64,000 nucleotides of DNA from Pontibacter sp. HSC-14F20 (GTDB taxonomy: Bacteria > Bacteroidota > Bacteroidia > Cytophagales > Hymenobacteraceae). The stretch covers positions 62,001-126,000 of the forward strand of contig NZ_JAHZTC010000006.1 in assembly GCF_019599265.1 (NCBI RefSeq), read 5' to 3'. Of this stretch, positions 1 through 64,000 are shown piece by piece. Every line of letters starts with the position of its first letter. Position 1 is the first letter of the stretch. Under the pieces are notes generated by a model. It ran no database searches. It was not told where the DNA came from and saw nothing but the letters and a program-made list of their open reading frames with translations. The position numbers and the translations under genes were made by a program.

Positions 1-588
1 GACATGGTGATCCATAGTGTAACCAAGTACCTTTCCGGGCATAGCGACGTAACGGCGGGTGCTGTGGTGGCAGCCAAAGCAGAAGATATGGAGCGCAGCA
101 AACAGATTATGCGGGTATACGGCCTTAACTTGAGCCCATTCGAGAGCTGGCTGGCGGCCCGTGGCCTGAAGACGCTGAATGTTCGGATGAAGCAACACTG
201 CTTTAATGCGATGGCTGTAGCCGAATTTTTGTCCCGCCATCCGAAAGTGAAGCAGGTATGGTACCCCGGTCTGGCACAACATCCGCAGCATAAGCTGGCC
301 AAAGGGCAGGGCTCCGGTATGTTTGGGGGCATGCTCTCTTTCCGTCTTGAAGATGAACTGGAGACGGTCAATACTTTTATGCGGTCGCTGAAACACATTC
401 CGTTCGCCCCATCGCTGGCAGGTGTCAGCAGCTCGATTTCGCACCCGCTCCGCACCTCGCACCGCAGCCTGAGCCCGGATCAGCAACAGAAGCTGGGCAT
501 CACGCTGGGTGTTATTCGCCTGTCGGTAGGTATAGAGGAAACCGTAGAACTGCTAGCAGATCTGGCACAGGCGCTTGATAAAGTTTAG
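1..588 (+). CDS. Cys/Met metabolism PLP-dependent enzyme, 3' part (cut by window start)
   Basis: The frame is open from the first base, so the gene starts upstream of the window. The visible 195 residues are the C-terminal half of a trans-sulfuration enzyme (cystathionine gamma-synthase, cystathionine lyase or methionine gamma-lyase family). SVTKYLSGHSD near the start carries the lysine that binds pyridoxal phosphate. Further on, GLNLSPFESWLAARGLKTL, VWYPGL, SLAGVSSSISHP and VIRLSVGIE are family hallmarks. Which reaction is catalysed cannot be told from this half. It ends normally with TAG. Confidence 0.85.
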   Translation, partial: DMVIHSVTKYLSGHSDVTAGAVVAAKAEDMERSKQIMRVYGLNLSPFESWLAARGLKTLNVRMKQHCFNAMAVAEFLSRHPKVKQVWYPGLAQHPQHKLAKGQGSGMFGGMLSFRLEDELETVNTFMRSLKHIPFAPSLAGVSSSISHPLRTSHRSLSPDQQQKLGITLGVIRLSVGIEETVELLADLAQALDKV

Positions 589-772
589 TGAGTGATTTAG
601 TGAATGAGTGATTGAGGAATTAGAAAAGGATAGGGCTATACCTGCGTCAGTAAGGATATTCGTTTTCTGAAGCCGTATGATGATATGATCAAGACTTCCG
701 TCCTTTGTCTAAAAGTCCCTTGTCAAAAGAACTTCCAATAGGAGTTCTCCAAGGCAGATAAATAACGAACCT

Positions 773-1579
773 ATGCTGGATTTTCCGAATGCTAAAATAA
801 ACCTGGGACTGCTGGTGAGGGAGAAGCGCCCGGACGGATTTCATAACCTGGAGTCGTGCTTTTACCCGGTGCGCTGGTACGATGCCCTGGAGATTGTACC
901 AGCTGAGGCAGAGGTTTTTACGATGAGTGGCCTGCCTGTGCCCGGTAATCCGGATACCAACCTGTGCCTTAAGGCTTACAAACTATTGCAGCGGGACTTT
1001 AAGCTGCCGGCTGTGCACATGCACCTGCACAAGGTCATCCCGATGGGAGCGGGGCTCGGAGGTGGCTCTGCCGATGCAGCCTTTGCTCTGAAGCAACTCA
1101 ACAGTCTGTTCGAGCTCAACCTAAGCGAAGAAAAGCTCGAAGATTATGCCCGGCAGCTTGGCAGCGATTGCGCTTTTTTTATCCGGAACAAGCCGGTGAT
1201 AGCAGCTGAAAAGGGAGACGTGTTCAAACCGGTGGAGCTGGATCTGAGTGGCTATACCTGTGTGATCGTATACCCGGGCATTCATATTACCACAGCCGAA
1301 GCGTATGGTAACATTACCCCAAAAAAGCCGAGTTGCGGCATAGAGATGTACCTGAAGCAGGATGTGCAGGTATGGAAAGAGGTACTCAAAAATGATTTTG
1401 AAGAAGCACTTTTCCCGCGCTACCCCGAACTGGCAGGCATAAAAGAGCAGCTCTACGGCGCAGGTGCCGACTATGCGTCCATGACCGGCTCTGGATCGGC
1501 GATTTACGGCCTTTTCAGGAGCGAGCCTGATAACCTAGTCTTTCCCGGCCACTACCTTCTCTGGAAAGGCCTGCTTTAG
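773..1579 (+). CDS. ispE: 4-diphosphocytidyl-2-C-methyl-D-erythritol kinase
   Basis: A GHMP-family kinase that phosphorylates CDP-methylerythritol in the non-mevalonate isoprenoid pathway, in the cytoplasm. At 268 aa it has the usual length. The N-terminal FPNAKINLGL, the glycine-rich ATP loop PMGAGLGGGSADAAF (residues 90-104), LGSDCAFFI and the C-terminal MTGSGSAIYGLF are all present. The end FPGHYLLWKGLL resembles other Bacteroidota IspE, so the tail is genuine although it overlaps the convergent exporter gene by 45 bases. The 184-base spacer upstream has only simple GAGTGAATGAGTGA-like sequence and one CTATACCTG word. Confidence 0.93.
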   Translation: MLDFPNAKINLGLLVREKRPDGFHNLESCFYPVRWYDALEIVPAEAEVFTMSGLPVPGNPDTNLCLKAYKLLQRDFKLPAVHMHLHKVIPMGAGLGGGSADAAFALKQLNSLFELNLSEEKLEDYARQLGSDCAFFIRNKPVIAAEKGDVFKPVELDLSGYTCVIVYPGIHITTAEAYGNITPKKPSCGIEMYLKQDVQVWKEVLKNDFEEALFPRYPELAGIKEQLYGAGADYASMTGSGSAIYGLFRSEPDNLVFPGHYLLWKGLL

Positions 1580-2476
1580 TTTCTTGCGGCGCTCGCTATA
1601 TGTGTCCAGCACCGGGTGGATGAAAACACTGACCAGAATGATGGCCGCTCCAATGTAAAAGTTGGAAGTCATCTGTTCATTCTCATTGAAGATCAGCCAG
1701 GCCAGGAGGATGCCATAGATCGGCTCCATGTTCACGGTCAGATTCACAGTATAGGCCGATATTTTCTGCATCAGCCTTACCGACGCAGTATAGGCGTACA
1801 CCGTACATACCACTGCCAGCAGTAACAGGTATACCCAATCCATGCCGGTCATGGCAAAGCTAAGCGTACCCGTCTCTGTAAACAGCTCAGCATAGAAAGG
1901 GAAGAACAGCGCGGTGCCAATGCAGGCGCCTGCCATTTCGTAAGCCGTGATGGTCGTAGAAGGATGCTTCTTGGCCAGACGGGCATTGATGATCGTAAAG
2001 ATCGCACCCAGCAGCGCAGAGGCAACGGCCATGCCTATCCCCAGCATGTTGTCAAATTCCGTCTCGGCCTGGAAAATAATGTAGAGGCCCAACAAAATAA
2101 GAAGCCCCAGCAGGATCTCGTGGAATTTTAACTTTTTGCTTGTAAAGGCTGGTTCCAGCAGGGCTGTCCACAAACTACAAGTGGCCATACCTACCAGACA
2201 GAGAGAAACCGACGAGATGCGGGCCGAGGCAAAAAACAGGATCCAGTGCGCCGAGATCATCAACCCGACACCCATGATAATGAACAGATTATTGCGCCCG
2301 AGCCAGAACTTGGTCTTGCGCCGGTAAATGATGGCGCCCAATGCCAGTGCTGCAATAAGTGTGCGGAGGAATACCAGTTCCACTGCCGGAATCGTGATCA
2401 GTTTGCCCAGTATGGCCGTGAAGCCCCATAACAACACAATGAAATGGAGCTCGATAAAGTCCTTGAGACGCGGCAT
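1535..2476 (-). CDS. EamA/DMT-family inner-membrane transporter
   Basis: A 313-residue polytopic protein with about ten hydrophobic segments arranged as two EamA repeats, for example LHFIVLLWGFTAILGKL near the N terminus and VYLLLLAVVCTVYAYTASV then MEPIYGILLAWLIFNE in the second half. EamA proteins are drug/metabolite exporters; the substrate is unknown. Its ATG shares one base with the stop of the upstream permease (TAATG), so the two are probably translated together. Its 3' end overlaps ispE tail to tail by 45 bases. Confidence 0.88.
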   Translation of the reverse strand: MPRLKDFIELHFIVLLWGFTAILGKLITIPAVELVFLRTLIAALALGAIIYRRKTKFWLGRNNLFIIMGVGLMISAHWILFFASARISSVSLCLVGMATCSLWTALLEPAFTSKKLKFHEILLGLLILLGLYIIFQAETEFDNMLGIGMAVASALLGAIFTIINARLAKKHPSTTITAYEMAGACIGTALFFPFYAELFTETGTLSFAMTGMDWVYLLLLAVVCTVYAYTASVRLMQKISAYTVNLTVNMEPIYGILLAWLIFNENEQMTSNFYIGAAIILVSVFIHPVLDTYSERRKKLKQAFPEKVVAGKD

Positions 2477-3552
2477 TAGCGTGGAATATAGCGGTAAAGA
2501 AGAAAGCCAATACCTGTAAAAATAATACTTGGCACCCAGGCCGCATACATCGGGTCAAGGTCGCCGACCTGCGCCAGACTACGACTCGTGATCACAAAAA
2601 TAATGAAGACAAAGGCCAGGAAGAATCCCAGCGCGATCTGCATACCTACGCCACCCCGCGCCTTGCGGGCACTCACGATCACCCCGATCACAGTGAGGAT
2701 GATGATGGCAAAAGGATAACTGTAGCGCTCGTATTTCTCGATCAGGTAAGTCTCAATATCGTCAGCACCCCGGTCCACTTTTTCCTGAATAAAGCGGTTG
2801 AGCTCCGGCAGTGTCATGGTCTGCTCCAGCTTGTAAGTACTCTCAAAGTCTTTGGGCAGCATGTTGAGCGTCGTGTCCAGTGCCCCGCCGTAATAGATGC
2901 TCTCATTTTCGCCGTCGAAGGTGCGCAGGGTATAGCGTTCCACACTCCATTTTTGCCTCTCCGGGTTCCATTGCACGCTACTGGCGGTCAGCTTTTTGCT
3001 CAGGTTGGTGCCTTTTATTTCCTCAATGGCAAAGTTATACCCCACGTGTGCCGTGTTGTTGTAACTTTCCATGTACACGTAGGTGTCAGGGGCAATTTTG
3101 AGGTGGATATTGCGGCTGTCGTAGGTAAACGGACTTTTCACATACTTCACCTGAAAGGCCACACTCTCCTTGTTCGAGTTTGGAATTACCCAGCCGATCA
3201 GCCCGAAAATTAAAGCACCGATTATGGTAGCCCCGATCAGGTATGGCACCAGGAAGCGCTTGAAGCTCACACCACCACTCAAAATGGCCACGATCTCGGT
3301 ATGCGATGCCATCTTGGAGGTCACAAATACCGTTGCGATGAACACCGTAATCGGGCTCAGCATGTTCGCGTAGAACGGGATCAGGTGGATGTAATAGTCG
3401 AAGATGATCTCTGAAATGGGTACGCTGTGCTGGATAAAGTCGTCGTTTTTCTCCGTGAAATCAATCACCAGAATCACGGAGACCATGATCAGCACCGTGA
3501 ACACATAGGTGGTCAGGAACTTCTTCAGGATGTATTTGTCGATTAGCTTCAA
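2476..3552 (-). CDS. LptF/LptG (YjgP/YjgQ) family permease
   Basis: A 358-residue inner-membrane protein of the family that, with LptB, extracts LPS and feeds it to the Lpt bridge. Three N-terminal membrane segments (about residues 10-30, 55-80, 100-125) precede a long periplasmic beta-rich domain (about 130-270). Three more segments follow, including PFAIIILTVIGVIVSARKARGG. The motif MASHTEIVAILSGGVSF before the third segment is typical. LptF and LptG cannot be separated with confidence; I lean to LptG because it lies next to tgt, as in other Bacteroidota. It overlaps the EamA gene by one base. Confidence 0.85.
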   Translation of the reverse strand: MKLIDKYILKKFLTTYVFTVLIMVSVILVIDFTEKNDDFIQHSVPISEIIFDYYIHLIPFYANMLSPITVFIATVFVTSKMASHTEIVAILSGGVSFKRFLVPYLIGATIIGALIFGLIGWVIPNSNKESVAFQVKYVKSPFTYDSRNIHLKIAPDTYVYMESYNNTAHVGYNFAIEEIKGTNLSKKLTASSVQWNPERQKWSVERYTLRTFDGENESIYYGGALDTTLNMLPKDFESTYKLEQTMTLPELNRFIQEKVDRGADDIETYLIEKYERYSYPFAIIILTVIGVIVSARKARGGVGMQIALGFFLAFVFIIFVITSRSLAQVGDLDPMYAAWVPSIIFTGIGFLLYRYIPR

Positions 3553-3661
3553 GACGTTGTCTAGTTTAGGAATTTAGGAGTTTGAGAGTTTAGAAGTGAG
3601 AAAGATAATTGAGTTTTATTCAGCGTGAAATATTTAACTCCTAAACTCATCAACTCTAAAA
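3553..3661. repeat. AT-rich spacer with inverted TAGGAGTTTGAGAGTTTAG words
   Basis: Between the LptG-like gene and tgt lies simple sequence in which AATTTAGGAGTTTGAGAGTT (from about 3568) is mirrored by AACTCCTAAACTCATCAACTC (from about 3639). A similar run lies before rsmG (7253-7302). These could form a loose stem. No gene or promoter is evident. Confidence 0.5.
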
Positions 3662-4792
3662 CTACAATCTTGTCATTAGTTTCTTCACCATCACGTCTTT
3701 CCAGTCACGGAAAGTGCCGGCGATGATGTGCTGTCGGGCTTGCTTGACAAGCCAGAGGTAGAACGTCAGGTTATGTACGCTGGCGATCTGCCCGGCCAGG
3801 TATTCGCCACTGTGTACCAGGTGGCGAAGATAAGCCTTGCTGTAGAACGTGCTTACATAGCCGCCTAGTTCCGCATCGATCGGGCTGTGGTCAGTGGCCC
3901 ACTTCAGGTTACGTATATTGACGATGCCCTGTGTGGTAAACAGCATACCGTTGCGGGCGTTGCGGGTCGGCAACACGCAGTCAAACATATCCACACCCAG
4001 CGCAATATTCTCCAGTATATTAGCTGGCGTACCCACTCCCATCAGGTAGCGCGGCTTGTCGGCCGGCAGGATGTCGCAAACCACTTCGGTCATCTCGTAC
4101 ATCATCTCGGCAGGCTCACCTACTGACAGGCCACCGATGGCGTTTCCTTCGCGGCCAAAGCTGGCGATGGTTTCGGCTGACTGCACGCGCAGGTCTTTGT
4201 AAGTACTGCCCTGTACGATCGGGAAAAGTGTCTGGTCATAACCATACTTCGGTTCCGTAGAGTCAAAGCGGTCGACGCAGCGTTGCAACCAGCGATGGGT
4301 GCGCTCCATCGAGTTTTTGGCATAGGTATAGTCGCAAGGGTAGGGCGTGCACTCGTCGAATGCCATGATGATATCAGCGCCGATGGTGCGCTGCGTGTCC
4401 ATCACGTTCTCCGGTGTGAAATCTAGGGCAGAGCCGTCGATGTGCGATTTAAATTTCACACCTTCTTCTTTGATCTTGCGCGTACCAGCCAGGGAAAACA
4501 CCTGATAGCCGCCGCTGTCGGTGAGGATCGGACGGTCCCAACCATTGAATTTATGCAAGCCACCAGCCTGCTCAAGTATATTCAGGCCCGGGCGCAGGTA
4601 TAGGTGATAAGTGTTGCCCAGGATGATCTCGGCCTTGATGTCCTCTTTGAGTTCGCGCTGGTGAACCGCTTTCACGGTGCCTGCCGTACCTACGGGCATG
4701 AAGATCGGGGTTTCGATGGCGCCGTGCGCCGTCTGCACCACCCCGGCGCGGGCTTTCGACTGTATATCTTTTGCTACTAATGAAAACTGCAT
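3662..4792 (-). CDS. tgt: queuine tRNA-ribosyltransferase (TGT)
   Basis: Exchanges guanine 34 of GU(N) anticodon tRNAs for a queuine precursor. At 376 aa it is full length. TDSGGYQVFSL (from residue 91) carries the catalytic acid Asp92, GGLSVGEP (220-227) is the substrate loop, and FDCVLPTRNARNG (270-282) carries the nucleophile Asp271. One thing is odd: the segment that normally reads CxCxxC for zinc reads ELGGYVSTFYSKAYL (308-322). All three cysteines are replaced (Leu309, Gly311, Ser314), although the fourth ligand His340 is kept. The fold and activity may not need zinc here. It heads a minus-strand group with the LptG-like permease. Confidence 0.93.
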   Translation of the reverse strand: MQFSLVAKDIQSKARAGVVQTAHGAIETPIFMPVGTAGTVKAVHQRELKEDIKAEIILGNTYHLYLRPGLNILEQAGGLHKFNGWDRPILTDSGGYQVFSLAGTRKIKEEGVKFKSHIDGSALDFTPENVMDTQRTIGADIIMAFDECTPYPCDYTYAKNSMERTHRWLQRCVDRFDSTEPKYGYDQTLFPIVQGSTYKDLRVQSAETIASFGREGNAIGGLSVGEPAEMMYEMTEVVCDILPADKPRYLMGVGTPANILENIALGVDMFDCVLPTRNARNGMLFTTQGIVNIRNLKWATDHSPIDAELGGYVSTFYSKAYLRHLVHSGEYLAGQIASVHNLTFYLWLVKQARQHIIAGTFRDWKDVMVKKLMTRL

Positions 4793-4892
4793 GGTCTATG
4801 ATTGTCAGCGTGCTATGCTACAAGAAGCAAGCCAGCTGTTTCAGCAGCCTGTGGGCTACTGTTTTTTGCTAAATGGTTATCAAAATAATCCG

Positions 4893-4900
4893 CAAAGATA
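4893..4900 (-). promoter_or_regulatory. candidate -7 box for tgt
   Basis: On the minus strand TATCTTTG matches the Bacteroidota -7 element TAnnTTTG, about 100 bases before tgt. The -33 TTTG is not clear at the expected spacing. A divergent match, TATTTTTG at 4971-4978, faces the glycosyltransferase. Confidence 0.4.
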
Positions 4901-5065
4901 CAAAGCGCAGGGCCACGAACATAAATAATTATTAAATCGCGCAGATGTTCCTAAATGGCTTAATTATACCTATTTTTGGTTGTTAAAGGCGGTCTGGCTT
5001 CGTTTGGTTTTGAAAAATCGTGCTGGCGGCAGTTTAACAATCCAACCATCAACAAGTAAATAAAC

Positions 5066-6169
5066 TTGATTCCACTTATACTCCTGGCGGTGCTGGCTTT
5101 TTGCGTGCTGGTGCAGCTATACTATACTTTACTCTACTTTCTGCCGTTGAGCAGGTATTATGACCCAGAACCGGACACCCTGCGGCCTGTATCGGTGATT
5201 GTGGCGGCTCATAATGAGCAGGACAATCTGTTTGAGCTATTGCCCGCGCTGCTCGACCAGCAGTACCCCGAATTTGAGATCATCCTGGTGAACGACCGCT
5301 CTGACGATGACACCGAATTCTACGTGTATGAGCTGGAGCGCCAGTTCCCGAATTTCAGGGTAGTAACGATCAAAAAAACACCCGAGTACCTGAACTCGAA
5401 AAAATATGCACTGGCCCTGGGTATACGCGCTGCCCGTTACGAACACATGCTGTTCACGGACGCTGATTGCCGCCCTTGCAGCGAACACTGGATTGAAAAA
5501 ATGCAGAGTGGCTATGCTACTGGTGCTGACCTGGTTATCGGTTATTCGCCCTATAAAAAACTAGGAGGATTTCTCAATCATCTGATCAGGTATGAAACCT
5601 TACTGACCGCAATTCAGTATCTGTCTCATGCAAACAAAGGACACGCTTACATGGGCGTCGGCCGAAACTTATCGTATACTAAGACATGTTTCTTTAGAAA
5701 TAAGGGGTTTGCATCTCATATCAAGACTACCGGCGGCGACGATGACCTATTTGTCAGAGATGCCGTCAACAATAGTAAGACAAGCATTGTTATCAGCAAG
5801 GAAGGGCAAACAATCAGCATACCCAAAAAGACGTTTCGGGAATGGCTGATACAAAAGAGAAGGCACATGGCCGCCGGCAGGCAGTACAATGCGGCAGACA
5901 GAGGGAGGATAGGGACATTTATTTCATCCAATATTCTTTTTTACGCGCTAGTAATTATTCTTCTTGTTCTAAATAGCCATTTGACTATATTGGCCGCTCT
6001 TGTCGGAATCCGCTACCTGGTGGTGTTTCCGGTCTATGTAAGTGTGGCGCGCAGATTAGACGAAGGCGTTTCTTTGCCATTGTTGCCACTGCTCGATATT
6101 GCCTATTTTTTTAGTTACCTGCTCCTTGGGGTATCCGTAGTATTGAACAAACGAATCAGATGGAAGTAA
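5066..6169 (+). CDS. family 2 glycosyltransferase, membrane-anchored
   Basis: A 367-residue GT-A glycosyltransferase. An N-terminal membrane segment (residues 2-26) is followed by the catalytic domain with VSVIVAAHNE (42-51), ILVNDRSDDDT (73-83) and the metal-binding FTDADCRP, then QKRRHMAAGRQY, which resembles the Q/RxxRW acceptor motif. Two or three C-terminal membrane helices follow (from about 282). Substrate unknown; a lipid- or polysaccharide-linked sugar transfer is likely. No ATG is available, so TTG at 5066 is the best start. It overlaps the sigma-factor gene by 10 bases, suggesting coupled expression. Confidence 0.83.
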   Translation: MIPLILLAVLAFCVLVQLYYTLLYFLPLSRYYDPEPDTLRPVSVIVAAHNEQDNLFELLPALLDQQYPEFEIILVNDRSDDDTEFYVYELERQFPNFRVVTIKKTPEYLNSKKYALALGIRAARYEHMLFTDADCRPCSEHWIEKMQSGYATGADLVIGYSPYKKLGGFLNHLIRYETLLTAIQYLSHANKGHAYMGVGRNLSYTKTCFFRNKGFASHIKTTGGDDDLFVRDAVNNSKTSIVISKEGQTISIPKKTFREWLIQKRRHMAAGRQYNAADRGRIGTFISSNILFYALVIILLVLNSHLTILAALVGIRYLVVFPVYVSVARRLDEGVSLPLLPLLDIAYFFSYLLLGVSVVLNKRIRWK

Positions 6170-6768
6170 ACAAACAATTCTCCGCAAAAGCGAAGCACGA
6201 TTTCAAGCTGATACAGGCGGCTGTTGAGGAAAACGACGAGAAAGCTTATGCTGAGTTGATGAGCATATACAAGAAGCCGGTTTACCACGTGGTGCTCAAA
6301 ATGGTGCGCAACGCCGACGACGCTGAAGACCTGACCATAGAGGCTTTTGCCAAGGCTTTTCGCAACCTGCATAAATTCAACCCAGAATATGCCTTCAGTA
6401 CCTGGTTGTTCCGCATCGCCACCAATAACTGCATCGACTTTATCCGCAAGAACCGCATCAAGACGATGAGCATCGACTCGGCCATTAAGATCGACAACGG
6501 CGACGAGATCACGATCGACTTTAAGGACAAGAACCTGAATCCGCAGGAAGAGGCGATCAAAAACCAGAAAATCGAGATCATGCAGTACGTGGTAGCTAAG
6601 CTGCCAGAAAAGTACCAGCGCCTTGTAACACTGCGCTACTTCAACGAACTGTCGTACGAAGAGATCGCTACCGAACTAAACGCTCCACTCGGTACAGTAA
6701 AAGCCCAACTTCACCGCGCCCGCGAGTTGCTCTATGACATGGTGAAGAATAAGAAGCACTTGATTTAA
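6160..6768 (+). CDS. RNA polymerase sigma factor, ECF type
   Basis: A 202-residue sigma-70 family protein with region 2 (about residues 25-95; DAEDLTIEAFAKAFRNLHKF and FSTWLFRIATNNCIDFIRK) and region 4 (about 140-195; LPEKYQRLVTLRYFNELSYEEIA and GTVKAQLHRARELL). It directs core polymerase to a dedicated promoter set. No anti-sigma gene follows. It overlaps the glycosyltransferase stop by 10 bases and is followed by a strong hairpin terminator at 6881. Its regulon cannot be told from here. Confidence 0.9.
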   Translation: MEVNKQFSAKAKHDFKLIQAAVEENDEKAYAELMSIYKKPVYHVVLKMVRNADDAEDLTIEAFAKAFRNLHKFNPEYAFSTWLFRIATNNCIDFIRKNRIKTMSIDSAIKIDNGDEITIDFKDKNLNPQEEAIKNQKIEIMQYVVAKLPEKYQRLVTLRYFNELSYEEIATELNAPLGTVKAQLHRARELLYDMVKNKKHLI

Positions 6769-6880
6769 TTATTAAATTGTTGATAATTAAATTGTTATTC
6801 AGAAATGAGGAATCGTTCTTTGGACTAACAATTTAACAATGCAACTATTTAACCATTCATAAAACATTGATTACGTTTTT

Positions 6881-6918
6881 AGAGCCCCTGTTGCTTTGTG
6901 CGGCAGGGGCTCTATTTT
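6881..6918 (+). terminator. rho-independent terminator after the sigma factor
   Basis: AGAGCCCCTG pairs with CAGGGGCTCT (6904-6913) across a 13-base loop, followed by ATTTTT. Confidence 0.85.
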
Positions 6919-7013
6919 TGGGCTGATTTCCGGACTTATTTCATATTTTTGTGATGCCCGTCGCTACAGCAGGGCGCTATAAGTAGTAGAGCTATACCTT
7001 GCAAACACAGACC

Positions 7014-7226
7014 ATGCGAAACCTGAGCGAAGCCATCCTGGTACGAATGGGCAAGCTCCATCTATACCTGCGATACAAGGGAAGAGGTGAGCAAGAGCTG
7101 CATCGTAGGTACGAGGGCCAGTACCGCAACGCCGGCCTGGTGCTCTTGTTCGACCTCTTTATGGCCCTGGCCGTAGTGGTAGTGGTAGCCGTTGTGGCAG
7201 GTATGCTATACCTTATGACAAGTTAG
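7014..7226 (+). CDS. small single-pass membrane protein, unknown
   Basis: A 70-residue protein from ATG 7014 (a TTG at 6999 would add five residues). The basic N-terminal half (HLYLRYKGRGEQELHRRYEGQYRNAG) is followed by a strongly hydrophobic helix (about residues 45-68, rich in Val/Ala). I recognise no family. It sits between the sigma-factor terminator and rsmG in the same direction, with a CTATACCTG word inside the coding sequence (LYL). Confidence 0.6.
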   Translation: MRNLSEAILVRMGKLHLYLRYKGRGEQELHRRYEGQYRNAGLVLLFDLFMALAVVVVVAVVAGMLYLMTS

Positions 7227-7304
7227 AAAGAGAACGAGATGTGTGATTAATTCTCAACTTTCAAACTCTTAAACGCTCAAATTCCTAAACTCTTAAATTC
7301 AACC

Positions 7305-7937
7305 ATGTCCATTTCCATCCGCATACTTCTGTCAGGTTATTTTCCGGAGCTCACCGAGGACCAGCTCGATAAATATGAGCGCATGGCCGAACTGTACCGC
7401 GAGTGGAATGAGAAGATAAACGTGATCTCGCGCAAAGACACGGAGCATATTGGCGAACACCACATCCTGCACTCACTAGGTATAGCCAAGGTGATTCAGT
7501 TCCCGGCGCAGGCCCATGTGCTGGATGTAGGTACAGGTGGAGGGTTGCCCGGGCTACCGCTGGCAGTGATGTTTCCGGATGTCAAGTTTCACCTGGTCGA
7601 CTCGATTGGCAAAAAGATACATGTAGTGCAGGAGATCGCTCGCGAACTCCACTTGCACAACGTAACCGCCTCTCATATGCGCGCTGAGCAGGTGCGCGAA
7701 AAGTTTGATTTTGTGGTGAGTCGTGCTGTTACCCGACTGGCTAACTTTTACCCTTGGGTAATGAACAGCTTTAAGAGAGAGGCTATACCTGATAAAGGCA
7801 TCTATTATCTCAAAGGCGGCGACCTCGAAGAAGAAATAGCCGAATCAGGCCTGATCACGAAGGTAAACGATCTGAAAGATTACTTCACCGAAGAGTTCTT
7901 CGAGACGAAGAAAGTAGTCGTAGTGCCGATGCCGTAG
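7305..7937 (+). CDS. rsmG: 16S rRNA (guanine527-N7)-methyltransferase
   Basis: Methylates N7 of G527 in 16S rRNA using S-adenosylmethionine. The 210-residue length fits. YREWNEKINVISRKD (about 32-46), the SAM loop VLDVGTGGGLPGLPLAV (about 72-88), FHLVDSIGKKIHVVQEI and VVSRAVTRL are diagnostic. It ends three bases from the convergent hydrolase gene, with no terminator between them. Confidence 0.94.
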   Translation: MSISIRILLSGYFPELTEDQLDKYERMAELYREWNEKINVISRKDTEHIGEHHILHSLGIAKVIQFPAQAHVLDVGTGGGLPGLPLAVMFPDVKFHLVDSIGKKIHVVQEIARELHLHNVTASHMRAEQVREKFDFVVSRAVTRLANFYPWVMNSFKREAIPDKGIYYLKGGDLEEEIAESGLITKVNDLKDYFTEEFFETKKVVVVPMP

Positions 7938-7940
7938 CTG

Positions 7941-8894
7941 CTACTCCCCCTCCAACAAGAACTGCACAGCTCTCGCTTCGGAGTAGTAAATGTTATTTCG
8001 GAAATCTTCTGCAAAGCCAACGTGGCCGCCTCCTTCAGGTGTCTCCAGGTATAGGTATGGGTTTTCGTCCGCCTCTTCAAAAGGGAAGCAGGAATTTGTC
8101 AGGAACGGATCGTTTTGCGCATTTACCAAGAGGGTCGGTACCTGTATGCGCTTCAGGAATTGCTTGCTGCTGGATCGTTTGTAGTAGTCATCTGCACTTT
8201 CAAAGCCGTGCAGTGGTGCCGTATACTTGTCATCGAACTCCGGGAAAGACCAGAACAGACTGTAGTTGCTGAGATCCAGGGCATCCGGGTACATTTCCTT
8301 CTTTTGCTCTAGTTTATGGCCTAAGGTTTTTAAAAAGCGCTGGGTATAGATTTTGGAAATGCGTTTGGCAGAACTTTTCAAGTCGATGGGCACTGAGAAG
8401 ACGGAGGCCCGTTTTACTTCGCCGGGCACTTGTTCCGGGTCTTCGCCCAAATATTTTAAGCTGATGTTGCCGCCAGCACTAAACCCGACCAGGTATACGT
8501 TTTCGTAGTTTCCGCTGTCTAAAGCATGGCGCACCACAAAGTCGAGGTCATCGGAGGCGCCCAGGTGGTATGAGCGGAGGAGTTTATTGGGCTCACCGCT
8601 GCAGCTGCGGTAGTTCCAGGCCAGCGCATCTACGCCATGCTCGTTCAGCGCCTTCACCATACCCATGATATAGGGCCGGTGCGAGTCACCTTCTAGTCCA
8701 TGCGACAGGATAGCCAGCGAGCGGGATTTAACGCGCGACCAGTCCGCATCAATAAAATCGTCGTCGGGGGTGATAAGCCGCTCCCGCTGGTAGTTAACGC
8801 CTGCTACCTGCCGGAACAAACTTGGCACAATCGTCTGGATATGCCCGTTGAAGAGGTAAAAGGGTGGTTTATGCTGTGAGGATAAGATCGGCAT
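7941..8894 (-). CDS. YheT-family alpha/beta hydrolase
   Basis: A 317-residue cytoplasmic hydrolase of the YheT/ABHD1-3 type. PPFYLFNGHIQTIVPSLFR opens the protein as in this family. LSHGLEGDSHRPYI forms the oxyanion region, GFSAGGNISLKYLGE carries the nucleophile Ser (about 154), NAQNDPFL the acid and GGHVGF the histidine. The natural substrate of this family is poorly known. It is convergent with rsmG and divergent from the lipoprotein pair at 9.0 kb. Confidence 0.88.
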   Translation of the reverse strand: MPILSSQHKPPFYLFNGHIQTIVPSLFRQVAGVNYQRERLITPDDDFIDADWSRVKSRSLAILSHGLEGDSHRPYIMGMVKALNEHGVDALAWNYRSCSGEPNKLLRSYHLGASDDLDFVVRHALDSGNYENVYLVGFSAGGNISLKYLGEDPEQVPGEVKRASVFSVPIDLKSSAKRISKIYTQRFLKTLGHKLEQKKEMYPDALDLSNYSLFWSFPEFDDKYTAPLHGFESADDYYKRSSSKQFLKRIQVPTLLVNAQNDPFLTNSCFPFEEADENPYLYLETPEGGGHVGFAEDFRNNIYYSEARAVQFLLEGE

Positions 8895-9020
8895 CAGGTA
8901 TAAGGGTGTTTTGTAAATTAATACGGAAAATTCAAAATTACGCCCTTTCTATATTTGGTGCCACATCAGTGGCCCGCTTTTGACGTACTCGTTTATATAA
9001 CATTAACAGAACCTAAGACA

Positions 9021-9386
9021 ATGAAGTTTATGAACCATATAAAAACATGGATAATGGTCTGCCTGCTGGCAGGCTTAGTAGTGGCCTGTACTTCCGAAAC
9101 ACGGCATAGTGCCAATCGTGAGGTAGAGGAGTTTTCGACCTGGATAGAGGAGAACAGCAAACGTGCCGAAACGGCTACTGAAGAAGAATGGAATGAGATG
9201 GAGGCAGCGTACAACCGCAAAGCCACCGAAATAGAGAAGCGCAGCGCCGACTGGGACGACCAGACCAAAGCAGAATGGGAAAAGGCACAGGTGCAGTGGC
9301 AAGAAACGGTTGGCCGGGCTGGAACACGCTTCAGGGCATCTGAAGCAGAACCTGAATTCGACACAGGGCCGGAAAACAGAGAATAA
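9021..9386 (+). CDS. small lipoprotein, paralogue 1 of a tandem pair
   Basis: A 121-residue protein from ATG 9021. The signal peptide ends in the lipobox LVVAC (Cys about 24), so it is probably lipid-anchored. The mature part is charged and helical, with EFSTWIEENSKRAETATEEE and the SADWDDQTKAEW segment. It shares the pattern EF-x-x-W, S-x-RAE, ATEEEW-x-EM, YNR and WDD-x-x-K-x-EW with the next gene, so the two arose by tandem duplication. Family unknown. TATATTTG at 8950 may be its -7 box. Confidence 0.75.
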   Translation: MKFMNHIKTWIMVCLLAGLVVACTSETRHSANREVEEFSTWIEENSKRAETATEEEWNEMEAAYNRKATEIEKRSADWDDQTKAEWEKAQVQWQETVGRAGTRFRASEAEPEFDTGPENRE

Positions 9387-9507
9387 CAAACTTTTGTTCA
9401 GTGCTATATATAAAAACGCTATACATTTATATGCTTTACTTTGAATATTACTATTCCGTGGGGATTATCAACACGTATAAAGCAGTATAAACAATGATAA
9501 TAATAAG

Positions 9508-9918
9508 ATGAATATAAAATCAAATCTTAAATCACTAGGTATAGCGTTGACAGTGAGCGCATTTACCTTTGCCTGTAACTCTGAAACCCGCACAGAGACG
9601 AACAGTGAAATTGATGAAGCACAAGTAGAAGTAAACGAAACCGGTGTAGAAGCCGAGCGTGAATATGATGAATTCGCGGTATGGGTGAATGATCAGTCTT
9701 CTCGCGCTGAATCAGCTACAGAAGAAGAGTGGCGTGAGATGAAAACAGAATACAATAGACGCGAAGCTGAACTTGACGCCAAAAGCGACACCTGGGACGA
9801 TGAAGCCAAGCGTGAGTGGCAGGAAGTAAAAGACAGCTGGAAACGTACTGAAGACAAAGTACAGAAGCGTATCGGCGATATAGATGTTGATGTGGATGTA
9901 GACCGAAATAACAACTAA
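9508..9918 (+). CDS. small lipoprotein, paralogue 2 of a tandem pair
   Basis: A 136-residue protein with lipobox FTFAC (Cys about 23) and a helical acidic mature region. EFAVWVNDQSSRAESATEEE, YNRREAEL and WDDEAKREWQEVKDSW align with the upstream gene. The C terminus ends in an alternating Asp-Val/Asp-Ile run before RNNN, which the paralogue lacks. Coiled-coil or bundle-forming character is likely; the function is unknown. A hairpin terminator follows. Confidence 0.75.
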   Translation: MNIKSNLKSLGIALTVSAFTFACNSETRTETNSEIDEAQVEVNETGVEAEREYDEFAVWVNDQSSRAESATEEEWREMKTEYNRREAELDAKSDTWDDEAKREWQEVKDSWKRTEDKVQKRIGDIDVDVDVDRNNN

Positions 9919-9938
9919 TCTTACTTAGTTGAAGATCA

Positions 9939-9975
9939 AGCCTGGGGCTGCAGCAATTGCTGTGGACTCAGGCTT
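9939..9975. terminator. bidirectional-position terminator
   Basis: AGCCTG at 9939 pairs with CAGGCT about 30 bases on, with an inner CAGCAATTGCTG palindrome, followed by TTTTT. It lies between the lipoprotein gene and the convergent peroxidase operon. Confidence 0.7.
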
Positions 9976-9981
9976 TTTCAT

Positions 9982-11058
9982 TTACTGTAGTTCCCAGGGG
10001 TTGCCGTAGGCATTGTTGCTGATGAAAGTAGAGTCGGTAAGGGTGTGTAGGAAGGCAATGAGCTGCTGCTGTTCCTGGAGGCTAAGTGCTATACCTGTCG
10101 AGCCGTTTTGCTGCAGTTGAGGCGCCAGCGTAGCGTATGACTTTATACCTGAACTGTAGTGCTGTAACACCTCCTGCAGTGTGCCAAAGCGCCCGTCGTG
10201 CATGTAAGGTGCCGTGAGAGCAATGTTGCGCAGCGAAGGGGTTTTATACCTGCCTATATCCTGTGCTATACCTGTAATGCGCCCTCTGCCATAAGCCAGT
10301 TGCTCATGGTCTTCCGGAAAATCACTATCAAGTCCGTTGTTGTGGTAGCGGTTATCGGTAAAGAAGTCGGTGGCATGGCAGCTGTCACAGTGTCTCCGGA
10401 ACAAGGCCATACCTTGTAGTTCCAGCGAACTGAGCTTGCCCCCGGGCTCCTTGCGCACATACCTGTCGTAGCGGGAGTTGGCTGAAATAAGGGTGCGCTG
10501 AAACTGCGCCAGCGCCCGTAACACCAGCGGACTGGTGATGGAATCGGTGTCAAAAGCTTTCTCGAATTGAGCCGGATAATGCCTGTGCTGGCGCAGGTAG
10601 AGCAGAAGGGAATTCAGGTTCTGGCCCATCTCATCGGCATGCGTAAGCGGCCCCATACTAACTGCTTCCAGGTTTTTAGCTCCCCCGTCCCAGAACATCC
10701 CATCCATCCAAGCCAAGTTGACCAGTGTTGGCGCATGGCGCAGCAGTGGCTTCCCCGATACACCAGCCTTCGATAATGCCTGACCGTCTGAAAAAGCTTT
10801 GTCCTGCTGGTGGCAGCTAGCGCACGATACCTGGCCGTTTGCTGACAAACCGGGGTCATAAAACAGCATACGTCCCAGTGCTATACCTTCCGGCGTGAGC
10901 GGATTGTGGTTGGGTACAGGTATAGCTTCAGCCAGATTGGGGGGTACCTCAGGTATACGAGAGTCGGGTTCAGCCTCTTCAACATCCCGAAGGTCGCAGC
11001 CCACCAATGCGAGTGCTGTGATCAAGAAAACCGATAGGAGTCGTCCATACTTTTTCAT
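9982..11058 (-). CDS. di-heme cytochrome c peroxidase/MauG-family lipoprotein (second in operon)
   Basis: A 358-residue exported di-heme protein. The lipobox LVGC (Cys21) suggests outer- or periplasmic-membrane anchoring. Two haem c sites are visible: CASCH (79-83) and CDSCH (224-228). MLFYDPGLS, FSDGQALSKAG, QFQRTLISANSRYDRY and TAPYMHDGRF are hallmarks of the CcpA/MauG/MbnH superfamily. Together with the MbnP-like gene upstream (TGATG overlap) a role in oxidative modification or copper handling fits better than plain peroxide removal, but that is inference from context. Confidence 0.88.
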   Translation of the reverse strand: MKKYGRLLSVFLITALALVGCDLRDVEEAEPDSRIPEVPPNLAEAIPVPNHNPLTPEGIALGRMLFYDPGLSANGQVSCASCHQQDKAFSDGQALSKAGVSGKPLLRHAPTLVNLAWMDGMFWDGGAKNLEAVSMGPLTHADEMGQNLNSLLLYLRQHRHYPAQFEKAFDTDSITSPLVLRALAQFQRTLISANSRYDRYVRKEPGGKLSSLELQGMALFRRHCDSCHATDFFTDNRYHNNGLDSDFPEDHEQLAYGRGRITGIAQDIGRYKTPSLRNIALTAPYMHDGRFGTLQEVLQHYSSGIKSYATLAPQLQQNGSTGIALSLQEQQQLIAFLHTLTDSTFISNNAYGNPWELQ

Positions 11059-11804
11059 CAGTTGCCGGAAGCCACTTTTATAAACCCGTTTTCGTAGTTC
11101 TCCACAATTTTGCGGGCATTCTCGCCACCCATAGCTGTGTTAAGTTCATCAAAATCTATCAGGTGAGGGGTGCGGAACAGATCGCTTAGTTCTGTCTGCA
11201 ACACGATATTTCCATCAGGTTTCTGTCGCAGATCCAGGGCCTGCGGTAGATCCATGTTGAATAGCATGAAGTTACTGTCTTCACCAACATGAAAGACTAA
11301 ACCGCCCACTTTGGTGTCGCCTGTAAAAAGACCTTCCAGCAGCAGAAATTTATACCCTGTATTCCAGTCCCACACCATATCGTTGCTCGGGTCGAGGTCG
11401 CCGAACTGGTCGATGGTGTGGTTGCGGGCCTCATCTACCCCAATAGCGAACTCCATTTTATTATACCTGGCAGCAGGTACATTCTCAAGTTTAAAACCTG
11501 ATTTGCCATCCATTGTAATCAGGTGGTAACTGTCAGGCTCCGTGTATACCGTATGCCCATCTTCACTGATCAGCTTCACATTACTCAGGTAGAACCTGAA
11601 CTTTTGCACAGTATAGGTATCGCCTGCGGGGCTTTGGTAAGGGTAATCGCGCTGTAGGTTTTGACCATCTACTAAGGACTGCACATTAACTTGAACGGTG
11701 GCAGTAGCAGGTTCTTTTTCCTTGTCGTCGGAACAGGCGCTGAAGGCAAACGGGAGCGAAAGAACTATAAGAAGTAGGAAAGCAGATCGAAAGCGGATGA
11801 GCAT
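11058..11804 (-). CDS. MbnP-like copper-binding lipoprotein
   Basis: A 248-residue protein with lipobox FSAC (Cys24). The segments VQKFRFYLSNVKL, FAIGVDEARN, DLDPSNDMVWDWNTGY (about 136-151) and EGLFTGDT match the MbnP family, periplasmic proteins made together with a di-heme MbnH enzyme. In the characterised system MbnH converts a tryptophan of MbnP to kynurenine, which creates a copper site. Trp145 and Trp147 are candidates here by position only. It lies between two MauG-like genes, 5 bases after the first and overlapping the second. Confidence 0.8.
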   Translation of the reverse strand: MLIRFRSAFLLLIVLSLPFAFSACSDDKEKEPATATVQVNVQSLVDGQNLQRDYPYQSPAGDTYTVQKFRFYLSNVKLISEDGHTVYTEPDSYHLITMDGKSGFKLENVPAARYNKMEFAIGVDEARNHTIDQFGDLDPSNDMVWDWNTGYKFLLLEGLFTGDTKVGGLVFHVGEDSNFMLFNMDLPQALDLRQKPDGNIVLQTELSDLFRTPHLIDFDELNTAMGGENARKIVENYENGFIKVASGN

Positions 11805-11809
11805 GGCAC

Positions 11810-12913
11810 TTAATTAAATGGGTTCGAGAATCGTTTGTCGTTGATAAAGGTGGTGTCGGTCAAGGTATGGAGAAAGAGGATAATCTTGCGTTTTTCTTCA
11901 GCTGTGAGGCCCAGACTGGTTCCGTTGGGCATGTTAGACGCCTCCATGATCAACGGATCGAGGTTTGGCGTATCGAAGCGGATGTGCTCATTGTAGTGGT
12001 CCAGAACTTCTTCCAGCGTTTTGAAGCGGCCATCGTGCATGTAAGGCGCTGTAAGCGTGATGTTGCGCAGCGAAGGCGATTTGAACCTGCCTTTATCACT
12101 CGCCCTGCCCGTGATATCGCCCAGGCCAATATCCTGTGGCTCTGCATCCAGCCCGTTGTTGTGGAAAGTTCGGGTTGTGAGCAATACGCCGCCATGACAG
12201 TCCCCGCAGTTACCACCCCGTGTGTGAGTGCTGGGGTCAGGATGCGTCATGAACAGCACCATACCTTCTACTTCGTCGGGTGTAAAAACCTCCTGGTTCT
12301 GCAGGTAGCGGTCGTAGCGGGAATTGCCTGATATAAGCGTACGTTGGAATTGCGCCAGGGCATTGAGAATGTTTTCCTTTGTGATGGTAGGGGAGCCGAA
12401 AGCTTTCTCGAAGAGGGGAGGGTAGCGCTCAGTTTGCTGCAACTTGGCAACCGCTTCCGGCAGGGGCTGGTGCATCTCTAGCGGGTCTTCGAGTGGTTTT
12501 ACAGCTTGCTGTTCCAATGTCGTGGCGCTGCCGTCCCAGTTGAATTGGCTAAACCAGAGCATATTGGCCAGCGACATAGAGCTACGTTTGGCCTCCGCCC
12601 CGTTCACTCCGGCACTGAATGCTTTGCCATCTGTAAAGGCCAGTTGCTGCTGGTGACAGCTGCCGCAGGAGATCGTGTTGTTGCGCGACAACTTTGTTTC
12701 ATAAAAAAGATTGCGCCCAACTTCCACGCCTTCTACCGTCATCGGATTATCAGCAGGAATGATAAAATTCCTGGGCAGGGTAGCAGGTATAGCCAGTTCG
12801 TAAGGCTTCGGTTTTTCAGGCGCTGGTGTGGTCTGGCCATCGTCTTTATCACTGGAGCAGGCCAAAAAGAGAGGTAGAAGAGCCGCCAATAGAAAGAAAC
12901 GCAAGGGTGCCAT
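11810..12913 (-). CDS. di-heme cytochrome c peroxidase/MauG-family lipoprotein (first in operon)
   Basis: A 367-residue paralogue of the downstream di-heme protein. The signal peptide ends LFLAC (Cys19). Haem motifs are CGSCH (83-87) and CGDCH (236-240). ETKLSRNNTISC, QFQRTLISGNSRYDRY, TFHNNGLD and LTAPYMHDGRFKTLEEVLDHY match the family. It starts the operon with the MbnP-like gene and the second di-heme protein. Two MauG-like enzymes around one MbnP-like protein suggests separate electron-transfer and modification roles, or a duplication. Confidence 0.88.
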   Translation of the reverse strand: MAPLRFFLLAALLPLFLACSSDKDDGQTTPAPEKPKPYELAIPATLPRNFIIPADNPMTVEGVEVGRNLFYETKLSRNNTISCGSCHQQQLAFTDGKAFSAGVNGAEAKRSSMSLANMLWFSQFNWDGSATTLEQQAVKPLEDPLEMHQPLPEAVAKLQQTERYPPLFEKAFGSPTITKENILNALAQFQRTLISGNSRYDRYLQNQEVFTPDEVEGMVLFMTHPDPSTHTRGGNCGDCHGGVLLTTRTFHNNGLDAEPQDIGLGDITGRASDKGRFKSPSLRNITLTAPYMHDGRFKTLEEVLDHYNEHIRFDTPNLDPLIMEASNMPNGTSLGLTAEEKRKIILFLHTLTDTTFINDKRFSNPFN

Positions 12914-13026
12914 GGTTTTCAGGCTAAATAAGTGTAATTTTGGATCAGCATAAGTTAAGTATTTGTGCCGAAATAATCTCAGAACTGCAATAAATACCTG
13001 ATCAGGCTTTTTTATAACAGGGAGGT

Positions 13027-13058
13027 TTTGGAATTTAATTTCAAAGAATATATCTTTG
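13027..13058 (+). promoter_or_regulatory. Bacteroidota-type promoter of rpsT
   Basis: TTTG at 13027-13030, a 20-base spacer and TATCTTTG at 13051-13058 match the -33/-7 consensus TTTG-N19/20-TAnnTTTG. The start codon is about 50 bases downstream. Confidence 0.8.
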
Positions 13059-13106
13059 CAAACTCATTTAGGATACGCAACGAAATTTTAATTAGTATAA
13101 AATAAC

Positions 13107-13367
13107 ATGGCTAATCACAAGTCGGCATTAAAGAGAATCAGATCTAACGACGCGAAACGTCTTCGTAACAGATATCAGGCGAAAACTACTCGTACTTTCA
13201 TTAAAAAGCTGAAAGGCACTACTGACCAGGCCGAGGCGCAAGAACTGTACAAAACAGTTTCTTCTATGCTTGACCGTCTGGCAAAGAAAAACATCATCCA
13301 CAAAAACAAAGCTGCTAACAACAAGTCAAAACTGGCTAAGTTCGTTAACGGTCTGGCTGTAGCCTAG
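13107..13367 (+). CDS. rpsT: 30S ribosomal protein S20
   Basis: An 86-residue basic protein beginning MANHKSALKRIRSNDAKRLR, the conserved S20 N terminus, and helical throughout (SMLDRLAKKNIIHKNKAANN). It binds 16S rRNA in the small subunit. It is monocistronic, with its own promoter at 13027 and terminator at 13391. Confidence 0.97.
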   Translation: MANHKSALKRIRSNDAKRLRNRYQAKTTRTFIKKLKGTTDQAEAQELYKTVSSMLDRLAKKNIIHKNKAANNKSKLAKFVNGLAVA

Positions 13368-13390
13368 GTTTTTACTGGAATACCATTCTG

Positions 13391-13420
13391 AAGCCTTACA
13401 CACTCGTGTAAGGCTTTTTG
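13391..13420 (+). terminator. rpsT terminator
   Basis: GCCTTACAC pairs with GTGTAAGGC over a four-base loop and runs into TTTTTG. Confidence 0.88.
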
Positions 13421-14161
13421 TGTTTTCAAAAAAACGCTGTCTGAAGGGCAGTTCTTGCCTCTAGATAGTATTTTTTTTGAATATGCTTTAATCTGCTGCA
13501 AACAGAGGCAATGAATAAGTCTCAGGTATAGCAACTTCTTTTGTTAAGGTATTTCATGTCTGAATGTGTGGGAATGACTGGTTTTTCATCTGTCACCCTT
13601 GATGGTTTTATCTGGAAGAAGTGAAAGGCAGTAGTTTTGACTATGCTCTGCTGGAGAGGAGGGTACACTAACATTACTATTTTGAAAGTTCCTACTCCAA
13701 GGGGACTTCGGGGCCTGATGCATTACAGGTATAAACATGGTCGCTGCGGTTTCAAGAGTAAGATGAATATACCTTCTCTCAGAAAGGAATTACCTCCCCA
13801 AACCCCTCCTTTTGTAGAGGCCCCTATCTCCAAACAGGAGAGGAATTTTCTGCTACTGCCAATCCTTCAGGTATAGGCATTGTAGTTGCGTGTGCACGAT
13901 TAACATCTCCCTACCCCCATCAAGGAAAAAAGTGAGTGCCCGCCGCACAGGCGAATCTATAAAACAATACGCTTTGCTATACCTGCAAAAGGCAAAAGCT
14001 ACAATGCTATACCTAGGCCAGTGCCTCACTATACCAGACACGAGTGAGGACGCTCGCACCATGGTAATAAGCCCTGACATCCGAAATCTGACCATACAAA
14101 ATCAATCTTCGCTATACCCGTAGCTAGCGGCTAAAACCTCAACTAAAGATCTCCATTAAAA
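13421..14161. other. long non-coding spacer with mosaic repeat pieces
   Basis: About 740 bases without a credible gene. It holds six or seven copies of the TATACCT/AGGTATA word (about 13523, 13727, 13765, 13868, 13978, 14008). From about 13838 it holds an inverted, rearranged copy of the spacer repeat also found at 37.8 and 60.2 kb. Short open frames here read through repeat and are not believed. Confidence 0.7.
13838..13965 (-). repeat. interspersed spacer repeat A, copy 3 (inverted, rearranged)
   Basis: Read on the minus strand it contains TTCGCCTGTGCGGCGGGCAC, then GGAGATGTTAATCGTGCAC, then GGCAGTAGCAGAAA. The same modules occur at 37.8 and 60.2 kb, but in the order TTCGCC..., GGCAGTAG..., GTTAATCGTGCAC at 37.8 kb. 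Confidence 0.7.
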
Positions 14162-14198
14162 CAAAAAATCCTGAGGTCGTTGCAGCAACCCCAGGATT
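14162..14198 (-). terminator. pyk terminator
   Basis: On the minus strand AATCCTGGGG pairs with CCTCAGGATT around a TTGCTGCAACGA loop, followed by TTTTTTGTTTT. Confidence 0.82.
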
Positions 14199-14221
14199 CT
14201 CTAAATGGAACATTCCTTATT

Positions 14222-15649
14222 TTAAGCAATACTCAGCTTGATCATATTTGTACGCTTCTGCTCATAAATCGGCATACTCGCTGTGTTGATGAACACGTCA
14301 CCCTTGTTTAGGTAGCCGGCTTTGAGGAGCATCTGCTTGATGTCTTCAATAGTAGCGTCAGTAGACTCGAACTTGTCGTAGTAGAAACCACGGACTCCCC
14401 ATACCAGGTTAAGGGTAGTAAGTAGACGCTCATTTTCTGTGAAGATAAAAATGTCGGCTCTGGTGCGGTACTTCGCCAGTTGGAAAGCTGTGTAACCTGA
14501 CTTGGTCATCCCTATAACGGCACGAGCATTGGTGTCGCGGGCCAGGTTGCAGGCGTTGGCTACCAGGCTGTCGTTATAAAAAGTTTGGGAGTGCGGATTC
14601 AGGATGTAGGTCTTGTTAAAGATATCGGCCTGGCGCTCCACCTCGCTGATCGTTAAGTTCATCGAACGGATCGTCTCTACCGGGTACGCGCCAACTGCAG
14701 TCTCAGCACTCAGCATGAGGGTATCGGCACCGTCAATCACGGCATTGGCTACGTCGTTGGTTTCGGCACGGGTGGGCTTTGGGTTTACGATCATGCTTTC
14801 CATCATCTGGGTGGCGATAATCACCGGCTTGGCAGCCTTGTTACACTTCTCCACGATCATTTTCTGAAGCATTGGCACGCGCTCCATACCTGTTTCCACA
14901 CCTAAGTCGCCGCGGGCAACCATCAGGGCGTCAGACGCTGCAATAATCTCATCAATGTTGCGGATGGCTTCAGGCTTCTCAATTTTGGCAATAACGCGGG
15001 TATCCTTGCCACGCTCTTTGATGATGCGCTTGATCTCCAGCACGTCCTCTACCTTGCGCACAAACGAGAGGGCTACCCACTCCACGTTGTGATCCAGGCC
15101 AAAGTGCAGGTCGCGGATGTCTTTTTCGGTCATGGAAGGAGCGGACACCGAAGAGTCAGGCAGGTTGATGCCTTTGCGTGGTTTTACTACACCGCCGTAT
15201 TTTACGTCCGCTTCCACCAGGCAGTTATTGTCTGTGGTGACCACTTTCAGTTCCAGTTTGCCGTCGTCGAGCAGAATGGTGTCGCCTGGGTTTACGTCCT
15301 TTGCCAGGGCGGTATAGCTTGTGCCGAGGTGCTCGTGGTTGCTGATCGATCCGTCGCAGCGCAGCAAAACGCGCTGTCCTTCTTTTATTTCTACACCTCC
15401 GTTTTCAACCTCACCGATGCGGATCTTAGGACCCTGCAAATCCTGCACGATACAGATGTTGGTGTTGAAGCGGCGGTTTAATTCGCGGATATGCTCAATT
15501 ACTTGCAAATGTTCTTCGTGCTCCCCGTGCGAAAAGTTTAGTCGGAATGCATCAACGCCCTCCTGCACAAGTGCTAGCAGACGTTCAAAGGTATTGCTGG
15601 CAGGGCCAACAGTGGCCAGTACTTTGGTCTTATTGAAGACTATCTTCAT
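14222..15649 (-). CDS. pyk: pyruvate kinase
   Basis: Converts phosphoenolpyruvate and ADP to pyruvate and ATP. A 475-residue protein with TKVLATVGPASN (7-18), FRLNFSHGEHEEH, VQDLQGPKIRIG, the signature VIAKIEKPEAI, ASDALMVARGDLGVETG and ATQMMESMI. The TIM-barrel, B and C domains are all represented. The likely operon partner is the IPExxxVDY-like gene immediately upstream (3 bases), an arrangement common in Bacteroidota. A terminator lies just after the stop. Confidence 0.96.
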   Translation of the reverse strand: MKIVFNKTKVLATVGPASNTFERLLALVQEGVDAFRLNFSHGEHEEHLQVIEHIRELNRRFNTNICIVQDLQGPKIRIGEVENGGVEIKEGQRVLLRCDGSISNHEHLGTSYTALAKDVNPGDTILLDDGKLELKVVTTDNNCLVEADVKYGGVVKPRKGINLPDSSVSAPSMTEKDIRDLHFGLDHNVEWVALSFVRKVEDVLEIKRIIKERGKDTRVIAKIEKPEAIRNIDEIIAASDALMVARGDLGVETGMERVPMLQKMIVEKCNKAAKPVIIATQMMESMIVNPKPTRAETNDVANAVIDGADTLMLSAETAVGAYPVETIRSMNLTISEVERQADIFNKTYILNPHSQTFYNDSLVANACNLARDTNARAVIGMTKSGYTAFQLAKYRTRADIFIFTENERLLTTLNLVWGVRGFYYDKFESTDATIEDIKQMLLKAGYLNKGDVFINTASMPIYEQKRTNMIKLSIA

Positions 15650-15652
15650 ATG

Positions 15653-16084
15653 TCAGAATAATAAGTGTTCTTTGTTCTTGAGGGTAAGTGGATCAAATTG
15701 TTTTGCGTATTGAATCATGGGCAGGCTCTGAAATTTCCTGAACAGCTCCTGCGGGTTAAGATATTGCTGCAGTGCCCCTGATAGCTGCAGTATGTAGTCA
15801 TACTCTTTTACGTCGGGCAACATATAAGGCCTTTTAACAGCAAGGGTGCCCAGGGCCTTGTTTCGGAACAGCCGTACCGTACTGTGTGTGTCATTGTGCT
15901 CAAAATGAGAAATGTACATCTTCTGCCGGTCTTCGAGTTCGTAACAAATGTCCTGCTGACGGGTGAGATTGAGTCCCAAAACACGGTTAATCGACCAGGC
16001 CATCTTGTAATCACGGCATGAGGCAACCACACCGAAAAGGGCGAAGCTGAAATCATACTCGATATCCAGGTACAGTGTTTTCAT
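15653..16084 (-). CDS. IPExxxVDY-like family protein, unknown role
   Basis: A 143-residue protein beginning MKTLYLDIEYDFSFALFGVV, with DYKMAWSINRVLGLNL, typical of the Bacteroidota family named for an IPExxxVDY motif. Here the corresponding segment reads MLPDVKEYDYILQL (about 92-105), so the name-giving residues are only partly kept. It lies three bases upstream of pyk in the same direction. The biochemical role is not known. Confidence 0.75.
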   Translation of the reverse strand: MKTLYLDIEYDFSFALFGVVASCRDYKMAWSINRVLGLNLTRQQDICYELEDRQKMYISHFEHNDTHSTVRLFRNKALGTLAVKRPYMLPDVKEYDYILQLSGALQQYLNPQELFRKFQSLPMIQYAKQFDPLTLKNKEHLLF

Positions 16085-16182
16085 GGGCTAACAAACAGCG
16101 TAATTGCAAATTTATAAACATGGCAACGGAAAACGACCTTTAAGGCAAAAACTTTTCCCACTTACCGAATACAGCAATTTTT

Positions 16183-16214
16183 TTTGACATTGTCTGCCTA
16201 ATTACATTTCTTTG
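16183..16214 (+). promoter_or_regulatory. promoter of acpP-fabF-rnc
   Basis: TTTG at 16183-16186, 20 bases, then TTTCTTTG at 16207-16214. This has the same geometry as the rpsT promoter, with one mismatch in the -7 element TAnnTTTG. Confidence 0.6.
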
Positions 16215-16243
16215 CACAGTGTTTTAATAAACTATAAGAAAAA

Positions 16244-16480
16244 ATGTCAGAAATCGCAGAAAAAGTAAAGGCTATCATCATCGATAAGCTTGGTGTTGAA
16301 GAGTCAGAAGTTACTCCAGAGGCTAGCTTCACAAACGACCTTGGCGCTGATTCACTGGATACAGTAGAGCTTATCATGGAATTCGAGAAAGAATTCAATG
16401 TTTCTATTCCAGATGACCAGGCTGAAAACATTGCCACTGTAGGTCAGGCGATCAGCTACCTGGAAGAGCACGCAAAGTAA
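16244..16480 (+). CDS. acpP: acyl carrier protein
   Basis: A 78-residue acidic protein carrying growing fatty acyl chains on 4'-phosphopantetheine. The attachment motif [10 protein letters not shown] places the modified serine at residue 37. [20 protein letters not shown] and [18 protein letters not shown] are typical helices I and III. It begins the conserved cluster acpP-fabF-rnc. Confidence 0.97.
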
Positions 16481-16542
16481 TATAACCCCGATTACCTTAT
16501 TGTATTCAGTAATTTTTACTATCTATCCTCTACTAACAGCTT

Positions 16543-17796
16543 ATGGAGCTTAAGAGAGTTGTAGTTACAGGGCTTGGCGCACTCACCCCACTTGGAAACA
16601 ACGTTGCAGAGTACTGGAACGGGCTGGCCAATGGTGTGAGTGGAGCTGCGCCTATTACACGCTTTGATGCGAGTAAGTTTAAGACCCAGTTTGCCTGTGA
16701 AGTAAAGGGATATGATCCTGAAAAATACTTCGACCGTAAGGAAGCGCGTAAGATGGACCTGTTCTCTCAGTTCGCCATGGTGGTGGCTGACGAGGCGGTT
16801 CAGGACGCAAACCTGGTGGAAGGAAACTTTGACCCAGACCGCGTAGGTGTGATCTGGGGATCTGGTATTGGCGGCCTGCGTACTTTTCAGGAAGAGTGCG
16901 TGAACTTTGCCAACGGTGACGGTACCCCGCGATTCAACCCATTCTTCATCCCGAAGATGATCGCAGACATCAGTGCCGGTCATATTTCCATTAAGTACGG
17001 CTTCCGCGGACCTAACTTCGTAACGGTTTCTGCCTGTGCATCTGCTACCAACGCTATCATTGACTCTTTCAACTATATCCGATTGGGTATGGCCGATGTG
17101 GTGGTAACCGGTGGTTCAGAGGCTGCTGTAACCGAAGCAGGTATAGGAGGCTTCAACGCCCTGAAAGCCCTTTCAGAGCGCAACGACTCTCCGGAGACTG
17201 CCTCCCGTCCATTCGACAAAGACCGCGATGGTTTTGTGTTGGGTGAAGGTGCAGGCGCATTGATACTGGAAGAGTATGAACACGCTAAAGCCCGTGGCGC
17301 TAAGATCTATGCCGAAGTGATCGGTGGCGGTATGTCTGCAGACGCGTATCACATTACAGCCCCGCATCCGGAAGGTATGGGCGCACTCAACGTAATGAAG
17401 AACGTACTGCGCGATGCCAACATCAAGCCGGAGGAGGTAGATTACATCAACGTGCACGGCACATCTACGCCACTCGGAGACATCAGCGAGGTGAAAGCGA
17501 TCCAGACGGTGTTTGGAGACCATGCCTACAACCTCAATATCAGTTCCACCAAGTCTATGACAGGTCACCTGTTGGGCGCGGCTGGTGCTATTGAGGCCAT
17601 TGCAGCTATCATGTCGATGAAGAACAGCCTGGTGCCGCCAACCATCAATCACTTCACAGATGATGAAAATTTTGACTCCGGTCTTAACTTCACCTTCAAC
17701 AAAGCGCAGGAGCGCGAAGTGAAAGTAGCGTTGAGCAACACGTTCGGCTTCGGTGGACACAATACTTCCGTTTTATTCCGTCAATTTATCGACTAG
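16543..17796 (+). CDS. fabF: 3-oxoacyl-[acyl-carrier-protein] synthase II
   Basis: Elongates acyl-ACP with malonyl-ACP in fatty-acid synthesis. A 417-residue thiolase-fold protein. The nucleophile is Cys165 in TVSACASATNAI; the two histidines lie in NVHGTSTPLGD (about 304) and TGHLLGAAGAIEA (about 342). NTFGFGGHN closes the active site. It follows acpP by 62 bases and abuts rnc directly. Confidence 0.97.
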   Translation: MELKRVVVTGLGALTPLGNNVAEYWNGLANGVSGAAPITRFDASKFKTQFACEVKGYDPEKYFDRKEARKMDLFSQFAMVVADEAVQDANLVEGNFDPDRVGVIWGSGIGGLRTFQEECVNFANGDGTPRFNPFFIPKMIADISAGHISIKYGFRGPNFVTVSACASATNAIIDSFNYIRLGMADVVVTGGSEAAVTEAGIGGFNALKALSERNDSPETASRPFDKDRDGFVLGEGAGALILEEYEHAKARGAKIYAEVIGGGMSADAYHITAPHPEGMGALNVMKNVLRDANIKPEEVDYINVHGTSTPLGDISEVKAIQTVFGDHAYNLNISSTKSMTGHLLGAAGAIEAIAAIMSMKNSLVPPTINHFTDDENFDSGLNFTFNKAQEREVKVALSNTFGFGGHNTSVLFRQFID

Positions 17797-18540
17797 GTGT
17801 TTGGTCCCATAAAACCGGTACGGCGTTTCTATCACAGCCTATTTACCAAGGATAGAGAGATAGTGCGCGCCATTTCCGGAATTATTGGCAGCACGCCCGA
17901 TAACATACGCCTGTACAAACTGGCGCTCACACACACGTCCTTTGCGCGCCAGAACCTGGCCAGCAAGCACGATACCAATGAGCGTCTGGAGTTCTTAGGC
18001 GATGCGGTACTCGGAACGGTAGTGGCTGAACTGCTTTTCAAAAAATTCCCTTACGAAGACGAGGGCTTTATGACAGAGATGCGCTCACGGATCGTAAACC
18101 GGGAGTCACTCAATCATATCGCCATGAAAATTGGCCTGAACCTGCTGGTAAAGGTCGATACCTCGGGTGGGCAGAGTGCCCGTCATAAATCTGTACATGG
18201 CAATGCTCTGGAGGCCCTTGTTGGCGCCATATACCTGGACAAAGGGTATACAACAACCCGACAGTTCATATTAGGCAAGTTGATCAAGCCGCACGTAGAC
18301 CTGCACAAACTGGTCAACACTACATCAAACTTCAAGAGTAAACTCATCGAGTGGGCGCAAAGCCAGAATGCCGAAATCCGGTTCGAGATTGTAAATCGCA
18401 AGAACCAAGGCAACACAACAGAATTTACCTGCGAGATCTACCTAAACGATAAGCCGGTTGCCGTAGGCGTGGGCCTCTCCAAGAAAAAAGCCGATCAGGC
18501 TGCTGCTGAAAAGGCGCTGGAAGTACTCAATATCAGTTAA
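17797..18540 (+). CDS. rnc: ribonuclease III
   Basis: Cleaves double-stranded RNA in rRNA maturation and mRNA turnover. A 247-residue protein with the signature NERLEFLGDAVLGTVVAELL, a second acidic site in VHGNALEALVGAIYLDKGY, and a C-terminal dsRNA-binding domain (NFKSKLIEWAQ through KKKADQAAAEKAL). The start is GTG directly after the fabF TAG (TAGGTG), so reinitiation is likely. The acpP-fabF-rnc order is widely conserved. Confidence 0.95.
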   Translation: MFGPIKPVRRFYHSLFTKDREIVRAISGIIGSTPDNIRLYKLALTHTSFARQNLASKHDTNERLEFLGDAVLGTVVAELLFKKFPYEDEGFMTEMRSRIVNRESLNHIAMKIGLNLLVKVDTSGGQSARHKSVHGNALEALVGAIYLDKGYTTTRQFILGKLIKPHVDLHKLVNTTSNFKSKLIEWAQSQNAEIRFEIVNRKNQGNTTEFTCEIYLNDKPVAVGVGLSKKKADQAAAEKALEVLNIS

Positions 18541-18717
18541 GGCTGCATTTCTATTATTGGACATAGTTCCCACATCCATCTAACACAACCATTTCTGCTT
18601 TCTTATACCTGAATTGCCCCTGTAGGTGTCAGGCTATACCTGTTCAGGGTATAATGGTTCTTTATTTGGCCGCCAAAGCTTAACTTGCTTCCGTATTGTT
18701 GCGTTAGAAAACACACT

Positions 18718-20598
18718 ATGGAAGAAACTAAACTGATACTGGCGGGGGCTGCCCTGAATCAGACCCCACTTGACTGGGAAGCCAACCTGCTCAATATCCG
18801 ATCTGCTATCATTGAAGCCAGCACCCGCAATGTGGACATCCTGTTGCTGCCTGAGCTTTGCATTACAGGCTACGGCTGCGAAGACATGTTTCTGCACCCC
18901 TGGTTTGCAGATGAGACATTCGACAAGCTGCTCCAGGTAAAAGAGTGGTGCGATAACATGACGGTGTGCCTGGGTGTGCACGTGATCATCGGGCAGGATG
19001 TTTTTAATACGGCTTGCGTTATCAAAAACAAAGAGATTATAGGCTTTACGGCTAAGCAGTTTCTTGCCCGTGATGGAATACACTACGAGCCCCGCTGGTT
19101 CACGCCGTGGCCAGCCAATGTAGTAGAGGAGTTTGAGATGAAGGGCAAGCGTTACCCGATCGGCGATATTGTATATGAAGAGAATGGTGTAAAATATGCC
19201 TTTGAAATATGCGAGGATGCCTGGCGAGCCAACCGCCCGGCCGAGCGCCACATGCAGAAGGGCGTGCAACTGATCCTGAACCCGAGTGCCAGCCACTTTG
19301 CTCTGAGCAAGACGGACCTGCGCCATCGCCTCGTAGTGGAAGCCTCCAAGAAATATCAGTGCGCTTACCTATATGCTAACCTGCTTGGAAACGAGTCGGG
19401 TCGTGTGATCTTTGATGGCGAAGTACTGATTGCCCAAAACGGAAAGTTGATTCGCCGTAATGAGCTGCTGTGCTTTAAGGACGTAGACCTGGAGTGCGCT
19501 GAAGTTAGCTTTGGCCCTAGCCCGGTAATAGCCGAAACAATTGAGTACCTGCCGCCCATTGATGAGAATGCCGAACTGATTGCTGCCCTGAGCCTGGCAT
19601 TGTTCGACTACATGCGTAAGAGCCGCAGCCGTGGTTTTGTGCTTTCGCTGAGCGGTGGTGCCGACTCGTCGTGCTGCGCTGTGGCTGTGGCCGAAATGGT
19701 GCGCCGTGGCGTCGACAGCCTGGGTGTGACAGGTTTTGTGACCAAAGCCCGCATGTTTTCGCTTAAAGATGCCGAGTATTTTGAGGGATTACCGCAGGAC
19801 CAGGTGGTAAGGCAGTTGGTAGGTCGTATACTCACCTGTGCTTACCAGGGCACTGTCAATTCTTCTGAAGCCACTTATACCTCAGCCAAAGAGCTGGCTG
19901 AGTCCCTCGGAGCTGTGTTCCACGACTGGACCATCGATGAGGAAGTGAAGGGCTATACCTCAAAAATAGAGGGTGCGCTGGAGCGTGATTTAACCTGGGA
20001 GCAGGACGACGTGACTTTGCAGAACATTCAGGCCCGTGTACGTGCTCCTGCCATCTGGATGCTGGCCAATATCAAGAATGCCTTGTTGCTGGCAACCTCT
20101 AACCGAAGCGAGGCGGCCGTGGGCTATGCTACCATGGATGGCGACACAGCCGGCAGTATTTCCCCGATAGCAGGCATAGACAAAGCCTTCATTCGCCAGT
20201 TTTTGATCTGGATGCAGGAGGAATTAGGCTACCTGGGGCTGGACTATGTGAATAACCTGCAACCTACAGCCGAGTTGCGCCCTTCTTCTGAAAACCAGAC
20301 GGATGAAAAGGACCTGATGCCTTACGAAATCCTGAACATGATCGAGCGGCTGGCCTGGTACGACCGACTCTCACCGCAGCAGGTAGTAGATAAACTCGAA
20401 GGAGAGAACGTAGCACCGATTGAATCACTGAAGGGCTATGTACATAGGTTCTATACCTTGTGGTCGCGCAATCAGTGGAAACGTGAACGCTATGCCCCGG
20501 GCTTCCACCTCGATGACTATAATCTGGACCCGAGAAGCTGGCTGCGTTATCCGATCCTGAGCGGCGGGTTTCGGGAGGAACTCAGCAAGCTGAAATAG
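18718..20598 (+). CDS. nadE: glutamine-dependent NAD(+) synthetase
   Basis: Amidates nicotinic acid adenine dinucleotide to NAD using ammonia from glutamine. From ATG 18718 it is 626 aa. The N-terminal nitrilase-type glutaminase domain (about 1-270) has LLLPELCITGYGCED and the cysteine in FEICEDAWRANRPAE. The C-terminal synthetase domain begins at about residue 300 with the ATP loop LSLSGGADSSCC, then LLATSNRSEAAVGY and GDTAGSISPIAGIDK. Earlier TTG starts would add residues without family support. Confidence 0.95.
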   Translation: MEETKLILAGAALNQTPLDWEANLLNIRSAIIEASTRNVDILLLPELCITGYGCEDMFLHPWFADETFDKLLQVKEWCDNMTVCLGVHVIIGQDVFNTACVIKNKEIIGFTAKQFLARDGIHYEPRWFTPWPANVVEEFEMKGKRYPIGDIVYEENGVKYAFEICEDAWRANRPAERHMQKGVQLILNPSASHFALSKTDLRHRLVVEASKKYQCAYLYANLLGNESGRVIFDGEVLIAQNGKLIRRNELLCFKDVDLECAEVSFGPSPVIAETIEYLPPIDENAELIAALSLALFDYMRKSRSRGFVLSLSGGADSSCCAVAVAEMVRRGVDSLGVTGFVTKARMFSLKDAEYFEGLPQDQVVRQLVGRILTCAYQGTVNSSEATYTSAKELAESLGAVFHDWTIDEEVKGYTSKIEGALERDLTWEQDDVTLQNIQARVRAPAIWMLANIKNALLLATSNRSEAAVGYATMDGDTAGSISPIAGIDKAFIRQFLIWMQEELGYLGLDYVNNLQPTAELRPSSENQTDEKDLMPYEILNMIERLAWYDRLSPQQVVDKLEGENVAPIESLKGYVHRFYTLWSRNQWKRERYAPGFHLDDYNLDPRSWLRYPILSGGFREELSKLK

Positions 20599-20770
20599 GA
20601 GCATAAACTTATACCTGTAAAAGGCACTATCCTATACCTGTGAGAGCAGGGCAGGAGGGTGCCTTTCTCTTTTGCAGCAATACCTGTGGATAAATATACT
20701 TATACCTGTCTGGCGCTGATTTTTTAGCTTTGCTAAATATTGTAACTTTGGCAGAACCATACCATTGTAT

Positions 20771-21613
20771 ATGAGCATTCTGAACTATATAACCTGGGAT
20801 GTAAGTCCTTCCATCTTTTCTATCGGCTCCTTTGAGGTGCGCTGGTACGGCCTCCTGTTCGCACTGGCTTTTGTGTTCGGACAACGCATCCTGACCAAAA
20901 TCTATGTGGCTGAGGGCCGCACAGAAGGTGATGTGGATGTGATCACCCTGTACATGATCATCGGCACAGTTGTCGGCGCGCGTTTAGGCCATACCTTGTT
21001 TTACCAACCTGAGTATTACCTGAGTAACCCGATTGAGATTCTTAAAATCTGGGAAGGCGGACTGGCCAGCCATGGTGCTACTATTGGTATCTTGCTGGCT
21101 TTGTGGCTGTTTAGCCGCAAACATCATTTTGATTATATGTGGGTGCTGGACCGGATCGTGATTGTGGTAGCATTGGGCGGTGCGCTCATCCGACTGGGGA
21201 ACCTGATGAATTCTGAAATTTTTGGTCGTCCGACGGACCTGCCGTGGGGCTTTATCTTTGTGCGTCAAAGCGAATACTCGCACGTGCCGCGCCATCCAAC
21301 GCAGTTGTACGAATCATTCAGTGTATTCCTGCTGTTTGTGCTGCTTTACTGGCTCTGGAAAAAATACAAAGAAGCCCTGCCAAAAGGTTTGCTGTTTGGC
21401 ATTTTCGTAACAGCTCTGTTCACGTTCCGTTTCCTGGTTGAGTTCCTGAAAGAGGTGCAGGTAGAAAAAGAGACGACAATGGCACTGAACATCGGCCAGC
21501 AGCTGAGCATTCCGCTTATCATAATTGGTTTGATCATCCTCCTCAGGGTATGGCGCAATCCGAAACCGGCTTTGCCTGGCGGGAAACCTGCCCGGGAAGT
21601 AGCCCGAAAGTAG
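20771..21613 (+). CDS. lgt: prolipoprotein diacylglyceryl transferase
   Basis: Transfers diacylglycerol from phosphatidylglycerol to the lipobox cysteine of prelipoproteins. A 280-residue, seven-helix inner-membrane protein. FEVRWYGLLFALAFV, WEGGLASHGATIG, the signature ALGGALIRLGNLMNSEIFGR and RHPTQLYES are conserved. The window encodes several lipoproteins that need it. TAACTTTG at 20743-20750 is a plausible -7 box. ATG 20771 is preferred to the TTG two codons earlier. Confidence 0.94.
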   Translation: MSILNYITWDVSPSIFSIGSFEVRWYGLLFALAFVFGQRILTKIYVAEGRTEGDVDVITLYMIIGTVVGARLGHTLFYQPEYYLSNPIEILKIWEGGLASHGATIGILLALWLFSRKHHFDYMWVLDRIVIVVALGGALIRLGNLMNSEIFGRPTDLPWGFIFVRQSEYSHVPRHPTQLYESFSVFLLFVLLYWLWKKYKEALPKGLLFGIFVTALFTFRFLVEFLKEVQVEKETTMALNIGQQLSIPLIIIGLIILLRVWRNPKPALPGGKPAREVARK

Positions 21614-21629
21614 ACTTCAGTTTAGAAAC

Positions 21630-21664
21630 AGAAACGGCCAGCAAGTATGCTGGCCGTTTTGCTT
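21630..21664 (+). terminator. lgt terminator
   Basis: AAACGGCCAGCA pairs with TGCTGGCCGTTT around AGTA, followed by TGCTTTT. Confidence 0.85.
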
Positions 21665-21679
21665 TTATGAAGATCCGGT

Positions 21680-22534
21680 TTAGTCTAGGCTATACCTGAA
21701 CAGGCCGCCGTCTTCGCTTGTGATCACGAGGGTATTTTCATTTTCGAATGCCACTGCCTCGGTTTGCCCGGCTTCCTTGATATTCACCTTCTGATAATCG
21801 CCTTTGTAGAAGGCAGCTGGTTCACCCACATTTTGGAAAATGTGCAAGCCACCTTCACTCACGAGCGCCACCCTACTGCCATCAGCGTTGCTGGCTGCGC
21901 CAGTTACAGGTACACCCAGTTTATGACTGCCCAGCAATTTGGCCTTGTACTGACCGCCGCTGTCGGGCAACTCGTATACCTTAGCTGTCTCCTTTCTACC
22001 CCTGTCCTTCGACACCAGGTATAGCTTGCCACCCTGCCAGAAAATGGCCTCCACATCGTAGTTCATATCCTTTTTGGAAGGCGGAAATGCTTTCTGGTCT
22101 TCGTAGGTATACCGGATTGCCTCAATCTGCTCTGGCTTGTCGAGTTGGAGTTTGTAGATGGCCAGCTCCTTGCGCTTGTTGTTGTTATTGCCCGTATCGG
22201 CTATGTAGATGTTCCCTTTGCTGTCAAGCGCCAGGTCTTCCCAGTCCACATTGGGCAGATTCAGTTTAATGGTCTCTATTAGTTTTCCTTTACGATCTAT
22301 CAGGTAGAGGTGCGGTTTGTTACCTGCATCGTTGTGCGTGATGTAGGCGTCCCGCTCAGGTATAAACTCAACCCCGGAGCTTTCACCTATCGGAGAACGT
22401 AGTGTTCCCATCCGGACCAGTTTGCCAGTAGCCGCTTCGGGATTGGTGACGTTGTCGGTAGGCCGCCCCAAGAAGTAAAAGAGGGCCACCATCACAGGTA
22501 AAAAAAAGGCTAGTATTTTCAGCATGAGCTTCAT
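21680..22534 (-). CDS. beta-propeller-like exported protein, unknown
   Basis: A 284-residue protein with an N-terminal membrane anchor or signal (LKILAFFLPVMVALFYFL) and repeated short beta strands. GVEFIPERDAYITHNDAGN, WEDLALDSKGNIYIADTGNN and DVEAIFWQGGKLYLVSKDRG resemble NHL/YncE-type propellers. The DTGNN segment suggests calcium or ligand binding by analogy only. It is convergent with lgt across a terminator and has no obvious partner. Confidence 0.7.
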   Translation of the reverse strand: MKLMLKILAFFLPVMVALFYFLGRPTDNVTNPEAATGKLVRMGTLRSPIGESSGVEFIPERDAYITHNDAGNKPHLYLIDRKGKLIETIKLNLPNVDWEDLALDSKGNIYIADTGNNNNKRKELAIYKLQLDKPEQIEAIRYTYEDQKAFPPSKKDMNYDVEAIFWQGGKLYLVSKDRGRKETAKVYELPDSGGQYKAKLLGSHKLGVPVTGAASNADGSRVALVSEGGLHIFQNVGEPAAFYKGDYQKVNIKEAGQTEAVAFENENTLVITSEDGGLFRYSLD

Positions 22535-22648
22535 AAGGTTCTTTTAAACAAAGGCACGTTAAGGTATAACGGAAAGCAAAAGCCCTGTGGTTGCGTACAA
22601 CCTGTAAATACCCGTTTTTTTACCGGAAAACTGTTTTAAACCGTGGTG

Positions 22649-23044
22649 ATGGAGATAAAGAAGATAAAAGAAACCTGCCTTTACATAGACGATCTGGAAC
22701 GTAGCCGTCAGTTTTATCATGGAATATTGGGATTGCCTGTGATCGGAGAGGTGAAAGAACGCCATATTTTTTTCAGGGCTGGTGAGTCGGTGCTGCTCTG
22801 CTTCCTGCCGGAGGCTTCCAGGAAAGGGGGAACGCTGCCTCCGCATTTTGGCTCGGGACAGCTGCACCTGGCTTTCGAGGTTAGCCGGAATAATTACGGT
22901 GACTGGAAAAGTAAAATAGAGAAGGCAGCTATACCTATAGAACAGGAATATGATTGGGGACGAGGTTTCCTGTCGTTCTACTTCCGCGACCCGGACCAGC
23001 ACTTGCTGGAAGTTGTAATGGAAGGGATGTGGGAGAAAGACTGA
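22649..23044 (+). CDS. VOC (glyoxalase/bleomycin-resistance) family protein
   Basis: A 131-residue protein from ATG 22649 with two beta-alpha-beta-beta-beta units. TCLYIDDLERSRQFYHGILGLPV is the usual opening, and HLAFEVS and SFYFRDPDQHLLEVV contain the usual metal or substrate positions (His in QLHLAF, Glu in LLEVV). The substrate is unknown; fosfomycin-type or dioxygenase-type roles cannot be distinguished. Confidence 0.85.
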   Translation: MEIKKIKETCLYIDDLERSRQFYHGILGLPVIGEVKERHIFFRAGESVLLCFLPEASRKGGTLPPHFGSGQLHLAFEVSRNNYGDWKSKIEKAAIPIEQEYDWGRGFLSFYFRDPDQHLLEVVMEGMWEKD

Positions 23045-23073
23045 TGCACCACGCCCAGGTATAGCCTGTAAAA

Positions 23074-23105
23074 ACAAAGCCCCGGCGTATTGGCCAGGGC
23101 TTTGT
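23074..23105. terminator. terminator between VOC and PEGA genes
   Basis: ACAAAGCCC pairs with GGGCTTTGT. The T-run (TTTGTTTTTAC) is on the minus strand, so it mainly serves the PEGA gene. Confidence 0.75.
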
Positions 23106-23128
23106 CGTATCTCAAAAGCGGGGAATGC

Positions 23129-24469
23129 TTATTGCAGTCGTGCCTGAATCTCTTCGATTAGACCGTCGTAGCGCTTCAGCAGACGACCCCAGTCTTTGAA
23201 GTCTTCATCGTCTTTCACACTAATGTTGCGCGCCGTGTTGTTCTCACGCTCGTGGCGCTGGCTCACGATCTTCACCACATAGGTTAGGTCGTTGGAGTTA
23301 CCGCCGCTGCTCACAATCACACGGGTGCGGATCATGTTCGCGCCGTTAAAGTTCTGCACCTGCCAGGCACTGGTCAGGTAACCTGTGTTGTAGTCTACCG
23401 TCTCCAGCACATCAAAACGCTTGGTAATGATCGAGCTCAGGATTCTCCAGGCATCAGCCGGGTCAACAGTTTTGTTTATAGGGATAGTGATGCGCACATT
23501 GGCCATATCCGAAGAAATAGAAGAGGTATAGGCCTCGTCTACGGCAAGTTCTACAAATTCTGTTGGCTCCGGAGCCTGCATGTTTTCCTGGTTGCAATAG
23601 TTTTTGATATAACGTATGAAACCGTCTTTGGTCACGCGCACTTCTACGCAGCCGTTCTTAGGCACTTTCAGGTCGTATTTGCCCACACCTACTACTTTGC
23701 CGGCTACCTCGATGTTGGCATCAGCCGGAGAGGACGTGATTTTCACCAGACGATCCTCGAGCAGGGCGCGGCTACGAAGCGGAGGTAGCGGGTCAGTGGC
23801 TGGTTTGTTGCAGTATACCTGCACCACTTCTGCAAATCCATCCTTTGTTACGGTCACTGTTACGCAAGTACCGAAAGGTACGCTCACGTCTGTGTTGCCA
23901 CGGCCGCTTACCACACCGTTCAGCGCTACAGAGGCATCAGCCGGAATCACTTCCAGGCGCACCTGGCGGTCTTTCAGTTCAAAAAAGTCTTTTACAGGAG
24001 GTGCTTCACGATCTTTCTGGTTGTAGTATACCTTCGTTTGTGGCGCAAAACCGGGCTTTTTAACCTCCACATTCAGGAACTTGTCTTTCTCCACAACCAG
24101 GTTGATACGCTTTGTACCAGCCAGGCGACCGTCAATGTAAATCTCTGCATCGTAAGGTTCTACACTAATGTCGATCAGGCGGTTAGCCAGCTCAATTTTT
24201 TGCTCTTTATCCCACTTCATCGTGCGGGGGAACTCACGGATCACGGGCTCATAGCCCTCTTTTACAACAGCAATGCGGTTACGGGAGTCTTTGTTCAGCT
24301 TCAACTCGATACCGCCGACGCCAAGCTCAGTTACAGGGGTATTGTCCGCATCGTTCAGCAAAAAGAATTTAGCATCGGGGAAGTTAGCGGCGATGTTAAT
24401 TTTGCTTTGTGCAAAAGAAGAAAACGCCAGAAGGCAATAAATGAAGGATAAGTAGAAAATTCTCCTCAT
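23129..24469 (-). CDS. exported PEGA-domain protein
   Basis: A 446-residue protein with a signal peptide (MRRIFYLSFIYCLLAFSSFA). Three PEGA-type repeats are visible: around 97-165 (ISVEPYDAEIYIDGRLAG), 170-235 (LEVIPADASVALNGVVSG) and 242-305 (ITSSPADANIEVAGKVVG). The last two each end with a CN motif after an aromatic residue. A C-terminal domain (about 325-446) of alpha/beta character follows (WRILSSIITKRFDVLETVDY). PEGA domains are surface-associated beta modules. The role is not known. Confidence 0.78.
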   Translation of the reverse strand: MRRIFYLSFIYCLLAFSSFAQSKINIAANFPDAKFFLLNDADNTPVTELGVGGIELKLNKDSRNRIAVVKEGYEPVIREFPRTMKWDKEQKIELANRLIDISVEPYDAEIYIDGRLAGTKRINLVVEKDKFLNVEVKKPGFAPQTKVYYNQKDREAPPVKDFFELKDRQVRLEVIPADASVALNGVVSGRGNTDVSVPFGTCVTVTVTKDGFAEVVQVYCNKPATDPLPPLRSRALLEDRLVKITSSPADANIEVAGKVVGVGKYDLKVPKNGCVEVRVTKDGFIRYIKNYCNQENMQAPEPTEFVELAVDEAYTSSISSDMANVRITIPINKTVDPADAWRILSSIITKRFDVLETVDYNTGYLTSAWQVQNFNGANMIRTRVIVSSGGNSNDLTYVVKIVSQRHERENNTARNISVKDDEDFKDWGRLLKRYDGLIEEIQARLQ

Positions 24470-24697
24470 AAGAAATAAGTAAAGTGAGTAATTATAAAAA
24501 AGGTTGGTTGCAGTTTTATCACTGCAAATTTAATTAAAATTATTTAAATTTATATATAAGGATTTGTGTATCAATGAAAATACCTAAAAGTGGGTACTCT
24601 TTAATTGCTATAAATAAACGTGTAGCAGGTGTTATGAGAAGGAGAAAAATAAGCCTCTGGAGACGTATTTCTGCATTGAAAAGTACGTATTTTAGGT

Positions 24698-25333
24698 TTA
24701 TTTTAGCTTTAGCAGCAGCTCAGGTGAGATAGTATGGCCTCCGTCGAAGGTATAAACTTGTGGCGAAATGCCGAGTCGGTTCATGACCTGATGTTGGTGC
24801 TCCAACTTTTCCGGCGTGATAAACTCGTCCTGCGTTCCGTACACCACATCCACCGGTATACCTGCAAACCCCTTTTTGCCTGACTCAAAAGAGATATCTT
24901 CGGGGAAAGAAGCGGCCCAAAGCACAAGGTGGTGGTAAGGCACCTGCCTGGTTGCCAGCCAGCGGCAAACCGTAGCGCCTCCCTGCGAAAAACCCAGGAC
25001 ATGCACCCGCACATCGGTTGGGACTTGCAGCAAGATTTCCTGCAGAAGCAAATTCAGATAAGCCGACTGGTCTTCTATTTCTGAAAGCCGGTCTTCCTTC
25101 GTCATCCAGGTAGCACCTACCCGTCCTGAAAAACCATCCAGGTAAAAGCGGGAAAGTCCTTCTGGTGCCACCACTAAAGTTGCGCCATCATCCAGCACGG
25201 CAAAATGGCGGAGGAAGTAGCGGGCCAGCTGCCCATAGCCATGGCAAACTACCCAAACATCACGGGTATGTTTTGAGGGCGTTCCCAAGGTATAGTAGCG
25301 TGCCGTACGTGGCACTGTCAGCTTATGCTCCAT
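24698..25333 (-). CDS. alpha/beta hydrolase, phospholipase/carboxylesterase type
   Basis: A 211-residue esterase from ATG 25333. The frame is open 17 codons further upstream, but that extension reads the spacer repeat (TTCACTCATTCATTAAC...). VVCHGYGQLARYFLRHF is the oxyanion region, LGFSQGGATVCRWL carries the nucleophile serine, VVYGTQDEFITPEKL the aspartate, and DGGHTIS the histidine. The substrate is unknown. About 230 bases of AT-rich spacer separate it from the PEGA gene. Confidence 0.85.
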   Translation of the reverse strand: MEHKLTVPRTARYYTLGTPSKHTRDVWVVCHGYGQLARYFLRHFAVLDDGATLVVAPEGLSRFYLDGFSGRVGATWMTKEDRLSEIEDQSAYLNLLLQEILLQVPTDVRVHVLGFSQGGATVCRWLATRQVPYHHLVLWAASFPEDISFESGKKGFAGIPVDVVYGTQDEFITPEKLEHQHQVMNRLGISPQVYTFDGGHTISPELLLKLK

Positions 25334-25343
25334 GGTGGTATTG

Positions 25344-25430
25344 CGTGAGTGAGTTAATGAATGAGTGAATTGTATAATGTTCATGGAGAAAAAATCACTC
25401 CATCACTAACTCACTCATTCACTCAATTTA
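25344..25430. repeat. inverted GAGTGAATGAGTGAGTTA simple repeat
   Basis: GTGAGTGAGTTAATGAATGAGTGAATT is mirrored by ACTAACTCACTCATTCACTCAATT. Related runs lie at 589-616 and 28986-29125, all next to gene ends. Confidence 0.6.
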
Positions 25431-25913
25431 TTAAAGGTGTTCTTTTGTGAACTGGAAGGGCAGGAGGTCGGCTACGCTGCGTAGGCGGTAGAACTTGTCT
25501 TCCGGGCCCTGTAAGAGCACAAGTATAGGTTCACCTTGTTTGTACTCGTACTCAGCCATCACCTGGCGACAGGCGCCGCAAGGCATGGCCGGTAGAAAGT
25601 GCTGTTCACTTCTACGGCGGGCCGTTACGGCGATCAGCTTTATCTTTTTGTTCGGGTGGTTGGCGCTCAGGGCGAACAGAGCGGTACGCTCGGCACAAAG
25701 GCCGGAAGGGTAAGCCGCATTCTCCTGGTTGTTTCCTTTGAACATAGAGTTGTCTTCAAGCACGAGGGCAGCGCCTACCAGAAAGTTGGAATAGGGGGCA
25801 TATGCATCGTTTGCCGCTTGTTGAGCTAGCGACATCGCCTCGCGCTCCTGTTGGGTAAGTTCGTCTGCCGAGAGTACGTCGATGCAGATATGTATATTCA
25901 GCTCACTTGCCAT
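25431..25913 (-). CDS. cdd: cytidine deaminase
   Basis: Deaminates cytidine and deoxycytidine in pyrimidine salvage. A 160-residue protein. The zinc site is complete: GLCAERTALF (Cys73, catalytic Glu75) and MPCGACRQVM (Cys112, Cys115). NNQENAAYPSG is the substrate loop. It lies in a minus-strand run with the esterase and is divergent from the saccharopine dehydrogenase-like gene. Confidence 0.94.
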   Translation of the reverse strand: MASELNIHICIDVLSADELTQQEREAMSLAQQAANDAYAPYSNFLVGAALVLEDNSMFKGNNQENAAYPSGLCAERTALFALSANHPNKKIKLIAVTARRRSEQHFLPAMPCGACRQVMAEYEYKQGEPILVLLQGPEDKFYRLRSVADLLPFQFTKEHL

Positions 25914-26040
25914 TTAAGACCTTGTAGGTATAAAAATTAGAAAAGGGCTATAAATTTAACGGAATATTCTGATAAAACAATGCAAAAGATTGGCCTTGCA
26001 GGGGGTAATTGCTAAATTCAAACGCAACGATACGAATACT

Positions 26041-27375
26041 ATGAAGAAAATACTTTTACTCGGGGCCGGTCGCTCCGCCTCTTCGCTTATCTCATACCTG
26101 TTACAACACGCTCCCACTGAGAACTGGCACATCACCATCGGCGATATTAACGTGGATCATCTCCGGGATAAACTCGCGCAACTGGATTTCGCTGATGCCA
26201 TTGTTTTTAACGTGCACGACGATGCGCAACGCGAAGCAGAGGTAAGCAAAGCCGACCTGGTGATTTCGCTTTTGCCGGCAATCTTTCACATAGAAGTAGC
26301 CCGTGAGTGTATGAAACAGGAGAAACATCTGATCACGGCGTCCTACGTTTCACCGGAGTTCAGGGAGCTGCACGAAGAAGCGAAGCGTAAAAATCTGACC
26401 ATTATGATGGAGTCCGGCCTTGACCCAGGTATAGACCACATGTCGGCAATGTCCGTGATACAGCGGGTGCAAGGTATGGGCGGCAAGATCACGTCTTTCA
26501 AATCCTATACGGGCGGACTGGTAGCGCCGGAGTCGGATAACAACCCCTGGAACTACAAGTTCAGTTGGAACCCGCGCAACGTGGTGCTGGCAGGGCAGGG
26601 AACGGCCAAGTACATCAAGAATGGCGAGTATAAGTACATACCTTACCACCAGCTTTTTAAGCGAACTGATGAGCTGTATGTGGAGGGCTATGGCCATTTC
26701 GACGGTTATGCTAACCGCGACTCGCTGAGCTACCGGGAGCATTATGGCCTACAGGATATCCCGACCATGCTGCGTGGTACGTTGCGCCGTGTTGGTTATT
26801 GCGATGCCTGGCACGTGTTTGTGCAACTGGGTTTCACTGACGATAGCTATGACCTGGAAGGTGTGGCCGGTATGACGTACCGAAGCTACCTGGAAGCATT
26901 TCTTCCGCCTGCTGCTTCTGCCGATGAAACGCCGCAACAGCGCTTGTGCCGCTACTTAGGTATAGCGCCTGAAGGTGGGATCATGGAAAAACTGGAATGG
27001 CTCGGCTTGTTTGAAGAAACGCCCTTGGAGATGCAGGCCGCCACACCGGCGCAGGTGCTCGAAAAAATACTGGTTGGCAAATGGAAGCTGGAGCCCGGCG
27101 ATAAAGATATGATCGTAATGCAGCACCTGTTTGAGTACGAACTGAATGGCGAGCAACACGAACTCACTTCCTCTTTGGTGGTGCTCGGCGACGATGAAGT
27201 ACAGACCGCTATGGCCAAAACCGTAGGCTTGCCGGTAGGTATACTGGCGAAGCTCCTCCTGCAAGGCAAGATTGAAAGACGCGGCGTAGTTATACCTATT
27301 CACCCGGATCTATACGAACCCGTGTTGGAAGAGCTGAAAGGGTATGGCGTTGATTTTGTGGAGGTAGAAAAGTAG
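26041..27375 (+). CDS. saccharopine dehydrogenase family protein
   Basis: A 444-residue NAD(P)-dependent oxidoreductase. The start at ATG 26041 gives MKKILLLGAGRSASSL with the Rossmann loop GAGRSA (8-13) directly at the N terminus. ADLVISLLPAIFH, HLITASYVS, ESGLDPGIDHMSAM and GGLVAPESDNNPWNYKFSW match saccharopine reductase/LKR-SDH type enzymes, suggesting lysine degradation, though related carboxynorspermidine dehydrogenases share the fold. There is no linked lysine gene in the window. Confidence 0.86.
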   Translation: MKKILLLGAGRSASSLISYLLQHAPTENWHITIGDINVDHLRDKLAQLDFADAIVFNVHDDAQREAEVSKADLVISLLPAIFHIEVARECMKQEKHLITASYVSPEFRELHEEAKRKNLTIMMESGLDPGIDHMSAMSVIQRVQGMGGKITSFKSYTGGLVAPESDNNPWNYKFSWNPRNVVLAGQGTAKYIKNGEYKYIPYHQLFKRTDELYVEGYGHFDGYANRDSLSYREHYGLQDIPTMLRGTLRRVGYCDAWHVFVQLGFTDDSYDLEGVAGMTYRSYLEAFLPPAASADETPQQRLCRYLGIAPEGGIMEKLEWLGLFEETPLEMQAATPAQVLEKILVGKWKLEPGDKDMIVMQHLFEYELNGEQHELTSSLVVLGDDEVQTAMAKTVGLPVGILAKLLLQGKIERRGVVIPIHPDLYEPVLEELKGYGVDFVEVEK

Positions 27376-27410
27376 AAGCGGCGCATTAGCAGGTATAGCC
27401 GCTGGCAGTT

Positions 27411-28127
27411 TCAGAAAATGAGGTAGTAATCCCGCAGTAGTGCTGTAAAGTCAGCAGTATAAGTTGTACCATCTTCTTCCCGAATATCCAGCTTTTTGTA
27501 AGTTATCTGTTCTGTAGGCTCAAAGCTATAGGTCTGCACATGGCGAATGCACTTGCCCCCCGTGCGGGTATAGACCTCCAGCGTTTCGGCCAGGTATAGT
27601 GCGTGCGCCTTGGCGAGTTCAGCAAAGTGACTGGCCTCCGCTGGCGGCAAAAGCAGGTATAGCTTGCCGTCTTGTGTCAGGTGCTTCTGTGCAAAAGTCA
27701 GGATATCTTCAAAAAGCAAATTGCCGGTATGTTTGGCTGCGTTTTTAGCAGCATTACCAGATTTGAGCGAAGCCAGAAAAAAGGGCGGGTTCGACAAGAT
27801 AACATCGTACTGCTGCGTGCAGGTTTTGGCAAACTCCTGCAGGGGCACTGGGTATAGGTTCAGCCGATCCGCCCACGGACTCACAGCAAAATTCTGCACC
27901 GCCTGTACCTGCGCCTCCGGGTTTATTTCCACGGCTTCAACTAGCGCCTCCGACCGCTGCGACACCATCAGTGCCAGCAAACCTGTTCCTGTGCCGATGT
28001 CCAGTATCCGCTTCGTCTGCCGCACCTCCACATAAGCCCCAAACACACAGGAGTCCGTGCAAACCTTCATCGCACACTGATCTTGGTTAATACGGAACTG
28101 CTTGAATTGGAAGTAGGTATTGGACAC
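27411..28127 (-). CDS. tRNA1(Val) (adenine(37)-N6)-methyltransferase family
   Basis: A 238-residue SAM-dependent methyltransferase of the YfiC/TrmN6 type. FKQFRINQDQCAMKVCTDSCVFGA opens the protein, ILDIGTGTGLLALMVSQR is the SAM loop, and the adenine-N6 catalytic motif NPPFF is in VILSNPPFFLASLKSG. The predicted target is A37 of tRNA-Val. It is convergent with the saccharopine dehydrogenase-like gene; a CAGGTATAG word fills part of the 35-base gap. Confidence 0.88.
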   Translation of the reverse strand: MSNTYFQFKQFRINQDQCAMKVCTDSCVFGAYVEVRQTKRILDIGTGTGLLALMVSQRSEALVEAVEINPEAQVQAVQNFAVSPWADRLNLYPVPLQEFAKTCTQQYDVILSNPPFFLASLKSGNAAKNAAKHTGNLLFEDILTFAQKHLTQDGKLYLLLPPAEASHFAELAKAHALYLAETLEVYTRTGGKCIRHVQTYSFEPTEQITYKKLDIREEDGTTYTADFTALLRDYYLIF

Positions 28128-28163
28128 TGGTCGGAATGAGTAGTGGGTAATAATGAATAATTC

Positions 28164-28445
28164 TTAAGCTCTCTTCTGGAATCGCTTTGTGAATAAGAGG
28201 AAGGAGCTGTTAAAGAGAATAATGGCGCTCGCAGAAATAAAAATACAGTCGGGATTCTTGAAGGTATGAGTTAAGCCATATCCTATAAGAAATAGCAGTG
28301 GCGTACTGCAAAAATAGATCGTGCTTATTAGTGTTTGTCTCTTCAATAGGACAAACACTCCAACAATGATGTAAATGAAAAGAGCAATTATTAACAATAT
28401 AATTGCCACATATACTGCCGCGACTAATCCATCTAAAGCAATCAT
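28164..28445 (-). CDS. small three-helix membrane protein, unknown
   Basis: A 93-residue hydrophobic protein with three predicted helices (about 8-35, 42-60, 68-85) and basic ends (KRFQKRA at the C terminus). I recognise no family. The sequence is clearly more AT-rich than its neighbours and lacks the TATACCT word, so recent acquisition is possible. It lies between trmN6-like and rnhA genes in the same direction. Confidence 0.6.
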   Translation of the reverse strand: MIALDGLVAAVYVAIILLIIALFIYIIVGVFVLLKRQTLISTIYFCSTPLLFLIGYGLTHTFKNPDCIFISASAIILFNSSFLLFTKRFQKRA

Positions 28446-28481
28446 ATTCTTTGGCTAATCATCTTTATCCACTAACCAATT

Positions 28482-28529
28482 TTAATCACTTCGAGTTAAA
28501 CTGCTATTAATCACTTCGAGTTAAACTGC
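28482..28529. repeat. 23-bp tandem duplication across the rnhA stop
   Basis: TTAATCACTTCGAGTTAAAC plus TGC occurs at 28482-28504 and again at 28507-28529. The second copy encodes the last rnhA codons and stop (QFNSK then TGA on the minus strand). The first is a non-coding duplicate. Confidence 0.9.
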
Positions 28530-28975
28530 CCTGACTCAAACCCCTCGTCAATCAACAAGTTCGGCGATAACGCACTGGCAACAGCTAATTCATCGCAGCG
28601 CTCGTTTTCGGGGTGGCCGGCGTGTCCTCTGATCCAGACGAAGCGCACATTATGCTTGGCATATACCCGCAGGAAACGAGCCCACAGGTCGCCGTTTGCT
28701 TTTCCAGCGAAGCCCTTCTTCTGCCAGCCAAAAACCCAGCGCTTCTCCACCGCATCCACTACATATTTGGAGTCAGAGTAGACTGTGACAGGTATACCCG
28801 GTTTAGTAATCGCCTCGAGCCCCACGATCACGGCGAGCAGTTCCATGCGGTTGTTGGTGGTTTTACGGAAACCGGCAGTCAGTTCTTTTTCGTGGTTTTT
28901 CCAGCGCAGGATGGTGCCATACCCACCCGGACCCGGATTTCCACGTGAAGCCCCGTCTGTAAAAAGCTCGATCAT
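28511..28975 (-). CDS. rnhA: ribonuclease HI
   Basis: Degrades RNA in RNA-DNA hybrids. A 154-residue protein with the four acidic catalytic residues Asp7 (LFTDGASRGNPGPGG), Glu45 (NNRMELLAV), Asp68 (VYSDSKYV) and Asp128 (NERCDELA), and the flexible-loop histidine in RGHAGHPEN. The last six codons and the stop lie inside a 23-bp tandem duplication. Confidence 0.95.
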   Translation of the reverse strand: MIELFTDGASRGNPGPGGYGTILRWKNHEKELTAGFRKTTNNRMELLAVIVGLEAITKPGIPVTVYSDSKYVVDAVEKRWVFGWQKKGFAGKANGDLWARFLRVYAKHNVRFVWIRGHAGHPENERCDELAVASALSPNLLIDEGFESGQFNSK

Positions 28976-29127
28976 ATTTTATTTTTGAATGAGTGGTGGA
29001 GTGAATGAGTAAGTATAAAAATGATGTGCCATTGATTGAGTAAAGGAGTGATTTTTAAAACTTCTACCTTATTGTAAGGCCATTCGAAATTCAAAATTAT
29101 TCACGCAATCTCTCATTCACTCTTTAA

Positions 29128-29694
29128 TTAAATTGGTAGGTTCGTTTTGAATAGTTTGATGGCGATGGCCAGCAGGATAACACCAAATACTTTGCGGAGC
29201 ACGTTGGCGCCTGCTTTGCCGAGTTTGCGCTCCAGCCATGCCGAAGCTTTGAGCACGATGTAGACGAACAGGAGGTTCAGAACTATACCTACCAGAACAT
29301 TAGGCAGCGAGTAGGCAGCCCGCAACGAAAGCAGTGTGGTCATGGTGCCGGCTCCTACAATCAGCGGGAAAGCCAGTGGCACGATCGAACCGCTTTTTAC
29401 TTCCGGGTCGGAGTGGAAAAGGTCTTTGCCAAGGATCATCTCCAGACCGATCAGGAAAATGATGATGGCACCAGCCATCGCGAAGGACTCAAAGTCGATG
29501 CCGAACAGTTTCAGGATGCCATCGCCTACAAACAGAAACACGATCATCAGGACACCCGAAATGATCGTTGCTTTCTCAGACTCTATTTTACCCTCGCGTT
29601 TGCGGAGGTCGATGATAATGGGGATAGAGCCGAGGATGTCGATTACCGCGAACAGGATAAGCGTAACTGACGCGATTTCCTTGAAACTGAACAT
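29128..29694 (-). CDS. MarC family (UPF0056) integral membrane protein
   Basis: A 188-residue protein with six hydrophobic segments. FAVIDILGSIPIIIDL, FLIGLEMILG and IVPLAFPLIVGAGTMTTLLSL are typical of MarC proteins, whose transport role is unsettled. AT-rich spacers with GAGTGAATGAGT-type simple repeats separate it from rnhA. Confidence 0.88.
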   Translation of the reverse strand: MFSFKEIASVTLILFAVIDILGSIPIIIDLRKREGKIESEKATIISGVLMIVFLFVGDGILKLFGIDFESFAMAGAIIIFLIGLEMILGKDLFHSDPEVKSGSIVPLAFPLIVGAGTMTTLLSLRAAYSLPNVLVGIVLNLLFVYIVLKASAWLERKLGKAGANVLRKVFGVILLAIAIKLFKTNLPI

Positions 29695-29807
29695 GCTTTA
29701 GATTGTTGATGGTTAACTGTTAAATTGTTCTTTCAGCAAACTGTAAGATACAGGTATACAGCAGATTGCATTGTGCAAACATTTAACAAACCGCAAAGGT
29801 AATGTTC

Positions 29808-30869
29808 TTAGGCGTAATAATGCAGGAAAAATCGCTTTAGCTCTTCGTATTCTTCGTTGTCGATGGCCGGGAAATTGGCTACCCGGAAAGTATTGCGCTG
29901 CCACGGCCCGTAGCCATTGCCCAGCCGGATGTTGTGGTGCAAAGCCCGTTTCTTGATGTCCTCCACCAGTCGCTCGTTCGCCTCCAGCACCAGCACCGTT
30001 TTAGAACGTACTTCCTCGTTCTCGATCAGCAACTTAAAATCAGTAAACTGCCCGAAGAACTCGTACAACTCGTGAGCCCGGTCAATCAGGTCAATGTCGG
30101 TTTGCTTGATAAAAGGCCTGTCCTCGAGCATACGCTTGAGCAGGTATATGTTGAGTGTGTTTGGCGTGTGCACGGTCTGATAATTCAGCATCTTTTCGTA
30201 GAGCGATACCAGACTGTTGTAATGGTTGCGCTCGTTCATTTGCTTGGCCCGGAATATGGCACGTGGGGAACAAATGAGTATACCCAGTCCCGGCGGCAGA
30301 CCAAAGCACTTCTGCACAGAAGCAAACCAGATATCGGCTTTGATATATTTCAGGTTAAGGCCAGCCATGGAAGAGGTGGCATCCACAGCGGTGAGCGTGT
30401 CGCGGAAGCGGTTGTGCAAATTGAGGATGGACGCAGCCGATACCTGCGTACCATTGGAAGTCTCGTTCTGGGTAATGCAGATCAGTTCGGTATCGCTACT
30501 GATATCGAGTGCCTCCACCGGCATGGCTTCGTTGATGTCGAAACGGATACCTGCTGCCTCCGGGCGCATTTTTTTGGCATACTCGTACCATTTCTCCCCA
30601 AAAGAGCCATTGTAAATATGGAAGCTCTTCTTCTTGGTGAGGCTTTGGATCAAGATTTCCCAGCATTCAGTTGCCGAGGAGGTAAAGAAAATAGAATAGT
30701 CCTGCGGAATGTTGAGACGACGCTTGAGCGAGCCCACCACCGTGCGCGATAACTGTACAAATTGTTCTCCGCGATGCGGAGCACCCAATATACCTTCATC
30801 GTACGCATCCACAAGGTAGCTACGCACTTCCGGGTAAATCTTAGACGGTCCTGGAAAGAAATTCAACAT
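29808..30869 (-). CDS. class V aminotransferase, SerC-like
   Basis: A 353-residue PLP enzyme. NFFPGPSKIYPEV opens as in phosphoserine aminotransferases, FTSSATECWEILIQS binds the cofactor phosphate, AVDATSSMAG holds the PLP-ring aspartate, and Lys187 in FASVQKCFGLPPGLG is the Schiff-base lysine. RNTFRVANFPA ends the domain. Phosphoserine aminotransferase or a close relative is likely. No serA lies nearby, so I do not assign serC. Confidence 0.82.
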   Translation of the reverse strand: MLNFFPGPSKIYPEVRSYLVDAYDEGILGAPHRGEQFVQLSRTVVGSLKRRLNIPQDYSIFFTSSATECWEILIQSLTKKKSFHIYNGSFGEKWYEYAKKMRPEAAGIRFDINEAMPVEALDISSDTELICITQNETSNGTQVSAASILNLHNRFRDTLTAVDATSSMAGLNLKYIKADIWFASVQKCFGLPPGLGILICSPRAIFRAKQMNERNHYNSLVSLYEKMLNYQTVHTPNTLNIYLLKRMLEDRPFIKQTDIDLIDRAHELYEFFGQFTDFKLLIENEEVRSKTVLVLEANERLVEDIKKRALHHNIRLGNGYGPWQRNTFRVANFPAIDNEEYEELKRFFLHYYA

Positions 30870-30950
30870 GGAGGTTAATATAACGAAAGTATAGTATGCC
30901 TACTATATACGAGTGCAATTATTTAGTGAACGAACTTTACTGTTATCACG

Positions 30951-31403
30951 CTATTTTTTGGAGCCAAAACCGATTTGCTTTGGTTTCATGCGCTCAAAAT
31001 ACTGCAGGGCCATTCTATAACTCTCCAAACCAAAGCCCGTGATCACGCCCTTGCAGAAAGGGGCCAACATACTTTTGTGGCGGAAGGCGTCGCGGGCGTA
31101 TACATTGGAAATGTGTACTTCAATCACCGGTGTCTCAATCGCTTTGATGGCATCGGAAAGGGCCACTGAGGTATGGGTATAGGCGCCGCCATTGAATACG
31201 ATGCCCTTGTAGCTGAAACCTACTTCGTGCAGCTTGTCGATGAGCACACCTTCCGTGTTGGACTGGAAATAGGATAACTCCATGGCCGGGAATGCCTCCT
31301 TGAGATCTTCAAAGTAAGATTCGAATGACTCGGAGCCATAGACGGATTTCTCGCGAATACCCAGCAGGTTCAGGTTTGGGCCGTTCAGGATCAGGATTTT
31401 CAT
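30951..31403 (-). CDS. aroQ: 3-dehydroquinate dehydratase, type II
   Basis: Third step of the shikimate pathway. A 150-residue protein beginning MKILILNGPNLNLLGIRE, with the catalytic tyrosine in SVYGSESF, FQSNTEGVLIDKLHE, VFNGGAYTHTSVALSDAI, and PVIEVHISNVYARDAFRH carrying the histidine. It is divergent from xerD. Confidence 0.96.
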   Translation of the reverse strand: MKILILNGPNLNLLGIREKSVYGSESFESYFEDLKEAFPAMELSYFQSNTEGVLIDKLHEVGFSYKGIVFNGGAYTHTSVALSDAIKAIETPVIEVHISNVYARDAFRHKSMLAPFCKGVITGFGLESYRMALQYFERMKPKQIGFGSKK

Positions 31404-31442
31404 AGTTCTGGGGTATCGTAGTGATTTCAGCTCAATTAAGCG

Positions 31443-31470
31443 TTTGCAATTTAAGGATTAACTATCTTTG
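31443..31470 (+). promoter_or_regulatory. candidate xerD promoter
   Basis: TTTG at 31443-31446 and TATCTTTG at 31463-31470. The 16-base spacing is short for the Bacteroidota consensus, so confidence is limited. The start codon is 59 bases downstream. Confidence 0.45.
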
Positions 31471-31529
31471 CTTTGTTTTTTTGACAAAAGAAAGTTTTGT
31501 CAGCGCCTCTTTTGCCCAAATCTTAACTT

Positions 31530-32429
31530 ATGAAGTGGTCCATTTGCATTACCCAGTTCGAACAGTACCTGCGCCTCGAAAAGTCGCTTTCCGGTAACTC
31601 CGTGGAGGCTTACCTGCGTGACATCCGCAAACTGACCGATTTTATGGAGATCAAAGGTATAAGGGTACAACCCGAGCAGATGACACCGCCTATTCTTCGG
31701 GAGTTTCTGGAATGGGTGGCTGGCCTGGGTATGACGCCACACTCGCAGGCACGTACATTATCAGGTATACGGGCCTTCTATAAATTTCTCATCATGGAGG
31801 ATCTGATCACCGCCGACCCGACCGAGACGATTGAAGCTCCAAAACTGAGCCGCAAACTGCCCGACACGCTGCACTTCCATGAGATTGAGCAATTGCTGGC
31901 TGCCATCGACTTATCTACACCGGAGGGCACGCGTAACCGTGCCATGTTGGAGACGCTCTATAGTTCCGGCTTGCGTGTGTCAGAACTGCTGGACCTGAAA
32001 CTGAGCAACCTCTACGAAGACATGGGCTTTCTGAAAGTGGCCGGTAAAGGCGACAAAGAGCGACTGGTGCCGATCGGGCGTGATGCGCTGAAACATATAC
32101 AACTTTACCGCGATCGCGTGCGCTGTCACCTCACCATCAAAAAAGGACACGAAGATTTTGTGTTCCTCAACCGCCGTGGTGCCAAACTCACACGCGTTAT
32201 GGTGTTCACGATCATCAAAGACCTGACGGCTAAAGCAGGTATACAGAAAACGGTGAGCCCGCATACCTTTCGCCACTCTTTCGCTACACACCTGATCGAA
32301 GGCGGCGCCGACCTGCGTGCTGTGCAGGAAATGCTGGGCCACGAGTCCATCACCACCACCGAAATCTATACCCACCTCGACCGCGATTACCTGAAACAGG
32401 TGATTAAGGATTACCACCCGAGGAGCTAG
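31530..32429 (+). CDS. xerD: tyrosine recombinase XerD/XerC family
   Basis: Resolves chromosome dimers at dif. A 299-residue protein with an N-terminal SAM-like DNA-binding domain (1-95) and a catalytic domain. Active-site residues are all present: Arg149 (SSGLRVSELL), Lys173 (GKGDKERLVP), His245 and Arg248 (PHTFRHSFATH), His271 (MLGHESITTT) and Tyr280 (EIYTHL). Its chromosomal setting next to aroQ and its length favour the housekeeping recombinase. The C versus D label is a preference only. Confidence 0.88.
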   Translation: MKWSICITQFEQYLRLEKSLSGNSVEAYLRDIRKLTDFMEIKGIRVQPEQMTPPILREFLEWVAGLGMTPHSQARTLSGIRAFYKFLIMEDLITADPTETIEAPKLSRKLPDTLHFHEIEQLLAAIDLSTPEGTRNRAMLETLYSSGLRVSELLDLKLSNLYEDMGFLKVAGKGDKERLVPIGRDALKHIQLYRDRVRCHLTIKKGHEDFVFLNRRGAKLTRVMVFTIIKDLTAKAGIQKTVSPHTFRHSFATHLIEGGADLRAVQEMLGHESITTTEIYTHLDRDYLKQVIKDYHPRS

Positions 32430-32430
32430 G

Positions 32431-32542
32431 GGGTTGTAGCGACGTTACATCGCGACGTCGTTTCCAATATTGTGGGCCGTCATAAATTATGGCCGCCTGT
32501 AGAGACAGATCGCGACCTGTCCGAATCGTTCCCCTGCACATT
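32431..32542. repeat. spacer repeat B, copy 1
   Basis: TTGTAGCGACGTTACATCGC followed by GACGTCG (from 32434), then GAGACAGATCGCGACCTGTC and CGAATCG (from about 32500). Both parts are palindromic. The same pair of modules lies at 52421-52512, and the second module also lies at 54505-54540. Confidence 0.75.
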
Positions 32543-32594
32543 AAACCAAGCGTTACGCCATAAGTTAATAGACAACACCGTTTCAAAAACCCAC

Positions 32595-34247
32595 ATGCGA
32601 ACTACCCTTTTTCGAACACTCACAGCTGCACTACTTTTCTTATCCATACCTTTTCTGGGCGCTGCTCAATCCGTTGATGACATAACGCCTATACCTGTTG
32701 AGGTGATCAAAGAGGCGAGAGGGCATGTGAGTATTGACGGGAAAACCCAGATCGTCTTCGACAAGCAGTTTGGAGCGCAGGCTGATTTTCTGAAAGAAAT
32801 GCTGGCCACACAAACGGGCCTGAATCTGCCCGTATACCCGAACACAGAAACTAAGCCAAAAACCAGTCACCACATCCAACTAGTCTCCGACAACAAGACC
32901 ATCGACAAAGCGGAAATGTATACCTTAGTTGTTTCCGGAAAAGACGTGACGATACGGGCCAAAGACACAGGTGGCATGGTATACGGCATCCAGACTTTGC
33001 TGCAGTTGTTCCCGCTCAAGCAGGTAAAGGAAGTGAAGATCCCGGATGTGCAGATCAAGGACTATCCGCGATTTGCTTACCGGGGTATGCACCTGGATGT
33101 GGTGCGGCACATATTTCCGCTGGAGTTCATCAAAAAGTACATCGACTACCTTGCCTTTCATAAGTTTAACACCTTTCACTGGCACCTTACTGACGACCAG
33201 GGCTGGCGCATCGAAATGGAGTCTTACCCGAAACTGAACACCATCAGCTCGTGGCGCAAAGAAACGCTGATCGGGCACTTCAAAGACCAACCGATCAGGT
33301 ATGACGGCACCCGTTACGGCGGTTTCTATACTAAAGATGAAGTCCTGGAGGTGATCAATTACGCTTCTGTGCGGGGGATTAACATTATACCTGAGATCGA
33401 TATTCCCGGCCACAGTCGTGCGGCCATTGCTGCTTACCCGGAACTCAGCACCCGTCCCGACACCACCTGGAACGTAGCGACAACCTGGGGAATGTACAAC
33501 CGCCAGAACAACGTGCTGCAACCTAATCCGGCAACCTTCCAGTTTCTGGAGACTGTGTTTCAGGAAGTAGCCGACCTGTTTCCGTATGAGTACTTCCACC
33601 TGGGCGGCGACGAAACCAGCAAGAAGTGGTGGAAAGAAGATCCCGTGTCGCAGGCTTTCATCAAAGAGCACAACCTGAAAGATGAGAAAGGCCTGCAGAC
33701 CTATTTCGTGGAGCAGGTAGCAAAATACCTGGCCGCAGAGGGCAAGAAAGTGATCGGCTGGCATGAGATTCTGGAAGGCGACCTGAGCACCTCTACCCTG
33801 ATTATGAACTGGGGCGGAGAAAAGGAAGGTATAGCGGCGGCTACCCGCGGCCATCAGGTAATCATGTCGCCGGGCCATCCGCTTTACTTCGACCACTACC
33901 AGTCCAAAGACCCGAACGACAGCCTGGCCATACACGGTTACAATCCGTTGGATGCGGTTTACAATTTTGAACCGGTACCAGCCGCCCTCCGCGAAAAGAA
34001 ACTGGACCACTACATTATCGGGGCACAGGGGAATTTGTGGACCGAGTATATCGGCAGCACCGCCAAAGTGGAGTACATGATCTTTCCGCGTATGACCGCC
34101 CTGAGCGAGGTGCTATGGTCGCCGCGTGAGAAAAAGGACTTTACGGATTTCAAGCGAAGACTGAAAACCAGCATTATCCCACGCTATACCTTCTGGGGAG
34201 CAGAATATTTCCCTCACTTTGAGAAGTGGACGATGAAGCAGAAATAG
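32595..34247 (+). CDS. exported beta-N-acetylhexosaminidase, GH20
   Basis: From ATG 32595 it is 550 aa with a signal peptide (LFRTLTAALLFLSIPFLGAAQ). The N-terminal GH20b domain (about 30-150) precedes the catalytic barrel. FAYRGMHLDVVRHIFP, FNTFHWHLTDDQGWRIEM and FHLGGDETSKKWW (catalytic pair Asp339-Glu340) are diagnostic. It releases terminal GlcNAc/GalNAc from chitin or glycoconjugates outside the cytoplasm. The frame is open further upstream, but that part crosses repeat B and lacks a signal peptide, so the later start is chosen. Confidence 0.93.
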   Translation: MRTTLFRTLTAALLFLSIPFLGAAQSVDDITPIPVEVIKEARGHVSIDGKTQIVFDKQFGAQADFLKEMLATQTGLNLPVYPNTETKPKTSHHIQLVSDNKTIDKAEMYTLVVSGKDVTIRAKDTGGMVYGIQTLLQLFPLKQVKEVKIPDVQIKDYPRFAYRGMHLDVVRHIFPLEFIKKYIDYLAFHKFNTFHWHLTDDQGWRIEMESYPKLNTISSWRKETLIGHFKDQPIRYDGTRYGGFYTKDEVLEVINYASVRGINIIPEIDIPGHSRAAIAAYPELSTRPDTTWNVATTWGMYNRQNNVLQPNPATFQFLETVFQEVADLFPYEYFHLGGDETSKKWWKEDPVSQAFIKEHNLKDEKGLQTYFVEQVAKYLAAEGKKVIGWHEILEGDLSTSTLIMNWGGEKEGIAAATRGHQVIMSPGHPLYFDHYQSKDPNDSLAIHGYNPLDAVYNFEPVPAALREKKLDHYIIGAQGNLWTEYIGSTAKVEYMIFPRMTALSEVLWSPREKKDFTDFKRRLKTSIIPRYTFWGAEYFPHFEKWTMKQK

Positions 34248-34321
34248 AATCCTAATATTTGTGGTCAAAAAAGCAGGTTAGTTATAGGCAGTTACTGAAA
34301 TTTACTATATTTAAAAGCTGT

Positions 34322-34364
34322 AATAACACAGGCTGTGTCTCATGCATGGCCTGTGTTATTTTTT
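34322..34364 (+). terminator. terminator after the GH20 gene
   Basis: AATAACACAGGC (34322-34333) pairs with GCCTGTGTTATT (34349-34360), followed by TTTT. Confidence 0.88.
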
Positions 34365-34395
34365 ACAATTATTTTCAACCTATTTCCAAGCATTT

Positions 34396-35370
34396 ATGAC
34401 AACAACTTTACTCGAAAAAGAAAAACAGATTACCCATTTCTCTTTTACCGGCAAGGGTACAGAGTACTTTGCCATCGAAATTGTAAATCTCCTGCTCACA
34501 GTTTTTACGCTAGGGCTTTATTACCCCTGGGCAAAGGCCAAGTCCCTGCAGTATCTGTACCGTAAAACTGAGTTGGCCGGTACGCCCTTCGTTTTCCACG
34601 GCACCGGCAAAGAAATGTTTATCGGCTTTATCAAAGGATTAGGGATTTTTGTAGTGCTTTACGGCATTCTGATGTATGGTGTCTTTTCAGAAGATCCTGG
34701 TACCTTTCTGATCACGTATGGTATATTTATGCTGGGTTTACTGATGCTGATGCCTTTGGCACTGCACGGTATGATGCGCTACCGCACATCCCGCTCGAGC
34801 TGGCGCGGCATCCACCTGGGCTACCGGGGCGAACTCTCCGACATGTATGCAACATACCTGGTTGGCTTCTTCCTCACCATCCTCACATTGGGCATCTACG
34901 GCTCGTGGTTTGTAGTGAAGCTACGCAAGCAGATGATCGACAACGTGCGTTTCGGCAATGTAAAGCTGCGCTACGTAGGCGATGGTGCCGACCTATTCCT
35001 GATTCATCTGAAAGGATTTTTCTTTTCCATCTTTACATTGGGCATTTACTTTTTCTGGTACACAAAAAACTTACTTTACTTTTATGTGAACAACATTGTG
35101 GTGTTGCAGGAAGACGGTACTTACAGCCGCCTGCAGTGCCATGTTTCGGGTTGGGAAGTGTTGAAGCTGACGGTTGGCAATCTCCTGATCGTTATTTTCA
35201 CGCTGGGGCTAGGTATACCGCTGACCACTACCCGCACGATGTCGCTCATTATGAACAACACCGTGATGAGCGGGCATTTTGATGCTGACGCCTTGGTACA
35301 GACCGAAGAAGCCTACGATTCGGCTACGTACGAGAGCATGACGGATATGATGGATATTGGTGTGATCTAA
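34396..35370 (+). CDS. DUF898 (YjgN-type) polytopic membrane protein
   Basis: A 324-residue protein from ATG 34396; an in-frame upstream ATG lies inside the preceding terminator. The pattern TLG-I/L-Y-x-x-W occurs three times (FTLGLYYPWAKAK, LTLGIYGSWFVVK, FTLGIYFFWYTKN), so the protein is built from three similar membrane units. The function is unknown. One base separates it from the M48 peptidase gene, a pairing that suggests a shared membrane process. Confidence 0.82.
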   Translation: MTTTLLEKEKQITHFSFTGKGTEYFAIEIVNLLLTVFTLGLYYPWAKAKSLQYLYRKTELAGTPFVFHGTGKEMFIGFIKGLGIFVVLYGILMYGVFSEDPGTFLITYGIFMLGLLMLMPLALHGMMRYRTSRSSWRGIHLGYRGELSDMYATYLVGFFLTILTLGIYGSWFVVKLRKQMIDNVRFGNVKLRYVGDGADLFLIHLKGFFFSIFTLGIYFFWYTKNLLYFYVNNIVVLQEDGTYSRLQCHVSGWEVLKLTVGNLLIVIFTLGLGIPLTTTRTMSLIMNNTVMSGHFDADALVQTEEAYDSATYESMTDMMDIGVI

Positions 35371-35371
35371 C

Positions 35372-36442
35372 ATGATATTTGAAGGGAAATACTATAATGG
35401 GCAAAGCTCCAAAGGCATGCCGGCTCAGATCGCTTTGCTGGCAGACGGGCTGCGCATTGACTACTGCGCTGACGAGGTATGTGGCTCTGTGCATTGGGAA
35501 TTGGCAGGTATTCACCAGTCGGAGTTCAATGATGTGACCACGCTGCTGCGTTATGGAAAATTCCCGCAACAAAGTATTTCAGTTGTAGACAAAGGATTTA
35601 AGGAAGCGCTGCAGCAACACTACCAGGGGGCAGCCTTCCTTAAATCCGGCTACAACAGTGTATTAAATTGGGGCTTCTCAGGTATAGCCATCATGGCCCT
35701 GAGTCTGCTGGGCTTGCTGGTAGCCTTTGTCATCTGGGGTGTGCCAGCCCTCGCTGATCGGGTGGCCATGCATTTCCCTCAAAGCTACGAACGCCAGCTA
35801 GGTGAGCAACTCTATGCCAAAATGCTGCAGGGCTACCAGGTGAACGAAGAAAAAACGGCAGCATTAAATGAGTACCTGAGTGAACTGGAGACCGATCTGG
35901 ATTACCCGATCACTGCTGCCGTCGTGACCAGCGACGAGGTCAATGCCTTTGCTATACCTGGCGGCTATGTGGTAGTGTATGAAGGTATACTCAACAAAAT
36001 GGAGCATCATGAAGAGCTAGCCGCTTTGATGGGGCACGAGCTGGCGCACGTCCAGAAGCGTCATTCGCTACGTGCCTTGACGCGAAGCCTTTCGTACTAT
36101 ATGCTGGCATCGGTGCTGTTTGGTGATGTGAGCGGGGTAGCCGCCGTACTGGTTGACAACGCCTCAGCCTTGCGCAACTTAGAGTATAGCCGCAGTCTGG
36201 AACTGGAAGCCGACCGGGAAGGACTGGAGCTGCTGCACCGGAATGAGCTAAACCCGCAAGGTGTCATCCTGCTCATGGAGCGACTGCAGAGGGGCAGTGA
36301 ATCAGAGATGCTCGATTTTATAAGTACGCATCCTAACACAGGAGAGCGTATGAAGGTGTTGAATGAAATGATAGGAGAGGGAGAGCAACCTTATAAAAAG
36401 AATCCGGAACTGGAGTGGCACTGGGAAAAGTTGAGGCACTAA
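35372..36442 (+). CDS. membrane-anchored M48-family metallopeptidase
   Basis: A 356-residue protein. A small N-terminal domain (1-90) precedes one membrane helix (about 100-122) and the peptidase domain. Zinc ligands His222 and His226 with catalytic Glu223 are in MGHELAHVQKRHS, and the third ligand is in the LELEADREGLELL segment (about residue 275). FAIPGGYVVVYEGIL is the substrate-edge strand. A related role in membrane protein quality control is possible. It is tightly coupled to the DUF898 gene. Confidence 0.87.
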   Translation: MIFEGKYYNGQSSKGMPAQIALLADGLRIDYCADEVCGSVHWELAGIHQSEFNDVTTLLRYGKFPQQSISVVDKGFKEALQQHYQGAAFLKSGYNSVLNWGFSGIAIMALSLLGLLVAFVIWGVPALADRVAMHFPQSYERQLGEQLYAKMLQGYQVNEEKTAALNEYLSELETDLDYPITAAVVTSDEVNAFAIPGGYVVVYEGILNKMEHHEELAALMGHELAHVQKRHSLRALTRSLSYYMLASVLFGDVSGVAAVLVDNASALRNLEYSRSLELEADREGLELLHRNELNPQGVILLMERLQRGSESEMLDFISTHPNTGERMKVLNEMIGEGEQPYKKNPELEWHWEKLRH

Positions 36443-36623
36443 GCCAGGTATACCACAAAGACCTAGCGATGTGCGCGACTCACGCGAGTGTCTGAACAAA
36501 TGCGGAATAACAGCGGAAGAGAGGTACAGCTATGTCTCTACTCTATACTGGCGGCTCTGAAGTCACCGCGAGGTCGATCTGAACCCGCTTCAGAATTCTT
36601 AAGCGTTGTATGGTTTCACTTTC

Positions 36624-36631
36624 TATCTTTG
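36624..36631 (+). promoter_or_regulatory. candidate -7 box of pyrD
   Basis: TATCTTTG fits TAnnTTTG, 32 bases before the chosen GTG start. It argues against starts further upstream in the same frame. No clear -33 TTTG. Confidence 0.45.
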
Positions 36632-36662
36632 CAGGCAGCTAACCTTAACCAAAATCGCTGCC

Positions 36663-37697
36663 GTGTATAAGAGCCTCCTTCGTCCGCTGCTTTTCAAATT
36701 AGACCCTGAGAAAGTACATTACCTTACCACCGACGCCCTGCGCACGGCTTTTAGTCTGCCTTTTGCGAAGAGTGTCAGCCGTGGTATGTTCCGGGTCGAA
36801 GATAAGCGGCTGGAACGGGAGCTGTTTGGTTTGAAATTCCCTAATCCGGTAGGTCTGGCCGCCGGCTTTGATAAAGATGCAAAGTTGGTTGATGAGCTGG
36901 CTGAGTTGGGTTTTGGCTTTATCGAGATCGGTACGCTCACCCCAAAAGCACAGGAAGGCAATCCCAAACCGCGTCTTTTCCGTTTGCCGGAAGACCAGGC
37001 CATCATTAACCGCATGGGCTTTAACAACGAAGGCGTGGAGGCAGCCGTGAAGCGTCTGCGGGAGCGAAAAAGCAACATTCTGGTAGGCGGCAACATCGGT
37101 AAGAACAAAGTAACGCCAAATGAAGAGGCGCTCAACGACTACCTCTACTGCTTCAAAGCGCTGTACGATGTGGTGGATTATTTTGTGGTGAACGTGAGCT
37201 CGCCCAACACCCCCGACTTGCGCGCCTTGCAGGAAAAAGAGCCGTTGCAGCAATTACTCATGGCCTTGCAGGAGCTGAACAGTTCGATGCCAAAGGCTAA
37301 ACCACTGCTTTTGAAAATCGCTCCGGATCTGAACAAAGCTCAATTAAATGATATTATCGAGATTGCCATAGCTGCCAAGCTAAGTGGTATTATTGCCACC
37401 AACACCACCATCAGCCGCGAAGGACTGCATACCTCAGGAAGTCGTGTTTCCGAAATAGGAACTGGCGGCCTGAGCGGTAAGCCCCTCACTAAACACGCCA
37501 CCGAAATTATCCGCTACCTGCGTCAGCACCTGCCGCAGCAGATTAAAATTATTGGTGTGGGTGGTATTATGACGGCCGAAGATGCTGTTGAAAAGTTAGA
37601 GGCTGGTGCCGATCTGGTGCAGCTGTATACTGGTTTTATTTATGAAGGTCCGACGCTGGTTGCAAGTATAAATAAGAAGTTGCTGAAGCAGGGATAA
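36663..37697 (+). CDS. pyrD: dihydroorotate dehydrogenase (quinone), class 2
   Basis: Oxidises dihydroorotate to orotate on the inner membrane. From GTG 36663 it is 344 aa and begins with the amphipathic membrane helix [72 protein letters not shown] and the serine-containing [13 protein letters not shown] (class 2 base) are present. [29 protein letters not shown] ends the barrel. pyrF lies 4.5 kb downstream. Confidence 0.94.
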
Positions 37698-38277
37698 GTG
37701 GTTCTTCGCTTTGCAGCGGGATGGTTGGTAGGTATAGCTACTGCTATTTGCAGATATAGCGGGTTGTAATGTTTTATAGCTTCGCCTGTGCGGCGGGCAC
37801 TCACTTTTTATCTTGACACAAAAAGTTAGCAAAAAAATCAAGACTTCCCAAATCGAGGGCCCCTACCCTCACTCGTTGAACGCTCAAACACTGAGTAGTC
37901 ATTTAGGTGCACCTGGCTCAGTGATTTATTTCATAGCCTAAAGGGCAAGTTACTCTTGCCATACCTGCCAGTGGTGTTTACTATGGAGCTATACCTAGAA
38001 ACTGGCAGTAGTAGAAGTCCCCATTTGAAGGGGACATGGGGATGTTAATCGTGCACGAGCATCCTGTCAATCCTATAATTGTGATTCAGACAATAATCTA
38101 AGCAGTCACAACTCCTCCTCTCCTCAACCTTATCTTCAAAACCTCCATATTTTCCAAACTTTCCGGCTTCTTACTTCCTATTCTTAATTTTTAGCACATT
38201 TCTCCAAAAGCCTTCGGATTTGCTGAGCGGCGTGTGCCGAAATAATGTAAATTTGGAATCTTAATTAGTTGAAGGGT
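37698..38277. other. 580-base spacer holding repeat A
   Basis: No credible gene. It contains repeat A copy 1 (37773-38063), four TATACCT-like words, and a CT-rich unremarkable stretch before ftsK. Confidence 0.7.
37773..38063 (+). repeat. interspersed spacer repeat A, copy 1
   Basis: Modules in order: TTCGCCTGTGCGGCGGGCAC with TCACTTTTTATCTTGACACA, AATCGAGGGCCCCTACCCTC, GCCAGTGGTGTTTACTATGG with AGCTATACCTAGAAACTGGC, and GATGTTAATCGTGCACGAG. Nearly the same order and sequence recurs at 60155-60515. Confidence 0.8.
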
Positions 38278-40890
38278 ATGGCAAAGAACACTTACAGAAA
38301 CGATGCGGTGAGCACGGGAAGGGCGAGGAATGAAGTGCGTGGCCGTAATGAACCACGCGGTACTGCTGCTGCCACTGAAAAAACCAAACAGAAAAAAACA
38401 AAGAAGCCTTTTTTTAAGCTGCCGTCTTTCCGGTTCAACCTCAAGGCGCCCGCTTTCCTGACCGATCGGCGCTTTAAGCTGTTCATCGGATTTTCTTTTC
38501 TGCTGATCGCCTTCTTCATGACCATTGCATTCGTGTCCTACCTCTTCACTGGGCAGGCCGACCAAAGTGTAGTGGAGTCGGTGCAAGGCACGGGCCTGAA
38601 GGAGTCGGGGCAGGAGGCGGAGAACTGGCTGGGACTGTTCGGCGCCTGGGTTTCCCATTATTTCATCTATGACCTTTTAGGTATAGGAGCTTTCTTCCTG
38701 ATCCCGATCGCATTCTTTGCCGGCAGCCGCATTGTGTTCCGCTGGAAGACTATCTCTATGTCGTACGTGCTGGGCCTCTCCACTTTCTCGATGCTGTGGC
38801 TGAGTTTGACGCTGGGGTACATCGTGCTGACTACGAATACAATAGGTAAGCTAGGCTTTTTGGGCGGAGGTATAGGTATAGAAACCGCTACCTGGCTGAG
38901 TAGCCTGATCGGCTGGGGCAGCGGTCTGCTGCTGGGCTTCCTGTTACTTATTTTTCTGGTATTCTTCTTTAACATTACGAGCTTCAACTGGAGCAAACCA
39001 GCTGCTGAGGGAGACGGTGATGTAGAAATTGAACGTGGAAGCGCTTCTTCGCTGCGCGATGTGGTGCACGGCTCGGCCCGCAACATCAACCACAATGCCG
39101 ACCCGACCGCTTCGCTCGATGCTGAGGAAGAGGAGGATCTATACCTGGCCGAAGAAGAGGAAGAAGCCATTAACCGTGCGCTGGAGATGGAACTGAGTTC
39201 GCTTAAGCCAGAGCCGCCAAAACCTGCTACACCGGCACTAGCGCCAACGCTGGAGCTCGATATTGAGACCGAACTGGAAGAAGAACTGGCCGAAGCTGAG
39301 TTTGACACCGCCGAGGGAGAAGAAGAGCTGGACCTGCAGATTGAAAAGACGCCGGAAGAAGAAGCCGCTGACGTGCTGGCCACCGAAAACTATGACCCGA
39401 CCCTGGACCTGGCTCGTTACCAATACCCAACCATCGACCTGCTCAATGACTACGGCGCCACCAAAGTGTCGGTGACAAAAGAGGAACTCGAAGCCAACAA
39501 AGACAAAATTGTGGCCACACTCGGCCATTACAACATAGGTATAGCGAGCATCAAAGCGACCATCGGCCCGACTGTGACGCTGTACGAAATTGTGCCGGAT
39601 GCCGGGGTGCGTATCTCCAAGATCAAGAACCTGGAAGATGATATCGCTCTGAGCTTAGCTGCCCTGGGTATACGTATCATCGCGCCTATACCTGGCAAGG
39701 GCACGATAGGTATAGAAGTGCCGAACACTAAAAAGGAAATGGTGTCGATCAAGTCGATCCTTTCGACGGAGAAGTTCATGAAGAGCGAAATGGACCTGCC
39801 TATCGCTTTTGGTAAAACCATCACCAATGAAGTATTCATTACCGACCTGGCCAAAATGCCGCACTTACTTATGGCGGGTGCCACAGGTCAGGGTAAGTCC
39901 GTTGGCCTCAACGCCATCCTGACTTCACTGCTCTACAAGCGCCACCCTTCGCAGCTTAAGTTCGTACTCGTGGACCCGAAAAAGGTGGAATTGTCTCTGT
40001 TCAACAAGATTGAACGTCACTTCCTGGCCAAGCTGCCCGATACCGATGAGGCGATCATCACCGATACCAAAAAGGTGGTGAATACGCTCAACTCGCTCTG
40101 TATGGAGATGGACATGCGCTACGACTTGCTCAAGGATGCTGGCTGCCGCAACCTGAAAGAGTATAACCGCAAATTTGTGGAGCGTAAGCTGAACCCGAAA
40201 AAGGGACACAAGTTTATGCCCTACATCGTGTTGGTGATAGACGAGTTGGCTGACTTAATGATGACGGCCGGTAAAGAGGTGGAAACGCCGATTGCCCGTC
40301 TGGCGCAACTGGCCCGTGCCATTGGTATACACCTGGTAGTCGCCACGCAGCGTCCGTCAGTGAACGTGATTACAGGTATCATCAAAGCGAACTTCCCGGC
40401 GCGTATTTCTTTTAAAGTAACATCGAAAATCGACTCCCGCACTATTCTGGATGCTGGTGGCGCCGACCAACTGATTGGTCAGGGCGATATGCTTTTCTCG
40501 ATTGGTTCAGACATGATCCGTATCCAGTGCGCCTTTGTGGACACGCCGGAAGTAGACCGCATTTGCGACTTTATTGGCGAGCAACAGGGGTATAGCGATG
40601 CATACCTGTTGCCGGAGTTTGTGGGTGACGAGAGTGGTAACGAAAAAGCTGATTTCGACTCCAGCTCCAAAGACCCGATGTTCGAGGAAGCAGCACGCAT
40701 TATCGTGCAGCACCAGCAGGGCAGTACCTCGCTCTTGCAGCGTCGCCTCAAGCTGGGCTACAACCGAGCTGGTCGCCTGATCGACCAATTGGAGTCCGCA
40801 GGTATAGTGGGGCCATTTGAGGGAAGCAAGGCCCGCGAAGTTTTAATTCCGGACGAGTACAGTTTGGAACAGTTATTGAATACGCTCTAG
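38278..40890 (+). CDS. ftsK: DNA translocase FtsK/SpoIIIE family
   Basis: Pumps chromosomal DNA at the division septum. From ATG 38278 it is 870 aa: a basic N terminus, four membrane helices (about 60-240), a long Glu/Asp-rich linker (about 285-385), and the motor. The Walker A motif is AGATGQGKS (533-541), with Walker B in IVLVIDELADLMM. The C-terminal gamma winged helix (about 800-870; TSLLQRRLKLGYNRAGRLIDQLE) would read polar DNA motifs. lolA follows after 30 bases. The coding sequence contains several CTATACCTG/CAGGTATAG words. Confidence 0.95.
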   Translation: MAKNTYRNDAVSTGRARNEVRGRNEPRGTAAATEKTKQKKTKKPFFKLPSFRFNLKAPAFLTDRRFKLFIGFSFLLIAFFMTIAFVSYLFTGQADQSVVESVQGTGLKESGQEAENWLGLFGAWVSHYFIYDLLGIGAFFLIPIAFFAGSRIVFRWKTISMSYVLGLSTFSMLWLSLTLGYIVLTTNTIGKLGFLGGGIGIETATWLSSLIGWGSGLLLGFLLLIFLVFFFNITSFNWSKPAAEGDGDVEIERGSASSLRDVVHGSARNINHNADPTASLDAEEEEDLYLAEEEEEAINRALEMELSSLKPEPPKPATPALAPTLELDIETELEEELAEAEFDTAEGEEELDLQIEKTPEEEAADVLATENYDPTLDLARYQYPTIDLLNDYGATKVSVTKEELEANKDKIVATLGHYNIGIASIKATIGPTVTLYEIVPDAGVRISKIKNLEDDIALSLAALGIRIIAPIPGKGTIGIEVPNTKKEMVSIKSILSTEKFMKSEMDLPIAFGKTITNEVFITDLAKMPHLLMAGATGQGKSVGLNAILTSLLYKRHPSQLKFVLVDPKKVELSLFNKIERHFLAKLPDTDEAIITDTKKVVNTLNSLCMEMDMRYDLLKDAGCRNLKEYNRKFVERKLNPKKGHKFMPYIVLVIDELADLMMTAGKEVETPIARLAQLARAIGIHLVVATQRPSVNVITGIIKANFPARISFKVTSKIDSRTILDAGGADQLIGQGDMLFSIGSDMIRIQCAFVDTPEVDRICDFIGEQQGYSDAYLLPEFVGDESGNEKADFDSSSKDPMFEEAARIIVQHQQGSTSLLQRRLKLGYNRAGRLIDQLESAGIVGPFEGSKAREVLIPDEYSLEQLLNTL

Positions 40891-40920
40891 GAAAGAAAAC
40901 CAAGACACTTAACTACTGAC

Positions 40921-41565
40921 ATGAAACGAGTATTATCCCTTTTGCTGGTCGTAATGTTGTTTGCTAACCTGGCGCACGCGCAACAGGACCCTAAAGCAGG
41001 CAAAATACTGGACCAGATGAGCCAGAAGTACAGAAGTATGAAAGCTTTTAAAGCGACTTTTGCACAGACACTGGAGAATCCTTCTTCCAAAATGAAAGAG
41101 ACCATGCAGGGCAATATCCTGGTTAGCGGCCCGAAATATAGATTGGCTGTGAGCGGTCAGGAGATCATCAGCGATGGCAAATTAATGTGGACCTATTTGA
41201 AAGAGGTGAACGAAGTGACCATCACAGAAACCGACGCGGAAGCTGAGGCCATGGCACCGAGCAAGATCTTCGACATGTATAAGAAAGGCTACAAGTACGC
41301 TTATGCTGGCACTGAGAAGCAAGGCGCTGATACATTTGATGTGATCGAGCTGGCTCCGGAAGACCGCAGTAACCCGATTTTTAAGGTACGCCTCTACATC
41401 AACCAGAAAGATAAATCGCTTAAGAGCTGGCAGATGTTCCGTAATAACGGCAGTCGCTATACCTATACCATCAATAACTTCCAGGCCAATCCAGAACTGG
41501 CCTCTGATGCCTTCAGCTTCAACAAAGCCAAGTACAAAGGCGTGCAGGTGGTAGACTTACGATAA
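40921..41565 (+). CDS. lolA: outer-membrane lipoprotein carrier protein LolA-like
   Basis: A 214-residue periplasmic carrier with a signal peptide (LSLLLVVMLFANLAHAQ). KILDQMSQKYRSMKAFKATFAQTL and IISDGKLMWTYLKEVNEVTIT match LolA-type lipoprotein chaperones. It follows ftsK, a common order in Bacteroidota. A terminator lies 25 bases after the stop. Confidence 0.87.
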   Translation: MKRVLSLLLVVMLFANLAHAQQDPKAGKILDQMSQKYRSMKAFKATFAQTLENPSSKMKETMQGNILVSGPKYRLAVSGQEIISDGKLMWTYLKEVNEVTITETDAEAEAMAPSKIFDMYKKGYKYAYAGTEKQGADTFDVIELAPEDRSNPIFKVRLYINQKDKSLKSWQMFRNNGSRYTYTINNFQANPELASDAFSFNKAKYKGVQVVDLR

Positions 41566-41589
41566 CCCAACCAATTTATGATAAAAGGA

Positions 41590-41622
41590 AAGAGCTGCTC
41601 TGTTAGGGCAGCTCTTTTTTTG
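41590..41622 (+). terminator. ftsK-lolA terminator
   Basis: AAGAGCTGC pairs with GCAGCTCTT around a short loop, followed by TTTTTTG. Confidence 0.88.
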
Positions 41623-41642
41623 TTGCTGGTTTACAAAGATAC

Positions 41643-42041
41643 TCAAGAGGCTTTGACTTCTATGGTTGCGACAATGAACCCCACCTGCGGGGTGGAGCGG
41701 AATCTTAAGGTATAAGTTCCTGCCTCGGTCGGGTGAAAGCTATAGGTAGCTTTGCGGATAGGCAGATCATCGGTGCAGACGTTTCCTTTATACTTTGCCA
41801 CAACCCGTATGACTGTTTCCTTGCTGGAAGAACTTACATCAAAAGAGCCGAACTGACCACAACCACCGTTAACCTGAAAGTAAACATCAACAGTTACATT
41901 TTCACCTACCTGTGCTGTTGCAGGAGCTTCTACGCGCACAATAGGAGCAGGTCGCTCCTGTACCGCAGGTTCAGCATCCTCCTTAGAGCAGCCGGTAGCA
42001 AACAAGAGAATTAAAGCGGAGATGCACAGGAGTCGTATCAT
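41643..42041 (-). CDS. small lipoprotein, unknown
   Basis: A 132-residue protein with lipobox FATGC (Cys18), a Pro/Glu-rich linker, then one beta-sandwich-like domain (VRVEAPATAQVGENVTVDVYF, YSFHPTEAGTYTLRF). Two cysteines (VNGGCGQF, GNVCTDD) could form a disulfide. I recognise no family. It is convergent with lolA and divergent from pyrF. Confidence 0.68.
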   Translation of the reverse strand: MIRLLCISALILLFATGCSKEDAEPAVQERPAPIVRVEAPATAQVGENVTVDVYFQVNGGCGQFGSFDVSSSSKETVIRVVAKYKGNVCTDDLPIRKATYSFHPTEAGTYTLRFRSTPQVGFIVATIEVKAS

Positions 42042-42151
42042 TTCATTATGCTATAGGTCTATTCTGTAGAGCCGTTTAATGGTAAAATGGTTGCAAGGCA
42101 TGGTAGATCGAGCAATGCGATTCAATTAGTGGTTGGAGCAGGTATAAAAAA

Positions 42152-42182
42152 TTTGTAGCTGCCTCTAAATAAACTAGCTTTG
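42152..42182 (+). promoter_or_regulatory. promoter of pyrF
   Basis: TTTG at 42152-42155, 19 bases, then TAGCTTTG at 42175-42182; a full match to the Bacteroidota consensus. A GCTATACCTG word begins right after the -7 element. Confidence 0.75.
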
Positions 42183-42213
42183 CTATACCTGAACTTTAGC
42201 TCCTATACCTATC

Positions 42214-43044
42214 ATGACCAGAGAAAAGCTGTTTGAGCAGATACTCCAGAAAAAATCATACCTGTGCATTGGCCTCGACACCGACCCCAAACGCCTTCCC
42301 GAGCACCTGCTCGACCACGAAGACCCGGTGTTTGAGTTTAACCGCCAGATCGTAGAAGCGACTGCCGACTTGTGTGTAGCCTACAAGCCAAATATTGCTT
42401 TTTATGAAGCACAGGGGCCGAAGGGTTGGGTGAGTCTGGAAAAGACGCTGGAAGTTATACCGGATGAAATTTTCACAATAGCGGACGCCAAGCGCGGCGA
42501 CATAGGCAACACCTCGGAACTGTACGCCCGCGCCTTTTTCGAAACCATGAATTTTGACTCCATTACAGTAGCGCCTTATATGGGTGCTGATTCGGTGAAG
42601 CCGTTCCTGGTGCAGCCCGGCCGTTGGGTGATCTTGCTGGCGCTAACCTCCAACCCTGGCAGCAAGGACTTTCAGATGCTGAAGCTATCAGACGGCAACG
42701 AAGAGTACCTGTTTGAGCAAGTGCTGCGCGAGAGTGCCAACTGGGCCAGCGTAGGACAGATGATGTATGTGGTTGGCGCTACGCAAGGCGAGTACATCGA
42801 GCGGGTGCGGGCCATTGTGCCCAACCACTTCCTGCTGGTGCCGGGTGTAGGTGCCCAAGGCGGCAGTCTCGAAGAGATTTCACGCTTAGGTATGAACCAG
42901 CAGTGTGGCCTTCTCGTCAATTCTTCCCGCGCCATCATCTACGCCTCCTCTGGCCGCGACTTCGCCGATAGAGCTCGCGAGGCAGCTTTAGAAGTACAGA
43001 AAGAAATGGAACAATACCTGGAACAATATGTAACGCATTTGTAA
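42214..43044 (+). CDS. pyrF: orotidine 5'-phosphate decarboxylase (type 2)
   Basis: Last step of UMP synthesis. A 276-residue protein of the longer type-2 group. [33 protein letters not shown], the catalytic [21 protein letters not shown] (about 92-112), [11 protein letters not shown] and [12 protein letters not shown] are present. It has its own promoter and a long perfect terminator hairpin. Confidence 0.94.
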
Positions 43045-43077
43045 TATAGTTCAGCAGGTAGGGACTGCTTACGATTT

Positions 43078-43119
43078 AAACCGCCATACCTCAGCAATGC
43101 AGCTGAGGTATGGCGGTTT
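43078..43119 (+). terminator. pyrF terminator, 18-bp perfect stem
   Basis: AAACCGCCATACCTCAGC pairs exactly with GCTGAGGTATGGCGGTTT over a six-base loop. The arms contain ATACCT/AGGTAT, close to the abundant word of this window. Confidence 0.85.
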
Positions 43120-43374
43120 CATATTTATCTTCGCCACTGAGTATACCTGCTTATACCTGTTAACTATACTGCATTTGCAGATAAATCATTAAATTGTAAT
43201 GATAGATTTTGTAGGTTATCTTGAGACAGATAATATGCTAAAACTTTATTAAGCGATTAGAACTGAATTTGCCAAAACTAAACCTTCATACATGAGGCGG
43301 ATAAACGCAGGTGATTACGCTTATCTGCTAGTTGTATGTAATGAAATCAATTAGAACTATACTTTGAACCGCTT
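43120..43374. other. AT-rich spacer with an imperfect palindrome
   Basis: Two TATACCTG words (43141-43160) mark the end of typical chromosome sequence. An imperfect 52-base palindrome lies at 43287-43338: CATACA/TGTATG, GATAA/TTATC and CG/CG pair. It lies directly upstream of the interrupted lipoprotein gene. Confidence 0.55.
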
Positions 43375-43578
43375 ATGAAAACCAGAACTAGCTTTCCCTC
43401 CATTGTGACCATCCTTTTCTTCATATGCTTCGGGTGCGATAAAAAAGATGAAGTGACATGTATTGATGATTGTATGGAGTCATACTTGAAAAAAAATGAA
43501 ATGGTCAGCTATAAAGGTGAAGAAGTAGGCTGTAAGTACTTTGTGAGTCTGTATGAGTACCAAAATAAGCAGTACTAT

Positions 43579-44452
43579 GAGGCTGTTTTGATTTGAATGA
43601 ATAAAAAAGCAGGTGCCGGTTGTTTGAGTAAGAAAAGTTAGCAGACTTATGACTTACCCAAGTAGTTTAACCGACACCCAATGGCTTTTAATAGCGGAGA
43701 TATTCGAGGAGCAGATGCTGCAGCGCAAGCGCCAGTGGCCGCTTCGCAGCATTCTGGACGGCATATTCTACGTGGTCAAGGGGGGCGTTCAGTGGCGCAT
43801 GATGCCGCTAGACCTGCCCTGCTGGCAGACGGCCTACTACTATTACCGTAAATGGCGGCGGGATGGTTGCTGGGAAATGCTCCACGATTGTCTCTCAAAG
43901 CAGGTCAGGGGCCGCCATGGCAAGGCGGCCTCCCCGAGCGTGGGCATCCTCGACTCGCAGAGCGTGAAGACCGTGCAGCAGGGCGGGGAGCGGGGCTATG
44001 ACGCGGCCAAGCGGGTGAAGGGGCGCAAGCGGCATCTGATGGTTGACACGCTGGGCCTGTTGATCGTGCTCATCGTCCACCGGGCAGACGTTGCCGAGCG
44101 GCAGGGAGCCCAGTGGCTGCTGCGCAGGGCGGCAGCTAAGATGGCGGATTTCGGCCGTCTGAGGCTGTTCTTCGCTGACCAGGGCTACGGCGGGCTTGCC
44201 ATGTGGGAGTGGGTGAAAAACACGTTCCGCCACCTGAACTGGAGGCTGGAGATTGTGAAGAAGATCCACAAGAAAGCCTTTGAAGCTTTACCTAAGCGAT
44301 GGATAGTGGAACGGACCTTCGGCTGGCTCAACCTTTACCGCAGGCTGTCCAAGGACTATGAGTACTCCACCAAATCGTCTGAGACGATGATAAAAGTGGC
44401 CATGATTCACATCATGCTTAACAAACTAAATAAAGGAAATTAAAACAGCCTC
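43579..44452 (+). mobile_element. IS5-family insertion sequence, complete, 874 bp
   Basis: Ends are inverted repeats: GAGGCTGTTTTGATTT at 43579-43594 and the reverse complement of GAGGCTGTTTTAATTT at 44437-44452 (one mismatch). A 3-bp direct repeat TAT flanks it (43576-43578 and 44453-44455). One transposase gene fills it. It is more GC-rich than the interrupted gene and has no TATACCT word. Confidence 0.88.
43649..44443 (+). CDS. IS5-family DDE transposase
   Basis: A 264-residue single-frame transposase, apparently intact. The N-terminal DUF4096-type domain (about 1-80; LTDTQWLLIAEIF, FYVVKGGVQWRMMPLDLPCWQTAYYYYRKW) precedes the DDE catalytic domain with Asp102 (GILDSQSVKT), Asp177 (FFADQGYGG) and Glu221 (WIVERTFGWLN). 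KRVKGRKRHLMVDTLGLL is the usual linker. The stop codon lies inside the right inverted repeat. The subgroup (IS1031- or ISL2-like) would need a database check. Confidence 0.92.
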   Translation: MTYPSSLTDTQWLLIAEIFEEQMLQRKRQWPLRSILDGIFYVVKGGVQWRMMPLDLPCWQTAYYYYRKWRRDGCWEMLHDCLSKQVRGRHGKAASPSVGILDSQSVKTVQQGGERGYDAAKRVKGRKRHLMVDTLGLLIVLIVHRADVAERQGAQWLLRRAAAKMADFGRLRLFFADQGYGGLAMWEWVKNTFRHLNWRLEIVKKIHKKAFEALPKRWIVERTFGWLNLYRRLSKDYEYSTKSSETMIKVAMIHIMLNKLNKGN

Positions 44453-44620
44453 TATGTGTTAGGAAATCATTGTGCTGACGTGGCAATAAATCCTACTGAC
44501 TGTAGTGGCAACACCTTGTGCGGAACTGGAAATGAGAAGGTATGCAGTGAGTTTGTTGGAAAGGCAAAGTATATAGGTATAGTTGGAATTAAGCCATAAA
44601 TCACCAAGCACACAACAAAA

Positions 44621-44646
44621 CCTATAGTGCATAAACGCACCATAGG
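44621..44646. other. hairpin after the interrupted lipoprotein gene
   Basis: CCTATAGTGC pairs imperfectly with GCACCATAGG around ATAAAC. There is no T-run, so it may be a terminator remnant or a processed 3' end. Confidence 0.35.
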
Positions 44647-44698
44647 TACTGTGTCAAAAGTCAAGTTTATTTTAAGAAATTTAGGAAGAGGTTAGTCT

Positions 44699-45763
44699 TC
44701 AGATTGCCTCTATTCTGTGCAGCAAGGGCTTCGGTTCTTGCTGCTTTTTTATTTCAAACCTTGGGTCGTAATATTCATTCTTCTTGTATAAGCTGTACAT
44801 GAGCAGCAGTAACTTCCGCTGCACGGCTACCAAAGCCACGATAGGCTTTGCTTTGTTTGGTTTAAGTCGGTTATAGAACAGCTTCAATGTCGGATTCACC
44901 CGCACAGCGGTCATGGAAGGCATGTGCAGCATGCTTCGGATATGGCTGTTGCCTTTCTTGCTTATCTTGGTGCTGCCCCTATAGGTGCCTGACTCCTTTA
45001 GTACTACGTCATAGCCTGCATAGCTGGCCAGCTGCTTTGCACTGCTGATCTCATTAAAGCCGCAGGTCTCCCCAACCACCGTTGCCGCCGAGATGAATGA
45101 CACTCCTGGGATGCTCTCCAGGTAGTGTATCTTTTGGGCCAGGTGCTGATTTCCCTCGACCAGTTCCTTCATTTCCTGTTCAATCTCGAGCAGCTGTAAC
45201 TCCAGAAGTTTAAGCCGCTTTGCCTGGCGCTTTATTTCTCTTGGGTTACTGTAGGCCGAGGCCTAGAAGGCGTGTAGCCGGTTCTTCTCTACGTTCTTTT
45301 CCTTTAGCAAAAAAGAGCGTTCTCTGCTCAGGGCCTTCAAGTGCCGCAGGGTCTTATCCGGAGGAGACCAGAGGGGCAGCTTCCGCTCACAGCCCAGCAT
45401 GGCCAGCATCCGACTGTCCAGCGCGTCCGTCTTGGATCGCTGGCTCAGGCTTTGGGCGTAGCGCTTCACTCTGCCTGACTGCATCACGCTGATGGTGTAA
45501 CCTCTCTGGTGCAGGTAGAGGGCCAGGGCTTCGTAGTACACCCCAGTCGCCTCCATCACCACCACCAGTTTCTCTTTTTGGACCTTGAGCTTGTTGAGCC
45601 ATTTCTCTATTTTCTGGTAACCCTTTGCATCGTTAGTTACATCGGCACTGGCGGTAAACTCTTTTTCCAGATCTAGATTTAGGGTTCCCAGGCAGAGAGA
45701 AAGGGTGTCTTTGGCCACGTCTATTCCCAGCGCCTGCTTTAGTACTTGTAGTTCCATAGGCAT
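44699..45763 (-). pseudogene. IS110-family transposase with in-frame TAG
   Basis: The reading frame spans 354 codons plus stop but is broken by TAG at 45263-45265 (codon 167). The frame continues without shift on both sides (RLHAF, stop, ASAYSNPREIKRQAKRLK). The N-terminal RuvC-like DEDD domain is visible: Asp15 (GIDVAKDT), Glu71 (VVVMEATGVYYEA), Asp113 and Asp116 (KTDALDSRML). The C-terminal Tnp domain has ESIPGVSFISAATVVGE and the candidate catalytic serine in KGNSHIRSML (about 273). Only one base change separates it from an intact gene; suppression or two separate products are alternatives. IS110 elements have no terminal inverted repeats, so the ends cannot be fixed. Confidence 0.85.
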
Positions 45764-45960
45764 GCTTTTTTAAACCTGACTTACTTTTCGCCTTTGCTCG
45801 CTTTTGATTCGATCTCGTCAAATGGATCCAGGTACTGTTCAAGCTCTAAGAAAGTCGGCAAAAGGGTAGTAATTCTATGCTACGACATCATCAATGTGTG
45901 TCTGGCCCAGCACACTTTATCCCTTCTACCTGGTTTTATAGTTATCAATAATTTATCTAT
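45764..45960 (-). ncRNA. possible IS110 left-end non-coding region (bridge RNA candidate)
   Basis: IS110 recombinases use a structured RNA from the non-coding end next to the transposase start. This AT-moderate stretch upstream of the gene is about the right size. On the minus strand it includes a stem GTGTGCTGG/CCAGACACAC (45893-45912). Chromosome-like sequence with a TATACCT word resumes near 45968. This is a positional candidate only; no RNA has been shown. Confidence 0.3.
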
Positions 45961-46066
45961 CTTTTACCTATACCTAAATTAAGAAACAGCCGCTAACATA
46001 CGAGCCCAGCACGTTAAGTGCACGCAAAGAGAAATATCTTCTCATTTTGAATTTATAGAAAATAGT

Positions 46067-46702
46067 ATGGCAGAATTCTGGGAATCAAGTTTTAGAGATA
46101 AACAAACGATGTGGGGGTTTGAACCTGCAGACTCTGCCATTGCAACTCTAAACTTATTTAGAGTAAACAGGCTTCATAAAATCTTAATACCTGGGTTTGG
46201 TTACGGCCGAAATGCAAAGATCTTTACCGATGCCGGCTTCAAGGTAACAGGAATAGAGATTTCAGAAACTGCCATTGAACTTGCTCATAAGCACTATGGA
46301 GATGATGTAAAAGTACATCACGGTTCTGTTAGTGCGATGCCGTTTGACTACGAATTATACGATGGGATTTTTTGTTACGCTTTAATCCACTTGTTAAATG
46401 AAAAAGAGCGGATTAAACTGACCAGTGATTGTTACACGCAACTGAAGCCTAATGGGTATATGGTTTTTGTGGCCATTTCAAAAAATGATGCTATGTATGG
46501 GGATGGAAAAGAAGTAAGCAAGGATAGATTTGAAACGAAGCACGGTGTGAAGCTATTCTTCTATGATTCTGATGCTGTAGAAAATGAATTTGGCAAGTAT
46601 GGAATAATCGAATCAAAGGAGATAGCTGAACCTGCCAAGAATATGGGAAACAGACGCTCACAAAAATTCTGGCTGATAACCTGCAGAAAGCAAGAAGAAT
46701 AA
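46067..46702 (+). CDS. class I SAM-dependent methyltransferase
   Basis: A 211-residue methyltransferase. ILIPGFGYGRNAKIFTDAGF is the SAM loop (G-x-G-x-x), VTGIEISETAIELA follows, and GIFCYALIHLLNEKERIKL and LKPNGYMVFVAI are motifs II-III. WESSFRDKQTMWGFEPADSA at the N terminus resembles thiopurine/tellurite-type methyltransferases. The substrate is unknown. The gene is AT-rich and lies just after the IS110 remnant, so it is probably an acquired gene. Confidence 0.82.
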   Translation: MAEFWESSFRDKQTMWGFEPADSAIATLNLFRVNRLHKILIPGFGYGRNAKIFTDAGFKVTGIEISETAIELAHKHYGDDVKVHHGSVSAMPFDYELYDGIFCYALIHLLNEKERIKLTSDCYTQLKPNGYMVFVAISKNDAMYGDGKEVSKDRFETKHGVKLFFYDSDAVENEFGKYGIIESKEIAEPAKNMGNRRSQKFWLITCRKQEE

Positions 46703-46720
46703 AAATGCTGGTTTCTCATA

Positions 46721-47170
46721 TTGAGTAAACGCAGACTTTGCCACCGCTTACACGAGGCCATTAGCATAAACCCCAATAATTTGAAAAAATCAAAGACTAA
46801 TAACAGGCAAATCTTTTTAGAGGCTTTCTTTAGCGCTTTGGGTGCATATGAGATTCTATGGATTTTTCAGGATGAGGCCTGCATTGCTGGTACAGTTGTA
46901 TATGACCCCACGAACCCCGATGAGCGGCAAGACTTTATTTGGTATATCGAAGAAGATAAAACCCCGGGTGAGGATGCAAGGATTTTACTATACCACCTGC
47001 AAGAGTATAATCTCCTGCACATGGACAAGCTCAAATTCCCGGTATCAGCCTTAGTTATTCCCGGTATTAACGCACAGGCGAAACAGAAAGCCTTCGACGA
47101 ACTTACCAAAGTACAGGTAAGCACGGTAGACGAGGGGGAAGAATCAGGCTATTACCGAATACACGAATAG
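46721..47170 (+). CDS. hypothetical protein, unknown
   Basis: A frame of up to 149 codons starting at TTG 46721; TTG 46781 is an alternative giving 129 aa. There is no ATG before residue 118 or so. LEAFFSALGAYEILWIFQDEA and an acidic ending (VDEGEESGYYRIHE) suggest a globular cytoplasmic protein. No family recognised. It follows the methyltransferase by 18 bases and may be co-transcribed. The start is doubtful and a truncated N terminus is possible. Confidence 0.5.
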   Translation: MSKRRLCHRLHEAISINPNNLKKSKTNNRQIFLEAFFSALGAYEILWIFQDEACIAGTVVYDPTNPDERQDFIWYIEEDKTPGEDARILLYHLQEYNLLHMDKLKFPVSALVIPGINAQAKQKAFDELTKVQVSTVDEGEESGYYRIHE

Positions 47171-47237
47171 GTGAAACCTAAGTCAATAAGAAGTAGCTTT
47201 TGTATTAAGATCAGCCTATTTATCTTTCTGTAAAATA

Positions 47238-47269
47238 AAGAGGGCTATACCTGCAGGTGTAGCCCTCTT
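47238..47269 (-). terminator. terminator built from an inverted pair of the abundant word
   Basis: AAGAGGGCTATACCTG is followed at once by CAGGTGTAGCCCTCTT, a near-perfect 32-base palindrome (one T-G pair). On the minus strand it runs into TATTTTAC, so it serves the ABC-F gene. Confidence 0.8.
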
Positions 47270-47293
47270 CGTACTTAGCAATATAGTCTGTTG

Positions 47294-48937
47294 TTACTTT
47301 GCTGCAGACCTTTCAATCTCCCGCAGGTTCTCCATTTTCTTGTTTTTGAGGAAGCCGTTGATGTCCTCGAAGTGCTCGCGTACGCGCTTGTTTCCAAACT
47401 CAAACACCTTATCAGCTAGTCCGTCGAGGAAGTCGCGGTCGTGCGATACGAGGATGATGGTGCCATCGAAAGCCTTGAGCGCATCTTTCAGGATGTCCTT
47501 GGTTTTGATATCGAGGTGGTTGGTAGGTTCGTCGAGGATGAGCAAGTTCACGGGCTGTAGCAACAGCTTGATCATGGCCAATCGGGTCTTCTCGCCTCCT
47601 GAGAGCACTTTTACCTTCTTCTCGATGGTGTCGCCGCTGAACATGAAGGCACCCAGCAAGTCCTTTACGCGTGTACGGGCATCGCCTACGGCAATCTCGT
47701 CGATGGTCTGGAAAACAGTCAGGCTTTCATCGAGCAGGGAGGCCTGGTTCTGGGCAAAGTAACCGATCATGCAGTTGTGGCCCAATTGCAGCTTGCCCTC
47801 AAAATCGATCTCGCCCATAATGGCCTTGATCATGGTGGACTTACCTTCGCCGTTTTTGCCCACAAATGCTACTTTTTCGCCCCGGTTGATGGTCATGGAA
47901 GCGTCTTTGAACACAGTGTAATCACCGTACTTTTTGGTGAGGCCATCTACTATAACCGGGTAATTGCCTGAACGCGGAGCAGGTGGGAATTTGATGTTTA
48001 GCGCAGAGGTATCCACTTCGTCCACTTCCACGATCTCCATCTTCTCCAGCATCTTTACCCGCGACTGTACCTGTAATGTTTTCGAGTAAGTACCCTTGAA
48101 GCGATCAATGAAGGTCTGGATATCAGCGATCTCTTTCTGCTGGTCCTCGAACTGCTTCTGTTGCTGCTCGCGACGCTCTTTGCGCAACTGCAGGTATTGG
48201 CTGTAAGTAACCTTGTAATCGTAAATACGACCCATCGTCACCTCAATGGTGCGGTTGGTGATGTTATCCACAAAAGTCTTATCGTGCGAGATCACGATGA
48301 CAGCTTTGGCATTGTTCACCAGGAAATCTTCCAGCCATTGGATGGACTCAATGTCAAGGTGGTTGGTCGGTTCGTCGAGTAGGATGAGATCCGGCTTTTG
48401 AAGCAGAATTTTGGCCAGTTCGATGCGCATGCGCCAACCACCGCTAAACTCGCTGGTAGACCGCGTGAAATCTTCACGGCTAAAGCCAAGTCCTTTGAGC
48501 GTAACCTCTACCTCAGCGTCAAAATTGATCTCTTCGATGGAATAGTATTTTTCGCCCAGCTCCGATACCTGCTCAATGATCTTGTAGTAGTCGTCAGAGT
48601 CGTAGTCTGTGCGGGTTTCCAGTTCGGCATTGAGGGCATCCATCTGCTTTTTCATGTCGAGCACTTTGGCAAAAGCTTTGGAAGCTTCCTCGAACACGGT
48701 GCAGTTGTCTTCGGTGAGTAGGTGCTGCGGCAGGTAGGCAATCACGGCTTCTTTCGGTGCCGATACCTTGCCACGGGTCGGTTTGCTGGCACCCGCTATA
48801 ATTTTGAGCAGCGTAGACTTACCTGCTCCATTTTTCCCCATGAGGGCAATGCGGTCATTTTCGTTGATGTTGAAAGAAACATTGCTGAAAAGGGCCGCAC
48901 CATTGAACTCCACGCTCACCGCGTCAACTGAAATCAT
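47294..48937 (-). CDS. ABC-F family ATPase
   Basis: A 547-residue soluble protein with two ABC domains and no membrane part, of the ribosome-associated ABC-F group. Domain 1 has ALMGKNGAGKSTLLKII (about 33-49), FSGGWRMRIELAKILLQKPDLILLDEPTNHLD. The inter-domain helical linker (about 240-320; QYLQLRKERREQQQKQFEDQ) is followed by domain 2 with AFVGKNGEGKSTMIKAI and LSGGEKTRLAMI. The role is a translation factor or antibiotic protection; the subfamily (YbiT/EttA/Uup-like) is not certain. Confidence 0.93.
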   Translation of the reverse strand: MISVDAVSVEFNGAALFSNVSFNINENDRIALMGKNGAGKSTLLKIIAGASKPTRGKVSAPKEAVIAYLPQHLLTEDNCTVFEEASKAFAKVLDMKKQMDALNAELETRTDYDSDDYYKIIEQVSELGEKYYSIEEINFDAEVEVTLKGLGFSREDFTRSTSEFSGGWRMRIELAKILLQKPDLILLDEPTNHLDIESIQWLEDFLVNNAKAVIVISHDKTFVDNITNRTIEVTMGRIYDYKVTYSQYLQLRKERREQQQKQFEDQQKEIADIQTFIDRFKGTYSKTLQVQSRVKMLEKMEIVEVDEVDTSALNIKFPPAPRSGNYPVIVDGLTKKYGDYTVFKDASMTINRGEKVAFVGKNGEGKSTMIKAIMGEIDFEGKLQLGHNCMIGYFAQNQASLLDESLTVFQTIDEIAVGDARTRVKDLLGAFMFSGDTIEKKVKVLSGGEKTRLAMIKLLLQPVNLLILDEPTNHLDIKTKDILKDALKAFDGTIILVSHDRDFLDGLADKVFEFGNKRVREHFEDINGFLKNKKMENLREIERSAAK

Positions 48938-49024
48938 AATCGTTTAATTTTAAGGGGGCAAAGATACAAAAGTTTAACTCTCCAATTCTGCATTCGTAAA
49001 CTTTCCCAACCACAACTAAGGCGC

Positions 49025-50293
49025 ATGAAAGAAGAGTTCCTGCACTACATCTGGCAGCATCAGTATTTCGACAAATCGGATTTGTATACAGTAGAGGGGG
49101 AGCTGGCGCAGGTACTGCGGGTAGGTATGTACAACACCGATGCCGGACCAGACTTTAAAGAGGCCATCATTAGGGTAGGTGAGGTGGATTGGTCGGGTAG
49201 TGTGGAGATACACCTGCGCGGCTCGGACTGGCGGCGGCACCAGCATCAGCTCGACTTTAAGTATAACCAGGTGGTGCTGCATGTGGTTTGGGAAGCCGAT
49301 GAACCTGTGAAGCAGACTGATGGCACGGCTATACCTACAATCGAGTTAAAAAACCGCGTAAACACGGCTCTGCTCTATACCTATGAACAATTGCGACGGG
49401 CACCTTTTGCTATACCTTGCGCCAGCTTCTGGCCACACGTCCCCGATATCACCAAAACCATGATGCTGGGTCGAACCCTGACCGAACGGCTCGAACTGAA
49501 AGGAGAAGAAGTGTTACAGGTATGTCGCCAGCTCGGCAACGACTGGGAGGCCGCCACTTTTCATGTGTTGTGCAAAGGCTTTGGCTTCAAGATCAATCAG
49601 GAGCCTTTTGAGCGGCTGGCCAGAGCACTGCCTGTGCAGGTGGTGCGGAAACATCAGCGCAACTTGTTTCAGTTAGAGGCTTTGCTGTTTGGACAGGCTG
49701 GCTTTCTGGCTGAACCTGCAGACGATTATAGTACCACATTGGCTAAAGAGTATACTTATCTGAGTCGCAAATACAGCCTGCAGGATTTGGCCATGCAGCG
49801 CCATCACTGGAATTTTCTGCGCATGCGGCCAGCCAATTTCCCGACCGTGCCGCTGGCTCAACTGGCTCTGCTGCTGCACAAGCACAAAAGCCTGTTTGCC
49901 TCCATCATCCAGACCGAGGGAGCCAGACAGTACGATGCGCTGTGGCAGACGCCGGTATCGGCTTATTGGCAAAAACATTATACCTTTGGGGCAGAGTCGA
50001 AGGCGGTGCAGGTGCAACTAGGCAAGTCCAGTGCGCAGAACCTGACCAACAATGTGGCAGCACCCTTGTTAGCAGCTTATGCTGTGCATACCGGTCAACT
50101 GGAGCATCTGGATAAAGCGGTAGACCTGCTCGAAAAGGTGAAAGAAGCCAGCAACCGCATCACGCGGCAGTACGAGGAGCTGGGCTGGAAAGCCGACTCG
50201 GCCGCCGACAATCAGGCTGCCCTCGGACTCTACAAACGCTATTGCCAGCTGGTAAACCGCCTGCGCTGCGCCATCGGCAACAAGATTATGTAG
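49025..50293 (+). CDS. DUF2851 family protein
   Basis: A 422-residue protein beginning MKEEFLHYIWQHQYFDKSDL, with VGMYNTDAGPDFKEAIIRVG, WSGSVEIHLRGSDWRRHQH and VVLHVVWEAD, which mark DUF2851 in Bacteroidota. Acidic residues in NTDAGPDF and VEIHLRGSDW recall a PD-(D/E)xK nuclease core, but this is inference. The function is unknown. Its end lies 17 bases before the next gene. Confidence 0.82.
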   Translation: MKEEFLHYIWQHQYFDKSDLYTVEGELAQVLRVGMYNTDAGPDFKEAIIRVGEVDWSGSVEIHLRGSDWRRHQHQLDFKYNQVVLHVVWEADEPVKQTDGTAIPTIELKNRVNTALLYTYEQLRRAPFAIPCASFWPHVPDITKTMMLGRTLTERLELKGEEVLQVCRQLGNDWEAATFHVLCKGFGFKINQEPFERLARALPVQVVRKHQRNLFQLEALLFGQAGFLAEPADDYSTTLAKEYTYLSRKYSLQDLAMQRHHWNFLRMRPANFPTVPLAQLALLLHKHKSLFASIIQTEGARQYDALWQTPVSAYWQKHYTFGAESKAVQVQLGKSSAQNLTNNVAAPLLAAYAVHTGQLEHLDKAVDLLEKVKEASNRITRQYEELGWKADSAADNQAALGLYKRYCQLVNRLRCAIGNKIM

Positions 50294-50310
50294 CAAAATA
50301 TACCAACTTC

Positions 50311-51648
50311 GTGAGTATACTAATTTACGGCCTGAACCTGCTGGTGTTGGTCGGGCTGGTGTGGTGGCTTTGGAAGCAGAACTGGAATGAAAAACTACGT
50401 CCGTTCTTCTTCCCAACCCTGCTCTTTAAGCTCGCCTGCGGACTGCTAATCGGGGTGCTCAGCTTTTATGTGTATGACAAGGGCGATACGCAACTCTACT
50501 ACCAACGCGCCCTCCTGATAACTGACCTGGCACGCGACCAAGGTATAGGCACCTATCTGCATTATCTTTTTTTTAATGATCCAACGGGCACACCGCTGCA
50601 AGCGCTGCAAAAGCCTTTTTATGAAAGTGCCTGGAACATGCCGCGTTTGCTGAGTGTGCCCATGCTGCTCACCAACGGTAACTATTATATCAGTTCGCTA
50701 TACCTGTCGCTGTTCAGTTTTGCGGGGCTTTGTTTTTTTGTGAATGCGATTGCCCGCTATTTTGCCAACACCGCTATACCTGCCGTAGTGGCTTTTCTGC
50801 TTTTTCCGTCGGTCGTATTCTGGTCATCGGGGGTGCTTAAAGAAAGTGTAGTGCTGGGCGGGATGGGGCTGCTGCTGGGGAGTAGTCTATACCTGCTGTT
50901 TGGGAAATCCAAACCGTTGCTATACCTGCTGCTGGCTGTAGTGGGGCTATACCTGATCTGGCTCGTGAAGTACTTTGTGGCGGTGGCACTGGTGCTACTG
51001 GTAGCCCTGGCCCTGTTAGTGCGGGTGATTTTTTACAGCGCGAAACTAGCGCACATCCATTGGTTATTAAAGGGAATGGCGCTTCTGTTCTTGTTTTCAG
51101 GTATAGCCTGGCTCGGCACACAACTCAACCCCAACCTGCACCTGGAAGCCCTGCCCGATGTGGTTTATCAAAACTATCAGGTGAGCTTAATCGCATCGCA
51201 GGGCAAGCCACGCATCGATTTTCCGTTTCTGGAACCCACCTACCTGAGCTTTGCACTACACTCGCAACTGGCTTTCATCGGTATGCTGTTCCGGCCCTTT
51301 ATTTGGGAGGCATACAACATTCGCACCTTTGCAGCAGCGTTTGAGAATACCTTGCTGCTGGTACTGGCCTTTGGTTTATTACGCGATCTCTTTGAGGCGG
51401 GCCGTATAAAGTGGCGCTATGGTTACCTGCTGTTAGCGGTGCTGGTATACCTGTTTGCGATGGGCGTTCTGCTGGCTTACAGCATGCCTAACCTGGGTAC
51501 GCTGAGCAGGTATAGAGTGGTGGTGGTGCCTTTTGTGGTATACCTGCTGCTGCTCTGCAAAACCAACAGCGACCTGCTCAGCTACTTGTTTCTCGTTCGT
51601 CAGCATCAACCTGAGGAAGACGAACCCGCACAAATCGCTGCAGATTAG
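50311..51648 (+). CDS. polytopic membrane protein, unknown
   Basis: From GTG 50311 it is 445 aa with about ten hydrophobic helices (the first is ILIYGLNLLVLVGLVWWLW). The loop after helix 2 (DKGDTQLYYQRALLITDLARDQG) and WSSGVLKESVVLGGMGLLLG resemble glycosyltransferase-C or O-antigen polymerase-like proteins of Bacteroidota, but no catalytic motif is firm. It is downstream of DUF2851 and upstream of the acetyltransferase in the same direction. The DNA is unusually rich in the CTATACCTG word (about eight copies, often read LYL). Confidence 0.7.
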   Translation: MSILIYGLNLLVLVGLVWWLWKQNWNEKLRPFFFPTLLFKLACGLLIGVLSFYVYDKGDTQLYYQRALLITDLARDQGIGTYLHYLFFNDPTGTPLQALQKPFYESAWNMPRLLSVPMLLTNGNYYISSLYLSLFSFAGLCFFVNAIARYFANTAIPAVVAFLLFPSVVFWSSGVLKESVVLGGMGLLLGSSLYLLFGKSKPLLYLLLAVVGLYLIWLVKYFVAVALVLLVALALLVRVIFYSAKLAHIHWLLKGMALLFLFSGIAWLGTQLNPNLHLEALPDVVYQNYQVSLIASQGKPRIDFPFLEPTYLSFALHSQLAFIGMLFRPFIWEAYNIRTFAAAFENTLLLVLAFGLLRDLFEAGRIKWRYGYLLLAVLVYLFAMGVLLAYSMPNLGTLSRYRVVVVPFVVYLLLLCKTNSDLLSYLFLVRQHQPEEDEPAQIAAD

Positions 51649-51688
51649 CGCTAATCTTCGTACCTTTGCACCTTATTTGACATAGGCT

Positions 51689-52324
51689 ATGCAAAATCCG
51701 GTAATTATACTTGGTGCCCAGAAACTGGGTACGGCAGCTCTCGATATTTTCAACAGCAACAACGTGGTGGTGTACTGCTTTCTCGACGACAGCAAAGATC
51801 TGCAGCAGCAGGAACTGAACAATGTGTCGGTGATGAGCGGCACTGAAGACGGCGAATTCCTGAAACTGATTGGCAAAAAATGCGATGTGTTTGTGGCCGT
51901 AGAGGACTCAGCCGCACGCAAAGGACTTGTCAAGATGCTCAAAGACGAGTACAAAGTGGTACCTGTCAATGCGATTCATAAATTCAGCGCCGTATCAGAA
52001 TTTGCCTGGTTAGGCCACGGCAACATGATTGGCGCAGGTGCGATCGTGAACAACAACGCCAAAATCGGCAACAACAACGTCATCGAATCCCGTGCGCTGG
52101 TTGATACCAAAGCCGAAATCGGGGATAATGTGCAGATTGGTGCAGGTGCCATTATCAACTCCGAAGTGGTGGTAGAAGACGGTGTCTTTATTGGTACAGG
52201 TGCTGTGATCGTGTCAGGTGTGAAAGTGGGTAAAAATGCCCGCATAGGTGCCGGCTCTGTGGTGGTAGCCAACGTGCCTGCCAAAGCCACTGTGTTCGGC
52301 AACCCGGCAGCTCCGATTAAGTAA
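51689..52324 (+). CDS. NeuD/PglD-like sugar O- or N-acetyltransferase
   Basis: A 211-residue protein with an N-terminal Rossmann-like domain (VIILGAQKLGTAALDIF) and a C-terminal left-handed beta helix of hexapeptide repeats (GAIVNNNAKIGNNNVI, IGDNVQIGAGAIINSE, VFIGTGAVIVSG, ARIGAGSVVV) ending in AKATVFGNPAAPIK. It probably acetylates a nucleotide sugar for surface glycans. TACCTTTG at 51661-51668 may be its -7 box. Confidence 0.83.
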   Translation: MQNPVIILGAQKLGTAALDIFNSNNVVVYCFLDDSKDLQQQELNNVSVMSGTEDGEFLKLIGKKCDVFVAVEDSAARKGLVKMLKDEYKVVPVNAIHKFSAVSEFAWLGHGNMIGAGAIVNNNAKIGNNNVIESRALVDTKAEIGDNVQIGAGAIINSEVVVEDGVFIGTGAVIVSGVKVGKNARIGAGSVVVANVPAKATVFGNPAAPIK

Positions 52325-52420
52325 TTTTATACCTGTCCTGTTTTCCAAAACCGAACTGACCAAAGTCATTTTTGGTTAAAAAGAAAAGCAGGAAATTTGC
52401 AGAAGGTTGAAAAGTTAAAA

Positions 52421-52512
52421 TGCAGCGACATTACACCGTAACGTCGTGCAGGGCAAGTATAAAAGCAAGCCCGTTCGTAGGGTCAGGTCGCTACCTGTAC
52501 GAATCGTGCACC
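52421..52512. repeat. spacer repeat B, copy 2
   Basis: TGCAGCGACATTACACCGTA followed by ACGTCGTGCA is a hairpin-forming palindrome. GGTCAGGTCGCTACCTGTAC with GAATCGTGCA follows at 52481-52510. The same two modules lie at 32431-32542. Confidence 0.7.
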
Positions 52513-52581
52513 CAACTATTCAATATTCAACAATTGAATAATCAACAATCTATTTTAACACTTAGCTGAAACTAAGCAGTT

Positions 52582-53550
52582 ATGAACAAGCCATACAGCA
52601 TATTACTGTACTACTGCTACACACCGATAGCAGACCCTGAGGCGTTCCGGGAGGAGCACCATTTACTTTGCCTGGAGCTGAATCTGCTCGGCCGCATCAT
52701 CATCTCCAAAGAGGGCCTCAACGGCACAGTTTCCGGTCTGAAAGAAGACTGCGACAAGTATATGGAAATCGTAAAAGCCGATCCACGTTTTGCTAAAGTC
52801 GACTTCAAGGTAGACGAGTCAGACAAACATGCTTTTGCCAAGTTGCATGTACGTACCAAAGCGGAAATCGTACACTCCGGCCTGCTGCACATCGACCCGA
52901 ACGTTCGCACAGGTATACACCTGGAGCCGAAGGAATTCAAGGAAATGAAAGACCGCGACGATGTGGTGGTAATGGACATGCGCTCAGATTATGAGTACAG
53001 CGTGGGTCGCTTCAAAGGCGCCGTAACCCTGGACATCGAGAACTTTCGCGAGTTTCCGGAGAAGATCGATGCGCTGAAAGAAGAACTGAAAGGCAAGAAG
53101 ATCCTGACCTACTGCACAGGTGGTATAAAGTGCGAAAAAGCCAGTGCTTTCTTGCTGGAGCAGGGTTTTGAGGACGTATACCAACTGCATGGCGGCATCA
53201 TCAAGTATGGCAAAGAAGCCGGCGGTGAAGATTTCGAGGGCAAGTGCTACGTGTTCGATAACCGTGTGGCTGTAGAGGTGAACTCCGTAAATCCAAAAGT
53301 GATTTCAAAGTGCCACGTATGCGGCACTGTGGAAGACCGCATGGTGAACTGCGCCAACCCGGTATGCAACCTGCACGTGCCTATCTGCGAGAAATGCGGC
53401 TGGGAACTGGAAGGAGCCTGCTCTACCGAATGTAAAGAGCACCCGGAAAAACGTGCTTACGACGGCACCGGCTATTACCAAAAGAACCTGAATGGCTACA
53501 ATCCATTAAAAGGATTCAACCGTCGCAAGACTTCTATCGTATCTAAGTAA
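52582..53550 (+). CDS. trhO: tRNA uridine(34) hydroxylase, rhodanese family
   Basis: Forms 5-hydroxyuridine at tRNA wobble position 34. A 322-residue protein with an N-terminal ferredoxin-like domain (LLYYCYTPIADPEAF, ISKEGLNGTVSG) and a rhodanese domain whose catalytic Cys178 is in TYCTGGIKCEKASAFL. A C-terminal cysteine-rich segment (CHVCGTVEDRMVNCANPVC... CEKCGWELEGACSTEC) probably binds metal. A hairpin terminator follows. Confidence 0.92.
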   Translation: MNKPYSILLYYCYTPIADPEAFREEHHLLCLELNLLGRIIISKEGLNGTVSGLKEDCDKYMEIVKADPRFAKVDFKVDESDKHAFAKLHVRTKAEIVHSGLLHIDPNVRTGIHLEPKEFKEMKDRDDVVVMDMRSDYEYSVGRFKGAVTLDIENFREFPEKIDALKEELKGKKILTYCTGGIKCEKASAFLLEQGFEDVYQLHGGIIKYGKEAGGEDFEGKCYVFDNRVAVEVNSVNPKVISKCHVCGTVEDRMVNCANPVCNLHVPICEKCGWELEGACSTECKEHPEKRAYDGTGYYQKNLNGYNPLKGFNRRKTSIVSK

Positions 53551-53565
53551 GTATTCTCTAAAGCT

Positions 53566-53607
53566 AAGAAAAGCGTGTGCTCACCAGCCACGCTTTTCTT
53601 TGTTTTT
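53566..53607 (+). terminator. trhO terminator
   Basis: AAGAAAAGCGTG pairs with CACGCTTTTCTT around a GTGCTCACCAG loop, then TGTTTTT. It also shows that the next gene starts at 53623, not earlier. Confidence 0.85.
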
Positions 53608-53622
53608 AACACAACCAATCCT

Positions 53623-54477
53623 ATGGCAATTCCAGCATCAGAACTAATCATCAATAAGAACGGCACCATTTACCATCTCAACCTGCAGCCGGAACACATT
53701 TCAGATACTATCATCACCGTTGGCGATCCTGACCGCGTGCCCATGGTGAGCAAGTATTTCGACGAGATCGAGGTACAGATTACCAAGCGCGAATTTGTGA
53801 CGCACACCGGCTACTACAAAGGCAAACGTATCACGGTCATCTCGACAGGTATGGGCACCGACAACATCGACATTCTGATGAACGAGCTGGACGCGCTGGT
53901 AAACATCGATTTTGAGTCCCGTGAACCCAATGAAGAGAAAATAGCCCTGAAAATTGTGCGGATCGGTACCTCGGGTTCGCTGCAGTCTGATATTCCGCTG
54001 GGCAGTCACCTGGCCTCGCATTTTGGTGTAGGGTTGGATTCGCTAATGGAGTTTTATCCGCTGGAGCAGAACGAAAACGAGCAAAGCATCAGCAAAGCCC
54101 TGCAGGAGCAGCTGGGCGTAGGTTTCCGGCCTTATGTAGTGAATGGCTCTAAAAGTCTGATCGACAAGATTGCATTTGACATGATTCCGGGGAATACGCT
54201 TACCTGCCCCGGCTTTTACGCACCGCAAGGCCGTGTACTGCGCGGTGGCCTGCGCAACCCCGATCTGCTGAAGGTATACCAGGATTTTAAGGTATGTGAT
54301 TTCCGACTGACCAACTTCGAAATGGAGACAGCCGGCTATTACGCGATGGGGCGCCTGTTGGGCCACGAAATGCTGTCGCTCAATGCCATCGTGGCTAATC
54401 GTATTTCGCAGGAGTTCGCGACAAATGCTGAGGAAGTGATTGATAGCCTGATTGTGAAGGTGCTGGATAGAATTTAG
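53623..54477 (+). CDS. nucleoside phosphorylase, uridine phosphorylase-like
   Basis: A 284-residue protein from ATG 53623 (an earlier in-frame start would begin inside the terminator). ITVGDPDRVPMVSKYFDE, TGYYKGKRITVISTGMGTDNIDI, IVRIGTSGSLQSDIPLGS and FEMETAGYYAMGRLLGHE are signatures of the PNP/UDP-1 family. FEMETAG is the ribose-binding motif. Phosphorolysis of uridine or a related nucleoside is likely; specificity is not certain. Confidence 0.88.
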   Translation: MAIPASELIINKNGTIYHLNLQPEHISDTIITVGDPDRVPMVSKYFDEIEVQITKREFVTHTGYYKGKRITVISTGMGTDNIDILMNELDALVNIDFESREPNEEKIALKIVRIGTSGSLQSDIPLGSHLASHFGVGLDSLMEFYPLEQNENEQSISKALQEQLGVGFRPYVVNGSKSLIDKIAFDMIPGNTLTCPGFYAPQGRVLRGGLRNPDLLKVYQDFKVCDFRLTNFEMETAGYYAMGRLLGHEMLSLNAIVANRISQEFATNAEEVIDSLIVKVLDRI

Positions 54478-54504
54478 TTAGTTTGAGACTGATTGAGTGG
54501 AACT

Positions 54505-54540
54505 TGTAGGGACAGGTCGCGATCTGTCCGAATCGTGCAC
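54505..54540. repeat. spacer repeat B, copy 3 (second module only)
   Basis: TGTAGGGACAGGTCGCGATC then TGTCCGAATCGTGCAC. GACAGGTCGCGATCTGTC is nearly palindromic. It matches the module at 32500 and 52481. Confidence 0.7.
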
Positions 54541-54643
54541 AGGCATTATCTGACTGAATCAGGATTCTGAGAATTAAAATGAATTTTCAGGATTAATGAT
54601 GTCAGAAGCTTACCTTCCAACTGACAGAAGCATATAAAATAAG

Positions 54644-54690
54644 CAGCCCGCAGCGGAGTTTAACCTTCGTATGCGGGCTGTTATGTTTTC
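54644..54690 (+). terminator. terminator after the phosphorylase spacer
   Basis: CAGCCCGCA (54644-54652) pairs with TGCGGGCTG (54672-54680), followed by TTATGTTTT. Confidence 0.7.
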
Positions 54691-54736
54691 AATCTGTTTT
54701 TTCGGCAGGTATAGCGGCAGGTCAGTTGTTGTACCA

Positions 54737-55036
54737 TTAGCTGTTCTCTATTTTTAGAATAGAATTGAGAGGGAGAAACGTACCTGACTTCAGCAGCACA
54801 AACTTATCGTCATAGCACCAAACTGTAGTCTCTACTCTTTTTACATCGCCGTCAGCGGTGCAGAACGTGATGATGGCTTTGTTGCGGTAGGCGTTACCCA
54901 AAATAGTGGCGCGGTTGGCTTCGTAATTGCGTACACTGCGGGCTACAGGGTCTTTCAGTACATCTTCGGTGCTAAAGCGAAGCATCGGGATGTGCTCTTT
55001 TTCAATCAGGTTAGGATTCCGCTCGGTTCTATTCAT
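54737..55036 (-). CDS. small conserved-looking protein, unknown
   Basis: A 99-residue protein with RNPNLIEKEHIPMLRFSTEDVLKDPVARSV at the N-terminal end and a beta-rich second half (AIITFCTADGDVKRVETTVW, KSGTFLPLNSILKIE). No domain recognised with certainty. It may be a cytoplasmic regulator-like beta fold, but this is a guess. It has its own spacer on both sides. Confidence 0.6.
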   Translation of the reverse strand: MNRTERNPNLIEKEHIPMLRFSTEDVLKDPVARSVRNYEANRATILGNAYRNKAIITFCTADGDVKRVETTVWCYDDKFVLLKSGTFLPLNSILKIENS

Positions 55037-55134
55037 AGTCGTAAATTTTTAGTATTGGCAGGTATATAACCACAAAACATGCCACACTAATATTTTAGTT
55101 CTATGAAGGGGCTTACTTTAGAGTCGCGCTATAC

Positions 55135-56145
55135 CTACAGCTTCTGCAAAAACGCCATAGTATCCACACCATCAGCATAATCCCACGGCATAGGGCACTG
55201 AGCGTCTCCGAAAGGTATAGAACCCTCGAGCCAGCCGTGCGCGGATACGACACATTGCGTCTTTTCTTTGACGGCAGCCAGTTTATGGCGCAGGTCGGGC
55301 AGAGAAGTGAAGGTTTCGTAAAATAAAACCGAGATAGGAGAGACAAGTTGCTCACTTTCCTGCACCAGCAGGAAGCCATTGTCGAAGTGCGGAACGCGGT
55401 TTACGAGCAGGATGGACTTGTTGTAGTCGTAGTTGTTCTGGTACTTGTGGTGGTTGAGAATCGTTTTGTAGTCTTCGTTGGCTTCGTACAGTTTATCGAA
55501 GGTATAGCCCTCGGGTACGTATACCTTGGAGACGTTGCGGCAGCCCAGCCCGTAGTACTGGAAAATATCGTTGCCCAGGGCACGCAGGTCATCGGCTTCT
55601 TCGTGGCCTGTCAGTATACCGATGCTGGTGCGGTTCTTCCGGATGATGTGCGGGCGTTTAGCAAAATAATACTCGAAATAGCGGGCCGTGTTGTCGGAGC
55701 CGGTCGCGATGATGGCGTCCGCTTCCTTAAGCATGTCCACGAACTCAAACTGGTTGGCAAAGGCTGGCTCTATACCTACCAGCATGCTGGCAAGGCGGCG
55801 CATCAGCACATCATCATCCGAACTCAGCTTGGCCAACAGGAAGTGACCGCTAAGCAAAACCGACATAAAATCGTGGAAACCGACCAACGGAATGTTGCCT
55901 GCCATCACTACGCCAACCTTTTTGGGTGTAACCTGTTTGAGATGGTAGGGGTAAAGCCATTCACGGAGATACTGTTCGTCGAGCAGCGTCGTAACGCCCT
56001 GCAGGGCAGCGGAAACATTAGCCTCGTCGAACCATGGGTTTTTGGCCTGTGCAATTAATGACAGCGCCTGGCGCTCTTCCGGCGTCAAATCCTGCAGTTG
56101 CTTTCCCAATTTAACGAAAGCTTCGATTCTGTTTTCTAATGTCAT
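55135..56145 (-). CDS. acyl-CoA reductase (LuxC-related)
   Basis: A 336-residue NADPH-dependent reductase-like protein. VGVVMAGNIPLVGFHDFMSVLLSGH, LAKLSSDDDVLMRRLASML, ADAIIATGSDNTARYFEYYF and YYGLGCRNVSKVYVPEGY match the LuxC/acyl-CoA reductase family. The cysteine in GLGCRNVSK is the probable catalytic thiol. It makes or uses fatty aldehydes. No luxD or luxE lies nearby, so bioluminescence is not implied. It is divergent from the ferredoxin. Confidence 0.86.
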   Translation of the reverse strand: MTLENRIEAFVKLGKQLQDLTPEERQALSLIAQAKNPWFDEANVSAALQGVTTLLDEQYLREWLYPYHLKQVTPKKVGVVMAGNIPLVGFHDFMSVLLSGHFLLAKLSSDDDVLMRRLASMLVGIEPAFANQFEFVDMLKEADAIIATGSDNTARYFEYYFAKRPHIIRKNRTSIGILTGHEEADDLRALGNDIFQYYGLGCRNVSKVYVPEGYTFDKLYEANEDYKTILNHHKYQNNYDYNKSILLVNRVPHFDNGFLLVQESEQLVSPISVLFYETFTSLPDLRHKLAAVKEKTQCVVSAHGWLEGSIPFGDAQCPMPWDYADGVDTMAFLQKL

Positions 56146-56169
56146 GGCTGGCCGCTGCGTTAAAATTTA

Positions 56170-56201
56170 TTTGATACGGATAGTTAATGTTCCTAATTTT
56201 G
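56170..56201 (+). promoter_or_regulatory. ferredoxin promoter
   Basis: TTTG at 56170-56173, exactly 20 bases, then TAATTTTG at 56194-56201; a full match to the Bacteroidota consensus. Confidence 0.78.
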
Positions 56202-56235
56202 TTCCACAAGTAAGAAAGCGATACAAAAGTACTAA

Positions 56236-56607
<372 letters not shown>

Positions 56608-56630
56608 GGTATAGCCTGCACCAAAAGCAT

Positions 56631-56667
56631 AAAAAACCTGTCTCTTACGGCAGGTTTTTTTATTTTT
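56631..56667 (+). terminator. ferredoxin terminator
   Basis: AAAAAACCTG pairs with CAGGTTTTTT over TCTCTTACGG, then TATTTTT. Confidence 0.88.
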
Positions 56668-56691
56668 ACTCACTTCACGCCAATTATACCC

Positions 56692-57264
56692 ATGGAAGAG
56701 CAACTGCATCAGGACAAAACGTTCGAGAAAATCACTTACCCAAACAAAGCCGTCAGGGGCAGGGAGTTTGAGGACTGCGTGTTCAAAAACTGCGATTTCT
56801 CCAGCGCCGATTTCTCCAACAACCGCTTCACCGATTGCGAATTTATTGGCTGCAACCTGGCTTTGCTGCGCCTCAGCAACTCGACCCTAAATGGCGTTAC
56901 GTTCAAGGAGTGCAAACTTACAGGTATAAATTTCAGCGAGTGCGAGGAGTTCTTGTTTACAGTGGGTTTCGAGAGTTGCCTGATGGATTATACATCATTC
57001 CTGAAACGTAAAATGCCGAAGGCGCTTTTCATCGATTGTTCGTTAAAAAATGCTGTATTTGAGTTCACCACGCTAACAAAGGCCAGGTTCGAAAACACAG
57101 ACCTGGCTGGAGCAGTTTTTGAGCGAACCAACCTCAGTGAAGCCGATTTGAGCACAGCCTACAACTTTATAATAGATCCGGAACTCAACAACATCAAAAA
57201 AGCGAAGTTCTCGGAGAACGGGCTGGCAGGTTTGCTGAACAGGTATGACATCCGGGTCGTGTGA
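56692..57264 (+). CDS. pentapeptide-repeat protein
   Basis: A 190-residue protein in which A(D/N)LxF-type pentapeptides run from about residue 20 to 160 (CVFKNCDFSSADFSNNRFTD, CNLALLRLSNSTLNGVTFKE, TDLAGAVFERTNLSEADLS). It should form a right-handed quadrilateral beta helix. Qnr/MfpA proteins that shield gyrase share the fold, but a resistance role cannot be claimed from sequence alone. Confidence 0.88.
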   Translation: MEEQLHQDKTFEKITYPNKAVRGREFEDCVFKNCDFSSADFSNNRFTDCEFIGCNLALLRLSNSTLNGVTFKECKLTGINFSECEEFLFTVGFESCLMDYTSFLKRKMPKALFIDCSLKNAVFEFTTLTKARFENTDLAGAVFERTNLSEADLSTAYNFIIDPELNNIKKAKFSENGLAGLLNRYDIRVV

Positions 57265-57290
57265 CAGGTATAGCTATACCTTATACCTGA
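57265..57290. repeat. cluster of three TATACCT words with a 16-bp palindrome
   Basis: AGGTATAGCTATACCT (57266-57281) is a perfect palindrome made of two facing copies. A third copy (TATACCTG) follows at 57282. It lies directly after the pentapeptide gene stop and may act as its transcript end. Confidence 0.85.
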
Positions 57291-57426
57291 CGCCCTTTGT
57301 GGCTATACATACTTGCTTGATATTTATTATACCTGTAGGTTGAACAATCCGCAAACTGCAATCAACAATTACCACAAAATCCTTAATTTTGCCTTTTGGC
57401 GCAAAAAGCAGAAAAACTAGTTTACG

Positions 57427-60054
57427 ATGTCGATTTCAACAAAATATAACCCCAGAGAAGTAGAAGAGAAGTGGTACAGCAGCTGGATGCAGCGCGGCTT
57501 CTTCCGTTCTACACCTAACCCCAAAAAGGAACCTTACACCATCGTGATTCCGCCGCCAAACGTGACGGGCGTGCTGCACATGGGCCACATGCTCAACAAC
57601 ACGATTCAGGATGTGCTGATTCGTCGTGCGCGCATGAAGGGCAAGGAGGCTTGCTGGGTGCCGGGCACCGACCACGCTTCTATCGCCACTGAGGCAAAAG
57701 TAGTGGCCATGCTGAAGGAAAAAGGCATCAACAAAGCAGACCTGACGCGTGAAGAGTTCCTGGAGTATGCCTGGGAGTGGAAAGAGAAGTACGGCGGCAT
57801 CATTCTGGAGCAGCTCAAGAAACTTGGCGCTTCCTGCGACTGGGACCGTACCCGTTTCACGATGGAAGATGACATGAGCGCGGCTGTGATCGAGGTGTTT
57901 GTGGACCTGTACCGCAAAGGTCAGATCTACCGCGGTGTGCGCATGGTAAACTGGGACCCGCAAGGCAAAACAGCCCTTTCTGATGAAGAGGTAGTACCAA
58001 AAGATACGATGGCGAAAATGTACCACCTGAACTATAAAGTTGTAGGTGCTGCAGAGCCGACTTATATCACTGTAGCGACTTCACGCCCTGAGACCATCAT
58101 GGCGGACGTAGCCGTAGCGGTGAATCCGAACGACGAGCGCTATACCCATTTGCATGGCAAATCGGTGCATATACCTTTGCTGGGCAAAGAGATTCCGGTG
58201 ATCCTGGATGAGTATGTGTCGATTGATTTTGGTACAGGTGCCTTGAAAGTGACGCCTGCACATGACCTGAACGACTACGAACTGGGCCAAAAGCATAAAC
58301 TACCAACCATCGACATCCTGAACGATGACGGCACGCTGAATGAAAAGGCACAGCTATATGTTGGTCAGGATCGTTTTGCTGCCCGTCGCAATATTGTGAA
58401 AGATCTAGAAGCAGCTGGTCTGCTGGTGAAGATTGAAGAATATGCCAGCGTACTACAGACTTCCGAGCGTACAGGTGCCGTAATTGAGCCACGCTTGTCG
58501 ATGCAGTGGTGGTGCAAGATGGATAAAATGGCCAAGCCAGCACTGGACGCTGTGATGAATGACGAGATCCGTTTGCACCCGCCAAAGTTTAAGAACATGT
58601 ACCGCTCCTGGATGGAGAACGTGCACGACTGGTGTATTTCGCGTCAGCTGTGGTGGGGACAGCAGATACCTGCTTATTACCTGCCGGATGGCTCGTTTGT
58701 AGTGTCAACTTCAGCTGAAGAAGCGCTGGAACTGGCCCGTAAGCAAAGCGGCAACGATAACCTGCAAGCTGAAGACCTGCGCCAGGATGAAGACGTGCTG
58801 GATACCTGGTTCTCTTCCTGGTTATGGCCGATCTCGGTTTTCGACGGTTTCAAAGACCCGGACAATAAAGACATCCTCTACTACTACCCAACCAATGACT
58901 TGGTAACGGCTCCGGAGATTTTGTTCTTCTGGGTAGCGCGTATGATCATGGCTGGGTTCGAATTCCGCAATGAGCCGCCGTTCCGCAACGTATACCTAAC
59001 CGGTATTGTGCGTGATACACAGGGCCGCAAAATGTCGAAACAGTTGGGCAACTCTCCAGATCCGCTCGACCTGATCGACCAGTACGGCGCCGATGGCGTA
59101 CGGGCAGGTATGCTTTTCAGTTCACCGGCCGGTAACGACTTGCTGTTCGACGAGAAACTGGTGGAGCAGGGGCGTAACTTCAGTAACAAAATCTGGAATG
59201 CTTACCGTCTGATCAAAGGCTGGGAAGTGGACGAAAACCTGCCTTGCCCGAATGAAACAGCGATGGCTTGGTTCGACTCTCGCTTCAACGAGGCCTTCGT
59301 CCAGATCGAAGATCACTTCAGCAAGTTCCGTATTTCAGATGCCTTGCTAGCGGTATACAAACTGGTATGGGACGACTTTTGCTCGAGCTATCTCGAAATG
59401 ATCAAGCCAGCCTACCAGCAGCCAATCGACAAGCAAACGCTGGACGCCACGGTAGACTTCTTGGAAAAGGTGCTGAAAGTGCTGCATCCGTTCATGCCGT
59501 TTATCACCGAGGAAATCTGGCAGGACCTGAAAGAGCGCAAGGACAAAGAGTTTCTGATTGTGGCTCCATGGCCAAAGCAGGACAAGTTTGACAAGCAGCT
59601 GACGGAGAAAATGGAAAGCGTGCTCAAGATTGTGGCCGCCATCCGCAACATCCGCAACTCGAAAAATATATCGCCAAACAAGTCCCTTGACCTTTCAATA
59701 AAAGTGATGAACCAGGATGGGTATGAGAACTTCATTAGCATCATCCGTAAGTTGGCAAACATCAACGAAGTGACGCTGGTGCAGGAGAATGTGGAGGGCG
59801 CTATCAGCTTTGTAGAGGCTGGCGACGAGTTCTTCATACCGATGGAAGGCAATATTGATGTGGAAGCGGAGCGCGAGCGTTTGCAGAAGGAACTGGAATA
59901 CACCAGAGGCTTCCTGAACTCCGTGGTGAAGAAGCTTAGCAACGAACGTTTTGTAAGCGGTGCACCAGAAACGGTAATTGCCAACGAGCGCAAGAAACAA
60001 GCCGATGCCGAAGCGAAGATTCACGCGATAGAGCAGAGCCTGGCTTCCTTGTAA
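57427..60054 (+). CDS. valS: valyl-tRNA synthetase
   Basis: An 875-residue class I synthetase. [17 protein letters not shown] carries the HIGH motif as HMGH (51-54); the editing domain (about 160-350) has TTGT-like stretches; the KMSKS loop reads KMSKQ (535-539). WSRQ-like [17 protein letters not shown] is present. The C-terminal coiled coil (about 805-875; [17 protein letters not shown]) is typical for ValS. TAATTTTG at 57384-57391 is a candidate -7 box. Confidence 0.96.
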
Positions 60055-60075
60055 AGTTTTTTTATGAAAAGTGGC

Positions 60076-60114
60076 AGCGGCCGTTCTCGTGAGGGAACGG
60101 CCGCTATTGTTTTT
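60076..60114 (+). terminator. valS terminator
   Basis: AGCGGCCGTTC pairs with GAACGGCCGCT, then ATTGTTTTT. Confidence 0.88.
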
Positions 60115-60154
60115 ACTAGTGTAGCGGTGGTCGTAGGTTAGCGAGCTGTGTTTT

Positions 60155-60515
60155 TTCATAGCTTCGCCTGTGCGGCGGGTACCTACTTTTTGTCTTGACA
60201 CAAAAATCGAGGGCCCCTACCCCCAGTAGGTAAAAAAGTCAAGACTCCCCAAATCGAGGGCCCCTACCCCCACTCGCTGAACGCTCTTGACAGGGGGACC
60301 CCTTCACCCCCAACAGTGGAGCGTCGTAAAGGCGCACCTGGCTAAGCTATACCTTCGTAGTGGACGTGCAAGTTAGTCTTGTTATACCTGCCGAAAGGGC
60401 AAGGTACTCTTGCTATACCTGCCAGTGGTGTTTACTATGGAGCTATACCTAGAAACTGGCAGTAGCAGAAACTCCTCCTTCGAAGGGGATAGGGGGGTAA
60501 ATCATGCACTGAGAT
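60155..60515 (+). repeat. interspersed spacer repeat A, copy 2
   Basis: The longest copy. TTCGCCTGTGCGGCGGGTAC with TACTTTTTGTCTTGACACA opens it. AAATCGAGGGCCCCTACCCC occurs twice (about 60203 and 60249). GCCAGTGGTGTTTACTATGG with AGCTATACCTAGAAACTGGC (60420-60460) is identical to copy 1 at 37970-38009. No believable gene lies in this 460-base spacer. Confidence 0.82.
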
Positions 60516-60577
60516 TGTCTTTCCTGGACAAGCAGGAGCAGTCTGCCGCAGCATCTGTACAATCGTGTATACCTTTC

Positions 60578-61180
60578 CTAATCGTGATTCTTACTCAACT
60601 CTACTACTAACCTGTCCAATTCATCCTTCACTTTCGGCATCAGATCGCTCAGGCCCTGCTTCTTTTTCGGGTATACAAGTTCTACGTGGCGGTCGTCGAT
60701 CTTATACTCGAGTAATCCTTGCTCATCTTCGGTGAGGTAGTAGAGTTTGATCAGTGCATCTGTAGTGGAAACAGTGTAAGTACGAAACTTGAAGTTGTTC
60801 TGGATGCGCTGTTGTGTGGGAGCCCGGTTCTCAAGGTAGCGCTGAGTCACAACTGTATCTAGTGCTATAGTCGTCTCGATCTGGTGAATGGCTTTGATGT
60901 TGCCTTCATCGAAACGCCAGGTCTGTACATGGTGTTTGCCTTGCTGTCCGGCGCTGTACTTACTTTGTGAAATGTTGATGCTGGACATCACATAAAACAG
61001 CTCCAGATCGCTCTCTACAGTCCGCATGGAGGGGCTTAACGTAGCATTATCGCTGATAAAGACGGAGGTATTTGCTAATATTTTTGCGTCTTTGTTTAGA
61101 TCCTGACTCAGCTGGAGATTACTGTCCTGGCTGAAAATAAACGAAACAAGTATAGGAAACAGAAGCGATAATGGTGTCAT
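60578..61180 (-). CDS. exported protein, unknown
   Basis: A 200-residue protein with a short hydrophobic N terminus (PLSLLFPILVSFIFSQ) that fits a signal peptide. The mature part alternates beta and charged segments (VISDNATL-like FISDNATLSPSMRTVESDLE, YYLTEDEQGLLEYKIDD), ending in a charged helix. I recognise no family. It is followed on the minus strand by repeat A. Confidence 0.6.
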   Translation of the reverse strand: MTPLSLLFPILVSFIFSQDSNLQLSQDLNKDAKILANTSVFISDNATLSPSMRTVESDLELFYVMSSINISQSKYSAGQQGKHHVQTWRFDEGNIKAIHQIETTIALDTVVTQRYLENRAPTQQRIQNNFKFRTYTVSTTDALIKLYYLTEDEQGLLEYKIDDRHVELVYPKKKQGLSDLMPKVKDELDRLVVELSKNHD

Positions 61181-61230
61181 ATTGTTGTGGTTTATACCTG
61201 TTTTCCTATACTCAAATACCGTGCAGAAAG

Positions 61231-61746
61231 CTACAAAGCGGAACTATCCACTACGCGCCAGGTGATATTACCATTGTTCACTTCGTATTTCAGAATCATG
61301 TAGCCTCCGATGTGCCCATCTTCATAATAGGCCATCGCATAGCGGTCGTTCAGGATGCGGCTGTCGCGTATGGCCATGGTACCGCCCGCTACGCCCTCTC
61401 TAGGTATAAGCTGTCCTTGCTTACGGCTCAGGTCATTCATCAGGTCCACCTCGGGGTTGCGCAGGCCTTTTTTACGAAGCTTCTGGATATCGCTTTCGCT
61501 CAGGCTGCCCATTTTATCCACAAACTCCACACCGCTAGGAGGTGCGACTGACATGGTATCAGGCGGTAGTACCATCTCTTCGAGCGAATCGGTTTCAGCT
61601 GCCTCCTGCTCCAGTTGCTGGCCTGTTTCAGCCAGTTTGTTGTCGGCTATACGCAGGCGGCTTTCGGCGTCATTTTTCTTCCAGTAGAAATATACAGCTG
61701 CAAACAGGAATATGGCAGCCAGAATCCAGGCAATGGCAACTCTCAT
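61231..61746 (-). CDS. membrane-anchored protein, unknown
   Basis: A 171-residue protein with an N-terminal helix (VAIAWILAAIFLFAAVYFYW), a coiled-coil-prone acidic stretch (about 28-60; RLRIADNKLAETGQQLEQEA) and a C-terminal globular part (MNDLSRKQGQLIPREGVAGG, WRVVDSSAL). It probably faces the periplasm. No family recognised. It lies 50 bases upstream of the exported protein in the same direction. Confidence 0.65.
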   Translation of the reverse strand: MRVAIAWILAAIFLFAAVYFYWKKNDAESRLRIADNKLAETGQQLEQEAAETDSLEEMVLPPDTMSVAPPSGVEFVDKMGSLSESDIQKLRKKGLRNPEVDLMNDLSRKQGQLIPREGVAGGTMAIRDSRILNDRYAMAYYEDGHIGGYMILKYEVNNGNITWRVVDSSAL

Positions 61747-61847
61747 AATTTCGATGATCGGTTATACTTCCACATAAACGGAAGCGGATTAAAACGGATG
61801 TATCAATATTAGCAAAAAGGTATACATAAAGCTAGACCTACAAAAAA

Positions 61848-61876
61848 GCCTGCCCATTTTCTAAGGCAGGCTTTCT
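61848..61876 (-). terminator. terminator of the E2 gene
   Basis: On the minus strand AAAGCCTGCC pairs with GGCAGGCTTT, followed by TTTGT. Confidence 0.82.
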
Positions 61877-61904
61877 GTTTATACCTGAAGTCTTTTGTCA
61901 AAAA

Positions 61905-63272
61905 TTAAATTGACTGGTTCACATCGAAGTTCTCGAGGTAATCAGCCACTCGGCGCACGAACATGCCACCCAGCGAGCCATCCACTACACGGTGGTCGTA
62001 AGAGTGCGACAGGAACATGAAGTGACGGACACCAATCAGATCGCCCTCCGGCGTTTCAATTACCGCAGGTTTCTTCTTGATAGCACCCACGGCCATAATA
62101 GCTACTTGCGGCTGCATGATGATGGGTGTGCCCATCACGTTGCCAAATGAACCCACGTTCGACACGGTATAAGTACCGGCCGACAGGTCGTCTGGTGTCA
62201 GTTTGTTGATGCGGCCACGGTTAGCCAGGTCATTCACCTTTTTGGTCAGACCGTTCAGGTTCAGCTGGTCGGCGTTCTTAATGTTTGGCACGATCAGGTT
62301 ACCGCTTGGCAGGGCCACAGCCATACCTATGTTGATATCTTTGTGACGGATGATGTTGCCACCGTCCACGGACACGTTGATCATCGGGAAGTCTTTGATG
62401 GCTTTGGCAATTGCATCGATGAAAATTGGCGTGAACGTCAGGTTCTCACCTTCGCGTCTCTTATAATCGTTTTTCCACTTGTTGCGCCAATTCACAATGT
62501 TGGTCACATCGGCCTCCACGAAAGAAGTTACGTGCGGAGAAATGCGCTTGCTGTCCACCATGCGGTCGGCAATCATTTTGCGCATGCGGTCCATTTCGAT
62601 GATCTCGACGTTTCCGCTGTAAGAAGCGGCTGGCTTAGAGGCGGCAGGAGCAGTCTGAGGCTGTGGCTGAGCAGCAGGTGCCGGAGCGGCCTGTGGTTGT
62701 GGTGCAGCGACAGGAGCTTGTGGCTGAGCCTGTGGAGCAGCAGCTTGCTGCGGTGCGTTTTTGCGGCTCTCTACGTAAGTCAGGATGTCTTTTTTCGACA
62801 CGCGACCTTCTTTGCCGGTGCCTGGTACATACTCCAGTTCCTGCATTGAGATACCTTCTTCGCGGGCAATGTTGAGCACGAGCGGCGAGTAGAAGCGGCC
62901 TGAAGCCGGTTGGTCGAGTTTGGCTACGGTGCCACCAGAAGCGGCTGCAGGTTGAGCGGCTGCCTGAGGTGCAGGTGTGGCGGCAGGAGCTTCTGTAGCG
63001 GCCGGAGCAGCAGGAGCGGCGGTGTCTTCGCCGTTGGTAGAGATAATCGCGATCGGGGCGCCTACGGCTACCACGTCACCTTCCTGTACCAGTATCTCCT
63101 TCAGTACACCACCCTGAATGGCAGGTACTTCCGTGTCCACTTTGTCTGTAGCTACTTCCAGCACCGATTCGTCCTGCTCAATCGTGTCACCCACGCTTTT
63201 AAGCCATTTCAGAACGGTACCTTCCATGATACTCTCGCCCATTTTGGGCATAACCATTTCTACAAGTGCCAT
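61905..63272 (-). CDS. 2-oxo acid dehydrogenase E2 (dihydrolipoamide acyltransferase)
   Basis: A 455-residue core subunit of a 2-oxo acid dehydrogenase complex. The lipoyl domain (1-76) has Lys44 in EVATDKVDTEVP. An Ala/Pro linker follows, then the E1/E3-binding domain (about 130-170; SPLVLNIAREEGISMQELEY), a second Ala/Pro/Gln linker and the catalytic domain with HRVVDG (His427, Asp431). Branched-chain or 2-oxoglutarate type cannot be decided here; no E1 or E3 gene is in the window. Confidence 0.92.
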   Translation of the reverse strand: MALVEMVMPKMGESIMEGTVLKWLKSVGDTIEQDESVLEVATDKVDTEVPAIQGGVLKEILVQEGDVVAVGAPIAIISTNGEDTAAPAAPAATEAPAATPAPQAAAQPAAASGGTVAKLDQPASGRFYSPLVLNIAREEGISMQELEYVPGTGKEGRVSKKDILTYVESRKNAPQQAAAPQAQPQAPVAAPQPQAAPAPAAQPQPQTAPAASKPAASYSGNVEIIEMDRMRKMIADRMVDSKRISPHVTSFVEADVTNIVNWRNKWKNDYKRREGENLTFTPIFIDAIAKAIKDFPMINVSVDGGNIIRHKDINIGMAVALPSGNLIVPNIKNADQLNLNGLTKKVNDLANRGRINKLTPDDLSAGTYTVSNVGSFGNVMGTPIIMQPQVAIMAVGAIKKKPAVIETPEGDLIGVRHFMFLSHSYDHRVVDGSLGGMFVRRVADYLENFDVNQSI

Positions 63273-63388
63273 ATTTTATTTATTCGTTGTTCTTTTAAGG
63301 GACAGTATTTGGAGGCGCAAGACATAGAAAAGCAAAGCCCTGCTATACCTGTCGACCCGAATTTGCAAACAAAGTTAAGGATTTTAGC

Positions 63389-64000
63389 CTATTCCTCAAC
63401 CGCTATATTCAAACTTTGGCGTACGAGGTTGAGCACAGCCAAGGCAGTATACTCAATATTGAGCTGTCGGTTTTTGTTATACTGCAAAAGTTTTGCCTTA
63501 GCACCTTGCTGGTCGGCATAGGCAATCCAGATGGTGCCGACCGGCTTTTCGGGAGTGCCACCGTCGGGTCCGGCGATGCCGCTGGTGGCTACGCCGATGT
63601 CTGTCTTCAGCTTCCGGCGTACGTTTTGGGCCATTTCCAGTACCGTGGCTTCACTCACCGCGCCATGCTCTTGCAGGGTTTCGGGTTTTACGCCCAGCAC
63701 ATTCGTTTTCGCACTGTTGTCGTAAGCCACCACGCTGCCCATAAAGTAAGCGGAACTGCCCGGTACACTCGTCAGGCGGTGTGCCAGATAGCCACCTGTG
63801 CAGCTTTCGGCAGTGGAAATAGTTAGGCCGCGTTCTTTCAACACTTTTCCCAAGGCTTCTTCCAGCGGCACTTCGCCGTGCGCAAAAATGTATTTAGGTA
63901 TAAGCGCGTTCAGTTTGGCTACTTCCGCTTCCAGTTCTTTCTCCAGCTGTTCGGCATGTTCGGCTATACCTGTCAGGCGCAGGCGCACGCCGCCCAGGTG
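63389..64000 (-). CDS. cinA: CinA family protein, 3' part (cut by window end)
   Basis: The frame stays open to base 64000, so the gene starts outside the window. The visible 203 residues include the end of the N-terminal domain (VRLRLTGIAEHAEQLEKELE) and the whole C-terminal PncC-type domain: TISTAESCTGGYLAHRLTSVPGSSAYF, VVAYDNSAKTNVLGV, and GVATSGIAGPDGGTPEKPVGTIWIA. The C-terminal domain deamidates NMN; the full protein is linked to competence and ADP-ribose hydrolysis. It is upstream of the E2 gene on the same strand. Confidence 0.9.
   Translation of the reverse strand, partial: HLGGVRLRLTGIAEHAEQLEKELEAEVAKLNALIPKYIFAHGEVPLEEALGKVLKERGLTISTAESCTGGYLAHRLTSVPGSSAYFMGSVVAYDNSAKTNVLGVKPETLQEHGAVSEATVLEMAQNVRRKLKTDIGVATSGIAGPDGGTPEKPVGTIWIAYADQQGAKAKLLQYNKNRQLNIEYTALAVLNLVRQSLNIAVEE

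Follow-up and report, generated by a model that had tools for sequence, protein, structure and literature searches.

Immediately behind a gene of Pontibacter sp. HSC-14F20, two copies of the heptamer AGGTATA face each other in a perfect 16-bp palindrome that starts one base past the TGA stop codon (Table 1). The locus raises the question of whether inverted pairs of this word serve as parts of terminators behind genes, in the manner of the uptake sequences of Neisseriaceae and Pasteurellaceae, as an earlier note on this DNA had proposed, or whether it is a mark of a different kind. The window, that is, the whole stretch of 64,000 nucleotides analysed here, belongs to a genome of 4.64 Mb in 97 contigs (G000). 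What the note had said of the site itself was borne out: the palindrome of two facing words lies behind the pentapeptide gene with a third copy beside it (and a fourth in the same intergenic gap), and the word is abundant, with 83 copies of AGGTATAG in the window against 2.2 expected and 145 of AGGTATA against 12 expected. The palindrome occurs once in the window and at 16 places in the whole genome. The same facing pair had also been claimed for a terminator at 47238–47269, and the pair CATACCT/AGGTATG for the arms of the pyrF terminator (43078–43119). Words are indeed present in the arms of both hairpins, but in both their order is opposite to that at 57266, with a TATACCT-type word first and an AGGTATA-type word second at 43085–43112 and at 47246–47261, and only one of the four arms contains an exact AGGTATA.

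Table 1 Positions of the palindrome, of the neighbouring and related features in the window and of features elsewhere in Pontibacter genomes
Feature	Position	Strand	Remarks
16-bp palindrome AGGTATAGCTATACCT	57266–57281		AGGTATA (+, 57266–57272) facing TATACCT (57275–57281)
Third AGGTATA copy	57282–57288	-	In tandem with the second copy
Fourth AGGTATA copy	57328–57334	-	Same intergenic gap
Upstream gene, 190 aa	56692–57264	+	Pentapeptide-repeat-like by eye; TGA stop 57262–57264
Downstream gene, 875 aa	57427–60054	+	Anchor for 80 named loci
Strong terminator-like hairpin	43085–43112		CATACCT and AGGTATG in the arms, diverging order
Hairpin	47246–47261		TATACCT (exact) and AGGTGTA (one mismatch) in the arms, diverging order
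Dispersed words, 83 AGGTATAG and 145 AGGTATA	1–64000	both	90 of 145 in called genes, 54 between genes, 1 partial
comEC of G000, broken	L145 481–2005		Frame change, two stops, no match past residue 514 (480 bp examined there)
dprA of G000, broken	L259 9232–10351		Frame change, stop
comM of G000, broken	L285 2657–4178		Frame change
comEC of G017	L107 926–3021		Frame change near residue 540
Tandem array, 17 AGGTATA	L148 11505–11623 (G000:C87:80001–100000)		Head to tail, period 7, between genes
Tandem array, 9 AGGTATA	L138 18911–18965 (G000:C33:160001–180000)		Period 6, between genes
Second, more distant dprA-like gene	G026:C2:451482–452096		
Second, more distant dprA-like gene	G033:C61:1243–1854		

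Pairing was analysed in a sample of 864 kb, consisting of 40 stretches of 20 kb from G000 together with the window, which holds 1829 copies of AGGTATA and 706 genes called by a purpose-written script. Facing pairs separated by 0–20 bp number 20, where 20.7 are expected from the local density of the word, and within 60 bp after stop codons there are 8 such pairs where 7.5 are expected, so that they are no more common downstream of genes than single-copy density predicts. Of 98 hairpins that lie no more than 100 bp behind a stop codon and have a stem of 8 bp or longer, 6 contain the word in the stem (expected 6.0); the corresponding figures are 9 of 127 against 6.4 with stems of 7 bp and 3 of 57 against 4.7 with stems of 12 bp. 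In the convergent gaps only one gapped facing pair was found among 137 words, and of the pairs with gaps of 0–20 bp between genes (convergent, co-directional and divergent, arrays removed), 43 are tandem, 10 facing and 6 diverging. The claim that the word forms inverted pairs at gene ends is thus refuted as a general statement within the 864-kb sample, where pairs, pairs after stops and hairpin stems are all at chance level and paired use has no support beyond the density of single copies.

Single words crowd behind stop codons, where there are 6.8 per kb over the first 60 bp and, with the tandem arrays left out, 10.2 per kb over the first 20 nt; coding sequence has 1.79 per kb. By class of gap the density of AGGTATA is 6.57 per kb in convergent, 3.14 in co-directional and 2.97 in divergent gaps, the two tandem arrays included; the positional profiles omit these arrays (26 of the 1829 words), which were kept in the densities by class and in the counts of pairs after stops. 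The peak just after stops arises in part from the stop codons themselves, which supply letters of the word. The exact 16-bp palindrome, with its gap of 2, is in modest excess (5 against about 1 in the 864-kb sample), and 12 of the 15 sites examined fall between −8 and +60 bp of a stop and one inside a gene; of single AGGTATAG, 164 of 990 are so placed near a stop. Pairs that overlap in a common TATA (gap −4) were counted 20 times, against an estimated ~15 if the 962 forward words need three more letters. Since the number of pairs scales with the square of the local density and stops supply letters of the word, we read the excess of the 16-mer at stops as mostly an effect of density, which does not account for all of it. 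In six of the 15 places the 16-mer begins on the last base of the stop codon, and at one locus (L002) a longer palindrome is centred on it. Use of the word as inverted pairs in terminators can point to the three real examples in the window (Table 1), to the crowding of single words behind stops and to the 16-mers placed there; set against the three chance-level counts, the predominance of tandem over facing and diverging pairs, the letters contributed by stop codons and the near absence of facing pairs from convergent gaps, we regard it as very improbable.

The word is a property of the whole genome. AGGTATAG is present in 5041 copies (2620 + 2421) in G000, as compared with 133 (68 + 65) of the reversed word, and in 2823–5222 copies in eight of the 36 other Pontibacter genomes counted. 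A protein scan with the product of the downstream gene, which we take to be valyl-tRNA synthetase, gave 80 named loci, the closest of them from Pontibacter, and counts in the 35 named Pontibacter loci showed that the pattern A-NN-TATA is spelt in three ways. AGGTATA(G), the GG dialect, is found in P. lucknowensis, P. ramchanderi, P. indicus, P. roseus and others; AAGTATA(A), the AG dialect, in P. ruber, P. mangrovi, P. flavimaris and others; and AACTATA(G), the AC dialect, in P. populi, P. fetidus, P. burrus and others. Mixed genomes also exist (for example, P. vulgaris), and locus counts showed no excess of any of the three spellings in P. ummariensis, P. qinzhouensis, P. beigongshangensis, P. 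diazotrophicus and P. pamirensis. Pontibacter sp. E15-1 (L044), which we scored as word-free, has 15 GGGTATA against 2.4 expected and 16 GTATAAA against 2.5, possibly a weak further dialect. Copies of AAGTATAA reach 7030 in one genome of 5.2 Mb, and those of AACTATAG reach 8208 in one genome of 4.5 Mb.

Chance, codon usage or base composition might be thought to produce such counts, as codon bias does lift some heptamers and words of a foreign dialect can be moderately raised, AAGTATA by 4.5-fold in AC loci and AAGTATAA to 215 + 199 against 66 + 69 in G000. In the pooled loci of their own dialects, however, AGGTATAG, AAGTATAA and AACTATAG exceed a trinucleotide model by 34-, 30- and 59-fold, respectively, and the reversed form of AGGTATAG is rare in G000, so that we count this explanation as refuted. 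The AAG word in AC loci may be a remnant or a second dialect.

In the anchor-gene tree, the GG genomes form one clade (100/99), the AG genomes are basal and paraphyletic with some basal forks open, the AC genomes fall inside AG beside the mixed genomes, and word-free species appear in several places. A midpoint-rooted tree of dprA and comEC from 50 genomes keeps the GG and AC clades and sets AC apart; the basal placement of AG is therefore that of the anchor-gene tree alone. Three genomes (G062, G063 and G068) were assigned to GG by their place in the tree, in agreement with their loci, and three (G066, G069 and G070) were assigned as word-free from the other two words and sampled loci, genome-wide counts of AGGTATAG excluding G059–G071. 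Beyond Pontibacter, Hymenobacter setariae and Hymenobacter sp. BT559 (L072, L083) have 54 ACCTAGG against 5.6 expected and 45 CCCTAGG against 5.2, which could be another abundant word of the family, and Rufibacter ruber and R. roseus (L050, L055) show a weaker excess of AAAACAG (50 against 10.9).

The specificity of the word is sharp. Most one-step variants are near expectation and few are tolerated, such as GGGTATA (314 against 65 expected) and AGGTATG (431 against 82) in the G000 sample of the GG dialect. The sequence profile around AGGTAT has no dyad, the only palindromic part being the core TATA. Sharp specificity, together with hyperabundance in coding and non-coding DNA, would also be expected if the word were HIP1-like or linked to methylation, a methylase or other sequence-specific enzyme targeting it and thereby driving or protecting it, with changes of specificity giving rise to the dialects. 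The word is non-palindromic, though, and none of its one-step neighbours is strikingly depleted, as Vsr-type repair would predict (the counts are small). As such an enzyme would also leave the association with comM described below unexplained, we consider this explanation unlikely.

Within genes, the dialects rewrite synonymous codon pairs. Gly-Ile is encoded as GGT-ATA in 37.6% of 1532 cases in GG loci and in 3.2% of 188 in word-free loci; Ser-Ile as AGT-ATA in 31.1% of 370 in AG loci and 7.0% in word-free loci; and Thr-Ile as ACT-ATA in 43.4% of 286 in AC loci and 3.9% in word-free loci. In AC loci the pairs GGT-ATA and AGT-ATA reach 14.2% and 18.2%. Word density drops as protein conservation rises (Spearman −0.865, 20 ortholog groups). 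The two stretches of lowest density in the G000 sample are, by eye, an exopolysaccharide-type cluster (L141, 0.35 words per kb against 2.1) and the rpoBC/ribosomal region. Aligned word sites are retained between species 1.9–2.5 times as often as expected across the three dialects (GG 1349 of 1874 against 580 expected, AC 236 of 478 against 126, AG 387 of 649 against 152), and reversed decoy sites were kept in 10 of 79 cases against 22 expected. The expectation here is that of other heptamers of the same G + C content at equal flanking identity and, as the species pairs overlap, no p value is attached. A direct test of gain was weak, with 19 word gains against about 10 expected. In 20 stretches of 20 kb from a closed AG genome (G019) no strand polarity with GC skew was seen, forward and reverse words being balanced at both signs of the skew. 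Codon rewriting, retention of sites and the link with constraint are what would be expected of a driven genome-wide mark, not of a signal specific to particular loci.

We know of no report of transformation in Pontibacter, and a literature search judged by titles and the beginnings of abstracts gave none of relevance. ComEC was found in all 41 genomes searched for it and matches to DprA and to ComM/YifB in all 50 genomes searched for the other competence genes; helix-hairpin-helix (HHH_3) domains are present in 50 of 50, among the matches listed. For 32 of the 41 genomes comEC was followed through at the level of single residues; for the other nine its state is that given by the list of matches. 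A profile search for secretin gave no match in 41 genomes, and the profile of the pilus/T2SS ATPase (T2SSE), with the best candidates in 50 genomes scored, gave fragments of some 40–65 residues only, which passed the cut-off in 3 of the 50 by at most about 1 bit. With no secretin and only fragments of the ATPase, a type IV pilus in Pontibacter appears unlikely from these searches and a reader of the ComP type would not be expected; none of the known machines for sequence-specific uptake was seen, and a reader would have to be of a new kind.

Among 50 genomes dprA is broken only in G000 and G021 and comM in these two and in G001, G011, G019 and G031; among 41 genomes comEC is broken in G000 and G021 and, by a single frame change that could be a real break or an assembly error, in G017 (Table 1). 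G021 has stops or frame changes in comEC, dprA and comM, and its helix-hairpin-helix gene is broken too, among the matches listed. NamZ-type genes are intact in both G000 and G021, and the coding fraction is 0.80 in G000 as compared with 0.75 in G019 and 0.82 in G021; the intact NamZ-type genes and ordinary coding fraction of G000 make a generally poor assembly an unlikely cause of its breaks.

Word density in the AG genomes is lower where comM is broken. The test set comprises the 20 of 50 genomes in which AAGTATAA exceeds 400 per Mb and AACTATAG stays below 250 per Mb, densities being based on genome sizes rounded to 0.1 Mb; the mixed genomes G026, G032 and G067, the weak-word genome G007 and G017 (AC, comEC broken, words dense) are outside it. 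The five genomes with broken comM have 449, 461, 693, 710 and 824 AAGTATAA per Mb and the 15 with intact comM have 818–1472 (exact rank test, p = 2.6e-4). Phylogenetic regression gives p = 4.9e-5 at lambda 0 and 2.7e-4 at lambda 1, and 2.9e-4 and 1.0e-3 without G021. The five genomes lie apart on the tree, each below its intact relatives in word density. The association, which was noticed before it was tested and rests on these five genomes, weakens to p = 0.0029 when G007, with few words and an intact comM, is counted in, and with the GG genomes added, among which G000 is broken yet word-rich, p is 2.0e-4 to 0.0057 (lambda 1).

The tie of the word to transformation is thus an association with exceptions. 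G000, in which comEC, dprA and comM are all broken, has 1086 words per Mb, within the 656–1187 of its relatives, and G017 is the densest AC genome at 1824 per Mb; being broken and yet rich in words, both require a recent loss or an assembly error. Decay of the words is not visible in the one-step transition variants, of which there are 0.30 per word in G000 as compared with 0.21 in other GG loci, and 0.11 in G021 as compared with 0.35 in G019 and 0.34 in named AG loci. Word-rich genomes with a broken comEC would be readily accommodated if the word were the binding site of an abundant chromosomal protein (acting in nucleoid organisation, repair or recombination) and were selected site by site, and the level of retention in all three dialects and the variant spectrum, which resembles that of a binding site, fit this too. 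Density, however, tracks lack of constraint and not one class of position, the closed genome G019 shows no strand polarity of the kind known for Chi or KOPS, the genus would repeatedly have had to lose such a protein and give it a new specificity, respelling the whole genome as it did so, and the comM association is again left unexplained. On balance we find a chromosomal protein of this kind a rather unlikely explanation.

In G019, G001, G011 and G031 (L280, L281, L282, L283 and L284) comM is split by islands of 6–17 kb. The insertions are at two positions, one near residue 240 and the other near residue 372, and in G031 the one gene holds two islands. The islands at the two positions carry tyrosine recombinases of related domain make-up, and in three of the four genomes there is cargo of defence type: in G019 a Type ISP restriction enzyme, in G011 a CBASS-like combination of cyclic-nucleotide synthetase and ThiF protein, and in G031 a sacsin/NOV protein. 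Recently acquired DNA would be expected to contain few copies of an uptake word; the islands hold 29 AAGTATA in 54.8 kb, or 0.53 per kb (0.10–0.96), the sample of G019, the sole host compared, having 0.80 per kb. In Acinetobacter baumannii, as described in the accessible portion of the source, islands, some of them with CBASS, likewise interrupt comM and lower transformation (PMC11472951). Pontibacter differs in showing two related tyrosine recombinases at two positions of the gene and in that the count of words may serve as a footprint of the event.

The ten word-free genomes have unbroken dprA and comM in every case, and comEC is unbroken in all seven of them searched. It follows that dprA, comM and comEC do not suffice for the word, and that its loss in these genomes needs another cause, for instance a lost specificity of the reader. 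No gene for a reader was found among the candidates tried. DUF5689 occurs in 22 of the 50 genomes, among them 4 of the 10 without the word and 18 of the remaining 40, and is absent from G000, and NamZ/DUF1343 has intact matches in all 50 and is uninformative. In the neighbourhood of dprA (31 loci), no gene is shared by every word-bearing locus while being absent from the four word-free loci compared. As for comEC as a specially word-rich gene, its richness is only what its low conservation predicts. A second, more distant dprA-like gene is present in two genomes (Table 1). The word-free genomes are also larger, 5.0–6.5 Mb (n = 10) as compared with 3.8–5.5 Mb in the forty others (phylogenetic p of about 4e-6), a difference of interest for the question whether uptake that selects for self helps to keep mobile DNA out of genomes.

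We conclude that the word probably tags DNA as self in connection with DNA uptake and is not part of a gene-end signal. More specifically, we hold it slightly better than an even bet that AGGTATA(G) is the spelling, in the GG dialect, of a word by which Pontibacter marks its own DNA, similar to an uptake sequence and maintained by natural transformation. A sequence-specific step of transformation would favour DNA that bears the word; its reader would most likely be a DNA receptor in the outer membrane rather than a type IV pilus, with entry through ComEC, handling by DprA and recombination with the help of ComM. Alleles with the word would then replace alleles without it, and copies would pile up wherever protein and regulatory constraint allow. 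A change in the specificity of the receptor would be followed by respelling of the genome, presumably from AAG to GG and from AAG to AAC, and where transformation has long been weakened, for example by a mobile island in comM, the copies would dwindle. The wider proposition, that Bacteroidota possess a pilus-free, sequence-specific form of transformation with a putative outer-membrane reader of A-NN-TATA words, that its specificity changed at least twice in Pontibacter with the words rewritten, and that comM islands weaken the system so that the word fades, we put forward tentatively, at somewhat short of even chances. With its three spellings, mixed genomes, word-free lineages and broken competence genes, Pontibacter offers a set of natural experiments in which the dynamics of word accumulation can be tested and the reader might be found by comparing word-bearing with word-free species.

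Several known systems invite comparison. HIP1 of cyanobacteria is likewise a hyperabundant short word, of disputed function, but it is palindromic, which the Pontibacter word is not; Chi and KOPS are strand-polar words, unlike the Pontibacter word, which in the closed AG genome shows no strand bias by GC skew. To our knowledge the only families known to have uptake sequences are the Neisseriaceae and the Pasteurellaceae, which both possess type IV pili, and in the open-access literature, judged by titles and the beginnings of abstracts and with subscription journals mostly outside its range, we found no report of them in Bacteroidota.

A described system within the Bacteroidota is that of Riemerella anatipestifer. 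According to the accessible portion of the source, its natural transformation is pilus-free, with a proposed outer-membrane barrel and a surface protein, and needs ComEC, DprA and a helix-hairpin-helix protein; three YifB/ComM mutants were some 150–420-fold lower in transformation (PMC8459023). Homologues of ComEC, DprA, ComM and the helix-hairpin-helix protein are present in Pontibacter too. As differences, the term "uptake sequence" is absent from the text of that paper (PMC8459023), and DUF5689, a domain of the R. anatipestifer surface protein, has the patchy distribution in Pontibacter noted above. The uptake signal sequences (USS) of Pasteurellaceae, from what is accessible of the sources, resemble the Pontibacter case in being hyperabundant, in having subtypes by clade and in the presence of competence genes, and differ in the word, its length and the phylum, and in that no type IV pilus genes were found in Pontibacter.

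In Neisseriaceae the DNA uptake sequence (DUS) occurs in dialects read by the minor pilin ComP, as the accessible portions of two papers describe (PMC3630211, PMC3868556). The comparison with uptake sequences drawn in the earlier note fits the word itself, in its copy number, its presence in coding and non-coding DNA and on both strands, its dialects and its association with a transformation gene; it fails for the paired terminator use seen in Neisseria. As far as these sources go, both words are short and non-palindromic and occur in thousands of copies, and both come in dialects, two of them together in some genomes, which agree with the tree and have a common core (A..TATA in Pontibacter). 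DUS is linked to transformation, and the Pontibacter word is associated with it, with the exceptions described above. The differences are that Pontibacter belongs to the Bacteroidota and the bearers of DUS to the Betaproteobacteria, that the Pontibacter word is shorter, that no secretin and no full pilus ATPase were found, that inverted pairs and terminator use are not in excess, and that the Pontibacter case is known from sequence alone. The word thus works like DUS and USS; we do not class it as a member of either, as we looked for the pilus machinery and the habit of inverted pairs and found neither and as a bias in uptake is something we infer. A dialect-forming word at equal or greater density in a phylum without the pilus machine would mean an independent origin with another reader.
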